This document shows, piece after piece, positions 1 through 64,000 of a stretch of 64,000 bases of DNA. Source of the stretch: Bacteriovoracaceae bacterium (GTDB lineage Bacteria > Bdellovibrionota > Bacteriovoracia > Bacteriovoracales > Bacteriovoracaceae); assembly GCA_023701435.1 (NCBI GenBank), contig JAMPXB010000011.1:1-64000 (forward strand), in the 5' to 3' direction. Below the pieces are notes generated by a model, which saw only the letters and a program-made list of their open reading frames with translations, ran no database searches and was not told the origin of the DNA. Made by a program: the position numbers and the translations under genes. Within the stretch, counting starts at the first letter, position 1. Every line of letters starts with the position of its first letter.

Positions 1-100
1 TGTTTTTAATTAGTGTCGTGTTAGTCTGTAGATAAGACATCGGTCTTTCCTTTCCTTTAAAATTGTTTTGTCGTTATTACAATTCTAAGGAAGAAATCCG

Positions 101-235
101 ATGTCTTCTTCAAGGCAATTATATCCTATTGAAATTATCGGAATGTCAGGTCAAGTCGTAGCTTTTACACATAAGCTTCATAAGTATCAATTAAGTGAAC
201 TCGCTCAAACAGATATCTTTGAAGGTTCAATTTAA
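101..235 (+). CDS. small hypothetical protein (44 aa)
   Basis: A 44-residue frame starting MSSSRQLYPIEIIGMSGQ and ending ELAQTDIFEGSI. I do not recognise the family. The start is supported by a clear Shine-Dalgarno-like AAGGAAG at 88-94, about 6 nt before the ATG. It has no signal peptide or membrane segment. Its 3' end overlaps the 3' end of the convergent gene at 227-427 by 9 nt. The length is close to what chance can give, so the call rests on the ribosome binding site. Confidence 0.45.
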   Translation: MSSSRQLYPIEIIGMSGQVVAFTHKLHKYQLSELAQTDIFEGSI

Positions 236-427
236 AAGTTTTTTGGAAATAAACATCAATAAATCATCGCGTTCATAATCTTCTCCCCATTTTCTTTTAG
301 AACCATCATCGTATAGATGCCAGGTTTGGCTTTTATCAGTTATATGCCCTCGTTTCTTTTCAACTGTTATCTTTAAATATGGTCTCTGAGTTTTAGAGGA
401 CTTTCGGCGTGCAATATTTTTATTCAT
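227..427 (-). CDS. small basic hypothetical protein (66 aa)
   Basis: Lys/Arg-rich 66-residue protein, probably cytoplasmic: the N-terminus MNKNIARRKSSKTQRPYLK is strongly basic and there is no hydrophobic segment. On the complementary strand the ATG is preceded by AAAAGGTG with normal spacing, which supports translation. The central part (GHITDKSQTWHLYDDGSKRK) looks like a short beta-rich fold but matches no family I know. It is convergent with the small gene at 101-235. No function is assigned. Confidence 0.5.
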   Translation of the reverse strand: MNKNIARRKSSKTQRPYLKITVEKKRGHITDKSQTWHLYDDGSKRKWGEDYERDDLLMFISKKLLN

Positions 428-771
428 GAAATTACACCTTTTTAGGTTTCAGAAATGCATTCAAGGAATGTTACTCTAACTTATTCTAAAATATCCTTAG
501 GAGATTCTTAATTTTTTTCATCATAATCTACTTATATTGAATGCTATGAAACTTTACCTGGGAATGATTCATAAAATCAGTTGCCTCTTTCTTGATAGGT
601 TACACAGAGCAGTTTTTTCTTCGGGATCTAGTTATTTTTAGGGCCTCAGTAAACTAAATACTTTATGTGAGGTGGCCTACTGCGATCAACCCAAAGGGTT
701 GGAGCACGGAGTGATTACAACTTTTTGAATGCGAGCTCTACTCCATTGTGTTCTTAACAAAGGAGATTAAT
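428..771. other. gene-free stretch between two small genes
   Basis: About 340 nt without a convincing gene. It presumably holds the divergent promoters of the genes at 227-427 and 772-1182. A 6-bp hairpin CAACCC-AAA-GGGTTG lies at 687-701 but has no T-run, so it is not a standard terminator. A 31-codon frame starting near 546 lacks a ribosome binding site. I see no tRNA or known RNA here. Confidence 0.5.
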
Positions 772-1182
772 ATGAAGCTTCTTTTAGGCTTTCTTTTTTT
801 TGTTTCTTCAATGGCGTTTGCAGAGATTAATACTCATTTCATCAAATGTTACGAGACACCTTTTCAAAGACCCTCAAAGGTACGTTATGTATTCGAGGTC
901 TTCGAAAATCATCCCGACATCCTTCCCCGTTTGGGTTTTCCTTTAACACAAGATCTTTTAGGAGAAAGAGAGACTGAGGAAGAAACGGGTATTAGTCGTG
1001 GCTCTTTATTGTCCGGGGAAAATGAGGAACCCAGGATGACTTTTAAGAGGAATGGCACTCGAAACATAAATGGGCTTGTTCCGGTCAGGGTCCACTTTAT
1101 TGATGAGGATAGTGAGGATCAGATTATTTACTGCCAGAGGAGAATATCTACTTGGGTCTTTGGTGTTTTTGATGATTTGTGA
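772..1182 (+). CDS. secreted hypothetical protein (136 aa)
   Basis: Start placed at 772 because AAAGGAG lies at 759-765 at good spacing and the frame then opens with a typical signal peptide, MKLLLGFLFFVSSMAFA. An in-frame start at 748 would add eight residues and has no ribosome binding site. The mature part is acidic in the middle (about residues 58-80, many Glu) and contains two Cys (about residues 24 and 124) that could form a disulfide in the periplasm. No family recognised. Confidence 0.7.
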   Translation: MKLLLGFLFFVSSMAFAEINTHFIKCYETPFQRPSKVRYVFEVFENHPDILPRLGFPLTQDLLGERETEEETGISRGSLLSGENEEPRMTFKRNGTRNINGLVPVRVHFIDEDSEDQIIYCQRRISTWVFGVFDDL

Positions 1183-1264
1183 AGTTCTTATTTCATGAAG
1201 TGAGCGCTCAAGAGGGTGGTAGTCAGGAGAAAGAGTCTAATTCTTTTACAGGCATGTGAGTAAG

Positions 1265-1304
1265 GCAAAAAAAAAGCCCCGCTTTCGCAGGGCTTTTCTT
1301 TTAT
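1265..1304 (-). terminator. rho-independent terminator of the tRNA unit
   Basis: Hairpin AGCCC (1275-1279) with GGGCT (1290-1294). On the minus strand it is followed by a run of T (A-run at 1267-1274 on the plus strand), six nt beyond the CCA of the downstream tRNA. A shorter T-rich tract on the plus side could also end the transcript of the gene at 772-1182. Confidence 0.75.
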
Positions 1305-1309
1305 AAATT

Positions 1310-1387
1310 TGGTACTCCCAAGGGGATTCGAACCCCTGTTACCGCCGTGAAAAGGCGATGTCCTAGACCGGGCTAGACGATGGGAGC
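1310..1387 (-). tRNA. tRNA-Glu (anticodon TTC)
   Basis: Complete cloverleaf on the minus strand. The acceptor arm GCTCCCA pairs with TGGGAGT (G-U at the first pair), the anticodon loop TTTTCAC gives TTC, the T-arm carries GGTTCGAATCC, and the discriminator A is followed by an encoded CCA (TGG at 1310-1312 on the plus strand). It lies 35 nt downstream of tRNA-Lys and is probably co-transcribed with it. Confidence 0.95.
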
Positions 1388-1422
1388 GTAACCGGATATT
1401 GCTCTTAAACGAAAAGAAAAAA

Positions 1423-1499
1423 TGGTGATCTCTCTGCGACTTGAACGCAGGACCCCCTCCTTAAAAGGGAGGTGCTCTAACCAACTGAGCTAAGAGACC
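1423..1499 (-). tRNA. tRNA-Lys (anticodon TTT)
   Basis: Cloverleaf on the minus strand. Acceptor GGTCTCT pairs with AGAGATC (one G-U), D-arm GCTCAGTTGGTTAGAGC, anticodon stem CCTCC/GGAGG with loop CTTTTAA (anticodon TTT), T-arm CTGCG-TTCAAGT-CGCAG, discriminator A and encoded CCA. It is the first gene of a two-tRNA unit with tRNA-Glu and has a good promoter just upstream. Confidence 0.95.
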
Positions 1500-1523
1500 A
1501 CATTGATCGTTTCGGTGGAGTAC

Positions 1524-1552
1524 AAATTATTGTTTCTGAAGATATTTGTCAA
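1524..1552 (-). promoter_or_regulatory. sigma-70 type promoter of the tRNA-Lys/tRNA-Glu unit
   Basis: On the minus strand a perfect -35 TTGACA (1547-1552) is separated by exactly 17 nt from a -10 TAATTT (1524-1529). The predicted transcript start near 1517 lies about 18 nt before tRNA-Lys. Position, spacing and the terminator after tRNA-Glu make this a self-contained transcription unit. Confidence 0.75.
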
Positions 1553-1650
1553 ACACAAAAATGAGAAAAGTTAATTTTTTTTTTGCACTAAACCAAGATT
1601 TTTTACCCACTTATTAGACAAAAACAAAGGCTTCCGTTAGATTTCAGCCC

Positions 1651-2946
1651 ATGGAAACAACATCTACTACACCTAAAAAGGTAGCCTTTCATACTCTTGG
1701 CTGCCGCTTAAATTTCTCTGAATCAGGCTCTATCGCGCAAGGCTTTACCGACCGCGGTTATGAAGTGGTTGAGTTCGGCGCTACAGCAGACGTCGTTTTT
1801 CTTAATACTTGCACTGTAACTGATGGTGCTGATTCAACCTGTCGCAATTTAATCAGGAAAGCACAAGCATCATCACCTGAAGCAAAAATTGTAGTGGCCG
1901 GCTGTTACGCTCAAATGGAAGCTGAAAAGATTAAGGCCATGCAAGGGGTCGATCTCATTCTTGGGACTTCTGAAAAATATAAAGTTTTTGACTACCTTGA
2001 TTCAGAAAGTGAGCTGCAGGTTCACATTGATAAATCTTCTGAATTCTGGGGAGCTGCTACCACACTTGCAGACTCACATACCAGGGCCTTCCTGAAGATT
2101 CAGGATGGCTGTAATTACGTTTGCTCGTTTTGTATTATTCCATTTGCCCGAGGACGTTCGCGGACGATTTCTGTGGCCAATGCTTTGAAAGAGGCGAAGT
2201 CACTGGCGGGACAGGGATTTAAAGAAATAGTTCTGACTGGTGTGAACATTGGTGAGTATGAGGCCATCAGTGGGGAAAAACTCACGGACCTGGTGAAGTT
2301 AATTGCGGATATTCCGGAAGTGGAAAGACTTAGACTTGGTTCAGTAGAGCCGAACACGATGACCCGTGAACTTTTAGAAACTTTAAAGGCCACTGGAAAA
2401 TATCAGGATCACTTTCATATTCCACTTCAAAGTGGCAGTGATGAGATTTTGAGTTCGATGAGACGAAAATATAATTCTTCTCAGTACCGTGAAATTATCT
2501 CAATGGTGCAGGAGTATTTTCCGGATGCGGCCTTTGGTGCTGATGTGATTGTTGGTTATCCGGGTGAGACAGAAGAGCAGTTCCTTGAGACTTTTAACCT
2601 TCTAAGAAAATTACCGATTACTCATTTTCATGTGTTCCCATATTCCAAAAGGAAAGGGACTACGGCGGCCAAGGCCGAGAATCATATTCAGACCTCGGTG
2701 AAGAAAGACCGTGTTCGTACTTTGATGATGTTAGGGGATGCTAAGCTTGATGAATTTTCATCAAATATGGTTGGCAAAAAGACCAGTGTCTTGTTTGAAA
2801 GCGAGCAAGACGGCTACTGGGAAGGTTATAGCTCCAACTATTTGCGAGTGCGAGTGAAGTCTCAGGAAGTCCTGAAAAATGAAATCAGAGACGTTCTATT
2901 GACTTCATTTACTGGCGGTAAACTCATCGGGGAAATTATTCCGTAG
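1651..2946 (+). CDS. mtaB: tRNA t6A37 methylthiotransferase MtaB
   Basis: Radical-SAM enzyme that adds a methylthio group to t6A at position 37 of ANN-decoding tRNAs. The N-terminal MTTase domain has its three cluster-binding Cys at 18, 54 and 85 (HTLGC, LNTC, AGC). The radical SAM motif CxxxCxxC is at Cys154, Cys158 and Cys161 in DGCNYVCSFC. A C-terminal segment (about 370-430) fits the TRAM RNA-binding domain. The length of 431 fits MtaB (YqeV) rather than MiaB or RimO, as does the HTLGCRLN start. The ATG has only a weak ribosome binding site. The 3' end overlaps the convergent protease gene by 11 nt. Confidence 0.9.
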   Translation: METTSTTPKKVAFHTLGCRLNFSESGSIAQGFTDRGYEVVEFGATADVVFLNTCTVTDGADSTCRNLIRKAQASSPEAKIVVAGCYAQMEAEKIKAMQGVDLILGTSEKYKVFDYLDSESELQVHIDKSSEFWGAATTLADSHTRAFLKIQDGCNYVCSFCIIPFARGRSRTISVANALKEAKSLAGQGFKEIVLTGVNIGEYEAISGEKLTDLVKLIADIPEVERLRLGSVEPNTMTRELLETLKATGKYQDHFHIPLQSGSDEILSSMRRKYNSSQYREIISMVQEYFPDAAFGADVIVGYPGETEEQFLETFNLLRKLPITHFHVFPYSKRKGTTAAKAENHIQTSVKKDRVRTLMMLGDAKLDEFSSNMVGKKTSVLFESEQDGYWEGYSSNYLRVRVKSQEVLKNEIRDVLLTSFTGGKLIGEIIP

Positions 2947-4009
2947 GTTCTTTCTTGTCCTGCAGAAAGCTCATGCCAAAGGCGTTTTTAGCGAAGACGT
3001 CCTGGTCGATCCAGCAGCCTTCAACAATGTTGTCTCCATCATTGTGAGTTTTTTCCTCGCAGTTATCGAGATACTTACCAGTCTTGCGGCTTTTGCATAA
3101 ACACTTTCGGTTCTGATTGGAATTGTGAAAGCCATTACCCCAGGTATTTCTCAGGAGAAAGTGGCATTTGCCGCCAATTTTCTTTTTACCCACAATCATA
3201 GATTCGTGTTCGCTGCAATTGGGGTGTACCTTAAGCGGTGTGGTTTCTGTTTTTCTATCTACGCCATCAAAACTTTCATCATAAAGAGCGCGAGCACAGT
3301 ATGAAATGGCGAGGGGAGCCTTTAGCTCATCGAGCTTTTTGTTTATTTCCTGGGGCCATAAATCATCTTGTTGAAAATTAACAAAACGAGGAGAGCTCAC
3401 TGAGAGGCGAGCCGTTTTTTTACAGACCGGGAGAACCAGACCGCTCAGCATATCACGGGAAGTCATGGTGCTAAGGGAGCGAAGCTCCGGCATTAACTGA
3501 TCCCAGGTGGGATTGCCAGCACAGTACTGAGAGTGTTGTTCGATGGTCTGGGCAATAAAAGCATCAACTTCATTGGCCTTAACTTTGGGAAGAACGTGGG
3601 CCAGTTTTTCAATGAGACCCATCACTTCAGCTTCACTGGCATTGGCCTTTTTAGTCCACTCACTCATCGCCTTATCAAAATTATCGTATGGGCAATTACC
3701 TTGATCCTGGAGGGCCTTAACCGTATGGTAGGTGGTGCCCATTGAGATGTTGTCTTGATTTTTTATATCGGCGTACTTTAAGGCTCCCCATAAAGGATGA
3801 ATGCTTCGTCCCTTATTTCCTTTCTTGATAAGTTCATAGTCAATGAGTTGAGCTGCCGCATAAGCGTAACAAATGCCTAAACCATCCTGATCATAGACAG
3901 GCATGTGTTTGAATGGAGAATTTTTTTCGGTAACCAGGTTGACCGGAGCGCAATCAGATTGGGCCCAGACAGAATTAGCAATCAGAAGAATCAGAATAAG
4001 GACTTTCAT
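2936..4009 (-). CDS. secreted papain-like (C1 family) cysteine protease
   Basis: A signal peptide (MKVLILILLIANSVWAQS) is followed by a papain fold. The oxyanion Gln41 and catalytic Cys47 lie in YDQDGLGICYAYAAA with the papain spacing of six, His268 is in SEHESMIVG, and Asn288 is in LLRNTWGNGF. All catalytic residues are therefore present. There is no obvious long inhibitory propeptide: the catalytic Cys comes only about 30 residues after the signal peptide. Several extra Cys (about residues 196, 265, 282) may form disulfides. It overlaps the upstream small secreted gene by 4 nt (ATGA), indicating translational coupling. A role in digesting external protein is inferred. Confidence 0.85.
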   Translation of the reverse strand: MKVLILILLIANSVWAQSDCAPVNLVTEKNSPFKHMPVYDQDGLGICYAYAAAQLIDYELIKKGNKGRSIHPLWGALKYADIKNQDNISMGTTYHTVKALQDQGNCPYDNFDKAMSEWTKKANASEAEVMGLIEKLAHVLPKVKANEVDAFIAQTIEQHSQYCAGNPTWDQLMPELRSLSTMTSRDMLSGLVLPVCKKTARLSVSSPRFVNFQQDDLWPQEINKKLDELKAPLAISYCARALYDESFDGVDRKTETTPLKVHPNCSEHESMIVGKKKIGGKCHFLLRNTWGNGFHNSNQNRKCLCKSRKTGKYLDNCEEKTHNDGDNIVEGCWIDQDVFAKNAFGMSFLQDKKEPTE

Positions 4010-4383
4010 TTAACATTTCTCTCAACAGAGTTAGCATCAACAAGGGACTGATCTTTGAAACGACAAAATGATTGTTCATTATTTTGTGAATCTTTCAGAA
4101 TAAGAACTTCGAGTTTTAAATGATGGCAGATCATGGCGGCAGGATTGTGACCACCCTTCATTTCAGACAGAGGAACTGCATCCGTTTTGGTTAAGAAAAA
4201 ATCTTTCGCCTGACACTTTTGATTTTTGTCCAGGCACCTGGCCGTTATCCAGCCACGAATGGTTTGGTCCCAGCAAAGTTTTTCTTTTAACTCATAACCT
4301 TTAAAATTTTCACAATTAGCGGCCAATGAAACATTGGAGAGAAGAGAAACAAATAAAGAAAAACTTAATAATATTACATTCAT
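4006..4383 (-). CDS. small secreted Cys-containing protein, coupled to the C1 protease
   Basis: 125-residue protein with a signal peptide (MNVILLSFSLFVSLLSNVSLA) and six Cys in the mature part, which suggests a disulfide-bonded periplasmic or exported protein. No family recognised. Its stop overlaps the start of the papain-like protease, so the two are probably made together; an inhibitor, chaperone or accessory role for the protease is a guess from position only. Its ribosome binding site (AAGAAGGTAGGA before the ATG) lies inside one arm of a long inverted repeat at 4385-4442. Confidence 0.65.
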   Translation of the reverse strand: MNVILLSFSLFVSLLSNVSLAANCENFKGYELKEKLCWDQTIRGWITARCLDKNQKCQAKDFFLTKTDAVPLSEMKGGHNPAAMICHHLKLEVLILKDSQNNEQSFCRFKDQSLVDANSVERNVK

Positions 4384-4384
4384 A

Positions 4385-4442
4385 AAATCCTACCTTCTTC
4401 ATTATGTCCTAAGTGATTTAACACACGAAGAAGGTAAGATTT
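4385..4442 (-). promoter_or_regulatory. 16-bp inverted repeat between purA and the protease operon
   Basis: AAATCCTACCTTCTTC (4385-4400) pairs with GAAGAAGGTAAGATTT (4427-4442) with a single G-U/mismatch and a 26-nt loop. On the minus strand it starts about 10 nt after the purA stop and is followed by TTTTAT, so it could be a purA terminator. The distal arm contains the ribosome binding site of the next gene (start at 4383), so the same hairpin would mask that site in a read-through transcript. Confidence 0.6.
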
Positions 4443-4452
4443 GCTTACTTAT

Positions 4453-5829
<1,377 letters not shown>

Positions 5830-5855
5830 CTAAACACTCCTGGGAGGAAGTATGC

Positions 5856-6200
5856 TTAGGCAATTGATCTGAGTTCTAGACGACTTTGCAACGTATCAAG
5901 AACAGTTTGAAATTGACTTAGTGAAGGTAAATTCCCGAAATGAGTATTCTCATGCATGTTCATGGATACAAAATCGAAAATCTCTACCGGTGTCGACTTT
6001 TCATGGTCTTTTTGAAAGGCCCTCCAGTTTGACTTCCCGGTTTTTCTATAATTATCGAAAAGGTTCTCCACCATTTCCTGTTTGGTCTTGACTCCCACTC
6101 CAACGACTTGCCCGCTGGAGTCGATGTCCAGATACCAGACTCGATAATCATTCTGATTCTTGGGGTGCTGTTTTGATTCTACGGCGATGGCCAGAAACAT
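5856..6200 (-). CDS. hypothetical cytoplasmic protein (114 aa)
   Basis: Unrecognised soluble protein with a strong ribosome binding site (AAGGAGG) just before its ATG on the minus strand. The first half is beta-rich (MFLAIAVESK, then YRVWYLDIDSSGQVVGVGVK), the second half helical (about residues 38-114). No signal peptide or membrane segment. It is upstream of purA in the same direction with about 135 nt between them, and purA seems to have its own promoter. Function unknown. Confidence 0.65.
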   Translation of the reverse strand: MFLAIAVESKQHPKNQNDYRVWYLDIDSSGQVVGVGVKTKQEMVENLFDNYRKTGKSNWRAFQKDHEKSTPVEIFDFVSMNMHENTHFGNLPSLSQFQTVLDTLQSRLELRSIA

Positions 6201-6510
6201 AAAGACCTCCTTGCTCTCGCTTCAGTCCCGACTTCTTGTCGCTCTGATCTTGTGTGTGTTTGGAAGGTCATCCACAGCGTCCCCATCCTAGAGATCCGGA
6301 TGACCTTTCTCGCATCCTGCTTATCTTAAGGATTCCTTATGCCCCTACGATTGTAACGAGAATTTCACTAACATCAACTCATCTGCTGGAGAGAGAAAGA
6401 CAGAGTGGAGCAGGGCCAAAAAGGGACTTACTCAAGCGTTTCAGCAGTTCTGCAGACTTGCCCCTATGGGTCACAGGGGCGAAATAGGACCGAATGTTGA
6501 GTAAAAAACT
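6201..6510. other. gene-free, structure-rich stretch upstream of murJ
   Basis: No supported gene. It holds a perfect 10-bp inverted repeat at 6264-6307 and a nested fold at 6428-6504: outer arms TTACTCAA (6428-6435) and TTGAGTAA (6497-6504), inner hairpin GCCCCT (6460-6465) with AGGGGC (6475-6480). It ends just before the murJ promoter. The layout would suit a small RNA or a regulatory region, but no known RNA family signature (RNase P, tmRNA, 6S, SRP) is visible. Confidence 0.45.
6264..6307. repeat. 10-bp perfect inverted repeat
   Basis: AAGGTCATCC (6264-6273) and GGATGACCTT (6298-6307) with a 24-nt loop. The pairing extends two more bases outward with one wobble. No T-run follows, so it is not a typical terminator. 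Confidence 0.7.
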
Positions 6511-6540
6511 TTGAATGTTTGTGTTTTCAAAAATTACACT
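6511..6540 (+). promoter_or_regulatory. possible promoter of murJ
   Basis: -35 TTGAAT (6511-6516), 18-nt spacer, -10 TACACT (6535-6540). The predicted start near 6547 leaves a short leader to the murJ ATG at 6571. The match is moderate. Confidence 0.4.
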
Positions 6541-6570
6541 TCGGGCCAAACTACATGGCATAGGAGTTCT

Positions 6571-8130
6571 ATGTCTGTTATTCGTTCCACCATAAAAATG
6601 GCGATTGCCACCTTTTGTTCTCGTATCCTTGGTCTTGTCAGAGAGCAGGTAATGGCCGCTTATTTTGGAGCTTCAGGAATAACTGATGCCTTTTTGGTGG
6701 CCTACCGAATTCCGAATTTACTTCGTGATCTTTTTGCAGAAGGAGCTTTCTCCTCTGCCTTCGTTCCTACTTTTGTAGAGGCCAATCAAGAGTCACAGAA
6801 TGAATCGAGACAATTGTTGTGGTCCTTGTTTTGGCTTTTGTTTTTTATTACCGGAACGATCTGTCTGGCGACGATCATTTTTGCGCCGGAACTTATTTCA
6901 ATCTTTGCCCCTGCCTTTACAAAATATCCTGAAAAATTTCAGATTACTGTAAACCTCACTCGTATCATGGCGCCTTTTTTAACTTTTGTTTCTCTGGCCG
7001 CATTGTTTATGGGTGCTCTTAATTCACTCAAAGTATTTTTCGTTCCTGCCTTGGCGCCTGCTTCCTACAATGTCATGAGTATTCTCTGTATGGTGGGACT
7101 CTCGGGTGTTCTTCATAAAATGGGTTATGCGCCGATTTATTCTTTGGGAATTGGGGCCATGCTTGGTGGCTTCATGCAGGCAGCAGTTCAGTTACCTTTA
7201 ATTTGGAAGAAGGGCCTTAAACCGCTGTGGCCCAAGAAATTTTGGACCCCGCGCTCAAAGAAAGTATTTATCCTACTCGGGCCGGGGCTCATTGGTTTTG
7301 CTGCCACCCAAGTGAATCTCTTGGTGACAACGATCCTGGCAACACCCATTATTGGGGCCACATCTTGGCTTAATTACAGTTTTAGGCTCTTTCAGCTGCC
7401 CGTAGGTATCTTGTCTGTCTCGATTGGTAATTCCAATCTGGTTCATTTCTCGGAGACCTGGAAGAAAAAAGATGTGGCGGGTGCCAAAGCTTCATTGCAA
7501 CAAAGTTATTACCTGTCTTTTTTGACGGTTATGCCGGCGATGGTGATTCTGTATTGTTTATCAGAAGAAATTGTGAGTCTGATCTTTGAACGTGGGAAAT
7601 TTAATCGTGAAAGTACCTTGATGACCGCCGAAGCCTTGAGAATGTACGCCATAGGTCTCCCATTTTATGGCCTTTATAAAATCTGGGTTCCCACTTTTTA
7701 CGCTCTAGATCGTCAGAAAATTCCGGTTTTAGCCTCCCTGTTCTCCATTGCTTTTAACATCGCTTTTTGTTTAATCTTGACTCCTGTTTTTGGTTTCAAA
7801 ATTCTGGCCCTGGGAACCACGCTCTCGATGCTGGTGAATTCGGCTTTGCTAAGTTTCATTTTAAAGAAAGATTTAAGTTTATCTTGGGGATTTTTCTTCT
7901 CGGCCCGTCTCTTTAAGGTGGTAGGGGCAACCCTGGGAGCGGCTATCATTGTAGAGACACTCCTCAAAGTAGAGTTCTATTCTCAGCCATTTATAACGAA
8001 ATGCTTCTATTTGGGGATGCAAATAATGGCAATTGCTATTCTCTATCTCTCATTCTTACTTCTGATGGGAGAGCGTCGCGCCGTCAACGCGCTCCTCGAG
8101 AAATTTTCAAAAAAGTTCAAACGAAAGTAA
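6571..8130 (+). CDS. murJ: lipid II flippase MurJ (MviN)
   Basis: Moves lipid-linked peptidoglycan precursor (lipid II) across the inner membrane. Start at 6571 chosen for the TAGGAG at 6561-6566 and the family-typical opening MSVIRSTIKMAIATFCSRIL; an in-frame ATG at 6511 would put unrelated residues in front. The conserved SRILGLVREQVMAAYFGAS and RIPNLLRDLFAEGAFSSAF segments near the N-terminus are present. The 519-residue length and about 14 membrane segments fit the MOP-superfamily flippase. It stands alone, with about 80 nt to the next gene. Confidence 0.93.
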   Translation: MSVIRSTIKMAIATFCSRILGLVREQVMAAYFGASGITDAFLVAYRIPNLLRDLFAEGAFSSAFVPTFVEANQESQNESRQLLWSLFWLLFFITGTICLATIIFAPELISIFAPAFTKYPEKFQITVNLTRIMAPFLTFVSLAALFMGALNSLKVFFVPALAPASYNVMSILCMVGLSGVLHKMGYAPIYSLGIGAMLGGFMQAAVQLPLIWKKGLKPLWPKKFWTPRSKKVFILLGPGLIGFAATQVNLLVTTILATPIIGATSWLNYSFRLFQLPVGILSVSIGNSNLVHFSETWKKKDVAGAKASLQQSYYLSFLTVMPAMVILYCLSEEIVSLIFERGKFNRESTLMTAEALRMYAIGLPFYGLYKIWVPTFYALDRQKIPVLASLFSIAFNIAFCLILTPVFGFKILALGTTLSMLVNSALLSFILKKDLSLSWGFFFSARLFKVVGATLGAAIIVETLLKVEFYSQPFITKCFYLGMQIMAIAILYLSFLLLMGERRAVNALLEKFSKKFKRK

Positions 8131-8209
8131 AATAAATCAACGCTTTAACTTGTATCACAAAGCCTTTTTAGTTATCCTGTTAGTGAAATACCTATTTAAG
8201 GAAGTTTTG

Positions 8210-8653
8210 ATGAAAACTGATTTTGAAACGCTTAAAGCGCTGTCGACATACACAATCAACCATCTCAAGCAAGCTGAGATGATTGAATTCGCTGCTGACG
8301 CCCGCGCTGAACTGATTGAAGCACTGGCCACTGAGTACGGTGTAAGTTTTGCTACTGATGAGAACATTAAAGAGCAGGCGATTGAAGAAGTTGAAGAAAA
8401 GTTCGGCGAAGATATCCCTGGTGACATTACAGAAACTGAAATGTTCAACCACGCTCGTAAAGAAATCATCAAGTCATTCAATGGCGAGAATATCGGTGGG
8501 CTTTATCTTATGGAATCTCTCCATAATATTGCTATCCGTGTGAAGAACTTCCTTCTCTCCAACGACCTGATCGAAGACGTATTTGCGTCTGACGAAGAGT
8601 TGATTGACTTCACTATTGATAAAATTCGCGGATTTGCGCCTAAGCGTAACTAA
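8210..8653 (+). CDS. hypothetical helical acidic protein, possibly DUF507-like
   Basis: 147-residue, acidic, all-helical protein without a signal peptide. Start at 8210 fits the AAGGAAG at 8198-8204; an upstream in-frame start at 8150 would add 20 hydrophobic residues but has no ribosome binding site. The pattern of short helices rich in Glu, with EEVEEKFGEDIPGD near the middle, resembles DUF507 proteins of other deltaproteobacterium-like groups; I am not certain. Its stop codon interlocks with that of the convergent gene at 8650-9249 (CTAA, 4 nt). Confidence 0.6.
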   Translation: MKTDFETLKALSTYTINHLKQAEMIEFAADARAELIEALATEYGVSFATDENIKEQAIEEVEEKFGEDIPGDITETEMFNHARKEIIKSFNGENIGGLYLMESLHNIAIRVKNFLLSNDLIEDVFASDEELIDFTIDKIRGFAPKRN

Positions 8654-9249
8654 GTTTTTCCTGCTTGAGATTCATGGATGAAACTTAAGCAGGCAAGACT
8701 CTCTTCAAAATAGGGGCCTTCCAGAGCTCCATTCAGAATTGAACTTTTGCTTTCAAAAATAAAATAGCCAGAATCATTCAAGGCCCTCATTAAATAAATG
8801 TCATAGTAAATACGCTCGATTTGATTTTCTGAGCCTTTGCCTTCCACTCGAATGACTTCCTGAAACTGTTCCTGAATTTCCGAATCGCGGAAAAGAACCC
8901 GGGAATCAGTTTCAAAAATCACATCCATATCAAATTCAATTTTTTCCAGATCCAGTTTTTCTTCCAGAAGGTCGGGCATGGATTTTCCCTGATGGTCCGG
9001 GAAGTAGGCGAAATTAGCAAACCAGCTATATCGGGTATCGGTTCGTTCAAAACGCAGATGTGTATCGTCTTGCTCAACAATGGTCCACCAACGGGGAATG
9101 GCCAGGGAGAGGTTTCCAAAACGGACTTCGTAGGACTCTTCTTTAAAAGTGGTCTTCTCTTCCCCAATAATTTTAAGGGTATAGAAAGCCCCAATGATAA
9201 CAGAAAGCAGGAGGAGCCAATCAAAAACGTGGTTAGTGAATATATCCAT
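8650..9249 (-). CDS. membrane-anchored hypothetical protein (199 aa)
   Basis: One N-terminal membrane segment (about residues 9-28, FDWLLLLSVIIGAFYTLKII) followed by a soluble domain with alternating beta strands (SYEVRFGNLSLAIPRWWTIV, then DTHLRFERTDTRYSWFANFA). It is probably anchored in the inner membrane with a domain in the periplasm or cytoplasm. No family recognised. The stop overlaps that of the convergent gene by 4 nt, with no terminator between the two. Confidence 0.6.
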   Translation of the reverse strand: MDIFTNHVFDWLLLLSVIIGAFYTLKIIGEEKTTFKEESYEVRFGNLSLAIPRWWTIVEQDDTHLRFERTDTRYSWFANFAYFPDHQGKSMPDLLEEKLDLEKIEFDMDVIFETDSRVLFRDSEIQEQFQEVIRVEGKGSENQIERIYYDIYLMRALNDSGYFIFESKSSILNGALEGPYFEESLACLSFIHESQAGKT

Positions 9250-9283
9250 AAGTGCCCGGGATCATAGCACAGGTAAAACTAAA

Positions 9284-9313
9284 GTTTCACCTCATTCCTT
9301 CCGATAGTGAAAC
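9284..9313. repeat. inverted repeat upstream of the Gly-rich protein gene
   Basis: GTTTCAC (9284-9290) and GTGAAAC (9307-9313), a 7-bp stem with a 16-nt loop in the 180-nt region between divergent genes. It could be an operator or simply a hairpin; no T-run follows. A GGGCCC palindrome lies shortly downstream. Confidence 0.4.
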
Positions 9314-9428
9314 GTCGTGGGCCCATGGTTTGGACTTTTTTGCCTAACATAGTCCCATTCTGATCAAGTGTTATCATGTTAATTAGAATTCTCCCCGGGT
9401 AGGGAGATCATTATTTGGGTAGGACACT

Positions 9429-11789
9429 ATGAATAAGATTATCCCTCTATTTTTGGGTCTGATGTTTCCTCTAGCGGGAGCATTGGCCGACACCTTCACG
9501 GACGAAGCAGTAGAGTTCTGCCGCTCCAAGGGTGGCTCTTACTCCATGAGTAGCATGGTGGAAGAAGGGGATAACTACTGCCGGCAAGTGACCTGCCGAA
9601 AAACCAACTCCGATAAATATGAATTAAAAGACGGGGACAAAGGACCTGAGGCCAACGTTGAAGCCACTAAGCGGGTTTGTATTAAAAAGTCAGTGGTGGA
9701 TGGAAACTTTGATACCAGCGGTGCAGGTAATTCTGCAGGATCTACATCGGGCTCAACTTCCGGTTCTGGTTCTACTTCTGGTTCAGGCTCAACTTCTGGA
9801 TCTACTTCTGGTTCTGGTTCTACTTCAGGCTCGGGATCAACTTCTAGTTCTGGTTCTGGTTCTACATCGGGCTCAACTTCGGGTTCTGGATCAACTTCTG
9901 GTGCGGGTTCTACTTCAGGCTCGGGATCTACTTCTGGTTCTGGTAATGGTTCAGGTAATGGCGACGCCTATTACTGTGAAGAATTGGAAGGCGAAGGGCG
10001 CATCTTGCCTGGCAGCCTTTGTTATAACGAATGTAAGCCAAAACGTGATTGGAAAACTCTTTGGACGCAAAAGAAATCGGGTTTTGAAAGAAAGTCATGT
10101 GTTGAATGTTTATTGAGATATCCTGGTGTTTATAAAGTTAAGCGCGAATACCTTCCAGTTGATAAAGACGGTAAAGTCATCGGGGATGTCAGCGTTGACC
10201 TTGGAAAAGGCGTGACTGTTAAAACCGGAGTGATCATTTGTAAGGACAGTAAGGGCAATATCGTTAATGTAAATGGTACTTCTTGTCCGACTGGAACAAC
10301 GATCGTGACTGGCGGTGCTGGTAGCGGCGGCGGAACTCTGGTTGTCGGTGGCGGTATCGTCGGCGGAGCAGTGGGTGGAGCTGTTGGTGGAAACGGCAAC
10401 GGTAATGGTAATGGCGGTGCTGGTGGAGGCATCAGTGTCGGCGGATCTATCGGTGGAGGAGTTCAACTTCCTTCTTACTGTCACTCTTCAAAACAAAAAG
10501 ATATCGATAAATGTAATGAATGGATGCAAGCGAATAAGCGCTTCCTTTGTTCATCAAGCGGTAACCCATCACTTTGTATGGGTGGCGAATACAATGAGAT
10601 CATGGGTCGTTATGACACCCAAAACTGTGTGAATTGTCAGGCGGGTGGTCGTCAACAAAGTACTCTTTCCGGTATTGCTGAAATCGTGGGTGCTATTGCC
10701 CCACCGCTGGCGCACTTTGGTGCGGCCTATGTTGGTGCTAAAGCTTACGAGCGCTCAAATGAAGCATGGGCAGGTGCTGCGACTGCAGGATTTGAACAGT
10801 GTCGTTTGAATCAGGCCAACTATCTTCAATACCTTTCATCTAACGAGCTTCCTGGATTAACTCCAGCTCAGCAGTCACAGATGAATTGTAATGGTTTCCA
10901 ATTAAGCGGTTATGCTGGCCTTCAAAATCCGGGCCTTAATGGTTACTACGGTGCTGGTTATACTCCAGGCTTTATGGGCGGTATGATGGGTCCTTATGGT
11001 GGTTATAATCCATACGGCGGCGGCGGTTATGTCGGTGGAGCAGTTGGTGGTGCAGTCGGCGGATACGTTGGTGGCATGGCCGGCGGTTACCCAGGCGGAT
11101 ATGCTGGTGGTATGGTCGGTGGAATGACTGGCGGTTACCCAGGTGGATATGCTGGCGGTATGGTCGGTGGATATGTGAACGGAATTTCTATCGCAGGTGG
11201 CATAAATGGTGGCGGTTACCCTGGCGGATATGTAGCTGGTGGTTATGTCGGTGGTATGACTGGCGGATATGCTGGTGGTTACCCAGGCGGATATGCAGCA
11301 GGCGGTTACGTCGGTGGCATGAACGGCGGATACGCTGGTGGTATGAACGGTGGTTATGCAGGTGGATACCCAGGTGGATATGCTGGCGGTATGGTCAACG
11401 GCATTTCAATCGCGGGTGGATATAATGGTGGATATGCTGGTGGTATGAACGGCGGTTATGCAGCTGGCGGCTACCCAGGCGGATATACTGGTGGTTATAT
11501 GGCCGGCGGTCAAGTTGGTGGTGGCTATGCTGGAGGATACGCCGGTGGTTATGCTGGCGGCGGTTATGCAGCTGGCGGCTATGGCGGTGGTTATGGTGAT
11601 CTTGGTAACAGCCAACAAGCAGCTAACTATGACCGAATGATGCAACAACAAGGTACTTCTTACCAAATGGGTATGGGAGGACTTGGTGGTGGCTATACTG
11701 GGTATAACTCAGCAAGTATGTATCCTTCCAATGTGGGCTTCGGTCTTAGCGGACAAATCGGATTTGGCGGAGGCTTCGGGATGCAATAA
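9429..11789 (+). CDS. large secreted Ser/Gly- and Gly/Tyr-repeat protein
   Basis: 786-residue exported protein. Order: signal peptide (about 1-20, ending GALA); a Cys-containing domain (21-97); a Ser/Gly/Thr linker of TSGSGS-type units (about 99-177); a second Cys-bearing domain (180-290); a Gly/Val stretch (about 295-345); a third, more ordinary segment with several Cys (346-480); then about 210 residues of GGY, GGYPGGY and GGM repeats (about 515-725); and a Gly/Met-rich tail. Composition suggests a self-assembling surface or fibre-like protein, perhaps an adhesin; that is inference. It stands alone with a terminator behind it. Repeats keep the protein sequence while third codon positions vary. 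Confidence 0.8.
9734..9960 (+). repeat. Ser-Gly-Thr coding repeat
   Basis: Tandem units of 6-18 nt encoding TSGS and SGSG motifs, within the Gly-rich protein gene. Units differ mostly at third positions (TCT, TCA, GGT, GGC, GGA). This is an in-frame coding repeat, not a CRISPR or intergenic repeat. Confidence 0.9.
10981..11610 (+). repeat. Gly-Tyr coding repeat ([14 protein letters not shown])
   Basis: Short in-frame repeats of about 12-36 nt encoding GGYAGG, GGYPGG, GGMVGG and similar. A longer unit is visible: the motif NGISIAGG appears twice (about 11176 and 11394), around 218 nt apart, each followed by GGY repeats, so at least one segmental duplication occurred. Confidence 0.85.
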
Positions 11790-11820
11790 TTATTTATACG
11801 AAGTTTTACGTGTGAAAATA

Positions 11821-11848
11821 AAAAAGGGAGCTTACGCTCCCTTTTTTT
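11821..11848. terminator. bidirectional rho-independent terminator
   Basis: GGGAGC (11826-11831) pairs with GCTCCC (11836-11841) around TTAC, flanked by an A-run before and a T-run after. It can serve both the Gly-rich protein gene and the convergent gene at 11850-12269. Confidence 0.85.
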
Positions 11849-11849
11849 A

Positions 11850-12269
11850 TTAGGCTTTGTTGTGAACGAGAGTTTTAATCTCATGTCGAAAGACGACTTC
11901 GATTTTATCATCTACGACTTTTTCTACGATACCAGGACCAAACTTAACGTGATCGATAATATCACCTTCATGGAACTTTCCATCAATGGCGTAAGGAGTA
12001 GATTTCTTCTTCGTGCTGGACATCTTCTCCATCCATAAATCAGAAACCGAAACGACCTTTGACGGAGCAGAGGACGTTTTTTTAGTCCGGGTCTTATTGA
12101 CCTTAGATGAATTAGACGGATCCTTATATGACTGCATCGTTTTGCAGGTGTTGCATTTTACCTTAGCAATATGCTTAGAATCTTTCATCGCAACGATGGT
12201 ATGACCAAGGTTTAGTTTACATTTTGTGCAATATGAAAGCACATCCTTGCCTACCGTTAACTGGGACAT
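11850..12269 (-). CDS. zinc-ribbon protein with a C-terminal beta-barrel-like domain
   Basis: 139 residues. An N-terminal zinc ribbon has Cys pairs CTKC and CNTC (about residues 14-17 and 39-42). A basic, Lys/Ser-rich linker (about 46-72) follows. The C-terminal 45 residues contain FHEGDIIDHVKFGPGIVEKV, a pattern like the small SH3/CarD-type or UvrD C-terminal beta domain. That pattern suggests binding to nucleic acid or RNA polymerase, but this is a fold-level inference. It is divergent from uvrC; a perfect TATAAT lies on the minus strand at 12317-12322. Confidence 0.7.
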   Translation of the reverse strand: MSQLTVGKDVLSYCTKCKLNLGHTIVAMKDSKHIAKVKCNTCKTMQSYKDPSNSSKVNKTRTKKTSSAPSKVVSVSDLWMEKMSSTKKKSTPYAIDGKFHEGDIIDHVKFGPGIVEKVVDDKIEVVFRHEIKTLVHNKA

Positions 12270-12360
12270 ATATTTCCTTTTGATTTAGAATCAGAGAGAG
12301 TGAAGACAACCTATTTATTATAGCTCATTGCATGTCGTAACGTAAAGTGAACTCCTTTAT

Positions 12361-14235
12361 ATGAACAAGACTGAAGAATTACTTGAGAAAGCTAACTCCC
12401 TGCCACAGCAGCCGGGTTGCTACTTGATGAAAGATAAAAATGGCCGAGTAATTTATGTGGGTAAGGCCAAAAAACTGAAATCGCGAGTAACCACTTATTT
12501 TAATAAGTCAGCGAAGGGTTACAAGACCGGTTATATGGTCAGTCATGTTGTTCATTTTGATTTTATCATTACCCGTTCTGACGCCGAGTCCTTTGTTTTG
12601 GAAAATAACCTGATCAAAGAGCATTCGCCCAAATACAATATCCGACTGCGAGATGACAAATCTTATCCTTATCTTCAGGTTAACTGGAACGAGCCTTTTC
12701 CCCGCCTGGAGTACATCCGTCGCCCTAAAAAGGGCAAGGGCAAAGAGCTGTATGGGCCTTACCCTCCCGGCTCCAATATTTCCATGATTATGCGCGTACT
12801 GACCAAGTCCTTTGCTCTCAGGGACTGCAGTTTAAGTGAATTTAAGACGAGGAAGACGCCCTGTCTCTTGCATCAGATGAGGCAATGTAGTGCCCCCTGT
12901 GTCGGTCTTCGCAGCAAAGAGGAATATGAAACTGATCTGCAGAATGCTTTGAACTTTTTCCAGGGGCCGATCAAAGCGAAAAGAACCTTGAATCGTCTTC
13001 AGGAAAAAATGCTTGAGTATGCCGAAGGCGAAGAATTTGAAATGGCGGCGATCATTCGTGATCACATCCAGCTTCTCGATGATTTTTTACAAAAGAGCTA
13101 TGACCAGAAAGTGGAAAGCATTCAAAGTGAAAAGAACATCGATATCTGGTCTTATTGGAATGGTGATGAAGAAGTTGATATCTCGCTTTATATGATCCGC
13201 TCTGGTCTCCTCTTGGGACAAAAGAACTTTAATTTTGTTAAAGGTGAGCTGATCGAAGAACTAAAGGATGAAATTCTTCAGAAGATTGTTCAGTACTATT
13301 CAGATCCGGAAGAAATCAATCCGGACATTGTCGTGATGGATTTTGAAGAGGAAGAAATTAAGGATGTCAGCATTGCTCTTAATACCTATGGAGAGATGAA
13401 GGTGTTAGGACAATCCAAAAAATTCTTACCTTTAATTGAGATGTGCCGGAAACACGCAGAAGAGTCTCAGCGGATCCGTATTGCCAATGCCGACAGTGTT
13501 TACATGGGACTTCATAAATTGAAGGATCTCCTCTCGATGAAAGAGCGGCCCCGAATTCTGGAATGTTATGATGTGGCGATATGGCAGGGCTCTTCTCCAA
13601 CCGCATCTCAGATTGTCTTTGAAGAAGGTAAACCCAACAAAAAGAAATACCGTTATTACCATCTGGAAACACGCCCGGAAGGCAACAACGACTTTGCTAT
13701 GATGAGAGAAGTGATTACCCGTCGTCTTGATAACGGAGACCTGCCGGATGTTTTGGTGGTGGACGGAGGAGTCGCACAGGTTAATACCGTGATGGCCGTT
13801 TTAAAGGAACTGAGTGTTGAATTGTGTGTGGTGGGAATCGCCAAAAGTCGTGAACTGTCAGGAGATTTTCGGGCCACTGAAATTGACCGCTCTGAAGAGC
13901 GCTTAATCATCCCTGGACGGGCCAATCCTTATATTTTAAGTAAATGTCCTCCGCTGTTTAAAATTATTGTTTCCATGCGAGATGAGGCCCATCGCTTTTC
14001 ACGAAAACTCCATCATAAGGCCGAATCAAAAAGAGTGCTGGCGACCTGGCTTGATGATGTAAAAGGGCTAGGGAAAGAAACTAAAAAGAAAATTCTTACT
14101 AGTCTTTCCATGACCAAGTCGGAATTAAAGGCCTATACGGTGAACGATCTCATGAATTATTTTGGAATAAAAAATCCTCAAGCAAAGGCGTTGTGGACGC
14201 ATCTGCATGAGGATTCAGATTTGGACGTGGATTAG
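12361..14235 (+). CDS. uvrC: excinuclease ABC subunit C (UvrC)
   Basis: Makes both incisions in nucleotide excision repair with UvrB. Domains in order: GIY-YIG nuclease at the N-terminus (GCYLMKDKNGRVIYVGKAKK, about 19-38); a Cys cluster (CLLHQMRQCSAPCVG, about 168-182); UVR motif that binds UvrB (about 215-245, EGEEFEMAAIIRDHIQ); RNase H-like second nuclease (VLVVDGGVAQVN, about 465); and C-terminal HhH pair (DDVKGLGKETKKKIL, about 565). The length of 624 is normal. The ATG has only a poor ribosome binding site. The stop interlocks with the convergent small gene (TTAG). Confidence 0.95.
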   Translation: MNKTEELLEKANSLPQQPGCYLMKDKNGRVIYVGKAKKLKSRVTTYFNKSAKGYKTGYMVSHVVHFDFIITRSDAESFVLENNLIKEHSPKYNIRLRDDKSYPYLQVNWNEPFPRLEYIRRPKKGKGKELYGPYPPGSNISMIMRVLTKSFALRDCSLSEFKTRKTPCLLHQMRQCSAPCVGLRSKEEYETDLQNALNFFQGPIKAKRTLNRLQEKMLEYAEGEEFEMAAIIRDHIQLLDDFLQKSYDQKVESIQSEKNIDIWSYWNGDEEVDISLYMIRSGLLLGQKNFNFVKGELIEELKDEILQKIVQYYSDPEEINPDIVVMDFEEEEIKDVSIALNTYGEMKVLGQSKKFLPLIEMCRKHAEESQRIRIANADSVYMGLHKLKDLLSMKERPRILECYDVAIWQGSSPTASQIVFEEGKPNKKKYRYYHLETRPEGNNDFAMMREVITRRLDNGDLPDVLVVDGGVAQVNTVMAVLKELSVELCVVGIAKSRELSGDFRATEIDRSEERLIIPGRANPYILSKCPPLFKIIVSMRDEAHRFSRKLHHKAESKRVLATWLDDVKGLGKETKKKILTSLSMTKSELKAYTVNDLMNYFGIKNPQAKALWTHLHEDSDLDVD

Positions 14236-14441
14236 TTCAGAATATGGATTACCCGGCGGTTACCACAGCCGCAGTCCATACAGCGGGCAGTTTCCTGGAC
14301 CAGAAGATTTTTGTAATCCGGCATATGAGATAGAAGAAGCTTTGAACCGCAGACTTTGCATTCATCAATGGTTTTTTTAACTTGTTCGGCCCCACCAAAA
14401 TATTCTTCAAAACTTTCAAATTTAAAATCAACATCATTCAT
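14232..14441 (-). CDS. small putative zinc-binding protein (69 aa)
   Basis: Two Cys pairs, CKVC (about residues 29-32) and CMDCGCG (about 53-59), make a short treble-clef or ribbon-type zinc site likely. The N-terminal part is acidic. A good ribosome binding site (GAGGAG) precedes the ATG. Cytoplasmic; family not recognised. It converges with uvrC and shares 4 nt with its stop codon. Confidence 0.6.
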   Translation of the reverse strand: MNDVDFKFESFEEYFGGAEQVKKTIDECKVCGSKLLLSHMPDYKNLLVQETARCMDCGCGNRRVIHILN

Positions 14442-14544
14442 ATATTTCTCCTCACTTACCTCAATCTTTTCGGCGTAAAGGATTTGTGAGTTTAAAAGAT
14501 TTTATCGCTAGGAAAGAAGGGCCAGTTCATGTTAGAAAAAGAGT

Positions 14545-15387
14545 ATGGATGGTCTTTTTAAGCAAAAATTATTGAGTCTGCGGAACCCTCAAAGTCCCAA
14601 GACTTTTGGAGAGGCCTTATTGGGTGATGTCTCCTGGCTTAAGAAAGCCCCTCAGAGAGTGGCCGTGGCGAAGGCCCCTGCCAAAGAAGTCTTCTCAGAA
14701 AAAGTCCAAGTCATTGAGTCTCTGGAGCGCTTTGCTCATGAGAAGACGAGCGAGTTAAAGACCAACATTCTAAAGGTTGAAGGCGGAGAAATTCATCTGC
14801 GGACTGAGCCGGGCTGGGATGATCTCAAGCAGTTTGATTCTGCTGAAAAACTGACTTCCCACTTAAAACTTGATCCACATCTTCTTCACATTGTCTTGCA
14901 GGGGAAGCGGCCTAATGAAGTTAAGGCGCTATTTGTCTCGGAAACTTTCCGTCCTTGGCAAGAAGTTGCCCCTGAACTTAAAAGCGGACTGATTAATGAG
15001 TTGCTGGCAGGTTTTCCCTTAAAGACCGCCGAACTCTTTGAGCGCATGATCCGCGCCATGAAACTAACGCCAGAGGAAGTGATTATTTTTCCGGTAGAAG
15101 GTAATGATGGCAGTGATTTTGCCTCGGATGTTATGGAAGTGGCCGCTTTCTATCGCCCTGAAGTTATTATCACTTTGGGGGCCAAGGCCACCCAAAAAGT
15201 ACTTAAGAGTAATGATCGGTTATCCCTGGTTCATGGCCAGTTTTTTAACCGCCGGATGGGGGAACAGGATAATTTTCAAGTAGTACCGCTCTTTCACCCA
15301 AGTATCATTGAAACCAATCAAAACATGAAAAAAACTGCCTGGGCCGACATGCAGAAAATCATGAAGCATCTCAAAAAACTCCCGTAA
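14545..15387 (+). CDS. uracil-DNA-glycosylase-fold protein with altered motifs
   Basis: 280 residues. The C-terminal part (about 130-278) follows the order of family 4/5-type uracil-DNA glycosylases: a strand where the GEAPG motif should be (ALFVSETFRPWQEVA), helix ELFERMIRAMKLTPEEV, the strand pair YRPEVIITLGAKATQKVL, and a final HPS motif (VVPLFHPSI) followed by KTAWADMQKIMKHL. The usual catalytic first motif and the four iron-sulfur Cys are missing: the protein contains no Cys at all. The N-terminal 120 residues are unrecognised. It may be an inactive or retargeted DNA-binding relative. The ATG lies after a weak GAAAAAGAG. Confidence 0.65.
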   Translation: MDGLFKQKLLSLRNPQSPKTFGEALLGDVSWLKKAPQRVAVAKAPAKEVFSEKVQVIESLERFAHEKTSELKTNILKVEGGEIHLRTEPGWDDLKQFDSAEKLTSHLKLDPHLLHIVLQGKRPNEVKALFVSETFRPWQEVAPELKSGLINELLAGFPLKTAELFERMIRAMKLTPEEVIIFPVEGNDGSDFASDVMEVAAFYRPEVIITLGAKATQKVLKSNDRLSLVHGQFFNRRMGEQDNFQVVPLFHPSIIETNQNMKKTAWADMQKIMKHLKKLP

Positions 15388-15450
15388 ATTTCCTGAATTG
15401 TGGTTAAATAATGGAGACTTTAATTTTAATTTCCAAGGATAAGGGAATTA

Positions 15451-16587
15451 ATGCTCAAAACAGGATGTTTCGTTCTCATTGCTCTTATGGCAGTGCCGTT
15501 AAAGGCCGCTGTCCCTGAGGTCAAAGTTCTGATCGCGAAATCACTTAAAAAAGTTATTGTAGAGGGGATTGATCTTCAAAAGACCATCCATACTCAAAAC
15601 AAATCCCAGCAGTATCGCGGGCGCAAGTCTATTTCCTTCGACTGCCGACCTAGTCAGCGGGCCCGCTTCTTTCCTAAAACACCTCTTTTAGTGGCTTCTT
15701 TAAGTTCACCAACAGGACTCATCTCTTGGGGTCAACACAAATATAAGGGCGAATTACAGCTGCTGACTAACCCGGGGAAGGAGAGTTGTGATCTGGTCAA
15801 CCTCGTTCCGATGGAAGCCTACCTCACGACCTTGCTCTCTAAGGAAATGAACGGCACCTGGCCGGTAGAAGCTCTTAAGGCGCAAGCGGTAGCGGCCCGA
15901 ACCTATGCTTATGAGCGCATCAGGAAAGGCCAGCAAGTCGATGATGAGAAACTCTATCATCTGGAGTCTTCAGAAAAAGATCAGGTTTCCGGGACATTCA
16001 AAGACATAACGACCAACACCATGAGGGCCGCCAGAGAAACACACGGCGAGATCCTGGTGGGACCTTCCGGAAGAATTGCACCAGTCTTTTTTCACTCAAA
16101 ATGTGGCGGCAAAACTCTTCGCCCGGACCAGGTTTGGGGCGGTGTAGAAGAGGGCTATCGTTCGGTCAATTGCACTTTTTGCAGCAAGACCGGCATGAAA
16201 GACTGGCAACACCGCATGAAAGGCGAGAAGTTAACGAGCATGGTTGATCGAGTCTTAAAACGCTATTACGCTGACCAAACGGTGGGAACTGATATAAAGT
16301 TAATGCCAGACTCAACAGAGAATTCGGAACTCAGGCTTTACGTAGGTGATCGTCTCCATATCATTAAAAAATCTTACTTACGAAATCTGGCAGGACGAGA
16401 ACTTCTGCCTTCCAATAATTTTGTGATGACAATGAATAACAGAGAAGTGCATGTTGAAGGTCAGGGCTATGGACACGGAGTCGGACTTTGTCAGCTAGGG
16501 GCGCTGGAGCTTGCTAAGCGTGGCTATACATATCGACAGATTCTGTCCCATTATTTTCCTCGTCACAAAATGAAAAAAGCTTATTGA
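15451..16587 (+). CDS. SpoIID/LytB-type lytic transglycosylase, secreted
   Basis: A signal peptide (about 1-19) precedes a SpoIID domain. The catalytic Glu132 is in LLSKEMNGTWPVEALKAQAV, followed by the family signature QAVAARTYAYERI. HSKCGGKTLRPDQVWGG and NCTFC carry Cys that may bind zinc as in some SpoIID structures. The C-terminal GYGHGVGLCQLGALELAKRG with YRQILSHYFP is also diagnostic. SpoIID cleaves glycan strands that have lost their stem peptides. The next gene encodes the amidase that makes such strands; only 2 nt separate them. A start of AAGGATAAGGG before the ATG supports 15451. Confidence 0.88.
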   Translation: MLKTGCFVLIALMAVPLKAAVPEVKVLIAKSLKKVIVEGIDLQKTIHTQNKSQQYRGRKSISFDCRPSQRARFFPKTPLLVASLSSPTGLISWGQHKYKGELQLLTNPGKESCDLVNLVPMEAYLTTLLSKEMNGTWPVEALKAQAVAARTYAYERIRKGQQVDDEKLYHLESSEKDQVSGTFKDITTNTMRAARETHGEILVGPSGRIAPVFFHSKCGGKTLRPDQVWGGVEEGYRSVNCTFCSKTGMKDWQHRMKGEKLTSMVDRVLKRYYADQTVGTDIKLMPDSTENSELRLYVGDRLHIIKKSYLRNLAGRELLPSNNFVMTMNNREVHVEGQGYGHGVGLCQLGALELAKRGYTYRQILSHYFPRHKMKKAY

Positions 16588-16589
16588 TC

Positions 16590-17312
16590 ATGCATAAATT
16601 TATTTTTCTTTTCATCTTTTTAAGTCTTCCTACCTTTGCCAAGGTGGTTCTTATTGATCCTGGGCACGGAGGAGAAGAGGTCGGAGCCGTGGGGCATCTC
16701 GATGAAAAGAAGCGCCGTAAAGTTTATGAAAAGGATCTCTCTCTTCGCTTATCAAAAAAGATCAAAGACGAATTAAGTAAAAGTACTTCAGCTTATTTAA
16801 CCCGAAGCTTAGACCGCACAGTGACTTTGCAAGAGCGCGCTGACCTGGCGGATTTGGTAAAAGCTGATTTGTTTCTTTCCATCCATTTTAACTCTTCTCC
16901 TAATTCTCAAAGCCATGGCTTTGAACTTTATTATCTTGATAACAATTCCAATGTCGCCGCCAACAAAGTGGAACGTGCAGAAAACTTAAATCTGCAAGGG
17001 GAAGAACTTATCGTGAATCAAATTCTGGTGGATCTGGTGGTTCAGCAAACGGTAACCCACTCCAAGCAGTTGGCAGGGGCCGTGCATGAACATGTCAGAC
17101 CAGTGATCAAACGCCACAAAATTGATGATCGGGGGATTAAGCCAGGGCTCTTCTATGTACTGGCACTTTCAAAGCGTCCCGGTCTATTGGTGGAAGTGGG
17201 TTTTGTCTCAAATCCCAAAGAGCTTAAGAAAGTTCAGGAAGAAAAATTTCTAAATGACATGGCCCGCGGTATTTCTTCCGGAGTACTGGCCTTTATTAAG
17301 GCCCAAAAATAA
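16590..17312 (+). CDS. N-acetylmuramoyl-L-alanine amidase (Amidase_3, AmiC-like), secreted
   Basis: Removes stem peptides from peptidoglycan. Signal peptide MHKFIFLFIFLSLPTFA, then a zinc amidase: first His in VVLIDPGHGGEE, Glu in KVYEKDLSLRLSK, second His in LFLSIHFNSSP and catalytic Glu in GLLVEVGFVSNP. No SPOR, LysM or AMIN domain. I use the ATG at 16590; a TTG at 16584 in the same frame would overlap the upstream stop. It follows the SpoIID-type gene immediately and is ended by a clear hairpin. Confidence 0.88.
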   Translation: MHKFIFLFIFLSLPTFAKVVLIDPGHGGEEVGAVGHLDEKKRRKVYEKDLSLRLSKKIKDELSKSTSAYLTRSLDRTVTLQERADLADLVKADLFLSIHFNSSPNSQSHGFELYYLDNNSNVAANKVERAENLNLQGEELIVNQILVDLVVQQTVTHSKQLAGAVHEHVRPVIKRHKIDDRGIKPGLFYVLALSKRPGLLVEVGFVSNPKELKKVQEEKFLNDMARGISSGVLAFIKAQK

Positions 17313-17313
17313 A

Positions 17314-17340
17314 AAACCCACATACACGATGTGGGTTTGA
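17314..17340. terminator. bidirectional terminator
   Basis: AAACCCACA (17314-17322) pairs with TGTGGGTTT (17330-17338), immediately after the amidase stop. On the minus strand the A-run in 17309-17316 gives a T-run, so it also fits the convergent lipoprotein gene at 17368-17928. Confidence 0.75.
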
Positions 17341-17367
17341 TTGATTCTTTTAAAATTCAAATTTAAA

Positions 17368-17928
17368 TTATAAGCACAGTGGAGAAGGGAACGGTGTACC
17401 TTGTGAAGTACCGCCATCCATCCATCTGAATTCAGCCGTCGCTCCACCTGGGAACATTACGGTTGCCGCTGTCATCGGTTTAAAGCTACAGCGTGAATAA
17501 GATCCGACCTTAATGCCCAGAAGCTGACCCTGCCCATTGGCCGCAAAAGAGCGCGGACACATGTAACCCACGAAGAGGGGTGGTTGACCAGTTGCCTGAC
17601 CTGCCATGACCGCTACGTCACCATAGGAAGTCACACCCACATAAACATCGCCGGCCGGTATGACCGTGGGAAATTGAGTGAGAGGAATTTGAATGGTCAC
17701 GCGCTGGTTGGTATAACCACTGGTACTTCGGCAAGGATTTTGATTGATCACATCAGTGACTTTCAAATTGTTATAGGTATAGGGTGAAGTTAAGTTGGTC
17801 GAATAGGGCGATCCATAGGGATTAGCAAAATCCCAGGAACTTTTCTTTCCTGACTCGTTTTCCTTACCACAGGCAAGCAGCATGGTTAAGAGTGCGAGGT
17901 GTATGAGCCCTAGAGCTAATGATTTCAT
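17368..17928 (-). CDS. lipoprotein, hypothetical (186 aa)
   Basis: Signal with lipobox LTMLLAC (Cys20) marks a lipid-anchored periplasmic or outer-membrane protein. The mature part begins with a Ser/Tyr/Asn-rich segment (NPYGSPYSTNLTSPYTYNN) and continues as a beta-rich domain with four Cys (about residues 66, 124, 147 and 185) that may pair. No family recognised. The ribosome binding site lies in the loop of a short hairpin (17931-17948). Confidence 0.7.
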   Translation of the reverse strand: MKSLALGLIHLALLTMLLACGKENESGKKSSWDFANPYGSPYSTNLTSPYTYNNLKVTDVINQNPCRSTSGYTNQRVTIQIPLTQFPTVIPAGDVYVGVTSYGDVAVMAGQATGQPPLFVGYMCPRSFAANGQGQLLGIKVGSYSRCSFKPMTAATVMFPGGATAEFRWMDGGTSQGTPFPSPLCL

Positions 17929-17930
17929 GA

Positions 17931-17948
17931 TAAGACTCCTTAGTCTTA
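17931..17948 (-). promoter_or_regulatory. hairpin presenting the ribosome binding site of the lipoprotein gene
   Basis: Arms TAAGACT (17931-17937) and AGTCTTA (17942-17948) enclose the four-base loop CCTT, which reads AAGG on the minus strand; this is the Shine-Dalgarno of the gene starting at 17928. A second hairpin AAGTCCC/GGGACTT lies about 25 nt further upstream. Confidence 0.5.
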
Positions 17949-18085
17949 GACGATTCTCGTCTCCTATCGTCGCAAGTCCCCCGGGACTTTAGTCTTTTTT
18001 TAGTAGCAGTCGAATTTAGTCAGTTGCAGTTGAACAAACTGCCTAGTTTTAAGAGTTTAGAATTGGCTTATGATTAATCTATTAT

Positions 18086-19045
18086 ATGCGACCAAAGATT
18101 TGGAGTTCTCCCCTTATTCAGTTAAAACGTGTCTTCAAAACTGAAGACAGCCGCTTTGTTGCGATTGTAGGTCTGAAGACCACAGGCATCTCCTTTGGGG
18201 TGACATTGGTCGTTTATACCTTGTTGTATGAAGTCATCCGCCTTAATCATGCTTTTTTTCTGGCCCATGGTCTGGTGGAATTTAGTGAACAGAATTTTTT
18301 CTACGATTTCGTGACGCAAGAAGCTTTTGAAAGCATGACGGCCATCTTTGCTTTCCATATTTTTCTATTCTTTATTGGCTCTTATGTCGGTTGGTTAATT
18401 TTGCGGCCATTTAAGGCCCTTGGAGATTATTGTCAAGAGGTGTTGGAGAATGCTGATGAGGTCTATCAGGTCGAGCAGTTCAGTAACTACAATCTATTGA
18501 CCCGTTTCTCTGAGTTCTTCTTTGAATTTTTAAGGGAAACTCGTAAGCACGGGGAAATTGTTCAGCACAGTATTCCTCCGCAATACTCGCGGATCCATAA
18601 GCCGGTCTTTGATAAAATCTTTATGTTCCATTTTGGAATTCTGCTGGTGATTGTCTCGTTATGCAGCTGTCTTTTTATTACCGATAGTGTCTCATCCATT
18701 TATATGTCGATGGTTGAGTTGGCCACCAATACCCTACGAGATCCCAAGACGGTAGGAAAGTTTTTTGGCCAACAAATGTTTATCCTTAATGATATTGTCT
18801 GGGTGACGGTAATTTTGGTAACTTTCAGTTATATCCTATTAGGGTTTCATCTCTATGCAAAAGTTTCCGGAGCCGCCTTTGGCATTTTTGCGACGATGCG
18901 CTCCTTTATGAAAGGCAACTATTCTAGTCGGGTACATTTGTTGGGGTTTGCTTACGTAAGAGAGAACACCCGCAAATTGAACAAATACTTAGACTTTATT
19001 GAAAAGAATTATTCTAAGAACAAGGCCAAGAAATCTAATTTATGA
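18086..19045 (+). CDS. four-helix membrane protein with two HAMP-like linkers
   Basis: 319 residues. Membrane segments near residues 25-48, 84-107, 178-202 and 235-258 (from hydrophobic runs such as FHIFLFFIGSYVGWLIL and WVTVILVTFSYILLGF). Each pair is followed by a linker that looks HAMP-like (RPFKALGDYCQEVLENADEV; MRSFMKGNYSSRVHLLGF). The protein ends soon after the second linker, so no kinase, cyclase or receptor output domain is present. It precedes a DsbA-like lipoprotein in the same direction (45-nt gap). Function unknown. Confidence 0.7.
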   Translation: MRPKIWSSPLIQLKRVFKTEDSRFVAIVGLKTTGISFGVTLVVYTLLYEVIRLNHAFFLAHGLVEFSEQNFFYDFVTQEAFESMTAIFAFHIFLFFIGSYVGWLILRPFKALGDYCQEVLENADEVYQVEQFSNYNLLTRFSEFFFEFLRETRKHGEIVQHSIPPQYSRIHKPVFDKIFMFHFGILLVIVSLCSCLFITDSVSSIYMSMVELATNTLRDPKTVGKFFGQQMFILNDIVWVTVILVTFSYILLGFHLYAKVSGAAFGIFATMRSFMKGNYSSRVHLLGFAYVRENTRKLNKYLDFIEKNYSKNKAKKSNL

Positions 19046-19090
19046 TAATTTATTAATGAAAACTAATCTCATGGTAGAAAAAGGAATGAC

Positions 19091-19870
19091 ATGAAAAGAA
19101 TGATTTTTCTGGCAGCTGCATTGATTCTTGCAACTGCTTGTACGTCAAAAGACGATCTGAAGAAAATGCTTAAAGAGAATCCTGATATTATTACTGAAGC
19201 CATTGAGGCCAATCCAGCTAAATTCATTGATGCTTTGAATAATGCTGTTAAAGCTGCCCAGGAAGGTGAAGGTAAGAGACGTGAAGAAGAAGAGAAGAAA
19301 GCTCTTGAAGAAAGCTTCAATAATCCACTTCAAGCTGAAATCCGTGATGATGAAAGCTTCCGTGGACCAAAAGATGCTCCAATCACATTAGTTGAATATT
19401 CAGACTTTGAATGTCCATTCTGTGCTCGTGGTTATAACACTGTTTCGGAATTACTTAAGAAGTACGAAGGCAAAATTCGTTTTGTTTATAAGCATTTACC
19501 TCTAAGCTTCCACCCACAAGCGATGCCAGCTTCTCAATACTACGAAGCTATCCGTCTGCAGGATCCTAAAAAAGCTTGGGAATTTCATGACCGTATTTAC
19601 CAAGATCAGCGTAAGCTTCAGAATGGCGAATCGTTCCTGAAGGCCATTGCTAAAGATCTTAAAGTCGATATGAAAAAACTTGAGAAAGATATCAAGTCTG
19701 AAGCTGTTCAAAAGCGCATTGATGCCGATATGGCAGAAGCTGCAAAATTTGGCTTCCAGGGAACTCCTGGTTTCCTTCTTAACGGTATCCCAGTTAAAGG
19801 TGCTTATCCTACAAGCCACTTTGACGGTTTGATCGAAGAGCTTAAGAAGCGCGGAAAAATTAATCTTTAA
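19091..19870 (+). CDS. DsbA-like thioredoxin-fold lipoprotein
   Basis: Lipobox ILATAC puts a lipid on Cys17. After a Glu/Lys-rich coiled-coil-like helix (about 24-85) comes a DsbA/BdbD-type domain: active site Cys108-Pro-Phe-Cys111 in DFECPFCARG, the conserved KHLPLSFHPQAMPAS segment, and the cis-Pro226 in FQGTPGFLLNG. Probably a thiol oxidase or isomerase tethered to a periplasmic membrane face, which fits the many Cys-containing exported proteins nearby. Ended by a strong terminator. Confidence 0.85.
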   Translation: MKRMIFLAAALILATACTSKDDLKKMLKENPDIITEAIEANPAKFIDALNNAVKAAQEGEGKRREEEEKKALEESFNNPLQAEIRDDESFRGPKDAPITLVEYSDFECPFCARGYNTVSELLKKYEGKIRFVYKHLPLSFHPQAMPASQYYEAIRLQDPKKAWEFHDRIYQDQRKLQNGESFLKAIAKDLKVDMKKLEKDIKSEAVQKRIDADMAEAAKFGFQGTPGFLLNGIPVKGAYPTSHFDGLIEELKKRGKINL

Positions 19871-19895
19871 TTTTGATTTAAGATATTTTCTAAGA

Positions 19896-19924
19896 AGCCC
19901 CGGTTAATCCCGGGGCTTTTTTTT
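19896..19924. terminator. rho-independent terminator
   Basis: AGCCCCGG (19896-19903) with CCGGGGCT (19910-19917), then a run of T to 19924. It ends the DsbA-like gene. Confidence 0.9.
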
Positions 19925-19929
19925 GCCTA

Positions 19930-20571
19930 TCAGCGCGGCTTGTGAGTTGCTTTAACCACTTCCAATTGAATGTCGAATTTTAATTTTTTAAGCTCTTCCT
20001 GCAGACTCAAAATTTCATCGTGAGAGCTCTTAACATACAACACTCTGAGTCCTTCATGATAATAGTGTTCTGTCAGTCCGGCCGAGATGAGTTCTGATCT
20101 AAGAGTTTCATCAACGTTCTTAATTTTAAGAACCGAGCTGATGGTATAGAGTTTCTTGTTATTTTCATCAAAAACAACGTTGATGGCATTGGATGGTTTG
20201 TGCTCGGAAGTAAAGAAGGTGAGACCATTTTTGTCTTCAATCTTTTCACCCAGAGTAGGGAAGAATTCCGAACTCTTGACCGCATAAACTCCTGTGGCCA
20301 GCTTATAGCCGTTCGGCATAACCTCTCCCATGCTTATTCCCTCAAAAGTAGGACTGCTTTTGTTCTTTTTGAAATTGAAATGTTCTTTAAGTTTTTGTTT
20401 GTTAGAAGTTGTTGTCATTTGAGAGCTGGGGTGCCTGGTGGCATCGATTTTGTGTTCCATGGAAGTTGTTTTTAACTCCCGGGGACCAACACTTAAATCA
20501 GTTGCAAAATAACTGATGCCCGATAAAAGACTGAGCCCGATGATGAGTTTTTTGTTTTGGGATTTTTTCAT
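19930..20571 (-). CDS. exported hypothetical protein, possible partner of the kexin-like protease
   Basis: 213 residues with an N-terminal hydrophobic signal or anchor (about residues 8-23, KLIIGLSLLSGISYFA). The C-terminal 75 residues read as beta-alpha-beta-beta-alpha-beta (ISSVLKIKN, DETLRSELISAG, GLRVLYVKS, DEILSLQEELKKL, FDIQLEVV), the topology of the I9 subtilase propeptide fold. No family match can be made by eye. It starts 2 nt after the protease gene upstream, so the two are co-expressed. A role as external chaperone or inhibitor of that protease is inference. Confidence 0.65.
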   Translation of the reverse strand: MKKSQNKKLIIGLSLLSGISYFATDLSVGPRELKTTSMEHKIDATRHPSSQMTTTSNKQKLKEHFNFKKNKSSPTFEGISMGEVMPNGYKLATGVYAVKSSEFFPTLGEKIEDKNGLTFFTSEHKPSNAINVVFDENNKKLYTISSVLKIKNVDETLRSELISAGLTEHYYHEGLRVLYVKSSHDEILSLQEELKKLKFDIQLEVVKATHKPR

Positions 20572-20573
20572 CG

Positions 20574-22292
20574 TTAATGTCCGTTAACTTTAATTTTCCA
20601 GGAAGTGAATGTTCCTGTATCGGCATCAGCTCCATCAATAATTTTGATGGTCCAGTCTCCTGCAGAAGACTCCCCATAGAAAGCATTACTAAGGAGAGTG
20701 AATTCCGAAAGACCAGAATGCTTAATATTGCTGTTAACCAAAAGTAGTTTGCTGGTAGTGCCGGCGGGAGAAACCAATTCGACACCCAGATCACCCACAT
20801 AAGTGTGATTGGTTGAAATTTTTATCTGAACTGATTCTATAATATAATTTACTGCCACATTAAGATTATCAGTCACGCCAGCTGCTGAGTTGTCAGGAAT
20901 CGCTAGGGCCAAAGTGGGCGAGGCGTACCAGGAAGATTCCTGATAAGTGCCGAGGGCAGAAACATAGGTCTGGGCCATCAGCACTGCTTGGTTGGCATTC
21001 ACCCTTCCAAAACCATAGGTATTGGAGAAATCGTAACCAGCATTGTTTCTGACATAGAGATAGTCATAGATATGTCCGGTTGGCACGGATGATAATCCGG
21101 CCGGATGGGCCAGAGCGCCTGTGGAATAGTTAATTTGATCTGCTGTCTCGGCAAGGATGTGTTTAACATCTCGCCAGGTAAGATTAGGATTGGCCTCCAG
21201 CATGAGAGCAATAATTCCTGATACCACCGGAGTAGAAGAGGAAGTGCCATTCATAATGCTGGTGTAATTGCAGTAAGGATTCAATGTTGATGATCCTTTG
21301 TTAAACCCTGTGACAGTACTTGAGGTACCGGAATAACCTGAGCTGCAGGAGCGCAGGTCAGTGGTCAGCATCGCCGGATTTTCTTTGCCGCTCTCACCAC
21401 CTGCAGCTGCGACCCACAGTCCACTTCCAGGAGTGGAGTAGGTGGCTATTTTTCCTTTGGCATTTACTGCTCCGGTTAGCAGCACGTAAGGATGATTATG
21501 TTCTTCACTGGTGTTGGTATTACCCAAAAAGGTTGAATCCTCACCATCAATACAAGCAGAGTTAAATCCAAGGTACTCGTTGCCTGCAGCCTTGACGTAG
21601 AGAGCTCCCTTGCCTGATCTAAGACTGGTCACGCCATACTTATAGGCATCTATGACTTCAGTGGTGGTTGGCTCAAATGAACAACCGGCAAGGCCATAAC
21701 TGTAATTAAAAATATCAAAGTCGCCAGTCATCTGATCCAGTATCTTGGCTTCGTAAGAAGTATCTGAGTCATGAAAACTTCCAACAAATAAAAAGCCTGC
21801 ATAATTGGCGGAAGGGGCCACTCCCCGGGAGCCAATACCATTCCATCCAAGAGCTGCAATCAGTCCAGTGACACCGGTTCCATGGGCCTCTTTCTCAATA
21901 GGACGAGGATCGCCATTTCTCCAATCTGCAGGATCTTCACTGGCATAACTGCGATGGGCTGAACTCAGTTGATTGCCGTTTAAATCGGAGTGATCAATAT
22001 CTATTCCTGTATCTGATATGGCGATGGTGACACCTGCACCCTTAATTCCCAGGTCATGAACTTCTTTGATGTCCATGTCTTCACCCGCCGTGCCGGCAGC
22101 TGAGGAAAATGTTTTTTGTCCGGTGTTCTGCAGATGCCAGGCTTCGCTCGCCAAAGGATCTTCGGCACCTTCCACAGGCGTTTCACTATAATCAGGGTTT
22201 TCTGCTTTTGTTCCGGAAGCACTGGGACCGCATGAAACAAGAAGCAAGGTCGTGAGGCTTAGGGTGAGGGTAGTAAAATAAGAAAACATCAT
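20574..22292 (-). CDS. kexin-like subtilisin (S8) lipoprotein with P domain
   Basis: Lipobox LLLVSC (Cys21). The catalytic triad is complete: Asp94 in AISDTGIDIDHSDL, His137 in KEAHGTGVTGLIA, Ser351 in MNGTSSSTPVVSG, plus oxyanion Asn238 in AAGNE. The C-terminal 115 residues form a P/Homo B domain (YIIESVQIKI, HTYVGDLGVELVSPAGT, AGDWTIKIIDG), as in proprotein convertases. There is no room for a normal propeptide: DPLASEAWHLQNTGQ, typical of the mature start, is at about 45-59. It is followed directly by the 213-residue partner gene. A TATAAT lies upstream on the minus strand at 22318-22323. Confidence 0.9.
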   Translation of the reverse strand: MMFSYFTTLTLSLTTLLLVSCGPSASGTKAENPDYSETPVEGAEDPLASEAWHLQNTGQKTFSSAAGTAGEDMDIKEVHDLGIKGAGVTIAISDTGIDIDHSDLNGNQLSSAHRSYASEDPADWRNGDPRPIEKEAHGTGVTGLIAALGWNGIGSRGVAPSANYAGFLFVGSFHDSDTSYEAKILDQMTGDFDIFNYSYGLAGCSFEPTTTEVIDAYKYGVTSLRSGKGALYVKAAGNEYLGFNSACIDGEDSTFLGNTNTSEEHNHPYVLLTGAVNAKGKIATYSTPGSGLWVAAAGGESGKENPAMLTTDLRSCSSGYSGTSSTVTGFNKGSSTLNPYCNYTSIMNGTSSSTPVVSGIIALMLEANPNLTWRDVKHILAETADQINYSTGALAHPAGLSSVPTGHIYDYLYVRNNAGYDFSNTYGFGRVNANQAVLMAQTYVSALGTYQESSWYASPTLALAIPDNSAAGVTDNLNVAVNYIIESVQIKISTNHTYVGDLGVELVSPAGTTSKLLLVNSNIKHSGLSEFTLLSNAFYGESSAGDWTIKIIDGADADTGTFTSWKIKVNGH

Positions 22293-22479
22293 TAAGGCTT
22301 CATCCTTGGTAGCTATAATTATAAATTAAGCTCCAAGTATGGATAGAGCGTGGAAAGATTTGTCTGCCTCTGGATCATAAAAGTCGGGTATTGAAAACCG
22401 GCAAATTTTTCTCTTTGTCACCGGGCCGACGGCCTTGGGCCCTAAACAGGCAAAAAGCTCCATGGTAAATGGGCAATCC

Positions 22480-22508
22480 TTGATTCAAATGCCATTGGAA
22501 GTTATAAT
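22480..22508 (+). promoter_or_regulatory. sigma-70 type promoter of the flagellar operon
   Basis: -35 TTGATT (22480-22485), exactly 17 nt, -10 TATAAT (22503-22508). The predicted start near 22515 is about 37 nt before fliL. I saw no convincing sigma-28 or sigma-54 promoter in the 260 nt between the divergent protease gene and fliL. Confidence 0.65.
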
Positions 22509-22551
22509 TTTGACAAGGCCCACGGGATGGGCACTTTTCTTAAAGGTAACA

Positions 22552-23088
22552 ATGGCTGAAGAAATGACACCAGGACAGGTTCCACCCTCCTCCAAGAATC
22601 CACTACTCACAATTTTGATGATTGTGAACATCGTAGCTATGAGTACGGTGGCATATTTTCAATGGCGTTTCATGGACATGGAAGCCAAGCGTCCGGATCT
22701 GACGGCGCTCTTGAAAGAATCAAATTCATCTACTGCATCCAGTGAGGCTGCCGGCGAGCAGAAGACGACAGAAGTAGTGAAGAAAGAAAATCTTCTCCCT
22801 CTGGACAATTTTACTGTGAATCTTGCCCAAGGAGATGGACCTCGCCGCTATGTACGTCTCGATGCTGTTTTAAAAATGAGCGATGATGCCAAGACTGCTG
22901 AATTTGAGGCCAGAAAACCTCAGATTCGCGACACCATCATCAGCATTCTTAATACCAAGAGACCGGAAGACCTCCTGAAGAAAGAAGGCAAAAGCTATTT
23001 AAAAGAAGAGATTAAAGCTTCTATCAATTCATTTTTGGTTGATGGAAGAGTGGAAGATATTTACTACATCAGCTTCCAAATCAACTAA
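22552..23088 (+). CDS. fliL: flagellar basal-body-associated protein FliL
   Basis: Inner-membrane protein that associates with the stators. Start at 22552 (MAEEMTPGQVPPSSKNPLL) fits AAAGG a few bases upstream; a longer frame from 22435 would contain the promoter. One membrane segment near residues 18-36, a Ser/Glu-rich linker, then the periplasmic FliL domain (LLPLDNFTVNLAQGDGPRRY to VEDIYYISFQIN). The length of 178 is usual. First gene of the operon, followed by fliM after 42 nt. Confidence 0.9.
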   Translation: MAEEMTPGQVPPSSKNPLLTILMIVNIVAMSTVAYFQWRFMDMEAKRPDLTALLKESNSSTASSEAAGEQKTTEVVKKENLLPLDNFTVNLAQGDGPRRYVRLDAVLKMSDDAKTAEFEARKPQIRDTIISILNTKRPEDLLKKEGKSYLKEEIKASINSFLVDGRVEDIYYISFQIN

Positions 23089-23130
23089 TTAGCAGGATGC
23101 TTATTAGTTAAAGTCCCAGGAGGGGAAATC

Positions 23131-24129
23131 ATGGCCCAAGTACTGAGCCAAGACGAAGTAGACGCATTATTAAATGCCGTTAACGATGACGGTGATTCGG
23201 GACCATCCAATGATTCCGGATCAGATGCATTTGGTGAAGTCGAAGAGTCTGATGCTAATATACAGCCGTACGATTTGACCAACCAGGACCGTGTAATCCG
23301 CGGACGAATGCCCATCCTGGAAATTATTTACGAACGATTCATCCGACAATTTCGAGTTTCACTTTCAAACTCCCTGAGAAAAATTTCAACCATCTCCATG
23401 ATCTCTACCGATCTTTTAAAGTTCGGAGAATTTGTTAATACTCTGCCGATTCCTTCCTGCATGTGCATCATGCGTTTTAATGAATTACGTGGTCCGGCCC
23501 TAATCGTATTCGAATCAAAACTGGCCTACGCCATTATTGACTCTTACTTCGGCGGAACGGACAGACCATTTACTAAGATTGAAGGAAAAGAATTTACCTC
23601 AATTGAACTCTCTTTCATGAGACGTGTGATGGATATGGCCATCAACGATCTCGAAGAAGCATGGGCCCCTGTTCATAGAATCGATGCCCAGTACGTCCGT
23701 ACTGAGATTAACCCTCAGTTCGTAGGGGTCGTTCCTCCTTCAGACGTTATTATCACCACAACTTTCGAAGTAGAATTTGAATCTGCTTCCGGAACGATCA
23801 TGGTGGTGATTCCTTATTCAACCATTGAACCGATCAAACAAAAATTATCTTCCAGTTACCAGACCGATAATGATGTGGTGGACACTCTATGGACCCGTTC
23901 CATGCAGGAACATGTTCAGCACGCACAGGCCACAGCGGTGGTTAAGCTCGGTGAAACAGAGATGACCATCGGTGATCTCATTGGACTTCAGGTAGGGGAC
24001 ATCATTCCTCTGTCTCAGGAGGTTTCAGGAGAATTAGACCTGGAGATTGAAGATGCAAAAAAACTCAAATGTTTGATCGGCGTATATAAGGGCAACCGCG
24101 CAGTTCAAGTCACCCGTAGAATCACATAA
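23131..24129 (+). CDS. fliM: flagellar motor switch protein FliM
   Basis: C-ring component that binds phosphorylated CheY and sets rotation direction. The N-terminal CheY-binding motif [13 protein letters not shown] is at residues 5-17, followed by an acidic linker, the middle CheC-like domain ([34 protein letters not shown]), and a C-terminal SpoA domain ([20 protein letters not shown]). The length of 332 is typical. AGGAGGGG precedes the start. Confidence 0.95.
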
Positions 24130-24140
24130 AGGATAACAAC

Positions 24141-24497
24141 ATGACGTCATCAGAAATGTCAGAAAACAACAAAGATGCTATTCGCGAACTCGCGGACCAG
24201 ATTAAAGCGGGTGATGATGCTCTTAATAAGCTCAAGGTACAGAACCTTGACTTCATCCTGGATATCCCACTAAAAGTGAGTGTGGAACTGGGAAGGGCCA
24301 AAGTGATTATCAAGGATCTGTTACAACTAGGTCAGGGATCTGTCCTTGAACTTGATAAGCTTGCTGGTGAACCGTTAGAGGTTCTGGTTAATGGCAAGCT
24401 GGTTGCAAGAGGGGAAGTTGTGGTGGTGAACGAGAAATTCGGAATCCGTCTCACAGATATCATTAGTCCTCTTGAACGGATTGAATCTCTTAAGTAA
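24141..24497 (+). CDS. fliN: flagellar motor switch protein FliN
   Basis: C-ring protein with a single SpoA domain (about residues 36-115): [56 protein letters not shown] helical N-terminal tail of about 35 residues precedes it. It lies 11 nt after fliM and is small, as expected for the standalone FliN form. Confidence 0.95.
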
Positions 24498-24538
24498 CTG
24501 TTGGATTTTTTGGAAGTGAATCTAGGAAGGATTACTCT

Positions 24539-25669
24539 ATGAATAGAAAGCTAATTACCCTTGGACTTTTGACCCTGGCATCATTAAGTGCCCAGGCCGG
24601 TGTCAAAGTGACGTCTCTGGATCTTAAAACCAACGGTTCTAACGGATATTTCAATATTTCCCTTGATGGACGTTCTGGTGAACTGCCAGATTACCGAGTC
24701 ATTGGAAAGACAATTGAAGTTACCTTAAGTGATGCAGAATCATTTAATGGAATTTATAAAAATGTAAGAGGCGCCCAGCTCTCTGCCAATGTTTTAAATG
24801 GCAAGGCCATTATTAAGGCCGTCCTGCCATATGAAATTAAAACTGAAGGCGTGAACCTTGGCTGGAAAAATAAGAACATTGAAATTATTTTTCCGAGAGG
24901 AGTGGCACAGGTAGAGACTACCGCCAGTGTTGCACCTAAACCTGTCGTTACTAAAAAAACAGAAAATAAAGCTGTCGCTAAAGTAGAAACCAGTTCAGTG
25001 GCCAAAGAAGCATTGAATGAGGACTACCTTAATAATTTGATGAAAGAAGACACTGCGAAAACCGCAGCTCTTGATACGCAAAATACTCCGACCGAAATCA
25101 AAAAAGATGAAGTTAATGTCAGTCATGCGGCTCCCGCTCGGACAGAAGTTTCATCAAATGACAGTTTCTCTTTCGCCGGTTATGCCGCGAAGTTTGCTGT
25201 TTTTCTGGCAATGGTGCTGGGTCTTTTTTATGGAGTCGTTCAATTGCTTAAGAAAGGTGTGTTCAATCGCGGAAAACTTGGTTTCCTGAATAACTCTCAA
25301 CTTATTCAAGTTCTAAGCACGACTTATGTGGCTCCTAAACGCTCACTGATGGTGGTTAAGGCCCATAATCAGATTTTTCTGGTAGCGAATGCGGAAAATG
25401 GTCTGACTTTTCTCTCTGAGATGACTGATACCACTGGTCTGATCAAAGAGGGTGAAAAGATTGTTACCGGAACAAATTTTGATGTAAATATGGGGACAGT
25501 TGAAAATTCAGTCACTGCTCCGGAATTTAAAATAAAAGAAAATATCACAGAATCAACTCCTTATCCTGAAGAGAAGGGAATTGCTGCTCTCTCAGCAAAG
25601 GACATCGTGAAATTTTCTGATGAGTTGAAGAAAAAGGCCAAGAAGCTAAAGCCGATTGAGTTTAACTAA
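24539..25669 (+). CDS. fliO: flagellar biosynthesis protein FliO, extended form
   Basis: Assists assembly of the FliP ring of the export gate. The FliO core is C-terminal: one membrane segment (about 214-236, KFAVFLAMVLGLFYGVVQLL) then the cytoplasmic domain with VLSTTYVAPKRSLMVVKAHN. Unusually it starts with a signal peptide and a periplasmic domain (about 21-120) whose VTSLDLKTNGSNGYFNISLD start resembles an AMIN-like beta domain, then a Lys/Thr-rich linker. At 376 residues it is two to three times the usual FliO. Its stop overlaps the fliP start by 1 nt (TAATG). Confidence 0.85.
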   Translation: MNRKLITLGLLTLASLSAQAGVKVTSLDLKTNGSNGYFNISLDGRSGELPDYRVIGKTIEVTLSDAESFNGIYKNVRGAQLSANVLNGKAIIKAVLPYEIKTEGVNLGWKNKNIEIIFPRGVAQVETTASVAPKPVVTKKTENKAVAKVETSSVAKEALNEDYLNNLMKEDTAKTAALDTQNTPTEIKKDEVNVSHAAPARTEVSSNDSFSFAGYAAKFAVFLAMVLGLFYGVVQLLKKGVFNRGKLGFLNNSQLIQVLSTTYVAPKRSLMVVKAHNQIFLVANAENGLTFLSEMTDTTGLIKEGEKIVTGTNFDVNMGTVENSVTAPEFKIKENITESTPYPEEKGIAALSAKDIVKFSDELKKKAKKLKPIEFN

Positions 25670-26412
25670 TGAAAAGATTCTCTCAATTATCACTCGCTTT
25701 TCTTGCGCTGGTAGCGTCTCAGTCTGCTTTTTCACAACAGGCCAATCTCCCGGGAGTGGCCGTAAACTTTGGCCAAGGAACAAATCTTGTCGACACAATT
25801 GAAGTCCTTCTCCTCTTTACAATCCTTACCCTCGCTCCAGCAATTATTATTCTTTGTACTTCTTTTACTCGTATCGTAGTCGTACTTTCATTCATGAGAC
25901 AGGCACTGGGAACTCAGAACATGCCACCCAACCAGGTGCTTATTGGTTTTGCCATGTTTCTGTCGGTCTTTGTCATGATGCCGACCGGAAAGTCGATATA
26001 CGAAAATACCATCAAGCCTTATCAGGCCAAGCAGATTGATACTACCCAGGCCATTGCCGGACTGGAAACTGATCTGCGCGCCTTTATGGTTAAGCATGTT
26101 CGTAAAGCCGATATCGGCCTTTTTTATGAAGTGACTGATACCGCAGCCCCCGCCGACATTAAGGCGGTACCGATTCATTACTTGATTCCTGCTTTCATCA
26201 TTTCGGAATTAAAGACAGCATTTCAGATCGGTTTTTTACTCTATATTCCTTTCATCGTGCTGGACATGGTGGTTGCCTCGGTACTTATGGCCATGGGGAT
26301 GATGATGTTGCCACCGATGCTGGTTTCAATGCCTTTTAAATTGTTACTTTTTGTATTGGTCGATGGTTGGCAGCTGGTGACAGGTGCAATCCTCAGATCA
26401 TTTAATACTTAG
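25669..26412 (+). CDS. fliP: flagellar type III export gate protein FliP
   Basis: Inner-membrane component of the export gate (FliP5-FliQ4-FliR1). Cleavable signal peptide (ALVASQSAFSQ), then conserved segments LTLAPAIIILCTSFTRIVVV, FMRQALGTQNMPPNQVLIG and, at the C-terminus, LDMVVASVLMAMGMMMLPPM. The length of 247 is normal. The ATG is coupled to the fliO stop. Confidence 0.96.
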   Translation: MKRFSQLSLAFLALVASQSAFSQQANLPGVAVNFGQGTNLVDTIEVLLLFTILTLAPAIIILCTSFTRIVVVLSFMRQALGTQNMPPNQVLIGFAMFLSVFVMMPTGKSIYENTIKPYQAKQIDTTQAIAGLETDLRAFMVKHVRKADIGLFYEVTDTAAPADIKAVPIHYLIPAFIISELKTAFQIGFLLYIPFIVLDMVVASVLMAMGMMMLPPMLVSMPFKLLLFVLVDGWQLVTGAILRSFNT

Positions 26413-26421
26413 GAGTTGTAA

Positions 26422-26694
26422 GTGGAAAATGAATTTGCCATTGAAGTAGTCAATCAGGCGATCAAAGTCACTCTCTTGCTTTCAGCTCCCATGCTTCTCG
26501 GCGCCCTGGTGGTCGGTATTCTGGTATCGATTTTCCAGGCAGTAACTCAAATTAACGAACAAACATTATCATTCATTCCAAAAATTCTTGTGATCGTTGT
26601 GGCGCTGGTTATTTTCAGCCCATGGATGATGGAAACATTGGTGACATACACCCAGGATCTTTTCATAAGTATTCCGGAACTGATTAGGCGTTAA
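26422..26694 (+). CDS. fliQ: flagellar type III export gate protein FliQ
   Basis: Two membrane helices in 90 residues (LLLSAPMLLGALVVGILVSI and FIPKILVIVVALVIFSPWMM), with the family motif FQAVTQINEQTLSFIPK between them. Starts with GTG, preceded by AGGAG at 26412-26416. The stop overlaps the fliR start (TAATG). Confidence 0.95.
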   Translation: MENEFAIEVVNQAIKVTLLLSAPMLLGALVVGILVSIFQAVTQINEQTLSFIPKILVIVVALVIFSPWMMETLVTYTQDLFISIPELIRR

Positions 26695-27473
26695 TGAATG
26701 TAACGATTGCCGATCAAACAGCCTTCCTGGCTTTTTGGCTGTGTTTTTCCCGTTGGGTAGCGGTTCTCTTTCAGTTACCGCTATTTGATAATGTGGCCGT
26801 TCCTAATCTAGTCAAAGTTCTCGCCAGCTTTGTTATCTCCTTTGCTTTTTTTCCCGAACTTCGCGGCACGCTTGTTGCAGAAATCAATATGGTCGGTACC
26901 AACAACATTTGGATGTTGGTGATGTTTCACACAACCACCGGCCTAATTATTGGATTTTTAGTGAAAAGCATAATGAGTTTATTTGTAGCGGCCGGTAGCC
27001 TTCTGACTCAGCAAATCGGATTTGCTTCCGTGAGCTATTTTGACCCCACTCAGGGCCAGCAGATCGGTCCTTTCGAGCGTCTAATTGAATGGACCATGAT
27101 CATACTGATTCTGACATCGGGAGCCCTGGTGCCAATGTTCAAGGGAGTGTTTGAATCCTTTTATTCTGTCAATTTCTTAAACTCCGACAAATTGCTGAAA
27201 ACGCCGGAGTATTTCGTGTTATTCTTTAAGTCAGCATTCAGTGCCTCAGTCCTTCTGGCGGGGCCCCTGATTTTTGCCAACTTGCTGATGAATCTGGTCA
27301 TGGGAATTGTGGCCAGAACTATTCCTCAGATGAACGTGCTGATGGTGAGTTTTGTTGTAAATATTGGTCTGGGATTACTTCTCTTTTTAGGAATATCAGA
27401 GGAGTTTTTTCAGGTGAGTTTTGATTTATATGTTCAAAAATTAGGTGATTGGTTTCAGTTCCTCTCACGTTGA
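26694..27473 (+). CDS. fliR: flagellar type III export gate protein FliR
   Basis: Caps the FliP/FliQ gate. About six membrane segments; FliR-typical GFLVKSIMSLFVAAGSLLTQ and SYFDPTQGQQIGPFERL segments around residues 85-130. The length of 259 is normal. It starts on the fliQ stop and is followed after 15 nt by flhB. Confidence 0.94.
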   Translation: MNVTIADQTAFLAFWLCFSRWVAVLFQLPLFDNVAVPNLVKVLASFVISFAFFPELRGTLVAEINMVGTNNIWMLVMFHTTTGLIIGFLVKSIMSLFVAAGSLLTQQIGFASVSYFDPTQGQQIGPFERLIEWTMIILILTSGALVPMFKGVFESFYSVNFLNSDKLLKTPEYFVLFFKSAFSASVLLAGPLIFANLLMNLVMGIVARTIPQMNVLMVSFVVNIGLGLLLFLGISEEFFQVSFDLYVQKLGDWFQFLSR

Positions 27474-27488
27474 ACATAAAGGCATAGG

Positions 27489-28565
27489 ATGGCCGACGAG
27501 AACGACGACGAAAAAACGGAAGAACCCTCCCAATACAAGATTGATGAATCTCGTAAGAAGGGTGATGTCGCTTCTTCAAAGGAGCTCTCCTCAGTATTGA
27601 TTCTTTCAGGATCTCTGCTGACTCTGATACTTTGTGGTCTATTTATCTTTGAGCAATTCACCGAATACATTGACTGGCTCTACCGACAGAACTTCAGAAC
27701 CGTTTATACGCCTGAGAAATTCTCAGAAATTTTTCGTCATTCGATGTGGACCCTGCTCAAGTGTGTTGCACCATCCTTCGGTGCTTCAGTGTGCCTGGGG
27801 GTCTTATCTCAGTTCATTCAGATAGGTTTTTTGTATTCTCCGGAAATTCTTAATGCCGACATTGAACGGATCAATCCAATCAAAGGTTTTGGAAAGCTTT
27901 TCTCAAAAAAGGCGCTGGTGGAAGCGGTCAAGGGCGTCTTCAAATTTATCGTGGTTATTGTCATCACCTACTCAGTGATGAAAGACAATGTCGGCTCCTT
28001 CCTGGGCTTCTTGCACGCGGAGGCAGGGCAGAGTCTGATGTTTGGACAATATCTGATGGCGAAGCTCGGTTTCTCAATTCTGTTGGGTTTAGGAGTAGTC
28101 GCACTGGCCGACTTTGCTTGGGAGAAGTGGTCCTACCGTCAGAAAATGATGATGACTAAGCAACAAGCTAAAGAAGAGGCCAAAGAGAAGGATGGTAATC
28201 CGGAAGTTAAGCAAAAGATCCGCCAGATCCAGAGACAGATGGCCCAGAAACGAATGATGGATGATGTAAAATCAGCAGACGTAATTGTTACAAATCCAAC
28301 ACATATTAGTGTAGCATTGAAGTATGATGGACAGACGATGGTGGCCCCGGCCGTCATGGCAAAAGGTGCCGATCATTTGGCTCTTCGCATTCGTGAGATT
28401 GCAAAGGAAAATGATATCCCTATCGTCGAGAACATTATGCTGGCCCGGACTTTATATAAAACAGTGAAGGTGGGACATGGAGTCCCAAGGACACTTTATA
28501 AAGCGGTGGCAGAGATACTAAGCTTTGTTTACAAATTGAAACGTAAACAGAAGGCTCTGAAGTAA
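27489..28565 (+). CDS. flhB: flagellar export switch protein FlhB
   Basis: Controls export substrate switching. Four membrane helices, then the cytoplasmic domain with the self-cleaving NPTH motif at Asn269-Pro270-Thr271-His272 (VIVTNPTHISVALKYD). The N-terminal DDEKTEEPSQYKIDESRKKG is the usual FlhB opening. The length of 358 is normal. All residues needed for autocleavage are present. Confidence 0.96.
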   Translation: MADENDDEKTEEPSQYKIDESRKKGDVASSKELSSVLILSGSLLTLILCGLFIFEQFTEYIDWLYRQNFRTVYTPEKFSEIFRHSMWTLLKCVAPSFGASVCLGVLSQFIQIGFLYSPEILNADIERINPIKGFGKLFSKKALVEAVKGVFKFIVVIVITYSVMKDNVGSFLGFLHAEAGQSLMFGQYLMAKLGFSILLGLGVVALADFAWEKWSYRQKMMMTKQQAKEEAKEKDGNPEVKQKIRQIQRQMAQKRMMDDVKSADVIVTNPTHISVALKYDGQTMVAPAVMAKGADHLALRIREIAKENDIPIVENIMLARTLYKTVKVGHGVPRTLYKAVAEILSFVYKLKRKQKALK

Positions 28566-28605
28566 TTTTTTTGCTCAGGACGAGCGACTCTTTTGAGGAG
28601 ATACC

Positions 28606-30681
28606 ATGGATAGGTTTTTTGAAAAGCTTCAGGCTTTTTCTAAAAATGCAGAATTAACACTGGCCCTTGGTTTAATCATCATCCTCGGTGTGATGATTGT
28701 GCCATTGCCTGCGGTAGTGCTGGATTTATTCCTGGCCTTTTCTATTGCTGTCTCTATCGGAATTCTCCTGATGTCGATCTATGCCAGAAAGCCGCTGGAT
28801 TTCTCGACTTTCCCATCTATTCTTTTGATTACGACTTTATTGCGACTTTCTCTTAACGTTGCTTCCACCCGAAATATTCTGCTTAATGGTGCCGCCGAAG
28901 GGACAAAAGCCGCCGGACACATCATTGAAGCTTTTGGAGAGTTTGTGGTGGGGGGGAATTACGCGGTGGGGATTATCATCTTCATGATCCTGGTGGTAAT
29001 TAACTTTATCGTTATTACCAAAGGTGCTGGACGAGTCGCAGAGGTAAGTGCTCGATTCACCTTAGATGCGATGCCTGGTAAGCAGATGGCGATTGACGCC
29101 GATTTGAATGCCGGATTGATTGATGACAAGGAGGCCAAACGTCGCCGGGCCGAAGTTGCTCAGGAAGCAGACTTTTACGGTTCGATGGATGGTGCTTCGA
29201 AGTTCGTTCGCGGAGATGCTATTGCCGGTATTTTGATTACGGTTATTAACATCATCGGCGGTATCATCATTGGGGTTGCTCAAAATGATATGAGTTTTTC
29301 AGATGCGGCCAGAACCTTTACTCTTTTAACTGTGGGTGATGGTCTTATTGCTCAAATTCCTGCACTTATTATTTCAACTGCTGCCGGTATTATCACCACT
29401 CGTAACACCAGTTCCGATGGTCTGAGTGAACAGGTTAATAAAGAGTTTGGTGCCCATCCTAAGGCCTTCTACATCACCGCCGGAGCGATTGCTGTCTTCG
29501 GTTTAATTCCTGGTTTCCCTGGTCTTCCATTTATGATGATCGGAGCGATGATTGGATTTGTCGGATTTAAAATTGAGAAGAACAAAGAATATGCCAAAGT
29601 CACTGAGGCCAGCACTGCTGTCACTGAGCTGAGTGCCAAAAAAGAAACTCTGGAGTCCTTACTGCCGGTGGAATTAGTTCAACTGGAAGTGGGGTATGGT
29701 ATTGTCAGCATTGTCGATGCTGAACAAAATGGTGACCTCCTTGAACGTATTTCACATATCAGAAAACAATTTGCGCTGGATTGGGGGATTATCATTCCTT
29801 CTGTCCGGATCAAAGACAACCTGGAGCTCAAGCCGGGTGGATATTCAATCAAGCTTAAGGGCCAGGAAATTGCCAAAGGCGAATTAATGCCTGACCACAT
29901 GATGGCGATGGATCCTGGAACAGTGATTGAAAACATGGATGGCATTGAGACCAAGGAACCGGTGTTCGGTCTTCCTGCTATCTGGATTACCGATGACCGC
30001 AAGGACGAAGCTCAATATAATGGCTATACCGTGGTGGATCTTTCGACCATTGTGGCGACTCATTTAACGGAAGTTTTAAAAGCAAATCTCTCTGAACTCT
30101 TTGGCCGTCAGGAATTGGTTAAAATTCTGGATAACTTTAAAGAAGAAAATCCTAAAATTGTTTCTGATCTGGTCCCCGATATTATGCCTTTGGGAACAGT
30201 GCTTAAGGTACTTCAAAGCCTTCTTCGTGAAGGAGTTTCGGTCCGCGATCTTCGCACTATCCTGGAAACGCTTGCGGAGTTTGGCGGCAGTTCCAAAGAT
30301 CCTGAAGCTCTTACTGAATATGTACGTCAGGCCCTCTATAGGACTATTACTGAAAGAATCAAAGGTTCTCAAGGTGATGTACCCTTATTTACTCTCGACC
30401 GCGGTCTTGAGGAAGCAGTGGCCCGTTCTATTATTCATACTGATCATGGTTCACAATTAAATCTAGATCCGAAAGTGACTCAAACCATTCTTGCTTCGCT
30501 CAATGAAAAGATTGAAGAAGCGACGTCTCAAGGAGAGAAAATGGTTGTTCTTTGTTCACCGGTGATCCGCCGTCATTTCAAGAGGTTGACTGAAAAATTC
30601 ATTCCCAACATGATAGTGGTAAGCCATAATGAACTAAGTCCAGAAGTTAATATCAGATCTCTCGGTACCGTGAGGTTATAA
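28606..30681 (+). CDS. flhA: flagellar export protein FlhA
   Basis: Large export gate protein that docks chaperone-substrate complexes. The N-terminal half has about eight membrane helices; conserved TTLLRLSLNVASTRNILLNG and the FHIPEP-region segment FTLDAMPGKQMAIDADLNAG are seen. The C-terminal cytoplasmic domain (about 350-691) ends MIVVSHNELSPEVNIRSLGT. The length of 691 is standard. GAGGAG precedes the ATG. The stop is 3 nt before flhF. Confidence 0.97.
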   Translation: MDRFFEKLQAFSKNAELTLALGLIIILGVMIVPLPAVVLDLFLAFSIAVSIGILLMSIYARKPLDFSTFPSILLITTLLRLSLNVASTRNILLNGAAEGTKAAGHIIEAFGEFVVGGNYAVGIIIFMILVVINFIVITKGAGRVAEVSARFTLDAMPGKQMAIDADLNAGLIDDKEAKRRRAEVAQEADFYGSMDGASKFVRGDAIAGILITVINIIGGIIIGVAQNDMSFSDAARTFTLLTVGDGLIAQIPALIISTAAGIITTRNTSSDGLSEQVNKEFGAHPKAFYITAGAIAVFGLIPGFPGLPFMMIGAMIGFVGFKIEKNKEYAKVTEASTAVTELSAKKETLESLLPVELVQLEVGYGIVSIVDAEQNGDLLERISHIRKQFALDWGIIIPSVRIKDNLELKPGGYSIKLKGQEIAKGELMPDHMMAMDPGTVIENMDGIETKEPVFGLPAIWITDDRKDEAQYNGYTVVDLSTIVATHLTEVLKANLSELFGRQELVKILDNFKEENPKIVSDLVPDIMPLGTVLKVLQSLLREGVSVRDLRTILETLAEFGGSSKDPEALTEYVRQALYRTITERIKGSQGDVPLFTLDRGLEEAVARSIIHTDHGSQLNLDPKVTQTILASLNEKIEEATSQGEKMVVLCSPVIRRHFKRLTEKFIPNMIVVSHNELSPEVNIRSLGTVRL

Positions 30682-30684
30682 AGA

Positions 30685-32250
30685 ATGTTCGTCAAGAAGT
30701 TCGAAGCTGATACATTAGAAGAAGCGCTGAAAGCTGTTAAACTTGAGCTGGGCCCTGATGCTATTATTCTAAAAACCATTACCAATAATGGTCTCAAAGG
30801 TGCTTTTAAAAAGAAGCGCATTGAGATCACAGCGGCCATCTCAGAACGAAATTTTGAGAAGAAGGCAAAGGTGGATAAAGTTTTGAATCATGAACAAAAA
30901 GAAGCTTTTTATCAAAAGCCTGCTTCCACAATTAAAGAATCAATTTCTAAATATAACAGCCATGAAAATCAGGCCGGTGGTTATGGAAGTATAGGGCTCA
31001 ATAAAGTCGTCAATACCCTGGCCAAAGGTTCTGCCGGTCTGGCCGATATGACCAATAAGACATCTTCACTTATTAAAAACAGTCTCGATGACTTTTTAAC
31101 TGACGGTGAAGATTCCGGATTTGATATCGATTCAACTGATGACACTCCAGTTCCGCCACGACCGCAAAACCGTGGAAAATATTCTGAGCCGCCTCAAAGA
31201 GAAGCTCAAAGAGTTCGTCCCGAAATCCGTCAGTCCAAGCAGCAGATAATGGAAGATACGGTTGAGGTTACCCGCAATCCACTCCGTGAACCTGCCGCTC
31301 CGGCACCGACCCAAGCCCAGGCTCCCGCCAATTCTCAAGCGGGGATCGTGAGCCGTGAGGCCTATAATGAACTTAAGCAGGAACTGAGAACAACCCAGAA
31401 TAAAATGGAGCTTCTCGAGCAGAAGATTCTGGAACTCTCTCAAAATTATCAATTCAATCAGAAGCACTTAAACGAAGCCAAGGGTATTTTCCAGCTTCGG
31501 ACCACTCTTAAAACATTGGATGTAGATGAAGCACACATTTTGGAGCTCATCAAAAAGGCCAATTATGAGCTTTCCAAAGATGATCTGGAAAATCCGGATG
31601 TAATTTTTGAATTTGCTCTTCAAGAAATGGCGAGTTCTATCAACACAGCTATTCCTCTTTTCGCAAAAATTGAAAATGGTGATTCAGTCATCACGGTTCT
31701 TCTCTCTGAAGCAGCTTCAGGGCAAAGTACGATGGGAACAAAGATTGCCGTCCTGAAAAAAGATGTGGTGCTTATCCAGTATTCTCAGGATGCGCAAAAT
31801 AATGCCTCGACAGATTTTGCTGCCCAGGTGTTTGGAATCAAGGTCGAAAAAGTTCAAAACTTCTCAGAAGTGGTAGGCCTATGTCGAAAGGCGACGGAAG
31901 CCGGCAAATCTGTCCTGGTCGATGTCCGTCTTAACAGCCGTTTTTCAGACGAAACAAAAAAATTCATTGAGACGCTTAAACGTGGTTTCCAGCATGTAGA
32001 AGTTTTATGCACACTTTCTGCGATTCACTCTGAACTTTATAACCGAAAAATAATTGCCCGATACAAGGACATTGTAGACGGTGTTATCATTTCACATGTG
32101 GATCTCTGTATGAACTTTGGAGCTCTCTTCAATGTTCACAAGGCCCACAATAAGCTTCCTCTCAAATTTTTCGGAACAGGACCAGTAGTCCCTGACGATA
32201 TTGAAGGAGCAACTGCTGAAAGGTTGATGTCGGGTCTCTTTCAGTTCTAA
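30685..32250 (+). CDS. flhF: FlhF-family flagellar placement protein with degenerate GTPase site
   Basis: SRP-type protein that normally places flagella at the pole. The N-terminal B domain is clear (MFVKKFEADTLEEALKAVKL, then ELGPDAIILKTITNNG), followed by a long low-complexity, Pro-rich linker and helix (about 60-265), then an NG-like domain (270-521). In that domain the P-loop position reads SEAASGQSTMGTK (341-353) instead of GxTGxGKTT, the DTAGR position reads DVRLNSR (413-419), and TKLD reads SHVD (470-473). The C-terminal VPDDIEGATAERLMSGLF is conserved. The fold is kept but nucleotide binding looks lost. Located between flhA and flhG as usual. Confidence 0.88.
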   Translation: MFVKKFEADTLEEALKAVKLELGPDAIILKTITNNGLKGAFKKKRIEITAAISERNFEKKAKVDKVLNHEQKEAFYQKPASTIKESISKYNSHENQAGGYGSIGLNKVVNTLAKGSAGLADMTNKTSSLIKNSLDDFLTDGEDSGFDIDSTDDTPVPPRPQNRGKYSEPPQREAQRVRPEIRQSKQQIMEDTVEVTRNPLREPAAPAPTQAQAPANSQAGIVSREAYNELKQELRTTQNKMELLEQKILELSQNYQFNQKHLNEAKGIFQLRTTLKTLDVDEAHILELIKKANYELSKDDLENPDVIFEFALQEMASSINTAIPLFAKIENGDSVITVLLSEAASGQSTMGTKIAVLKKDVVLIQYSQDAQNNASTDFAAQVFGIKVEKVQNFSEVVGLCRKATEAGKSVLVDVRLNSRFSDETKKFIETLKRGFQHVEVLCTLSAIHSELYNRKIIARYKDIVDGVIISHVDLCMNFGALFNVHKAHNKLPLKFFGTGPVVPDDIEGATAERLMSGLFQF

Positions 32251-32312
32251 ATTCAAAGCTCTAGTTTTCAAACTACCAGACAGGATGTCAGGTAGAGTGT
32301 TCCAGGAGGGAT

Positions 32313-33191
32313 ATGCACAAGACCAGCGAATGGTTACAGTCTTTTAGTACGAGCAATAACCCACTTAAAAAATCTGAGTTACGCCGTGCCAGTGATTTTG
32401 CCTGTACAAAAGTTTCCATCACAGGTGGAAAGGGCGGAGTAGGCAAGACCTCTATTGCACTTAAAGCAGCACATGAATTGGCATCATCGGGCTATCGTAC
32501 ACTTTTGATCGACTGCGATTCTAATCTTTCCAATACCGCCATTAAACTGGGTCTGCCTCTGGACAACAAATTTGAAAAAATTCTTTCGGGAGAGGCGACA
32601 CTTCATGACTGCCTCATTCAGCGGGGAAATTTTCATCTTTTGCCTGCCTGCAATGGTTCCGTTGAGGTCTTTGAATCAAAATTAAACTTCGATGAAATTA
32701 TTATCGACATCATTTCTTCTCATGAACATGAGTATGACTATATCCTGCTTGATTGCCCAGCCGGAGTAGGTCGGGAAACACTTACCCTGAACGCTTATTG
32801 CGACCACCGTTGGATTGTGGTGACTCCTGACAAGTCATCCATTACCGACTCCTATTCGCTTGTAAAACTGCTCTCAAATCGATTTGGCATTAAAGAGAAT
32901 CATCTGCTGGTGAATATGTACCAGTCGGAAAAGCAGTTTCAAAAAGTAGTTCTTACCTTGAGTGAAACAATCGAGAACTTTCTCGGTGCCAGGACTCATA
33001 TCCTGGGTGGTATCCAGAAGCTGGATGTTTCTGCCGAGGGATTTGATACTTTTTTCCTATCTCAGAACAAAAATGAATTTCAGCGCAACTTCGCTAAACT
33101 TTTATATGGGTTCGCCGAAAAAGCAGGTGGACCACTGAATGTTCCCAACCAGGGCGCACACCAGATGGCCTATGAACAAGATGTTCACTAA
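32313..33191 (+). CDS. flhG: MinD-type ATPase FlhG (FleN/YlxH)
   Basis: Controls flagellar number together with FlhF. The deviant Walker A GGKGGVGKTS at residues 38-47, DCDSN switch (about 70), DCPAG (about 149) and TPDKSSITDSYSL are intact, so ATP binding and dimerisation are expected. The N-terminal 30 residues lack the DQAxxLR motif that in other bacteria stimulates FlhF GTPase. The C-terminus has no long amphipathic helix that I can recognise. CAGGAGG precedes the ATG. Confidence 0.9.
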   Translation: MHKTSEWLQSFSTSNNPLKKSELRRASDFACTKVSITGGKGGVGKTSIALKAAHELASSGYRTLLIDCDSNLSNTAIKLGLPLDNKFEKILSGEATLHDCLIQRGNFHLLPACNGSVEVFESKLNFDEIIIDIISSHEHEYDYILLDCPAGVGRETLTLNAYCDHRWIVVTPDKSSITDSYSLVKLLSNRFGIKENHLLVNMYQSEKQFQKVVLTLSETIENFLGARTHILGGIQKLDVSAEGFDTFFLSQNKNEFQRNFAKLLYGFAEKAGGPLNVPNQGAHQMAYEQDVH

Positions 33192-33216
33192 ACGGAAATG
33201 CTAAGGAGAGCTCTCA

Positions 33217-34002
33217 ATGTCATCACTCACGGCCAAACTTAAAAATTTAAAAGACTACCGCTGTACAGTTGATCCGAAAGTAAAAGACGAGATCATTCTT
33301 GAGTACGCGCCGCTGGTCAGATATATCGCCCAAAAAATTTCATCACGTCTGCCGCCAAATATTGAGCTCGATGACATGGTCTCTTGCGGAGTAATTGGTC
33401 TGATGGACGCCATTGAGAAATTTGATCCAACTCGTGACAATAAATTTAAGACATATGCCGAATTCCGTATTCGCGGTGCCATTCTTGATGAACTTCGTTC
33501 ACAAGACTGGGTTCCACGTTCAGTTCGTGAAAAAGCTAAAATTGTAGAGAAGGCTTACGCCAAGCTTGAAAAAGATTTTGGCCGTCCTGCGACTGATGAG
33601 GAGATGTGCGAGCATCTGGCCTGTTCGATGGAAGAGTTCCATGAACTTATCAATAAATCAAAATCAGTATCACTGATGAATATCGATGATGCTACGGCCA
33701 TGAGTAAAGGTGATAAAAAGCTGATGGTGTCGTTAATGGAGACCTCACGCGGGGCCAATCCTCAAACGGCAGTAGGCTATAAGCGTGCCCAGGAAATCAT
33801 CAAGGATGGCATTAAAACGCTTCCAGAAAAGCAGCGTCTGGTTCTCTCCCTCTATTATTTTGAGGACCTTAATCTAAAAGAAATCGGTCAGGTGCTGGAT
33901 GTGACGGAATCCCGGGTTTCTCAGCTTCATACCCAGGCGATTTTAAAATTAAAGGCAAAACTTCGTAATCAATTTGATTCATACGAAGATCTCGCCAGCT
34001 AA
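33217..34002 (+). CDS. fliA: flagellar sigma factor FliA (sigma-28)
   Basis: Directs RNA polymerase to late flagellar and chemotaxis promoters. Region 2 (EYAPLVRYIAQKISSRLPPN, CGVIGLMDAIEKFDP, FKTYAEFRIRGAILDELR), region 3 (about 95-155) and region 4 with a helix-turn-helix (LPEKQRLVLSLYYFEDLNL, LDVTESRVSQLHTQAILKLK) are complete. The length of 261 is typical. Last gene of the operon, followed by a strong terminator. I did not find FliA promoters inside the window. Confidence 0.95.
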   Translation: MSSLTAKLKNLKDYRCTVDPKVKDEIILEYAPLVRYIAQKISSRLPPNIELDDMVSCGVIGLMDAIEKFDPTRDNKFKTYAEFRIRGAILDELRSQDWVPRSVREKAKIVEKAYAKLEKDFGRPATDEEMCEHLACSMEEFHELINKSKSVSLMNIDDATAMSKGDKKLMVSLMETSRGANPQTAVGYKRAQEIIKDGIKTLPEKQRLVLSLYYFEDLNLKEIGQVLDVTESRVSQLHTQAILKLKAKLRNQFDSYEDLAS

Positions 34003-34033
34003 AGCTCATTTTTCATCCATTAAAAAATAAAAA

Positions 34034-34067
34034 GCCCGAGTTTAGTGCTCGGGCTTTTTATTTTTTT
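34034..34067 (+). terminator. terminator of the flagellar operon
   Basis: GCCCGAG (34034-34040) with CTCGGGC (34048-34054), loop TTTAGTG, then a T-rich run to 34067. It lies 31 nt after the fliA stop. Confidence 0.92.
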
Positions 34068-34150
34068 CCCTAAGTAGTCTTATCACTTTTCAATCCGTCT
34101 CTTATTGTCAGAAAATTAACTATCGGAATTTACTAAAAAGGGTGACTTCA

Positions 34151-36445
34151 ATGGATTGGAAAAAAACCTTTAATCGCGGACAGTGGGTTATACACGGTAT
34201 CTTTGTCATAGCTGTCGTTTTTGGCGTGGGCTCAACTATCTTTGCCTTACGTTTAAATCATCTACAAAGTACGGAAGAAGAAAGAGGATTAAAGATTAAT
34301 TCTCTCATTCATCATTTCAAAAAAGATATGAGCTTTGAGAAAATTGGCAAGCTGCTCTCCTGGACAGAGCCAGACAAGGCCAATGATAAAATGCGGGATC
34401 TGTCTCAGAAAATTGCTGAAACAGAAGAGCTCCTTGAAATCAAAGCTTCGAAAGATTTAAGTCTGGGCATGAGAACTTTTAATCGGATGATTAATAACAC
34501 TTCAGGCATGTCTGATCCTTCTGATGCTCTCAAGGTATTCAGAACAAAAGTTTCAAGTCTGCAGGACTTTGCCCAGTTAAAAAAGTATTCAACCGTCGTT
34601 GCTATTTCCGGCAAAATGCTGGAACGACTGGAGCTTTTAAATCCTAAGAATGTAGTTAGTTCTATTCAGGTTCGTTACTTGGGATCTGATTTAAATCGAC
34701 TTGAAAAGGTAGTGAATTCATCTACTCTTGGAGAGAATGAGAAAGATGCTCTTAATTCAAGATTCAAATCAATGCAGTCTGAAGTTGAGTTGCTCACTAA
34801 TCTTAATTCTCAATCCAAAGATATCAATGCCCATGTGACCCAGGCCTCGCTGGCTTTGTCTCAATGGCTGATTGATGTAGAAAAGAAAGCTTCTGATCTG
34901 CAAGGAATCCGTTTCCGGAAACAAAATCAGCTGGTCACCATGCTGGCCGGTATGGTGGGGTTTATGGTCATCGCCTGGATGGGGCTGGCCTATCTTTTTC
35001 GCTGGCAGAAAATTAAAATGGGCGAACAGGTGGAGATGGAAGTTAAGGGTGTGATTGAGAAAGGTATCATGGGCGATCAACGCTTTATGATGGACCATTA
35101 TTCTGATCTTACCAGAGACGATATTATCCGGCTGCTTGATGAATTAAAGATCAAACTTAACCTCGGAACGATGTTGCACACAGGTCTCCCGTTTGCCGGA
35201 TGTATGGTTGATACCAATTTCAAACTAACCTGGAATAACCATCTGTTTCTGGAGCAATTCTACTTGAGCGAAGAAGAAGTCCGATCAGATGCTTTTAACT
35301 GGGATTACCTCCGGGATTATCTGAATATTGATGAAGATCCAGTCTATCAGGCATTGGTTAATAAAATTGCCGGCATCTATCCCGTTAAAGTTAAGCAAGA
35401 TGAATACGCACCCGCTCAGCCATATGAAATGTATGTAACTCCAATTAACGTTAACCGTGAAGATCGTGTCATGATTTTCTTCTATCCGCTGGTTTCTGTG
35501 AAAGAGGCGATCAATGAGCAGGTAGGTTTGGCAACTGAGACCATGGGAAGATTTATCGGCCACTGGAACCGGGATACTCTTGATCAGGACCAAATCCGCC
35601 TTTTGGAAAAAGATTTCAAGAACAATGATCTGAAAGATGTTTATGCAGAACTTGTTACTCTCTTTGAAAGAGTTGATGGTGAGAAAAAAGAATGTCTCAG
35701 AACAATCAATGCTCTGGAAAAAGAAAATCAGGCCTATCAGGAAACGATTGGTGAGATGAGAGATATTGAAGTTGAAAAGAAAGAAATCATCCGTAAGGAG
35801 TTTCAGCTTGCGAATGACTTACGTACTTCCTTCTTAGGTTCAGTCGAAAGAGTGGAGTCCTTGATGCATATTAACAAAACGATTCTTCAGCAAAATGATG
35901 ATTTAAAAACTGATGCTCAGAAAATGCAGCAAATAACGATCGAGCTTACCAAAAAGACCAAAGAAACATTGGATATTATGGGGCATCTTGACGGTGTAAA
36001 AACAGATTATAAAAAACTTAAATTCGAGCTTCTGGAAGTTAAGGCAAAACTCATCTCCATTAATAATACTTTATTTGCCCAGTTACCTCCGTTTGATGAA
36101 GCCCAACAAAAACTTGCGACTCGTTATAAGGATGAGCTGGCAAGACTTGATTTCAATGTAACCACTCTTGATAAGAAGCTGTCTCAGCTTGATGTTCTGT
36201 TAGGCAAGCTGCAGATGATGCACGAGAAATCTCCGGTAGAGCAGACTCATTTCAACTTCCTGACTTCTCAGAAGGACCATGAGTTGAAGGACGTTCTCCT
36301 TAAACTTCAAAAAGTACAGGGAGCTGAGGAAGTTAAAATTATCGAGAGTTTTAATAACCTTCACCAATTAATGAAAAAAGATCTTAACAAAGTTCAGGAG
36401 GCCCGTGAAACGGCTTCTGAAACTCTGGAAGCTTTCCTTTCTTAA
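34151..36445 (+). CDS. receptor-like membrane protein with PAS-like and coiled-coil domains
   Basis: About 764 residues. Start at 34151 fits AAAAGGG with correct spacing; an in-frame GTG at 34142 is less likely. Membrane helix near 12-34, a helical periplasmic domain (about 35-255), second membrane helix (about 258-282), a PAS-like domain (about 340-440, GLPFAGCMVDTNFKLTWNNH), then a long helical coiled coil to the end. This is chemoreceptor or histidine-kinase topology, but the conserved MCP hairpin tip and any kinase motif are missing. It follows the flagellar operon, so a role in motility control is possible. The next gene starts right after its stop. Confidence 0.75.
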   Translation: MDWKKTFNRGQWVIHGIFVIAVVFGVGSTIFALRLNHLQSTEEERGLKINSLIHHFKKDMSFEKIGKLLSWTEPDKANDKMRDLSQKIAETEELLEIKASKDLSLGMRTFNRMINNTSGMSDPSDALKVFRTKVSSLQDFAQLKKYSTVVAISGKMLERLELLNPKNVVSSIQVRYLGSDLNRLEKVVNSSTLGENEKDALNSRFKSMQSEVELLTNLNSQSKDINAHVTQASLALSQWLIDVEKKASDLQGIRFRKQNQLVTMLAGMVGFMVIAWMGLAYLFRWQKIKMGEQVEMEVKGVIEKGIMGDQRFMMDHYSDLTRDDIIRLLDELKIKLNLGTMLHTGLPFAGCMVDTNFKLTWNNHLFLEQFYLSEEEVRSDAFNWDYLRDYLNIDEDPVYQALVNKIAGIYPVKVKQDEYAPAQPYEMYVTPINVNREDRVMIFFYPLVSVKEAINEQVGLATETMGRFIGHWNRDTLDQDQIRLLEKDFKNNDLKDVYAELVTLFERVDGEKKECLRTINALEKENQAYQETIGEMRDIEVEKKEIIRKEFQLANDLRTSFLGSVERVESLMHINKTILQQNDDLKTDAQKMQQITIELTKKTKETLDIMGHLDGVKTDYKKLKFELLEVKAKLISINNTLFAQLPPFDEAQQKLATRYKDELARLDFNVTTLDKKLSQLDVLLGKLQMMHEKSPVEQTHFNFLTSQKDHELKDVLLKLQKVQGAEEVKIIESFNNLHQLMKKDLNKVQEARETASETLEAFLS

Positions 36446-37276
36446 ATGAAAATTTATAAATCCCAGGTAAATAAATTTTTCCCCCAACCGACTACGTTGG
36501 GGGATTTTTTATTAAAGCTTACTAAGCTTACTTCGGTTGATTTAGCAGATGCTGCCCATAAAGGAGCTGTCTGGATTCAAAGAAAGGGCAAAGGAAAAAT
36601 CCTGCGGATCAGATCCCTTCAGGAGAAAGTCATCCCGGAAGATGTCATTCAGCTCTTTTTTGAACCAAAGGTGCTCAAGCTTCCTGAGGTCAAAAAACTT
36701 GAAATGGTCTATGAGGATTCACACTTTGGTGTCTGGATTAAGCCTGCAGGTATTGTGCCTCAAGGGTCACAGACAGGTGACCATGCTTCGGTTCTTCGAT
36801 ATGTCGAAAAAGTTAAAGGTAGGGAAGTTTATCTGGTTCATCGCCTGGATCGGGAAACCCTGGGACTGATGCTCGTAGGTTATGATTCCAAAGCGGCAGC
36901 TCTTTTAAGTGACCTTTTTCAGAAAAATAAAATCAAAAAAGAATACGAGGCGATTGTTTTAGGTGAAATGAAAATAGGCCATACCCAAACCATTAAGGCT
37001 TCACTTGATGATAAAGAGGCCATTACTCATTTTGAGGTAATCGATTCCAAAAACAATCAAAGCCTTTTAAAAGTCACAATAGAAACTGGTCGTCTCCATC
37101 AGATTCGACGTCATCTGGATTTTATTGGCCATCCGATTATGGGAGATCCTAAATATGGAAAGGGTAATAAGAATAAAGAAGGCCTAAAGTTAGTCGCCTC
37201 ATCTTTGGCCTTTGAAGATCCCTGGTTGAAAAAAACTCATAGTTTCAACGTGGAATCCCATCTAAGCCTTCAATAA
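36446..37276 (+). CDS. RluA-family pseudouridine synthase
   Basis: Isomerises uridine to pseudouridine in rRNA or tRNA. The N-terminal 80 residues form an S4-like domain; the catalytic Asp lies in LVHRLDRETLGLMLVG (about residues 131-146), and the RluA motifs VTIETGRLHQIRRHLDFIGH and IMGDPKYG follow. Which site it modifies cannot be told from sequence. It starts immediately after the stop of the receptor-like gene, so the two are co-transcribed. Confidence 0.88.
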   Translation: MKIYKSQVNKFFPQPTTLGDFLLKLTKLTSVDLADAAHKGAVWIQRKGKGKILRIRSLQEKVIPEDVIQLFFEPKVLKLPEVKKLEMVYEDSHFGVWIKPAGIVPQGSQTGDHASVLRYVEKVKGREVYLVHRLDRETLGLMLVGYDSKAAALLSDLFQKNKIKKEYEAIVLGEMKIGHTQTIKASLDDKEAITHFEVIDSKNNQSLLKVTIETGRLHQIRRHLDFIGHPIMGDPKYGKGNKNKEGLKLVASSLAFEDPWLKKTHSFNVESHLSLQ

Positions 37277-37285
37277 CACAATCTT

Positions 37286-37298
37286 TTACACTGTGTAA
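37286..37298. promoter_or_regulatory. 13-nt palindrome, possible operator
   Basis: TTACAC-T-GTGTAA lies in the 107-nt gap between the RluA-like gene and the secreted protein at 37384. The one-base centre makes a hairpin unlikely, so a protein-binding dyad is the better reading. No regulator is identified. Confidence 0.3.
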
Positions 37299-37383
37299 TT
37301 TTTACCATCTTCCGGTTTTTTTAAGGAAATTCAAATGATATCGCCTTAAACTTAATGCATCGCAAGAGTGACAGGAGATATGT

Positions 37384-38856
37384 ATGTTTAATTACCGATG
37401 GTTATTGATTTCGAGTCTTTGTTCTTTCTCAGCTTTCGGAAATGTGGATTTTGAGGAGAAGAAAAACCGGGTTGAATACCTGGAAAACTTAAGCAAAACA
37501 GCTACTTCGATGAATATCGAGGCATTTCGGCGCGAATTAAAATACGAGGAGCAAGGGCTGTCGCTGGAGCAAAGGGCAGTGCATGAGACTCGATTACTGG
37601 CGGAAAAGATAAAGCTACAAGTTATCAAGGCCTATGAGGAAGCTGTGAAAGAGCATGGCAACGGCCAGGAAGCTGTAGATGAAGTGCGGGAGGCGATTGA
37701 ACGGGATTTAGGGCTTGTTGATGGTGATCTTCAGGAAGAACTTCGTGCCCTGGCTTTTAGTGCTTTAGATAATGTTCAAAAAGGAGAAATCCTTGCCACG
37801 GAAGACTTGCCTCAAGTTCAGCAAAGTATGCTTAAAGGTGTGCAAGAGCGTGCTGATTATCTAAATAAAGAAGAAGAGTTTATTCCTGAGCCACTGATGA
37901 TTACTAATGTCACAACAGCGGCAAGCAGCGCTAAATATAATAAGGACAAACATAAGCTCTTATCATCTCTTGTTTCAGAAGAAGAAAATGACCGCAGAGT
38001 TATGACTGCTGCTGCTAATATGAAATCAACCAATCTGACTAAATTTGATCGCAAAATTAGCCTGCAAGTGAAGGTTAATTTCCTGGGCGTGGCTGTGGAA
38101 GCTGGTCCAACAATCAACTTCACTCGTCAGTACATTACTAACTTTGACGTCTCGGCTGAAGGTATGCAGCCTCCTTTGAATCCGGAAGGCCAGTTTGACT
38201 TCACGAAACGTGATTCTCTCGGAAGAAATATTGTCAAAAATGGTAAGGCAGAAAAAAGAAAGATGAATTTTGTTTGTGAAGGCACTTTAAAATTTGCCAC
38301 TGAGTACTCCGGAGCAGGAAGCTTTTCGGCCATGGGAATTGGGGGCTCGGCGGTGCTGGCTAAGGACTATTCCAACACTGCTGAAATCGTATCTCGCAGA
38401 GTGAGTGTCCCTGAAACAATTGGGGATAAGATGGTCACTCATAAAATGCTGGCAGAGATTTGCCATAATGATTTTTTAAGAACGAAAGTCACCAATACCA
38501 TGACGGTGGCCAGCTCTCTTAATATCATGATGAAAAACATTATTGCAGGACTTAGCTTTTCACATCCTAAAACCAAGTGTGCAGCGGATTCTCAATGTCA
38601 AAATTGGTATAAGAACGAAATCATTGCCCTCGCCAAAAGAAATAATGTCGCCCGCTGTGTTGAGAACTCTAAGGAAAAGTATTTTTCTTGTGAGTTAAGA
38701 GGTCGGGAAGGTCAGGCCTGTGCTGTTTATAATAAAAATGGCCGTAGAGTGTCAGGTAATGGTCTGGAATTTACTTGTGATAAGGGTCTCTACTGTAAAA
38801 CAGTGAGACCGGCCGGCTTCATCCTTACCGCGATCGGACAGTGTTCTAAACGTTAA
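37384..38856 (+). CDS. secreted hypothetical protein with Cys-rich C-terminus (490 aa)
   Basis: Signal peptide MFNYRWLLISSLCSFSAFG, preceded by CAGGAGA at good spacing. The N-terminal 150 residues are helical and acidic (coiled-coil-like), the middle (about 210-400) beta-rich (ISLQVKVNFLGVAVEAGPTI), and the last 90 residues contain ten Cys in a pattern such as CAADSQCQNW, CELRGREGQACAVYN and CDKGLYC, suggesting a disulfide-rich module. Family not recognised. Its stop interlocks with that of coaE on the other strand. Confidence 0.72.
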   Translation: MFNYRWLLISSLCSFSAFGNVDFEEKKNRVEYLENLSKTATSMNIEAFRRELKYEEQGLSLEQRAVHETRLLAEKIKLQVIKAYEEAVKEHGNGQEAVDEVREAIERDLGLVDGDLQEELRALAFSALDNVQKGEILATEDLPQVQQSMLKGVQERADYLNKEEEFIPEPLMITNVTTAASSAKYNKDKHKLLSSLVSEEENDRRVMTAAANMKSTNLTKFDRKISLQVKVNFLGVAVEAGPTINFTRQYITNFDVSAEGMQPPLNPEGQFDFTKRDSLGRNIVKNGKAEKRKMNFVCEGTLKFATEYSGAGSFSAMGIGGSAVLAKDYSNTAEIVSRRVSVPETIGDKMVTHKMLAEICHNDFLRTKVTNTMTVASSLNIMMKNIIAGLSFSHPKTKCAADSQCQNWYKNEIIALAKRNNVARCVENSKEKYFSCELRGREGQACAVYNKNGRRVSGNGLEFTCDKGLYCKTVRPAGFILTAIGQCSKR

Positions 38857-39494
38857 TCTAAAATCTGCAGCAGGAGTTGATTAACTTCTGCTGCTAGTTC
38901 ACTCATAGTGCCCATGTTATTCAGAATCAAATCAGACCGGTCTTTCTTCTCTTCAATATCCATTTGAGCGTCCAGAATCCTTTGTGCTGTTTCTTCAGTT
39001 ACTTTATCCCGATCAATAAGTCTGTTTAGCTGGATGTTTCGGGGAGCATACACAACGATTGAAAGATCTACTTTGGTATCAAGATTTCTCTCAAACAGCA
39101 GGGGAACATCATAGAGATAAAATCCCTGATCTTTTATGAGGTCAGTTGCTTCTTTGAAGGCTTTTGGTAAGCGGGCATATATAAAAGACTCTATAGCCTT
39201 TTTAATTTTAGGATCATGGAAGAATAATTCGCGGAGTTTAGGAAAACTAATTTGTTCCTGTTCCCAGGCAGAAGGGAAGTTCGTCTTGATATAATCTCGT
39301 GCTTCCTGGGTCTGATAGATTGATTTTACCAATTGATCGGCATCAATAATCTTTAATCCTCTTTGTTCAAATAATTTTGAAACAGTACTTTTACCGGTAG
39401 CTATGCCGCCCGTTAACGCCACAATGGGCCTGTCATAATGATAGAGCCTCTCTTCAGTGCTTAACTTGATAAACCTGGACTTTAATTTTTTCAT
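38853..39494 (-). CDS. coaE: dephospho-CoA kinase CoaE
   Basis: Phosphorylates dephospho-CoA, the last step of CoA synthesis. P-loop ALTGGIATGKSTVSKLFEQ, the KIIDADQLVKSI substrate segment and the YLYDVPLLFERNLDTKVD lid region are present in the normal order. It has an N-terminal extension of about 24 residues before the first strand. Translationally coupled to mazG (4-nt overlap). Confidence 0.93.
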   Translation of the reverse strand: MKKLKSRFIKLSTEERLYHYDRPIVALTGGIATGKSTVSKLFEQRGLKIIDADQLVKSIYQTQEARDYIKTNFPSAWEQEQISFPKLRELFFHDPKIKKAIESFIYARLPKAFKEATDLIKDQGFYLYDVPLLFERNLDTKVDLSIVVYAPRNIQLNRLIDRDKVTEETAQRILDAQMDIEEKKDRSDLILNNMGTMSELAAEVNQLLLQILD

Positions 39495-40276
39495 AGCTTT
39501 TTAACTTTCACCCAATACTCTTCCAACTCATCTTGAGGAGTTGCCGGCAGGGTCCGCCCTGAGGCGATCACCATATCTTCCACTTTCTTGAACCTGCCAA
39601 TAAATTTCTTATTGGCATCCCGTAGACAATCTTCAGGATTAAATCCCAGATGTCGTGATAGCTGGGCAACACTAAAAAGCAGATCCCCAATTTCTTCTTT
39701 CACTCGTTCGGGATTGAATTTTCCGGTAGGCGGGAGTTCTTCTTTAACCTCCTGCCACTCTTCTTCAACTTTCATCACGACCTGTTGATAATCTTGCCAG
39801 TCAAAATTCACGGTGGTTGATTTTTTGCCGATCTTGTAAGCCGATTCCAGGGCGGGAGCATGAAGATATTTTTCATCAATGCTATATTTTTTTTCGCCTT
39901 TCTCGGTCTGTTTTATTTTTTGCCAGTTTTCAATGACTTCATCGGAAGTCAGCCGTGTTTCATTTTGCTTAAAGACATGGGGGTGGCGACGAATGAGCTT
40001 ATCGGCGAGTTTCTTTGCCGCAGATTCCAAGGTGAAATTCCCGCTTTCTTCCCCCATATGAGTATGGAGCAGGACTTGAAACAGAACGTCCCCAATTTCT
40101 TCTTCCATGTGTTTGGGGTCCTGATTTTCGACCGCCTCTACAAATTCATAGGACTCTTCAATCAGGTATTTTAAGAGCGACTGGTGAGTTTGCTCCAGAT
40201 CCCAGGGGCATCCGGTCTTAGGATGGCGGAGGCTCTTAATGACCTCGATACATCGTTCAAGCTCAGGATAGGACAT
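39491..40276 (-). CDS. mazG: nucleoside triphosphate pyrophosphohydrolase MazG
   Basis: Hydrolyses NTPs to NMPs and pyrophosphate, a house-cleaning enzyme. Two MazG domains: first with CPWDLEQTHQSLLKYLIEES and EEEIGDVLFQVLLHTHM (about 22-90), second with EEWQEVKEELPP and KEEIGDLLFSVAQLSRHLG (about 171-215). Both carry the Glu-rich metal-binding motif. The length of 261 is typical. Divergent from ybeY with about 41 nt between starts. Confidence 0.92.
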   Translation of the reverse strand: MSYPELERCIEVIKSLRHPKTGCPWDLEQTHQSLLKYLIEESYEFVEAVENQDPKHMEEEIGDVLFQVLLHTHMGEESGNFTLESAAKKLADKLIRRHPHVFKQNETRLTSDEVIENWQKIKQTEKGEKKYSIDEKYLHAPALESAYKIGKKSTTVNFDWQDYQQVVMKVEEEWQEVKEELPPTGKFNPERVKEEIGDLLFSVAQLSRHLGFNPEDCLRDANKKFIGRFKKVEDMVIASGRTLPATPQDELEEYWVKVKKL

Positions 40277-40317
40277 GAAAACTCCTTATATTGCAGAAGA
40301 TTTAGCAAAAGGATAAC

Positions 40318-40848
40318 ATGGCCTTTATGAAGAAACATCCTTTCCTCCATGTTGATTATCACTCAACCGTTAAAATGAGTCCTGCAGAGACCCGCCAGCT
40401 CGATAAGTGGCTGCATATGGCCGGTGATGTGCTGAAGTATTTGCTTATGAAAAAAGGCATTATCCCGGCCCCTAAGATCAAAGGTCTACATGTCTCACTT
40501 TTAATTTGCGGGGACTCTCGAATCAGGGAGCTTAACCGTGAATACCGTCAAAAAGACAAGGTTACCGATGTTCTGTCCTTTCCCGCCCATGAGGACCTAC
40601 GTAAAAGCGGTTACCAAGGGGAAGACCTGTTCCTGGGCGATCTCGCTATCTGTCATCCTCAGACCAAGCGTCAGGCAAAAAAGTTTGATATTGGTTATTT
40701 TGATGAATTCATCCATCTTTTTTTTCATGGAACCATTCACCTGATGGGGTTTGATCATGAAATCAGTTTGAAGGAAGAAAAGTTGATGGAAGGTTGGGAA
40801 CAGGAAGCTTTAAAGAAATTTAGTGAGATTAAAAAAAAGGCCCGATAA
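40318..40848 (+). CDS. ybeY: endoribonuclease YbeY
   Basis: Metal-dependent RNase for 16S rRNA 3' processing and ribosome quality control. The zinc motif HGTIHLMGFDH carries the three His near the C-terminus, and the preceding YRQKDKVTDVLSFPAHEDL segment is also conserved. The N-terminal 40 residues are more variable. Its stop lies in the loop of a terminator hairpin shared with the convergent protease gene. Confidence 0.93.
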   Translation: MAFMKKHPFLHVDYHSTVKMSPAETRQLDKWLHMAGDVLKYLLMKKGIIPAPKIKGLHVSLLICGDSRIRELNREYRQKDKVTDVLSFPAHEDLRKSGYQGEDLFLGDLAICHPQTKRQAKKFDIGYFDEFIHLFFHGTIHLMGFDHEISLKEEKLMEGWEQEALKKFSEIKKKAR

Positions 40849-40859
40849 AATCGGGCCTT
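40831..40859. terminator. terminator overlapping the ybeY stop codon
   Basis: AAGGCCCGAT (40837-40846) with ATCGGGCCTT (40850-40859), loop AAA. The ybeY stop (TAA) lies in the loop. The minus strand has a clean T-run (A-run at 40831-40838), so it is a strong terminator for the protease gene at 40874-42223 and a weaker one for ybeY. Confidence 0.8.
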
Positions 40860-40873
40860 CGAATTTGACTAGA

Positions 40874-42223
40874 TTAACGTTTTACAGATTTGGCTTTTTC
40901 CAGAGCGGCCTTCAGATTAATACGTCCACCTGAAACTACCTGATCCTTGAAAGCAGGAACTTTTGTCGCAGTGTCCATCATGATTTTCTTAACTGAGCTT
41001 ACTGAAAGATGAGGGTAGTAACCCATGATCATGGCCGCTACACCCGAAGCGTTCGGAGCTGCCATTGATGTTCCAGAGGCCATAGAATATTTGCCGTTAT
41101 TGATAGTTGAGTAGATGTTTGATCCTGGAGAAGCAACATCCACACCAACTTTACCGACGTTAGAGAATGAAGACATTTTACCATCAGCTTGAGTAGAAGC
41201 GATTACGATCATGTTAGCTGAATCGAATGAAGCAGGAAATTTACGGTTAGTATCAATATCGTGCCAGCTGAAAGGACCAGTTGAATCGTTACCGGCAGAA
41301 ACAACTACCAGAACACCTTTTCTAGCGATGGCATTCATAGTGTCTCTGACAACCATTCCGCCTTCGTTATTTTTCTTACCAAAAGAACAGTTGATAACTG
41401 AAGCACCGTTTTTAGCAGCATAAAGGAAGCCTTCAACGATATCAGAATCAAGCTCATCGGCATCATCAGGAACTACTCTGATGGCCATGATTTTTACGTT
41501 ATTGGCCACACCTGCAATACCAACACCGTTGTTTTGAGTCGCAGCGATCGTTCCAGCTACGTGAGTACCGTGCCAGTGAGAAGCCATTGTATCCATTGTG
41601 GCATTACCTTGAGCATCTCTTACCAGAGGATTGATCCCGTGGATGTCGTCGATATAGCCGTTATTATCATCATCAATTCCGTTTCCTGGAATTTCTTTTT
41701 CATTGCTCCACATGATATCTTTAAGGTCTTCATGATTATGATCAACACCAGTATCAGCTACGGCAACGATGATTTCTTTTGGAGAAGTGGCGGGTAGCAA
41801 ATCGTAAGCACCGATAACATCCATTCCGTTTTTCTGATTGAAGGCCCAAAGTTTTGATGCTGAAGGATCATTGAATGAAGTTGTAAAATCAAAATTCTGA
41901 AGCTGCTTCATAAGAAGGCCGCCTTCATTTAGCACTTCATGCTTAGGCATAGATCTCTTGCCGGCATAAAAATCCTTCTGAACGTATTCAATGCCTTCAG
42001 AACCGGCCAGTGTTGCCTCTAGCTGGTCAGCACTAGTTGTTTTTACCAGGTATAGGCCATCTATGATTTTCTTAGAGCTTTGGATAAGAGGAGACTTAAC
42101 AAGAGATTCACCGGCCTTCATCTTAACGAAGAGGTGATTTGGGTGATATCGGTTATTTTGGGCCTGGGCAGAGCCAACAACGGCCAAAAGACCAATTAAA
42201 ATTCCAGCACTTAGCTTTTTCAT
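40874..42223 (-). CDS. secreted subtilisin-like (S8) serine protease with propeptide
   Basis: Signal peptide (about 1-21), an I9-like propeptide (about 25-85, starting YHPNHLFVKMKAGES), then the catalytic domain with Asp157 (VAVADTGVDHNHEDL), His218 (SHWHGTHVAGTIA), Asn312 (VVVSAGNDS) and Ser386 (MASGTSMAAPNAS). All triad residues are present. A Ca-binding-like loop DDDNNGYIDD sits at about 184-193. No P domain, unlike the other subtilase of this window. Probably exported and active on external or host proteins (inferred). Confidence 0.92.
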   Translation of the reverse strand: MKKLSAGILIGLLAVVGSAQAQNNRYHPNHLFVKMKAGESLVKSPLIQSSKKIIDGLYLVKTTSADQLEATLAGSEGIEYVQKDFYAGKRSMPKHEVLNEGGLLMKQLQNFDFTTSFNDPSASKLWAFNQKNGMDVIGAYDLLPATSPKEIIVAVADTGVDHNHEDLKDIMWSNEKEIPGNGIDDDNNGYIDDIHGINPLVRDAQGNATMDTMASHWHGTHVAGTIAATQNNGVGIAGVANNVKIMAIRVVPDDADELDSDIVEGFLYAAKNGASVINCSFGKKNNEGGMVVRDTMNAIARKGVLVVVSAGNDSTGPFSWHDIDTNRKFPASFDSANMIVIASTQADGKMSSFSNVGKVGVDVASPGSNIYSTINNGKYSMASGTSMAAPNASGVAAMIMGYYPHLSVSSVKKIMMDTATKVPAFKDQVVSGGRINLKAALEKAKSVKR

Positions 42224-42262
42224 TTACAGAATCCTTTTAATTGAGTGAAAAGGTACGGCTGG

Positions 42263-42291
42263 ATACTAACTTCTGGTAGGGTTCAGGGCAA
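42263..42291 (-). promoter_or_regulatory. probable promoter of the S8 protease gene
   Basis: On the minus strand -35 TTGCCC (42286-42291), 17-nt spacer, -10 TAGTAT (42263-42268), about 40 nt before the ATG. Moderate match. Confidence 0.4.
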
Positions 42292-42342
42292 TTAAAAATT
42301 TCTGTCTTTTGAAGAGTTTACAGATGTTAGCTGATTTGACGG

Positions 42343-42364
42343 CCCCGTGTAAGCTTTACAGGGG
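42343..42364. repeat. hairpin in the gap between divergent genes
   Basis: CCCC (42343-42346) and GGGG (42361-42364) close a stem GTGTAAGC/TTTACA with a bulged G and a loop of about four bases. No T-run follows on either strand, so it is not a terminator. It may be a regulatory structure for the divergent genes. Confidence 0.3.
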
Positions 42365-42462
42365 AGCGAGAGTGAACAGCCTTGCCTTGATATGATGCGT
42401 TAATAGGAAACCCAGATTTTAGAGATAATAATAAGAATTTAATCTTATGAAATTGAGGATGA

Positions 42463-43803
42463 ATGGTTTACCCCATGCTTAAGAATTTAAAAAAGGGTGC
42501 TTTAGGAGGCTTAGTTTTCATAACTTGTACTAGTTATGCGGCTTCCGATTTTATCCAAGGACATTTGGGTGGATTAAGTAATCAAATCAGCAGTCAAGTA
42601 GGGAACGTCCCCGGCAATAGATATAATGTGGACTTTGAATTTGATTATCATCGTGAACTTTACGGAACTTACCGCAGAGGGGTCGAGCGTCGCTTTACTG
42701 TTGCGGCCTTGGTTAATGATCAAGGTTTAACGATGTATTCTCTGCAAGAGGCTTTTATTGGTGGAAATCTTACATCTAAGGACCACCTGAGACTAGGCCG
42801 CCAGATCCTCCCTTGGTCCCAAGTTGACCACACCTGGGGCTTTGGTAAGGTTAATAACCGTCGCAATTTTGATTACTTTACTCCCGGTCAGGAAGGTTTG
42901 ATTGGTCTTCTTTATGAAAGAAAATCTTCAAACGGCATGCGCTACCGGAGTTTTGTCTCCGGTCTCTATGTGCCTGAACTCAATCCAGCGCTTGATATTA
43001 ATGAAGATGATCAAACGATTACGACCCGAAATCCTTGGGGAGATGCTCCAGCAAGCAGCGCAGAAGTTGAAGGTCGTCAAATGCCAGTGAAGTATGATGT
43101 CGACTACCCGGAAGCTTCTGAAGTTATTTATCGTTACACGGTAGGCGCTAATATTGGTTTTGAGAATAAGCACTGGGTTTTGGATAATTTCATTATGAGA
43201 AAGCCAGAAAATACGGTTACTCCTAATGTCGATGTAAACGTGAGTTTCACAGAGGGCGTTGTTAACGCTGCGATTGATCCAAAATTTTATTATCATGATG
43301 TCTACGGCACATCTCTTAAATATCGCAATAAAGACCTGGAGATGTACATTTCCGGGATTGCTATTCGACCAAATGAATATCCGGATGTTGATGAACAGGT
43401 CCGTTATACAGAAATTAAAAGTAAAAAGCAGAGAGAAGACTATGTGGGGGGAGGTATTTCCCGCTCAAATGATCTTTATACTGTGGCCTTCAACTATGTG
43501 GCCCGTTTAAGTCCTTTCGACAGGGAAAAAGATGATCTGGCACTGGATCCTCGCTGGAACCAGGCCATTAATTTATTTGTTTCCCGAAATTTTGGACGTC
43601 ACCTTTCTCTTAGCAGCGATGTAAAATTTGACATGCTCACAACTGACAGATTGGTGATGGTGCGTGGGAATTATGTCGTATCCAAAGAACTACAGATGAA
43701 TTTTGGGGTCAATATGATTGGTACACCCAAAGACGGGAAGTCTTTCTGGTCACCATACTCAAACAATGATGCTATTTACGGTGGGTTAAGATATGTCTTT
43801 TAG
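42463..43803 (+). CDS. outer-membrane beta-barrel protein (446 aa)
   Basis: A signal-like N-terminus (GALGGLVFITCTSYAA) precedes about 400 residues of alternating hydrophobic strands with aromatic girdles, ending in RYVF; a terminal Phe is the BamA recognition signal of outer-membrane barrels. Segments such as YRYTVGANIGFENKHWVL and DPRWNQAINLFVSRNFGRH show strand-turn pattern. Substrate unknown. The next gene, a lipoprotein, overlaps its last 11 nt, so the two are probably partners. The ATG at 42463 has GAGG very close; an ATG at 42475 is possible. Confidence 0.78.
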   Translation: MVYPMLKNLKKGALGGLVFITCTSYAASDFIQGHLGGLSNQISSQVGNVPGNRYNVDFEFDYHRELYGTYRRGVERRFTVAALVNDQGLTMYSLQEAFIGGNLTSKDHLRLGRQILPWSQVDHTWGFGKVNNRRNFDYFTPGQEGLIGLLYERKSSNGMRYRSFVSGLYVPELNPALDINEDDQTITTRNPWGDAPASSAEVEGRQMPVKYDVDYPEASEVIYRYTVGANIGFENKHWVLDNFIMRKPENTVTPNVDVNVSFTEGVVNAAIDPKFYYHDVYGTSLKYRNKDLEMYISGIAIRPNEYPDVDEQVRYTEIKSKKQREDYVGGGISRSNDLYTVAFNYVARLSPFDREKDDLALDPRWNQAINLFVSRNFGRHLSLSSDVKFDMLTTDRLVMVRGNYVVSKELQMNFGVNMIGTPKDGKSFWSPYSNNDAIYGGLRYVF

Positions 43804-46171
43804 ACAAATACGTTTTTTCTTTTTACTGTTCATGATGTTTATCCTTTCCGGATGCGGAGATCTTCTGGGCTCAAAGGTCAATAAACGTAAGCTTGAAGGA
43901 TTGCAGGAAGCTATTCAGTGTGAGCTTGATGTAAATCGTTTTCAGGAAATCATGAATGAAAACATTGAAAATCAGATCCGCTGTCTTGGCGAAAACCTAA
44001 ATTTCTTCATCAAAATCGTAAAATCCGGAAAGCCCGGTTATTTATCTCGGGTCGAACTTGAGCGTTATCTTGCTGATTTCCGTCCGGATGTTAAACCGGA
44101 AGTTATTAAGGCCCTGAAATCTATCTTCGATCTGGGTCACCTGATTACGGGTGAAGATCCTGATTATATTTCCAAGGCGACCGTTGATAAGGTGATGGAT
44201 TTTGGAATTGTTTTTAACCGTGAAGCGGCCCTGATCCTGGGAGAGCGCTTTAAAGATGAAAACACTGCATCGTGGACACTTCACAATATTCAGCGTGGTG
44301 AGATTTCGGCTTCTACTAAGGCCATTATTCAAGGGCTGAGAGTTGTTTTTAATCAAAACCGTAACGGCCAAATTCATAAACTTGATATTCTTCAGCTGAT
44401 TGACAGTTTTTCCACTGAGTCCAATCGCGAGACTTTGGAAAAAGCTAAAAAAGTTCTGTTCATAAAAAAGATTTTATTGGGTGGGGAAGAAGATATTATC
44501 ACGCACCAGGAACTAGAGCGGTTAATTCTTAATTTTGATCACCTGGTACTGATTGGTTTTGATATTGTCCGTTATAAATTTATCCAGCTTGATCAAAATT
44601 CCATTCTGCAGCTTTTGAAAACAGATGTGAATGATCTTTATAATATTGTGACTCAGGGACCTCTAAACAACCGTGATAATGAGACTCTGTTTACTATCAA
44701 GAAGGCCATTGATGCTGTTAAGTTGTTTGTAGAGAAAGAAAACTTTGATGTCGAGCAGTTCCGAAATCTTATTTCTGAGGCGAAAGTGATTGCTCTGAAA
44801 GGCAACACTGAAGAAGTTAAAGGTTCTGAATTAAAGGCGCTGTTTGATCACGCCAAATCTCTGCTTCAGACAGGAACCGTTTTCCACCGCATCTATGATA
44901 AGTTCAGCGTCCATTTAGACAGTCCGGAACCGGTGACCATTGACTTTGAAGAGTACCGTCATACTTATCCTGAGCACCAGGCGGAACTGGATCAGTTTGA
45001 AAGAATTGTAAAAAAATACCGTTTCATGAAAGGGCGTTTTCTTTCTTCTTTCTTCACCCGTGGCTATAAGAGAAATTCAGACGCTGTTTTTGAAATTGCC
45101 ATGATTGAATATATTATGAAGATGGCCTTTGCCCATTACGGTACTCCTAGTCCCAATGAGGATGCCGTTGGCGGATATTCCATGAATCAAGCCCAAATGA
45201 GAAAAATGGTAAAGGATTTCGAGAACGAGCTGATTGAATTGGATATTCTTCTTCCTCAGAGAGTTAACGGAACTTCTGATAACGTCTCACTCTTGGGTAC
45301 GCTTTTTCAGTATCAGTCTGATAAAAATGGATTCCTTGACGTTAATGAGGGAACAGAATTTGCCATCAGTCTTTTCTCATCTTTAAATGTTGCTGATGAT
45401 CTCTTCCTTTATATGGAAGAGCAGAACTGTCCGAAGGATGAGTTTGATCGCTTTGAACCAGGTTGTGTTCGTAATAATTTCTTCAAAGGGCTTTGCCGGA
45501 ATTACCAAAAACAATTCCCTCTGATGTTCACTTCTTTAAACACTTCAGTTGACTGGTGTGATGAGAATGATTTTGTAAATTCACCGGAAGCAGATGCTTT
45601 CCTTGACCGTGCTATAGAAGCGGCCAGAACTTGTAATTATTATACCGATGGCAATAAAGAAGAGATTCATTACTCCAAGGCCGATTTTATGACCATCATG
45701 GTGGCCCTGATGCACGTTGAGACCACTGTTATGAGATGGGACAAAAACTCGAACAATATTCTTGATTCTTACGAAGTCGATAAGGCCTATGAGATCTACT
45801 CACCGGCACTAGATGGCTTCTTGAAGGATAAGAACCCGGTGATCAAGGGGTTCAAAAAACAGATCTTCCAGTACATGATCAAATATGAACAGATTCCTGA
45901 TGAAAAGGATTTTGGAAGCATTTGGAAATTTATTAGATTCCTGATGAAATTTGATAAAAAGTCTCCAGCCAAAAGAAAAACCATTGCCTCGATCCTGGTG
46001 GCCATCAGTGAGCAGAACAAGATTTTGGACACCAGTCCTCAATTTGACTGTAATCTCTTGAGAAATCCGGACACGATTCCTCGGACCCAGCCGGTTGCAA
46101 CACCAAAGGCCAAGGATGCGAGACCAGATTACAGCTACCTTTTAGAGCCTTATCTCCATCTTGCTCAATAA
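43793..46171 (+). CDS. large lipoprotein with EF-hand-like motifs
   Basis: 792 residues; lipobox FILSGC puts the lipid on Cys21. Mostly helical. Three segments look like EF-hand calcium loops: a full 12-residue loop DKNSNNILDSYE at about 650, a shortened one DKNGFLDVNEG at about 510, and a degenerate NQNRNGQIHKLD at about 186. The C-terminal half has several Cys (about 545-610). It overlaps the outer-membrane barrel gene by 11 nt, so it may sit on the barrel at the outer membrane. Family unknown; calcium binding is inferred from the loop pattern only. Confidence 0.72.
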   Translation: MSFRQIRFFFLLFMMFILSGCGDLLGSKVNKRKLEGLQEAIQCELDVNRFQEIMNENIENQIRCLGENLNFFIKIVKSGKPGYLSRVELERYLADFRPDVKPEVIKALKSIFDLGHLITGEDPDYISKATVDKVMDFGIVFNREAALILGERFKDENTASWTLHNIQRGEISASTKAIIQGLRVVFNQNRNGQIHKLDILQLIDSFSTESNRETLEKAKKVLFIKKILLGGEEDIITHQELERLILNFDHLVLIGFDIVRYKFIQLDQNSILQLLKTDVNDLYNIVTQGPLNNRDNETLFTIKKAIDAVKLFVEKENFDVEQFRNLISEAKVIALKGNTEEVKGSELKALFDHAKSLLQTGTVFHRIYDKFSVHLDSPEPVTIDFEEYRHTYPEHQAELDQFERIVKKYRFMKGRFLSSFFTRGYKRNSDAVFEIAMIEYIMKMAFAHYGTPSPNEDAVGGYSMNQAQMRKMVKDFENELIELDILLPQRVNGTSDNVSLLGTLFQYQSDKNGFLDVNEGTEFAISLFSSLNVADDLFLYMEEQNCPKDEFDRFEPGCVRNNFFKGLCRNYQKQFPLMFTSLNTSVDWCDENDFVNSPEADAFLDRAIEAARTCNYYTDGNKEEIHYSKADFMTIMVALMHVETTVMRWDKNSNNILDSYEVDKAYEIYSPALDGFLKDKNPVIKGFKKQIFQYMIKYEQIPDEKDFGSIWKFIRFLMKFDKKSPAKRKTIASILVAISEQNKILDTSPQFDCNLLRNPDTIPRTQPVATPKAKDARPDYSYLLEPYLHLAQ

Positions 46172-46176
46172 TTATC

Positions 46177-46214
46177 AGGTTCTTGCTCCAATCTCGGAGT
46201 AAGAACCTCTTTTC
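46177..46214 (+). terminator. terminator after the EF-hand lipoprotein gene
   Basis: AGGTTCTTGCTCC (46177-46189) pairs with GGAGTAAGAACCT (46196-46208) with one G-U, followed by CTTTTC. It separates the barrel/lipoprotein operon from prfB. Confidence 0.75.
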
Positions 46215-46261
46215 AAAGTTCCTTCCAGTTTGTTACAGTGGGATTTTCCGGAAGGTACTGC

Positions 46262-47414
46262 ATGGATGACTCACTGAGTCTTAAGCTCTCAGACTACAAA
46301 TCTCAGTTCGCTGAAATTAAATCAACTCTCGAAACAATTCGGAGGTCGCTTTGACGTCGATCGCAAAAAAAATCGACTCAGAGAGATAACCGAACTCGAA
46401 GCTCTAGATGGCTTTTGGAATGATTCCCAAAATGCCTCTAAAATTCAAAAAGAACGCGCCCTTTTAGAGGACGTCATTAAGCTTTATAGCAAAGTCCGTA
46501 ATCTGGCCGATGATTTTGAAGTTCTTTGTGAAATGAGTGATGAGGGAGATGAATCTTCAGCTCGTGAAGCACTCGAACTTTTTCCAAGACTTCAAACTGC
46601 CTTGTCGGAAGCCGAGAAGAAAGCCCTTCTCTCCGGTGAAACTGATCCCAATAATGCTATTGTGACCATCAACTCCGGAGCAGGTGGAACTGAATCCTGT
46701 GACTGGGCCGGTATGCTATTGCGGATGATCACCCGCTGGTGTGAAGAAAAAGGCTTTAAAGCTCAGGTCATGGATTTCCAGTACGGAGATTCCGCTGGGA
46801 TTAAATCTGCTACTTTGATGGTGAATGGGAACTATGCTTACGGTCTTTTGAAGTCGGAAGTAGGGGTTCATCGTCTGGTACGCATTTCACCTTTTGATTC
46901 CAATGCCCGCAGGCACACTTCTTTTGCTTCTGTTTTTGTTAGTGCCGAAGTGGATGACACAATTGAAATTGAAGTTTTAGATAAAGATTTAAGGGTAGAT
47001 ATTTATCGCTCCGGTGGAGCGGGTGGACAGTCGGTAAACACTGCTGACTCAGCTGTACGCTTGACTCACTTACCAACCGGCATTGTGGTCGCTTGTCAGA
47101 ATGAGCGCTCACAAATTCAAAACCGTGCCATGGCGATGAAGATTTTAAAATCTCGTCTTTATGATTACGAATTACAAAAACGTAAAGAAGCTCAGGACAA
47201 GATTGAAAATACCAAAAAGGACATTGCGTGGGGATCGCAGATCCGTTCGTACGTCCTTCACCCTTACCAATTGGTGAAAGATCACCGGACCGGCTTTAGT
47301 TCTTCACAGGCGCAAGCTGTACTTGACGGTGATTTAGATGATTTCATGAAAGCTTACCTCCAGTGGAAATCACTGGGAGGTGAAGTGCAAGATACAGGAA
47401 TGGATGATTTATGA
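46262..47414 (+). CDS. prfB: peptide chain release factor 2 (programmed +1 frameshift)
   Basis: Terminates translation at UGA and UAA. The first frame (46262-46354, MDDSLSLKLSDYKSQ...) ends at an in-frame TGA after CTT. Skipping one base restores the second frame, which continues LDVDRKKNRLREITEL and ends at 47414; together about 383 residues. The second frame has the codon-recognition motif SPF (HRLVRISPFDSNARR) and the catalytic GGQ (SGGAGGQSVNTA). The 60 residues before the first Met of frame two align with RF2, which confirms the fusion. Self-regulation by RF2 level is the known family mechanism. Confidence 0.95.
46340..46355 (+). promoter_or_regulatory. RF2 programmed +1 frameshift site
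   Basis: CGGAGGTCGCTTTGAC: an internal Shine-Dalgarno-like GGAGG at 46341-46345, then the slippery CTT (46349-46351), the stop TGA (46352-46354) and a following C. Spacing and context are those of the classical RF2 autoregulatory site. Confidence 0.93.
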
Positions 47415-48976
47415 TGGATGAGAAATTAACGAACTCGGGGAAAATTATGAAAGACAAACACGTACGCCGCTGGACTGAACTCTTTTCTGAACAGATGGAT
47501 GTTCGTCTTGATAAGCGTAAGAAGCTGGAAGAGTTAGGATCAAATCCCTATAAGAATGGCATTAAACCTAATACTAATTTTAAGTATTTAATTGAGCAAT
47601 ATGAGCATAAGGCCAAAGAAGAAATTGGCGAGACACCACGCTACCAGGTTACCGCTCGTGTTATGATGGTCCGTGACTTCGGTAAGGCCGCTTTCCTTCA
47701 GTGTGATGACGGTACGGCCCGTTTCCAGCTTTATGTTAATAAGCAAGTGACTGCAGAAAAAGGTTTTGCTGAATACAAGCTCCTTGATTACGGCGACATC
47801 ATTTATGCTGAGGGTGACGTTTTCAAAACAATGAAAGGGGAGTTGGCCCTCAACGCCCGCGAGTTGACCATTGTAACTAAATCAATTCGTCCACTGCCAG
47901 AGAAGTTCCATGGGTTGACTGATGCTGAGCTTCGCTACCGTATGCGCTACGTAGATATGATCATGAATCCAGAGACTCGTGAAAAACTTCGCAAGCGTTC
48001 AGAAATCGTCCGTTATATCCGTGAGTACTTCTACCAGAATGACTTTCTGGAAGTAGAAACTCCGATGATGCATTCGATTGCCGGTGGGGCTGCGGCCAAG
48101 CCGTTCATGACTCACCATAATGCTCTAGATATGGGACTCTTCATGCGAATTGCACCAGAGCTTCATTTAAAGAGATTAATTGTCGGTGGTTACAATAAAG
48201 TTTTTGAGATGAACCGTTGTTTCCGTAACGAAGGTCTCTCTCTTAAGCACAACCCTGAGTTCACCACGATTGAGTTTTACTGGGCCTATGCCACCTATCA
48301 TGATTTGATGGACTTCACTGAAGAACTCATCACTGGTATTGCCTCTCATGTTCTGAAAACAGACGTGATTAAATTTGGTGAGCATGAAATCAAGCTCAGC
48401 GGACCGTATACAAGACTTACTATGAGAGAAGCTGTTGCTAAGTATACCAGCTCAAGCATGGATCAAGTAAATGATCGCACACACCTGATTGGACTTTTAA
48501 AAGGCACGGAGCAAGATCCAAAGAAAGTAGCGGCTCTTTCATGGGGCAAACTGCTAGTCCTGGCCTTCGAAGAACTAGTTGAAGGCAAACTGATTCAGCC
48601 TACTTTTATCACTGAGTATCCAACTGAAGTTTCTCCACTTTCACGTCGTAATGATGAGAACCCTGAATTCGTTGATCGTTTCGAGTTCTTTATGAATGGC
48701 TGGGAAATTGGTAACGCTTTCTCTGAGCTTAACAATCCAACTGATCAGTTGGAGCGTTTTGCTGAGCAAGCGATGCAGAAAGAAGCTGGTGATGATGAGG
48801 CGAGTGATGTGGATTACGACTTTGTTCGTGCTCTAGAATACGGTATGCCGCCGACAGCTGGTCAAGGTATTGGTATTGACCGCCTGGTCATGATTCTCAC
48901 TGATAGTGCTACTATCCGTGATGTGATCTTGTTCCCATTACTTAAGAAAGAGCAGTTCTTCTCATCTGAAGAATGA
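47411..48976 (+). CDS. lysS: lysyl-tRNA synthetase (class II)
   Basis: Charges tRNA-Lys. An N-terminal OB-fold domain (about 75-165, RVMMVRDFGKAAFLQCDD) is followed by the class II core: motif 1 near FLEVETPMMHSIAGGAAAKP, motif 2 FEMNRCFRNEGLSLKHNPEF, motif 3 GMPPTAGQGIGIDRLVMILT. The length of 521 is usual. The first Met overlaps the prfB stop. The prfB-lysS linkage is a common arrangement. Confidence 0.95.
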   Translation: MMDEKLTNSGKIMKDKHVRRWTELFSEQMDVRLDKRKKLEELGSNPYKNGIKPNTNFKYLIEQYEHKAKEEIGETPRYQVTARVMMVRDFGKAAFLQCDDGTARFQLYVNKQVTAEKGFAEYKLLDYGDIIYAEGDVFKTMKGELALNARELTIVTKSIRPLPEKFHGLTDAELRYRMRYVDMIMNPETREKLRKRSEIVRYIREYFYQNDFLEVETPMMHSIAGGAAAKPFMTHHNALDMGLFMRIAPELHLKRLIVGGYNKVFEMNRCFRNEGLSLKHNPEFTTIEFYWAYATYHDLMDFTEELITGIASHVLKTDVIKFGEHEIKLSGPYTRLTMREAVAKYTSSSMDQVNDRTHLIGLLKGTEQDPKKVAALSWGKLLVLAFEELVEGKLIQPTFITEYPTEVSPLSRRNDENPEFVDRFEFFMNGWEIGNAFSELNNPTDQLERFAEQAMQKEAGDDEASDVDYDFVRALEYGMPPTAGQGIGIDRLVMILTDSATIRDVILFPLLKKEQFFSSEE

Positions 48977-50172
48977 AATCATACTTATCTATCTTAAAAA
49001 TTGTTCTTCATGGTCGATCAGCAGGTAAGATCCTGCTGGCCACCATTTTGAGCTTCACTTTTTCCATCGCCGTTATTCTTTGTACTTTTGGACTGATGGA
49101 CGGCTTTGATCATTTGCTTAAGTCCGGATTAAGACATTCTTCCGGCGATATTCTGATTACCAACCGCCGTGGTTTTTTTAACCTTTCAGAAAATATTCAG
49201 ACCAAACTAAGTACAGTAAGGCCACTTGCCGTGGCGCCGGTGATCCAGACTGAAGCTTTCGCCCTTCGAGGGGATGTCAGTAAAGGTGTTCTGGTTCGAG
49301 GGATTGAAAAAAATAATTTCTCAAATGCCACTGGTCTTGTCCTTAATGTGGAGCCCGGGGATATCGTCATCGGCAATGAACTGGCAAATCAGCTGCGCCT
49401 AAAGATAGGTGATCCACTCGCCCTGACTTTTAGTAAAGGCAATGAATCCGGAGAGTCTCTTCCGATGATTCAACTCTTTAATGTTAGTGGAATTGTAAAG
49501 CACGGGATTTATCAGAAAGATTTGCGTTTTGTTTATCTAAACCGGGCTGAGCTGGCAGAGCTGATGGGACTGGGGAATAAAATTAACCTGGTGATCCTGG
49601 CGACTGAGCCTGCGAATAAACCGCTGGAGTCATTGGAGCCTATAAAAGCTCAGCAAAGAATTTTAAAATCTCAATTAGAATCTGATTTTATCGTTCGTCC
49701 GTTCTGGAACGAATATGACTTTTTGATTGAAGCCGTGAAAGTTGAAAAGTTTTCTATTTCTCTTATTTTGCAGCTGATAGTTGTGGTGGCCGTTTTTAAT
49801 ATCATTGCTTTCGTTATCTATATCATGGAAAAGAAGGCCCAGGATTTTTTCTTCCTAAGGGCCGTGGGTCTTTCACTGACCAGCTTAAATCGCTTTTGGT
49901 TTATATCAGTGATTATTATTTGGAGTGTTTCTTGTGCCGGGGCCCATCTTCTATCGAAGCTGTTTAATTGGAGCCTTCAGAACGTTTCATTTTTACAGAT
50001 TCCGGGAGAAATTTATGTTCTCTCATCTCTTAACGTCAAACTTGATGCCATCGCATATGTAACAGTCTATGGCGTGTCCTTATTGTGGATCTTGCTGGCA
50101 GCCTTTGTTGGATACCTGAAGTTAAAGAAGAAGCCTATCATTCAAGGTCTTAGACAGGAGTTTAGTGCATGA
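48973..50172 (+). CDS. lolC: lipoprotein-releasing ABC transporter permease (LolC/LolE family)
   Basis: Inner-membrane subunit that pulls lipoproteins from the inner membrane. Four membrane helices: one near residues 22-45, and three near 265-288, 308-330 and 360-385. A large periplasmic domain lies between the first two. Only one permease is encoded, so the transporter may be a homodimer (LolF-like) rather than the LolC-LolE heterodimer; a second permease elsewhere cannot be excluded. ATGA overlaps join it to lysS and to the ATPase gene. Confidence 0.85.
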   Translation: MKSYLSILKIVLHGRSAGKILLATILSFTFSIAVILCTFGLMDGFDHLLKSGLRHSSGDILITNRRGFFNLSENIQTKLSTVRPLAVAPVIQTEAFALRGDVSKGVLVRGIEKNNFSNATGLVLNVEPGDIVIGNELANQLRLKIGDPLALTFSKGNESGESLPMIQLFNVSGIVKHGIYQKDLRFVYLNRAELAELMGLGNKINLVILATEPANKPLESLEPIKAQQRILKSQLESDFIVRPFWNEYDFLIEAVKVEKFSISLILQLIVVVAVFNIIAFVIYIMEKKAQDFFFLRAVGLSLTSLNRFWFISVIIIWSVSCAGAHLLSKLFNWSLQNVSFLQIPGEIYVLSSLNVKLDAIAYVTVYGVSLLWILLAAFVGYLKLKKKPIIQGLRQEFSA

Positions 50173-50828
50173 GTTTTATCGAACTTTCGAATGTTGAAAA
50201 ATCATTTGGTAAAACCAAGGTTCTTAGAGGACTCAATTTTACAATCGAGGCCCGTGAATTGGTGGCAATCCGTGGTGCTTCGGGTTCAGGAAAATCAACT
50301 TTGCTCTATTTATTGGGAGGTCTGGATCACCCGACTTCTGGTAAGGTTGTCATTGATGGCAAAAACCTTACATCTATGAATGATGAGGACTTGGCCCATT
50401 TTAGAAACACCAATGTGGGTTTTGTTTTTCAATTCCACTTCCTTTTGCCTTCAATGACATGTCGGGACAATATTCTCTTGCCGGCCAGAATTGGTGGCAA
50501 GGAAACCAAGACTGTAGAAAAAGACATTGAAGAATTAGCAAAAATACTAGGGGTTACACACTGTTTGCCAAAGTTTCCCTTCGAAATTTCAGGTGGTGAG
50601 CAGCAACGCATTAATATCATCAGAGCTCTTTCTTTAAGACCAAAAATTCTTTTGTGTGATGAACCAACAGGAAATTTGGATTCCAAGAATTCTGAGAAAG
50701 TGACCACTCTTCTTAAAAACCTTGCAGCAGATTTTGGGGCAACTCTGTTGGTTGTTACCCATGATGATAAGGTTGCTTCCTATCTCCCTCGTAAAATAGT
50801 CATTGAAGATGGTCAGATAATTGGCTAG
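50169..50828 (+). CDS. lolD: lipoprotein-releasing ABC transporter ATPase LolD
   Basis: Walker A GASGSGKSTLLYLLGG (about 36-51), Q-loop FVFQFHFLLPSMT, ABC signature ISGGEQQRINIIRAL and Walker B ILLCDEPTGNLD are complete. Small size (219) and position next to the LolC-type permease identify it. The Lol system serves the many lipoproteins in this window. Confidence 0.93.
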   Translation: MSFIELSNVEKSFGKTKVLRGLNFTIEARELVAIRGASGSGKSTLLYLLGGLDHPTSGKVVIDGKNLTSMNDEDLAHFRNTNVGFVFQFHFLLPSMTCRDNILLPARIGGKETKTVEKDIEELAKILGVTHCLPKFPFEISGGEQQRINIIRALSLRPKILLCDEPTGNLDSKNSEKVTTLLKNLAADFGATLLVVTHDDKVASYLPRKIVIEDGQIIG

Positions 50829-50884
50829 AATTTCCCCGTCAAATAAAATTAATTACATAGCTTTTCGCGTTAAGGATTCTTGGG

Positions 50885-53188
50885 TTGAAAAAAGCGCAAT
50901 ATCTTCTTCTATTCTTTTATTTTCTGATCGGGCTTAATACCGCTTTCGCTCAAGAAATTATTGGTCCCATCAAGGAAATGTTCCGAGTGGATTCCATTGA
51001 GTTCGAAGGAAACCGTAAGGTTGAATCAGAAGCCATCGTGGAAAAACTAGGTACACGACAGGATATGATGCTTGATAATTACCTCCTTCGAAAAGACCTC
51101 TCTCGTATATACGAGATGAAGTACTTCGAAGAAGTTGAGGCCTATCATAAATTGTCTGGCGACAAAAACATCCTGCTCTTTAAACTCAAAGAAAAACCAA
51201 TTATTTCAAAGATTACTTTTTCCGGTAACGATGAAATCAATGACGATGATCTTAAAGAACAGATCAAGACCAAAGAATTTAACATCCTTGATATCTCAAC
51301 CATAAAGAACGATGTCCTCTTATTGCAGAAGCATTATGAGGAGAAGGGGTATTTCCTTGCCCTGGCCAGTTATCAGGTTACTGATAATGAGAATGGTTCT
51401 GTTGATGTTAAATTTAAGATCAAAGAATGGGACAAGGTTAGGGTTAAGAAAATTACCTTCTTGGGGAATAAAGATATCCAGGATGAAGAACTTAAAAACT
51501 TCATGCAAACCAGGGAAGAGTCTTATTTTTCTTTCCTGTCAGGCTCCGGCAATTTCAAAGAGATCAACTTCCAAACTGATATAGAACGTCTTAAGTACTA
51601 TTATAAGACCCGCGGTTACCTTCAAATCAATGTTCAAAATCCTGAGGTAACAGCGTCGGAAGACAAAAAATGGATTTTCATTACTGTTCGTCTGCAGGAA
51701 GGTCCCCAGTTTACAGTTAACAACATTTCTTTCAATGGAGAGCTTCTCTTCACAGAAAGTGAAATGATGGAAAAACTGAAGTTAAAAACAGACGACATTT
51801 ATAACGAAGAAAATCTCAGACTTGATATCCAGACCTTAACGGAAATGTATCAGGACAAAGGATATGCTTTTGCCAACGTGCTTCGTACTTTGGAAGTGGT
51901 GCCTGGTGAGAATAAGGTTGATGTCATCTTTTCTTTTGAAAAAGGTGTCATTGCTTACTTCGGTAAAATTGTCATGAAAGGCAATACCAAGACCCGTGAC
52001 AAGGTCATTCGCCGTGAATTGAAGATTCATGAAGGTGAGATGTACTCTGGTTCTAAACTTCGTACTTCGAAAGATAACGTTAACAGACTGGGCTTTTTCC
52101 AGCCTGAGAGCGTCGTTTTCAATACCATCACCCGTAAAGGCACAGATAATGTACTGGATGTGGAAGTTTCTATTAAAGAACGTCCAACTGGTCAGATCTC
52201 ACTAGGCGCTGGTTATTCAACTGCCACTAATGGATTTGTGCAGGCTTCGGTGGCGCAAAATAACTTTCGTGGTTTGGGTCAGAATATCAACATGAACTTG
52301 TCCTATTCGGATAAGCAGCAGATTTATAACTTAGGTTTCACTGAGCCATATTTATTCGATACTAAGTGGACTGCCGGTGCTGATTACTACCAGACAGTCT
52401 CTTATTTCATCCGTTCCTTTGCCTATCGTAAGCACGGGGGGGATGTTCGAGTTGGTCATCCTATCTTTGAATACACCCGCTTGTTCCTGACTTACCGCTA
52501 TGAGGACAACAAAGTAAGCGATGTTATCAACGAGGCGATTGACCCTAAAGTTGAGAACGGCTCAGCCTCTTCACTTCAGGCTTCAATTATTCGCGATAAA
52601 CGTAACAATATCTTCGAGCCAAGCAATGGTTACTATACCTCAACCTCTCTGGAGTACACCGGTCTGGGTGGAACGATGAGATGGCTCAAGGCCGAAGCTG
52701 AGGGACGTTACTATCGTCCGGTAATCGGAGATCTCGTTCTCCGTTCACGTGTGCAGGCAGCTCAATTATTTAAGACTACCAACCGTGAAATTCCTCGAGT
52801 TGAAAAATTTTCGATGGGTGGAGCCCGGAATATGAGAGGTTTTAATCTGGAGGATATCGGTCCGATCAGGTTGGCCCGAAATACCGAATCCGGAGCATTA
52901 GAAGAATTTAACTTTGGTGGTCTCTTCAGCTTGCTAGGAACCCTTGAGTTTGAGCATCCACTTATTAAGGAAGCAGGACTTAAATGGGTGGTCTTTTACG
53001 ACGCCGGTAACGTTTATGAGAAACGTATTGGTGAAGATGGCAACTATGCTTTACGAAGCAACTATGGTTTTGGTTTCCGTTGGTTCTCACCGATTGGGGT
53101 TCTCCGATTTGAATTCGGTTTCCCTATTAATCCACGGGAAGACGAAGCTTCTAATCAATTCAACTTTGACATAGGACAACTTTTTTAA
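50885..53188 (+). CDS. bamA: outer-membrane protein assembly factor BamA
   Basis: Inserts beta-barrel proteins in the outer membrane. Signal peptide (ending LNTAFAQ), then five POTRA domains (about 30-420; first begins FRVDSIEFEGNRKVESEAI), then the 16-strand Bac_surface_Ag barrel with the family signature RNMRGFNLEDIGPI and a terminal FDIGQLF. The start is TTG at 50885, preceded by TAAGGA at 50871-50876. Followed by skp after 35 nt. The length of 767 is normal. Confidence 0.94.
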   Translation: MKKAQYLLLFFYFLIGLNTAFAQEIIGPIKEMFRVDSIEFEGNRKVESEAIVEKLGTRQDMMLDNYLLRKDLSRIYEMKYFEEVEAYHKLSGDKNILLFKLKEKPIISKITFSGNDEINDDDLKEQIKTKEFNILDISTIKNDVLLLQKHYEEKGYFLALASYQVTDNENGSVDVKFKIKEWDKVRVKKITFLGNKDIQDEELKNFMQTREESYFSFLSGSGNFKEINFQTDIERLKYYYKTRGYLQINVQNPEVTASEDKKWIFITVRLQEGPQFTVNNISFNGELLFTESEMMEKLKLKTDDIYNEENLRLDIQTLTEMYQDKGYAFANVLRTLEVVPGENKVDVIFSFEKGVIAYFGKIVMKGNTKTRDKVIRRELKIHEGEMYSGSKLRTSKDNVNRLGFFQPESVVFNTITRKGTDNVLDVEVSIKERPTGQISLGAGYSTATNGFVQASVAQNNFRGLGQNINMNLSYSDKQQIYNLGFTEPYLFDTKWTAGADYYQTVSYFIRSFAYRKHGGDVRVGHPIFEYTRLFLTYRYEDNKVSDVINEAIDPKVENGSASSLQASIIRDKRNNIFEPSNGYYTSTSLEYTGLGGTMRWLKAEAEGRYYRPVIGDLVLRSRVQAAQLFKTTNREIPRVEKFSMGGARNMRGFNLEDIGPIRLARNTESGALEEFNFGGLFSLLGTLEFEHPLIKEAGLKWVVFYDAGNVYEKRIGEDGNYALRSNYGFGFRWFSPIGVLRFEFGFPINPREDEASNQFNFDIGQLF

Positions 53189-53223
53189 TTTTGTGATAGA
53201 GTTTTGGCTCTAAGGAGATACTT

Positions 53224-53730
53224 ATGAAACTGATTCTAAGCTTTTTGCTCTTAACTTTCAGCTTCTCTTCATTTTCGGCGACTTTAATAGGACTTGTTGA
53301 TATTCAAAAAATCATCACGACTATCAAAGAAGGTAAGGGAGTACAAAAGACTCTTGAGAAGTCCTTCAATGATAAAAAAGCCCTGCTAAAGAAAGACGAA
53401 GATAAGATCAAGAAGGCCCAGGAAGATTATAAAAAACAATCAATGGTTCTTGCTGAAGCTGCTCGTGCAAATAAAGAGCGTGAAATGCAGGAAATGATGA
53501 TGAAGCTCCAGAATAAAACCATGGAGTATCAGCGCGAAATTCAAAAAATGGAACAGGACATGAAAAAACCTATTCTTGAAAAATTGCGTCCAATCATCGA
53601 CGAAGTATCTCAGGCCAATAAAGTAGATATGACTTTCGAACTTTCAGCTGCTCCAATCGTTTATGCTGCAAATAAAAAAGATCTGACTGAAGAAGTGATC
53701 AAGGCATACGACAAAAAGCATCCGAAGTAG
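53224..53730 (+). CDS. skp: periplasmic chaperone Skp/OmpH
   Basis: Holds unfolded outer-membrane proteins on their way to BamA. Signal peptide (about 1-19, ending FSSFSA), a short strand IGLVDIQKIITTIKEG, a long coiled-coil hairpin (about 40-120, rich in Lys, Glu and Met), then the closing strands VDMTFELSAAPIVYA. The length of 168 is normal. AAGGAG precedes the ATG. Between bamA and lpxD, the usual place. Confidence 0.92.
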   Translation: MKLILSFLLLTFSFSSFSATLIGLVDIQKIITTIKEGKGVQKTLEKSFNDKKALLKKDEDKIKKAQEDYKKQSMVLAEAARANKEREMQEMMMKLQNKTMEYQREIQKMEQDMKKPILEKLRPIIDEVSQANKVDMTFELSAAPIVYAANKKDLTEEVIKAYDKKHPK

Positions 53731-53751
53731 ATCCCGCTCTAAGGAGCACCT

Positions 53752-54792
53752 ATGAAACTCCAAAATTTAAAAGAAATTGAATCGAATCTGACGTTTGTCA
53801 AAAATAGCGAGTGGCCAGAAGAAATTCTGGCCATTTGTTCATTGGACAACCTTACATCAAGTGGACTGGTGTTTATTAAAAACAGCAAGTTCATGGAAAA
53901 ATTCCTTCCTCATTTAGAGAAGGCCGTGTCTTTGAAGATCGGTGCTATCGTTGATGAGAAGTTTTTCGGCATGATGAAGGGCGAAGTTAAAGCGGAGCTG
54001 GAAAAGCTTCCATGGCTTGCGACTTCACCCAATGTAGCGCTCACCTTAACTCTGCTGTCCAAGCCCTTTTATGAACTCAAAATGAAGGGACTTAATACGC
54101 AAGTTGACGGTCGTCAGATGGGAACTGCTGATATCGATCCCACTGCCTTCATTGCTCAGAATGTGTTTATTGGTGAGCATGTGAAAATTGGTGTCAGGGT
54201 CGAAATCATGCCTGGGTCTGTTATCCTTCCCCACACCGAAATTGGCGAAAATACAAAAATCTATTCCAATGTCAGTCTCTATCCCTTCACTAAGATTGGT
54301 AAAAACTGCAGAATCCATTCAGGCACAGTCATTGGTTCAGATGGATTTGGTTATACCTTCCATCAGGGAAAACACCTGAAAATCTGGCATATGGGCGGAG
54401 TTGTCGTTCAAGATGATGTCGAGATTGGATCTAATTCATCCGTCGATGGCGGAACTTTCTCACCGACGATTATAGGTTCTGGAACCCGTATCGATAATCT
54501 GGTGCAAATCGCCCATAACGTAAAACTCGGAAGAGGCTGTGTGATCTGCGGTCAGGCCGGCATTGCCGGTAGTGCTGTACTTGAAGACTTTGTCGTATTA
54601 GGCGGTCGAGCAGCCATTGGTCCAGATTGTCTCATTGGAATGGGAAGTCAGGTGGCCGGAGGAGCTAAGGTTAATGAAGGTGGTACGTGGCCAGCTGGCT
54701 CGAAGCTCGGTGGACATCCTGCAAGGGATCTCAAAGAGTGGATGAGAGGCGTGGCCTATCTTCGCAATGTTTCGTTAAAAGAAAAAAAATAA
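53752..54792 (+). CDS. lpxD: UDP-3-O-(3-hydroxyacyl)glucosamine N-acyltransferase LpxD
   Basis: Third step of lipid A synthesis. An N-terminal uridine-binding domain (about 1-100) precedes a left-handed beta-helix made of hexapeptide repeats ([35 protein letters not shown]), with the catalytic His in [14 protein letters not shown] and the GSDGFGYTF motif. C-terminal helices close the domain. The length of 346 is standard. AAGGAG precedes the ATG. Confidence 0.94.
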
Positions 54793-54801
54793 GGAGTTTG
54801 C

Positions 54802-55296
54802 ATGTTAATGGATAAAACGCAGGTTATGAAATTTTTACCTCATCGTGATCCATTTTTATTCATTGATACGGTTAAAGAAGTTGTTTTGCCAGAGTCTTTG
54901 GCAGGTCAAAAAGGACCATTTACTCCTGCTCAGATGGTTGGAGGAAAAAGTATCTGCACTTTTAAGGTCGATGAAACGGTAAAAGTGCTTGAAGGTCACT
55001 TCCCTGGAAATCCAATTCTCCCTGGTGTTGTTCAGGTGGAAATGATGGCCCAGTCGGCATCTTTTTTATGCGTGTATTGCCTGGATAAACCAATTGAAGA
55101 GACGAAGCTGACAGTTGCTTTAATTTCCATTGATTCAGCTCGATTTAGAAAACCAATTATTCCTCCTATGAATCTAGAAATCCACTCAGTTTTGACGAAG
55201 GTCAGAGGACCTTTTCAAATTTATGATTGTGAAATCTATTCAGAGGGCGAGTTATTATCACAATGTAATGTTATGGCCTCATTAAAAATCGAATAA
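54802..55296 (+). CDS. fabZ: 3-hydroxyacyl-ACP dehydratase FabZ
   Basis: Hot-dog fold dehydratase of fatty acid synthesis, which competes with LpxA for 3-hydroxyacyl-ACP. LPHRDPFLFIDTV near the N-terminus and the catalytic His and Glu in GHFPGNPILPGVVQVEMMAQ are present. At 164 residues it is slightly longer than usual because of an insertion near residues 34-49. AAGGAG lies before the ATG at 54802; an in-frame ATG at 54808 is also possible. Lies between lpxD and lpxA. Confidence 0.93.
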   Translation: MLMDKTQVMKFLPHRDPFLFIDTVKEVVLPESLAGQKGPFTPAQMVGGKSICTFKVDETVKVLEGHFPGNPILPGVVQVEMMAQSASFLCVYCLDKPIEETKLTVALISIDSARFRKPIIPPMNLEIHSVLTKVRGPFQIYDCEIYSEGELLSQCNVMASLKIE

Positions 55297-55306
55297 GGAA
55301 TTTTAT

Positions 55307-56110
55307 ATGTCTAAGAATTACGAAGCACATCCAATGTCATTCATTCACCCTGAAGCAAAAATTGGAAATAATGTAAAAATTGGTCCTTTCTGCGTGATTG
55401 GCGCTAATGTTGAAATTGGAGATGACTGCATTCTTCACTCAAATGTGGTGATTGATGGTCATACCAAGATTGGTAAGGGAAATAAGTTTTTCCAGTTTGG
55501 CTCTATCGGTGCTCCTCCACAGGATAACTCTTATAAAGGCGAACCAACTGAAACAATCATTGGAGACAACAATACTTTCCGTGAATATGTTTCTATCCAC
55601 CGTGGAACTTTAAAGCAGGATTTGAAAACAGTCATAGGTTCAAACTCTTTATTTATGGCCTACTGTCATATTGCTCATGACTGTACACTAGGTAACAACC
55701 TGACTTTCGCCAACTCTGTTAACCTCGCTGGACATGTGAATATTGGCGACCGAGTTATTGTCGGTGGTAACACTGGTATCTCTCAGTTTGTAACCCTTGG
55801 TAAGGGCGCTTACATCGGAGGCGGTTCAGGTATTGACCGTGATGTTCCTAACTTCTGTACCGCCTACGGTAACCGTATCCGTCTTAAGGGTATTAATATC
55901 ATTGGATTGAAACGTCAGGGTCATTCAAAAGAAATTGTTTCTGAAGTGGTTGATTTTTACCGCACAATGGAAGCTTCGGCTTTGGCCCCAAGAGCCTTTG
56001 TTTCTCATCCAGAATTAATGGAAGAATATAAGAACAATGTTGTAATCCATGACATCGCTGAATTCATCAAGAAATCAGAAATTGGAATTGCTCCATTCAT
56101 GGCAGGCTAA
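55307..56110 (+). CDS. lpxA: UDP-N-acetylglucosamine O-acyltransferase LpxA
   Basis: First step of lipid A synthesis. Hexapeptide beta-helix from residue 10 (IHPEAKIGNNVKIGPFCVIG), with the conserved FGSIGAPPQDNSYKGEPTET segment and the catalytic His in CHIAHDCTLGNNL. The GNRIRLKGINIIGLKRQG segment and C-terminal helices are also typical. The length of 267 is normal. Confidence 0.95.
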   Translation: MSKNYEAHPMSFIHPEAKIGNNVKIGPFCVIGANVEIGDDCILHSNVVIDGHTKIGKGNKFFQFGSIGAPPQDNSYKGEPTETIIGDNNTFREYVSIHRGTLKQDLKTVIGSNSLFMAYCHIAHDCTLGNNLTFANSVNLAGHVNIGDRVIVGGNTGISQFVTLGKGAYIGGGSGIDRDVPNFCTAYGNRIRLKGINIIGLKRQGHSKEIVSEVVDFYRTMEASALAPRAFVSHPELMEEYKNNVVIHDIAEFIKKSEIGIAPFMAG

Positions 56111-56112
56111 TC

Positions 56113-57075
56113 ATGAAAAAAGTAAGAGTTGCCGTTTTAGGCTACGGGCATTTAGGCAAATGGCACTGCCAGAAAGTTGATGCTCATAAAGAGATCGCCG
56201 AGTTTGTGGCCATCGTGGAAAAATTTCCTGCAGGTCAGGAAGCGGCCAAGGCCAATCATCCCAATGTCCGGATCGTCAGTGATATCAAAGAAGTGATCAA
56301 TGACATTGATGCAGCCTTCGTCGTTACTCCCACTTCAACCCATTTTGAACTGGTGAAGTACCTGCTCGAAAATAATAAGCATGTTTTTTGTGAAAAACCT
56401 GTTTGTTCCAATGACGATGAAGCGGGGAAACTCGCTGAAATCGCCAAAGGAAAAAATGTTGTGTTGCAAGTAGGACACAGTGAAAGATTCCATGAGGCTT
56501 GGGATAAACTGCGTGAACGCATGCAGAAACTTACGCCTCCTTTTACTGTCAGAATCAACAGAGTTGCCCCTTTTAAAGGACGTGCGACCGATGTTGATGT
56601 GGTTCAGGATCTGGCCATTCATGATCTAGACCTCATGCTTTATCTTTTTAAGCAAAAGCCCCTGGAAGTTACCGCCCGCGGACAACGCATTCGTACCAAC
56701 AAATGGGATCACGCCAATATTTATCTCTCTCTCGAAGATAAGTGTGATGCTCATATCGTTGTGGGTAGAAATAGCGTAAAAGAAATGCGCGACCTGGAAG
56801 TCATATCACGGGAAGGGATGCTGACAATTGATCTGTTCACCAACAAGATCTACGATGCTACTAACACGACTTTTGATGATGGCTCTTTTGTAAAAGAAGA
56901 AGTCTACAGCAAGCGTGACCATCTTCTGCTGGAGCATGGCCACTTTTATAAGTCAGTGTTGGAATCGAAGCCGGCCATCATTGGCCTAAAAGATGGACTC
57001 AATGCTGTTCATCTGGTGGACTGTACTTTGAAATCCATGGAGACCCATGCTCCGGTTAAGGTAAACCTTGGCTAG
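56113..57075 (+). CDS. Gfo/Idh/MocA-family oxidoreductase, possibly GnnA-like
   Basis: NAD(P)-dependent sugar oxidoreductase. Rossmann motif VAVLGYGHLGKWHCQ (about 6-20), the CEKPVC motif (about 94-99) and the catalytic-region DLAIHDLDLMLY (about 166-177). It sits between lpxA and lpxB, 2 nt after lpxA and overlapping lpxB by 8 nt, so it is a fixed member of the lipid A operon. In some bacteria a Gfo/Idh enzyme (GnnA) oxidises UDP-GlcNAc for 3-amino lipid A; its partner aminotransferase GnnB is not in this window, so that role is only a possibility. Confidence 0.85.
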   Translation: MKKVRVAVLGYGHLGKWHCQKVDAHKEIAEFVAIVEKFPAGQEAAKANHPNVRIVSDIKEVINDIDAAFVVTPTSTHFELVKYLLENNKHVFCEKPVCSNDDEAGKLAEIAKGKNVVLQVGHSERFHEAWDKLRERMQKLTPPFTVRINRVAPFKGRATDVDVVQDLAIHDLDLMLYLFKQKPLEVTARGQRIRTNKWDHANIYLSLEDKCDAHIVVGRNSVKEMRDLEVISREGMLTIDLFTNKIYDATNTTFDDGSFVKEEVYSKRDHLLLEHGHFYKSVLESKPAIIGLKDGLNAVHLVDCTLKSMETHAPVKVNLG

Positions 57076-58189
57076 TTGTTTACTCATCGCCGGTGAAAAA
57101 TCGGGCGAAGAACATGCTTTGAGTTTTTTTCCTGAGCTGATAAAATTTTGCCCAGAGGTGACGTTTTATGGGGTAGGGGGAGATGAACTCAAAGACCAGG
57201 GCATGGAGCTTTTGTATCATCTTAAAGATTTTTCCAGCATGGGATTTTCTGAAGTTGTTCATAAGATTCCCTTCTATTTCAAAGCGCTGAAGAACCTGGA
57301 AAATGAAGTTGTAAAACGTGGAACGAAGACAGCAATCCTGGTAGATTTTCAGGACTTCAATCTTCGTTTAGCAGAAAGATTATCCAAGCGCGGGGTAAAA
57401 GTCCTTTACTACGTGGCGCCTCAAGCCTGGGCCTGGAAGGCCGGTCGTGCCCAGAAATTATCAGAGGTGACCCATACCTTGTTCACGATTCTTCCTTTTG
57501 AGAAACAGTGGTTTTCTGAAAGGGGAGTAAAGCAGATCAAGTCTATCCCTCATCCTTTGATGCTGACTTATAAAGATAAACTATCCTCTATTCCAGAGAA
57601 GCCCTTTGGCTGTTGGAATGAGAAATTGAAAATTCTACTTCTTCCGGGAAGCCGCAGGTTCGAAGTTTATAATCTTTTGCCTGAATTTATTAAGGCCGTG
57701 AGAATTCTTAGAGAAACCACCCCCGTTGAAGTTCATCTGGTTAAGGTCGGTCATATTGATCCCGAGTTCTACCGTCTTTATCAAGAAGATGTGGATATCT
57801 GGTATGAGTCGCAGGACCTGACAAAGGCGATGGAGGAATGCCATCTCTCACTGGCGGCAAGCGGAACAGTAACTTTAAGCACTGGTCTTTTTGAATTGCC
57901 GACGATCGTTTGTTACAAGGCGAGCCTTCTCAATGAGTTCATCTTCTATAATTTGATCAAATATCAGGGACCAATCTCTCTTACCAATATTATTCATGAG
58001 AAAATGGTTTTTCCGGAATTGACTCAGGATCAGGTGGAACCGGCCCGGATCGCATCTATAATTAGAACTTGGACTCTGAATGAAAAGCTTTATAATGATC
58101 TAAAGTCCACACTTCGGGATACAAAACATCTGTTATCAGGTGAAAAATTCTCTGTCCCCGAGTACATGGCCCGGATTATTAATGAATGA
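57068..58189 (+). CDS. lpxB: lipid-A-disaccharide synthase LpxB
   Basis: Condenses two acylated glucosamines into the lipid A disaccharide. GT-B fold: LLIAGEKSGEEHAL at the N-terminus, FYGVGGDELKDQGMELLYHL, LVDFQDFNLRLAERL, VAPQAWAWKAGRAQKL, LLLPGSRRFEV and the AASGTVTLSTGLFELPTIVC sugar-binding segment. The start is a TTG at 57068 with TAAGG at normal spacing; no in-frame ATG is close. The length of 373 is normal. Overlaps the Gfo/Idh gene and lpxK. Confidence 0.94.
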   Translation: MASCLLIAGEKSGEEHALSFFPELIKFCPEVTFYGVGGDELKDQGMELLYHLKDFSSMGFSEVVHKIPFYFKALKNLENEVVKRGTKTAILVDFQDFNLRLAERLSKRGVKVLYYVAPQAWAWKAGRAQKLSEVTHTLFTILPFEKQWFSERGVKQIKSIPHPLMLTYKDKLSSIPEKPFGCWNEKLKILLLPGSRRFEVYNLLPEFIKAVRILRETTPVEVHLVKVGHIDPEFYRLYQEDVDIWYESQDLTKAMEECHLSLAASGTVTLSTGLFELPTIVCYKASLLNEFIFYNLIKYQGPISLTNIIHEKMVFPELTQDQVEPARIASIIRTWTLNEKLYNDLKSTLRDTKHLLSGEKFSVPEYMARIINE

Positions 58190-59282
58190 GTCCCTCATAA
58201 AAAATAAACTACGTTTAAAATCGTTCGTTAAGACCACGGCCTTGACTCCCTTGAGTATTATCTGGGAGTGGGTCTATCGTCTTCGTCGTTCTTTGTATGA
58301 GTATGGTGTTTTAAAAAAGCACACATTTAAGGTTCCGGTTATTTCCGTAGGAAATCTCTCCTTTGGCGGAACTGGCAAAACACCCACTATCGTGTGGCTT
58401 GCTGACTGGTTGATTGAAAAAGGTCTCACCCCGGTAGTGCTGACCAGAGGGTATAAAGGACAGCTTGAGCATTCATCTGGTCTTTTAAAATCCGGTCAGA
58501 AATTTCGTCTGAATCCTTTTGATTATGGCGATGAGCCGCTCATGATTTCCAATAAAATGAAAAAAGGGGCGGTGATTGTCGGTAAAAAACGGGCCGAGAA
58601 TCTGCTCAAGTATTTTTCAGAGGTCCACCCCGACGTTGTTTTATTAGATGATGGTTTCCAGCATCTTCAAATCTTTCGCTCTTTTAATCTGGTGCTTTTT
58701 GATGCGACCATGGCCCTTCAGCTCTACAAAGTGGCCCCCTTAGGTTATTTAAGGGAGGATCTCTCTGCTTTAAAAGATGCCGATGCAATAATCATTTCCC
58801 GTGCTGATATGGTAACCAAGGAGAAGCTCGATAAATTAGTGAAAACAATTTCAGAGCATATTCATCACCATCCGCCGATGGCCCTGACGAGGTATCAACC
58901 TTTGGGCGTATTTGATGTGCATGATAAATTTATTTTTTCAGTACACGACTTAAAAGGTCTAAAGGTGATCGCTGTCACGGCGATTGCGTCACCAGACTCC
59001 TTTTATCGCTATCTTGAAAGTTTTGGAGTCGAAATCACAGAAAAGGTGAGCTTTCCTGACCACTATTTCTTCTCCCCCGAAGATGTTAACGAACTTCTTA
59101 TTAAGGCGTCCCAACAATCGGCCATTATTCTCTGCTCAGAAAAAGACATGGTGAAAATGAAAAGGGTATCATTAGATAGCCGAATTCTTTTTACCAAGGT
59201 CAAAGTTGAGTTTATGAGTGGGGAAAGCGAATTATTGGATGCTTTAAGCAAAGTTCTCCGCCTTGATTCCTCAGCTCAGTAA
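58182..59282 (+). CDS. lpxK: tetraacyldisaccharide 4'-kinase LpxK
   Basis: Adds the 4'-phosphate to lipid A. The membrane-proximal N-terminus (MNESLIKNKLRLKSFVKT) is followed by the P-loop VGNLSFGGTGKTPTIVWLA and LLDDGFQHLQIFR. I start at 58182, overlapping the lpxB stop by 8 nt; a longer frame from 58140 (GTG) would run deep into lpxB. The product is 366 residues, the usual length. The signature segments are complete. Confidence 0.92.
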   Translation: MNESLIKNKLRLKSFVKTTALTPLSIIWEWVYRLRRSLYEYGVLKKHTFKVPVISVGNLSFGGTGKTPTIVWLADWLIEKGLTPVVLTRGYKGQLEHSSGLLKSGQKFRLNPFDYGDEPLMISNKMKKGAVIVGKKRAENLLKYFSEVHPDVVLLDDGFQHLQIFRSFNLVLFDATMALQLYKVAPLGYLREDLSALKDADAIIISRADMVTKEKLDKLVKTISEHIHHHPPMALTRYQPLGVFDVHDKFIFSVHDLKGLKVIAVTAIASPDSFYRYLESFGVEITEKVSFPDHYFFSPEDVNELLIKASQQSAIILCSEKDMVKMKRVSLDSRILFTKVKVEFMSGESELLDALSKVLRLDSSAQ

Positions 59283-59319
59283 ACTACAATCTTATTAAGT
59301 ATTTACTAAGGATATGATT

Positions 59320-60378
59320 GTGAAAATAATCTTGCTAAGTCTCTTCATCGTGGCAAGTTGCTCGTCATGGGAGCAAAAAGACTTTGAAAAAGAGTTGGAT
59401 AAGCCCACTGAGGAAGCTCAACCTCAGATAATTGAAACCAAAAAAGATGAAAAGCTGCTGGAGAAATTTGAAGTTCAGCCAGTTGATGAAAAGAAGGTAG
59501 AGGCCAAGGCAAAAGCCCAGCCAAAAACAAAAGTCATCACCAAGAAAGTTATCAAAGCTGAAAATTCCAAGAAGAAAATTGTTCAAGTAACCACCGTCGT
59601 TCCGGTCATTAAAGGACCTCCTAAGGACTACCCGCCGGAGCTTTTGGAAGTAAATGCCAAGGCCAAGAAGGTCTGGGATATCTACCGCCCCAACCATTAT
59701 GTCGATCAGAAAATTTATCTGGATATCAATTACCTTGGCATGACTGTGGGTAAAATCATGGTGCTCAACAAAGGTAAGAAGATGATTGACGATAAAGAGG
59801 TCTGGCACCTTCATGCCAAGTTCAAGTCGGCTCCTTTTTACAGCAAAATTTATGAGTTAGATGATACGGTCGATACTTATGTCACGAGCGATAAATTTCT
59901 ATCCATTCGCTACAGCCTGATTCAGCGTGAAACCAAACAGGACATTGATGATTTGCAGCTGCATGATCGTGATCGCTACAAAACCTTCTGGTTTTACCAT
60001 CGTAAAAAATCCGATGGAAGCGTCAAAGACAAGAAAGAGGAAAAACCGATTCCTTATTTCAGCATCGATCCTTTTTCAGTCTTATTTTTCTATCAGGGAT
60101 TACCGCTTAAAGATCGGGATGTTTATGAAATCCCTATTATCAATAAAGGTAAGATCTTAATCCTTCGTTCAGTCGTTGAAGGACGGGAAAAGATCAGTAC
60201 AAGTAAGGGGACCCGGAAAGCTATCCGTCTTCATGCCACTACCAAGTACACAGGAGATACGCTCAAGAGCGGGGATCTTTATTTTTGGTTCAGTGATGAT
60301 GAGAAGCGTACCCTTCTTAAGGCCCAGGCAAAAATCAAAATCGGTTCGGTGACTGCTGATATCGTGGACGGTCAATGA
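59320..60378 (+). CDS. lipoprotein with C-terminal DUF3108 domain
   Basis: Lipobox LFIVASC directly after the signal. An Ala/Lys/Glu-rich, basic linker (about 20-95) leads to a beta-rich DUF3108 domain (about 110-350): YLDINYLGMTVGKIMVLNKG, then YVTSDKFLSIRYSLIQRE, then YFWFSDDEKRTLLKAQAKIK. DUF3108 proteins are poorly characterised envelope proteins. Start: AAGG at 59308-59311 fits the GTG at 59320; an ATG at 59314 is too close to it but would only add two residues. Its stop overlaps the glycosyltransferase start. Confidence 0.75.
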   Translation: MKIILLSLFIVASCSSWEQKDFEKELDKPTEEAQPQIIETKKDEKLLEKFEVQPVDEKKVEAKAKAQPKTKVITKKVIKAENSKKKIVQVTTVVPVIKGPPKDYPPELLEVNAKAKKVWDIYRPNHYVDQKIYLDINYLGMTVGKIMVLNKGKKMIDDKEVWHLHAKFKSAPFYSKIYELDDTVDTYVTSDKFLSIRYSLIQRETKQDIDDLQLHDRDRYKTFWFYHRKKSDGSVKDKKEEKPIPYFSIDPFSVLFFYQGLPLKDRDVYEIPIINKGKILILRSVVEGREKISTSKGTRKAIRLHATTKYTGDTLKSGDLYFWFSDDEKRTLLKAQAKIKIGSVTADIVDGQ

Positions 60379-61550
60379 GAGAAAAAGTCCGCCTTTCCGA
60401 CCTGACCGTTCTCTACGTTTGTCTTTCTGACGAATGGGGCACCATTGAACGTCGTTGCATCGCTGATGCCAGTTATTTTAGAAACATTGGTGGAACTTCC
60501 TTTATTTTATGCCATGAAAAGTCACTAGTTGATAAAGAAGCCGAGAAAGAGGACATACCACGGCTTTATTTCCAAGATGATATATCGGGTTGGAGAACCA
60601 AGCTCAATTTCTACTTCCAGCTTCAGCATATCCTGCAAAAGCAGCAAGTAGACATTATTCATTCCTATAATCATGAAACGCTTCTTCCTTTAGGGATGAT
60701 GCTTAAAGGGATGCCCCATATTCCGATGGTGTTCACTTTCAATGAAAATATTCCCTGGAAGAAAAAGAATCTTCTCGATAAATGGTTTATCTCAAGAACT
60801 GATTCCATCTTCACATTTTCTCCCAATATCCGGGAGCTTGCTGCCGAGATCTTTCCGGTCAGTCCGAGAAAAATTCATGTCACCGGAGCAGGGATAGATT
60901 TTCCGGCCAAGATCATTCGCTCTGTTCATGCTGATGAAAAGAGAAAGATCATGACCTTTATTCCCAGAAACGAAGACGATCTTAAAAATCTGCGATTATT
61001 TGTAGATGCGATCCCTCCTTTGCTTCATCATTTGAACTCTTTAGGATTTCATCAGCGTCTCATTTTCACTTTTTTGACCGATATCTCCTGGTACACTCAT
61101 CAGATTTATGACGAAATCAAACGCATGATTCTTGAGCGCCACCTGGAAATGCACATTAGCTTTGAAACAAGACCACTTGCCTCGGCCAGTTTTCAGGACT
61201 GTGATATCTTCGTGGGCCTGCCCATGGGGGAGCTTTTTTCGGACCAGGACCTTTATGCCCTGGTAACCCAGACTCCGGTTCTTTTGCCCCGGACTTCTAC
61301 CCGTCAACACCTGGTTAAGCAGGGGAAGTTTGGAGAAACCTACCATCCTGAGGATGGCAGAGAACTAAAAGACAAGCTGGCGAAGATTCTTCTCAATTAT
61401 CCTCAATACTTAGAAGAGCTTAACGGGGTGGAGTTAGATCTTCAGGAGCAGCACCATTTTGAACGATATGCCGAAGAGCTTTATGCCCACTATGAAAAAC
61501 TTTACACACAGCGCCTCCGCTATACCCAGAAGCAAAAAAGATTAGCGTAA
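60375..61550 (+). CDS. GT-B fold glycosyltransferase (family 4-like)
   Basis: 391 residues. N-terminal domain opening LTVLYVCLSDEWGTIERR, the DIIHSYNHETLLPLGMML acceptor-side strand-loop, and VFTFNENIPWKKKNLLDKW; a C-terminal nucleotide-sugar domain begins near FTFSPNIRELAAEIFPVSPR. It lies at the end of the lipid A run, coupled (4-nt overlap) to the DUF3108 lipoprotein, so a role in LPS core or another envelope glycan is likely. The donor cannot be told. Confidence 0.75.
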   Translation: MREKVRLSDLTVLYVCLSDEWGTIERRCIADASYFRNIGGTSFILCHEKSLVDKEAEKEDIPRLYFQDDISGWRTKLNFYFQLQHILQKQQVDIIHSYNHETLLPLGMMLKGMPHIPMVFTFNENIPWKKKNLLDKWFISRTDSIFTFSPNIRELAAEIFPVSPRKIHVTGAGIDFPAKIIRSVHADEKRKIMTFIPRNEDDLKNLRLFVDAIPPLLHHLNSLGFHQRLIFTFLTDISWYTHQIYDEIKRMILERHLEMHISFETRPLASASFQDCDIFVGLPMGELFSDQDLYALVTQTPVLLPRTSTRQHLVKQGKFGETYHPEDGRELKDKLAKILLNYPQYLEELNGVELDLQEQHHFERYAEELYAHYEKLYTQRLRYTQKQKRLA

Positions 61551-61595
61551 TCGACCAGAATCATTTATAACAAACGTTCTCCAGTAGGAGAATTA

Positions 61596-63365
61596 ATGTC
61601 TAAAAAGGGGGGCTATATTATGGCCACCACAAAAACTGCATCTGCCTCTAAACCTAACTTTGAAATCCCAGCTTGGATCAAAGGGTTCGACTTCGAAATG
61701 GGAGACGTTCCAGAACAAAAAGCTAAAACTGAATTCGGAGATCTAATCAACTCTGCATCTGCAAAGAATTTCGCTGAAGGCGAAGTCTTTATGGGTAAAG
61801 TTGTTGCTATGAATGATGAATTCGTAACTGTCGACATCGGCTACAAGCAAGAAGGTCTTGTACTCGCTCGTGAATTCCGTAACTACGACGGAACCATGAA
61901 AGTGAAAGTCGGTGACGAAATCCAAGTTTACCTTGAGAAGCTTGAGTCTACTATGGGGAACCTCGTTCTCTCTAAAGACAAAGCAGAAATTCTTAAGGCT
62001 TGGGATAAGATCTCTGAAGCTTGCGAAAAAGGTGAACCTGTTGAAGGTACTGTTATCGCTAAAGTTAAAGGCGGTCTTTCTGTTGATATCGGTGTTAAAG
62101 CGTTCCTTCCTGGTTCGCAAATTGACATCCGTCCAGTTAAGAACCTTGATAAGTACATTGGTAAAACAATGGAATTCAAAGTTATTAAATTCAACAAGAA
62201 ACGTGGAAATATTGTCCTTTCTCGTCGTGCAATCCTAGCTGAAGAGCGTGGAAAAATGAGAGATGAGACACTTACTCAGATTCAAGAAGGCATGATCGTG
62301 AAAGGTATTGTGAAGAACATTACTGATTACGGTGCGTTCATTGATCTTGGTGGTGTTGATGGACTTCTTCACATCACAGATATGTCTTGGGGCCGCGTGA
62401 AGCATCCTTCTAACCTTCTTAATGTTGGTGACGAAGTTGATGTTAAGATCCTTAAGTATGACGCTTCTAAAGAGCGCGTATCTCTAGGTCTTAAGCAAGT
62501 TCAAGCTAATCCTTGGGAATCTGCTAAAGATAAATATATGCCAGGTTCAAAAGTTTCTGGAGAAATCGTATCTGTTAAAGACTACGGTATCTTCGTTGAG
62601 CTTTCTGACGGTATCGAAGGTTTGATCCACGTTTCAGAAATGAGCTGGACAAACAAAAAAGCTGCTAACAAGACTTATAACGTAGGCGAAAAAGTTGAAG
62701 CTGTAGTTCTTGAAGTAGACGTTGAAAACAAGCGTATTTCTCTAGGCCTTAAGCAGCTTATGCCGAACCCTTGGGATGATCTTGTTAACAAATACCCAAC
62801 AGGTAAAACTGTTGAAGGTACAGTTAAGGCCATCGTAGATTTCGGTCTATTCCTTGACCTTGGCGAAGAAGTAGACGCTCTTATCCACGTATCTGATATT
62901 TCTTGGACAAAGAAAAACGTGAACCCTGCTGAAGAGTTCAAAGTTGGCCAGAAAGTAAAAGCTGCTGTGGTAACTGTTGATGCTGAAAACCAAAAGTTCT
63001 GCCTAGGCCTTAAACAGCTTGAGGAAGATCCTTGGAAGAAGATCGAAGAGCGTATGCCTGTTGGTTCAGTAGTTGAAGGCGAAGCTGTTCGTATCACTGA
63101 GTTCGGCGTTTTCGTTGAGCTTGAGACTGGTATCGAAGGTCTAGTTCACATCTCTGAAATCTCTGAAGAGCGCGTAGAGAAGCCGTCTGACAAAGTTGCT
63201 AAAGGTGACAAAGTTAAGGCAATCGTTATCTCTATCGATAAAGCTGCTAAGAAGATCGCCCTTTCTATGAAAGCGGTTGCTTCTGGCGAGTATAAGTCGA
63301 ACTACAAGCACGAAGTGGCCCAGCCATCTACGCTTGCAGACAAGCTTAAAGGCTTCAAAGTTTAA
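61596..63365 (+). CDS. rpsA: 30S ribosomal protein S1
   Basis: Binds mRNA on the small subunit and helps initiation. Six S1 domains in tandem, each with a GxVxxIxxxGxFVxLxxxxxGLxHxS-type core; examples TDYGAFIDLGGVDGLLHITD and KDYGIFVELSDGIEGLIHVS. The length of 589 is slightly longer than E. coli S1. Two starts are possible: ATG 61596 after TAGGAG, and ATG 61620 (MATTKTAS) after a run of six G. I use the upstream one. It follows the envelope operon by 45 nt and is ended by a strong terminator. Confidence 0.95.
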   Translation: MSKKGGYIMATTKTASASKPNFEIPAWIKGFDFEMGDVPEQKAKTEFGDLINSASAKNFAEGEVFMGKVVAMNDEFVTVDIGYKQEGLVLAREFRNYDGTMKVKVGDEIQVYLEKLESTMGNLVLSKDKAEILKAWDKISEACEKGEPVEGTVIAKVKGGLSVDIGVKAFLPGSQIDIRPVKNLDKYIGKTMEFKVIKFNKKRGNIVLSRRAILAEERGKMRDETLTQIQEGMIVKGIVKNITDYGAFIDLGGVDGLLHITDMSWGRVKHPSNLLNVGDEVDVKILKYDASKERVSLGLKQVQANPWESAKDKYMPGSKVSGEIVSVKDYGIFVELSDGIEGLIHVSEMSWTNKKAANKTYNVGEKVEAVVLEVDVENKRISLGLKQLMPNPWDDLVNKYPTGKTVEGTVKAIVDFGLFLDLGEEVDALIHVSDISWTKKNVNPAEEFKVGQKVKAAVVTVDAENQKFCLGLKQLEEDPWKKIEERMPVGSVVEGEAVRITEFGVFVELETGIEGLVHISEISEERVEKPSDKVAKGDKVKAIVISIDKAAKKIALSMKAVASGEYKSNYKHEVAQPSTLADKLKGFKV

Positions 63366-63409
63366 TTAAACTTTAAAAAATTCACATCCCGTTATTTATG
63401 GATGATCAG

Positions 63410-63438
63410 GGCCCGCAGAAATGCGGGCCTTTTTTTTT
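63410..63438 (+). terminator. terminator of rpsA
   Basis: GGCCCGCA (63410-63417) with TGCGGGCC (63422-63429), a GAAA tetraloop, then nine T. This is a very strong rho-independent terminator. Confidence 0.93.
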
Positions 63439-63529
63439 GAATATGCCATAGTTCTGATATGAATATCTAATTCTCTCCTCAAATTTCCCTTCAAACATTT
63501 ATTTTTTACACCTAACCGGAGTTCGTATC

Positions 63530-63556
63530 ATGCGCATTTCTCCCTTGCACACGTAA
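63530..63556 (+). other. possible 8-codon leader ORF
   Basis: ATG CGC ATT TCT CCC TTG CAC ACG TAA (MRISPLHT), with GGAG (63518-63521) eight nt before the ATG. It lies 30 nt upstream of the small gene at 63587. It could be a leader peptide or chance; the length gives no statistical support. Confidence 0.25.
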
Positions 63557-63586
63557 TTCATATTCATTATGCACACAGGGATTATT

Positions 63587-63757
63587 ATGCTTTGGAAATT
63601 CATAAGGATTCTCCTCCTTGCTCCTGTGACATTGGAAAGAGAAAAAGAAGAAAGAAAACGGCAAGCAAAGAGAAAGCGAGCCAAGAAGAGATATGGTAAA
63701 CGCCTCATGCTCAGATTGTTCATCGAGGGTATAAAAGTACCAAGCCTCGTGACTTAA
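63587..63757 (+). CDS. small membrane-associated basic protein (56 aa)
   Basis: A hydrophobic N-terminus (MLWKFIRILLLAPVTL) is followed by a charged, mostly basic stretch (EREKEERKRQAKRKRAKKRY). Start at 63587 fits AGGG six nt upstream; an in-frame ATG at 63569 has no ribosome binding site. Family unknown. Its stop interlocks with that of the convergent gene that runs off the window (TTAA). Coding status is uncertain because no homologue can be checked. Confidence 0.45.
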   Translation: MLWKFIRILLLAPVTLEREKEERKRQAKRKRAKKRYGKRLMLRLFIEGIKVPSLVT

Positions 63758-64000
63758 GGTTTTCGAGTCATCATAAACTCAGGCAAATGTATCGAAGTCG
63801 GTAGGGGTAGTACCCACTTATAGGGCATGATACTTCTGACCTCTTGGGCGAGATCAGTTTCTGTTTTGATCATTTCTTGTTCCACTCTTCCATTAAGACT
63901 GACACGAGAGCTGGCATAAACTGATACTGGTCCATCCAGTTTCTTCTGATAATGGTCCCGCAGGTAATGAGCGAATTGCAGGATTAAATCTGGCTTTCCG
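63754..64000 (-). CDS. HTTM / vitamin-K-dependent carboxylase-like protein, C-terminal part
   Basis: Partial: the gene enters from beyond the window's end and stops at 63754. The visible 81 residues include PDLILQFAHYLRDHYQKKL, VYASSRVSLNGRVEQEMI and YKWVLPLP. The pattern of an 'ILQFAH' helix followed by 'SLNGR' and a 'W-V-PLP' ending is typical of the C-terminal domain of bacterial HTTM proteins related to gamma-glutamyl carboxylase. The membrane-embedded catalytic part would lie outside the window. Confidence 0.65.
   Translation of the reverse strand, partial: GKPDLILQFAHYLRDHYQKKLDGPVSVYASSRVSLNGRVEQEMIKTETDLAQEVRSIMPYKWVLPLPTSIHLPEFMMTRKP

Follow-up and report, generated by a model that had tools for sequence, protein, structure and literature searches.

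FlhF is the third SRP-GTPase, and in current models its GTP cycle, stimulated by FlhG, is the core switch for the place and number of flagella. In S. putrefaciens, the FliG-interaction domain (FID) of FlhF binds FliG, and binding of HubP by the NG domain is GTP-independent (PMC11236974; so stated in PMC12713375); in P. aeruginosa, FliG binding requires GTP-bound FlhF (PMC12713375), and placement needs GTP binding by FlhF in several species (PMC12713375, PMC6092412). For V. alginolyticus FlhF, flagella are abolished by T306A and D439A, K305A, K437A and G380A are partly tolerated, and E440K abolishes function (PMC6092412). The FlhF described here has in common with those of S. putrefaciens, V. 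alginolyticus, P. aeruginosa and B. subtilis its gene order, the FID, the NG fold, a disordered basic linker and a C-terminal VP(D/E)D motif. Unlike these four, it has no P-loop Lys, no motif II, no DTAGR and no TK of the TKxD motif, and its post-P-loop helix is shortened.

The window, a stretch of 64,000 nucleotides, belongs to a Bacteriovoracaceae genome (3.63 Mb, 93.6% complete), which bears out the placement in the Bdellovibrionota that the earlier note had entertained; its named near relatives are Bacteriovoracaceae MAGs, several of which are filed as Bacteriovorax stolpii. It carries the last part of a flagellar operon (fliL, fliM, fliN, fliO, fliP, fliQ, fliR, flhB, flhA, flhF, flhG, fliA; names in part from our own reading of the sequences). 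The flhF orthologue (30685..32250, + strand; 521 aa), a predicted pseudo-GTPase, was identified from its open reading frame, its position in the order flhA-flhF-flhG-fliA and a TIGR03499 match to the B domain. It is followed by flhG (32313..33191, +; 292 aa), a MinD-like ATPase with an intact Walker A recognised by its open reading frame, profile matches and an AlphaFold2 model, and by the adjoining flagellar sigma factor gene fliA (33217..34002, +; TIGR02479 above cut-off). Relatives have the same gene order, with flhF between flhA and flhG-fliA. In a profile search, PF00448 matched three proteins of this 93.6%-complete genome, Ffh, FtsY and the FlhF of the window, leaving no second canonical FlhF. 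On either side of the flagellar region, the opposite strand encodes a subtilisin-like serine protease, identified by sequence reading (20574-22292 and 40874-42223, both −).

The P-loop position of FlhF reads SEAASGQSTMGTK (residues 341-353; 31705..31743, +), a stretch that includes SEAASGQST and has Gln in place of Lys at residue 347. Across 92 aligned orthologues the consensus is S-E-x-x-x-G-Q-[ST]-[ST]-M-x-x-K, and among the sequences covering each site Q347 is invariant (91/91), as is K353 (92/92), with S341 and G346 each retained in 90 of 91; GQ also occurs in three further, more divergent FlhF members of the order. As the 92 sequences include a few near-copies, the invariant Gln is best stated for ~90 orthologues of differing sequence in 44 genera; with this invariance (91/91) the change of motif is not due to chance. 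A functional P-loop elsewhere in the protein is ruled out, since none of the 92 orthologues contains a Walker A pattern at any position. The G3 site (residues 413-419; 31921..31941, +) has DVRLNSR for DTAGRxx, with only the Asp left (D413, kept in 92/92), and at the G4 site (SHVD, residues 470-473; 32092..32103, +) the Asp is likewise the only invariant residue of TKxD (D473, 91/91). Alignment showed motif II to be absent from the FlhF of the order and the post-P-loop helix to be ~5 residues shorter. The broken GTPase site reported in the earlier note, with SEAASGQSTMGTK, DVRLNSR (D413-R419) and SHVD (S470-D473) at the three motif positions, was confirmed.

The preservation of the B domain and C-terminus, also claimed in the earlier note, holds. 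The N-terminal residues 1-44 (30685..30816, +; TIGR03499 match 1-298) are conserved and correspond to the FID as defined in S. putrefaciens FlhF (PMC11236974); 23 of the 44 are identical even in a genus without flagella. The conserved C-terminus, VPDDIEGATAERL, lies at residues 502-514 (32188..32226, +). A motif of the order's own, SAIHSELYN (residues 445-453; 32017..32043, +), has S445, I447, E450, Y452 and N453 each conserved in at least 95% of orthologues.

A long low-complexity linker joins the N-terminal domain to the NG domain (residues 226-521; 31360..32247, +), for which a confident AlphaFold2 model built with 77 orthologues (mean pLDDT 87.9, pTM 0.77) has an SRP/FlhF-type NG fold and a strand-loop-helix at the pseudo P-loop. 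The best PDB match to this model was S. putrefaciens FlhF (8r9r; E 6.6e-15, TM 0.79 on the target); Ffh and FtsY came next, and Ffh-FtsY complexes were among the best matches. In a phmmer comparison of FlhF with PDB sequences only chance hits were returned. The Pfam SRP54 match is limited to profile positions 69-195, in the C-terminal half of the G domain, so that the P-loop part is unmatched; PRK14721 and TIGR03499 give partial matches at the N-terminal FID/B domain, and the score against TIGR03499, the NCBIfam FlhF equivalog, is 54.8 bits, below the cut-off of 174.15 bits. As the protein is FlhF by position and fold, yet fails the sequence definition of a GTPase, it is named here an FlhF-derived pseudo-GTPase. 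Pairwise dN/dS within the genus and to its nearest neighbour genus was 0.02-0.09 in the G domain compared to 0.1-0.2 in the linker, values that are rough because many dS were saturated and that for the linker cover only the pairs in which it was computable. A pseudogene or an assembly error is contradicted by both the conservation and the low dN/dS. The flhF of one relative contains a TGA (L017), which sits in a stretch ending in unread bases. With an SRP-type fold that is kept and conserved and catalytic residues that are replaced, the protein is a pseudo-GTPase whose G domain is under strong purifying selection, and this state is fixed and not one of decay. That the FlhF of the order has lost its GTPase activity is close to certain, and it has probably lost all nucleotide binding too.

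FlhG was described in the earlier note as retaining GGKGGVGKTS and DCPAG with no DQAxxLR, and this description stands. Like FlhG/YlxH/FleN elsewhere, it is a MinD-like ATPase directly 3' of flhF with its deviant Walker A (KGGVGKT) intact. DQAxxLR is absent from all 86 FlhGs of the order; Pseudomonas FleN is also without it (PMC12713375). In place of DQAxxLR, the FlhG of the window has near its N-terminus TSEWLQS (residues 4-10; 32322..32342, +), an instance of a consensus [TA]S[ED]WLxS located ahead of Walker A that emerged from comparison of the 86 proteins. W[LR]x[ST] is present in 77 of these and a near variant (WLxG, WLxA or WLIQ) in eight, with the Trp retained in 85 and the motif absent from one; two deep-branching FlhGs outside the 86 also lack it. 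In the AlphaFold2 model (pTM 0.78), the motif forms a short low-confidence helix (residues 2-9) on a disordered tether, as would be expected of a putative docking peptide, and a further helix (residues 255-272), a candidate for the membrane-targeting helix of FlhG, is predicted in the C-terminal part. By its sequence, then, FlhG is not a case of mere loss of DQAxxLR, as the earlier note had it, but of a different conserved motif standing in its place. In one genome of the same genus as the window (G103, L023:3115-3939), the FlhG Walker A is changed to GSPGSGKT and the WL motif is missing.

A match to the FlhF of the window was found in 119 of 129 genomes of the order. Nine of the ten genomes without a match also had no detectable FlhA, and for at least two of the nine, in which flagellins are present, gaps in the assembly may account for the missing genes; in the remaining genome, the match to FlhA is cut off, probably by the end of a contig. 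When mapped on an FlhA tree constructed by a quick method (61 rows across the Bdellovibrionota), the difference between Lys and Gln required a single change, on a fully supported branch that is the stem of the Bacteriovoracales, compared to three changes for the presence or absence of DQAxxLR in the adjacent FlhGs. Families f27-f29 have both intact P-loops and DQAxxLR. Bdellovibrio and related families (f2-f12; L165-L176) resemble the window in phylum, gene order and an FlhG without DQAxxLR, and DTAGR is already eroded in their FlhF, but GxxxxGK[TS] and most of motif II are kept. Loss of DQAxxLR is therefore wider than P-loop loss and not tied to it, though every P-loop loss falls within lineages without DQAxxLR. 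The proposal in the earlier note that both halves of the GTP cycle were lost together does not survive the unequal number of changes and the GKT of Bdellovibrio-type FlhFs. Families f22-f26 (L178-L181, L205, L207, L208) have fliA directly after flhF with no flhG between them. A second divergent lineage, with short FlhFs of ~350-380 aa, comprises families f13 and f14 (L065-L074, L195-L200); here the P-loop GKT is kept, DTAGR is replaced by a D-[ST]-P-[AS]-type sequence, the C-terminal VPED is lost and FlhG is mostly without an N-terminal extension.

Linkage of flhF to flagellar genes was seen in all sampled loci except those of one genus. In genus g28, represented by three genomes (G066, 98% complete; G068, 94%; G069, 99%), those searched had no match to FlhA, FliG, FliP or flagellin, and for FlhG nothing better than general ParA/MinD-like matches was found. 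All three genomes nevertheless encode an intact FlhF (346-375 aa) in which GQ[ST]S is present along with the FID and the C-terminal motif, and the dN/dS of a g28 pair was 0.053, with dS near saturation. The gene lies in a block consisting of a 169-aa gene, the pseudo-FlhF, FliA and a relative of a 767-aa gene of the window (L121:3435-7834, L122:3526-8070, L124:1210-5742). The 169-aa gene overlaps the start of flhF, is fast-evolving and matched no Pfam family; that it might be a shortened FliM was unsupported by profile comparison. The 767-aa gene (34142..36445, +), with a terminator-like hairpin between it and fliA, encodes an order-specific membrane protein with two predicted transmembrane segments around a long loop, followed by a long cytoplasmic part; its family occurs 3' of fliA in 79 loci, all within the order, and was absent there from every other family sampled. 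FipA offers a comparison only: the 767-aa gene likewise encodes a membrane protein just 3' of the flhF operon, and, unlike FipA, the protein is without DUF2802. A DUF2802 (FipA-like) match was found in a Bdellovibrio-type genome (G138:C1:609541-609741). The persistence of FlhF in a genus without a flagellum, which had escaped the earlier note, suggests that its role is not confined to the flagellum; from this retention we infer at least one partner outside the flagellum, for which the 767-aa membrane protein would be the first candidate.

With the GTP site broken and FlhF conserved, the GTP-independent scaffold put forward in the earlier note is the best reading of these data, and we consider it reasonably probable that this fixed pseudo-GTPase orthologue of the Bacteriovoracales acts as a constitutive adaptor between FliG and a polar partner. 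Given Gln for the P-loop Lys, no motif II or DTAGR, and only the Asp of G4, there should be no cycle of GTP binding, dimerisation and hydrolysis, and known chemistry would make such an FlhF catalytically dead. In the proposed mechanism, the N-terminal FID would hold FliG and start assembly of the C-ring/MS-ring, and the NG domain would dock on a polar or membrane partner, by analogy with the binding of NG to HubP in S. putrefaciens. FlhF would be permanently in the competent state, and flagellum number and release would now be controlled by the ATPase FlhG with its WL motif, through which FlhG may act by binding and not by stimulating GTP hydrolysis. The pseudo-enzyme part of this account is strong, and it is the wiring that we infer. 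A search of nine genomes of the order for known polar partners gave no FimV domain (the HubP C-terminal domain) above cut-off and no FipA domain (DUF2802, PF10975).

Several observations pull in another direction. The GTP requirement for FliG binding in P. aeruginosa counts against an adaptor of this kind, as does the need for GTP binding in flagellar placement in several species, and the conserved S/T348, D413 and D473 weaken the case for it, as they could support weak or unusual nucleotide binding. A remodelled switch, in which the altered pocket still takes up some ligand, guanine nucleotide or other, non-canonically and a slow or hydrolysis-free cycle remains, would account for these residues, for the conserved TG of the C-terminal motif and for the strand-loop-helix kept in the model. 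Motif-order mapping places the retained S/T348 and D473 at Vibrio T306 and D439, which matter more than K305 (PMC6092412), the positions of K305, K437 and G380 being changed. This pattern also speaks for the adaptor, since the positions altered here are those at which Vibrio partly tolerates substitution. The same mapping indicates that the Glu of E440, essential in Vibrio, is not retained, which also weakens the adaptor reading. We nonetheless regard a remodelled switch as unlikely, with an invariant Gln for Lys, the loss of the motif II Asp, the DTAGR Gly and the G4 Lys, and a post-P-loop helix that is ~5 residues shorter. SRP GTPases act as NG-NG dimers, so the pseudo-NG domain might instead pair with FtsY, Ffh or another NTPase and be the regulatory half of the resulting heterodimer; the Ffh-FtsY complexes among the best PDB matches and the retention of FlhF in a genus without flagella would fit, but the linkage of flhF to flagellar genes in nearly all sampled loci makes this quite improbable. 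That FlhF is a relic of little function on its way out, as its low TIGR03499 score might suggest, is hardly credible: its altered residues are invariant, dN/dS is low and almost all flagellated genomes of the order have it.

A precedent for a G-protein fold serving as a scaffold is given by eukaryotic pseudo-GTPases such as the dynein light intermediate chain (PMC4359372), which are unrelated to FlhF in family and role. A literature search, with subscription journals and preprints outside its coverage, returned no report of such an FlhF, and neither Bdellovibrio nor a degenerate FlhF turned up in a word search of a review from 2025 on how FlhF and FlhG evolved (PMC12826062). A bolder and more tentative possibility, on which we place rather less weight than on the adaptor, is that the whole order places its flagellum by a switchless SRP-family pseudo-GTPase regulated by an FlhG whose docking motif is new, and that FlhF has in addition a flagellum-independent polar role, the latter suggested by its survival with fliA and the order-specific membrane protein in the genus without flagella. 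In an order that is naturally without the GTP cycle, the dependence of each FlhF function on GTP can be tested directly, and the surfaces still conserved on its FlhF show what the scaffold must do. The genus without flagella, in turn, provides a route to the partners of FlhF outside the flagellum.
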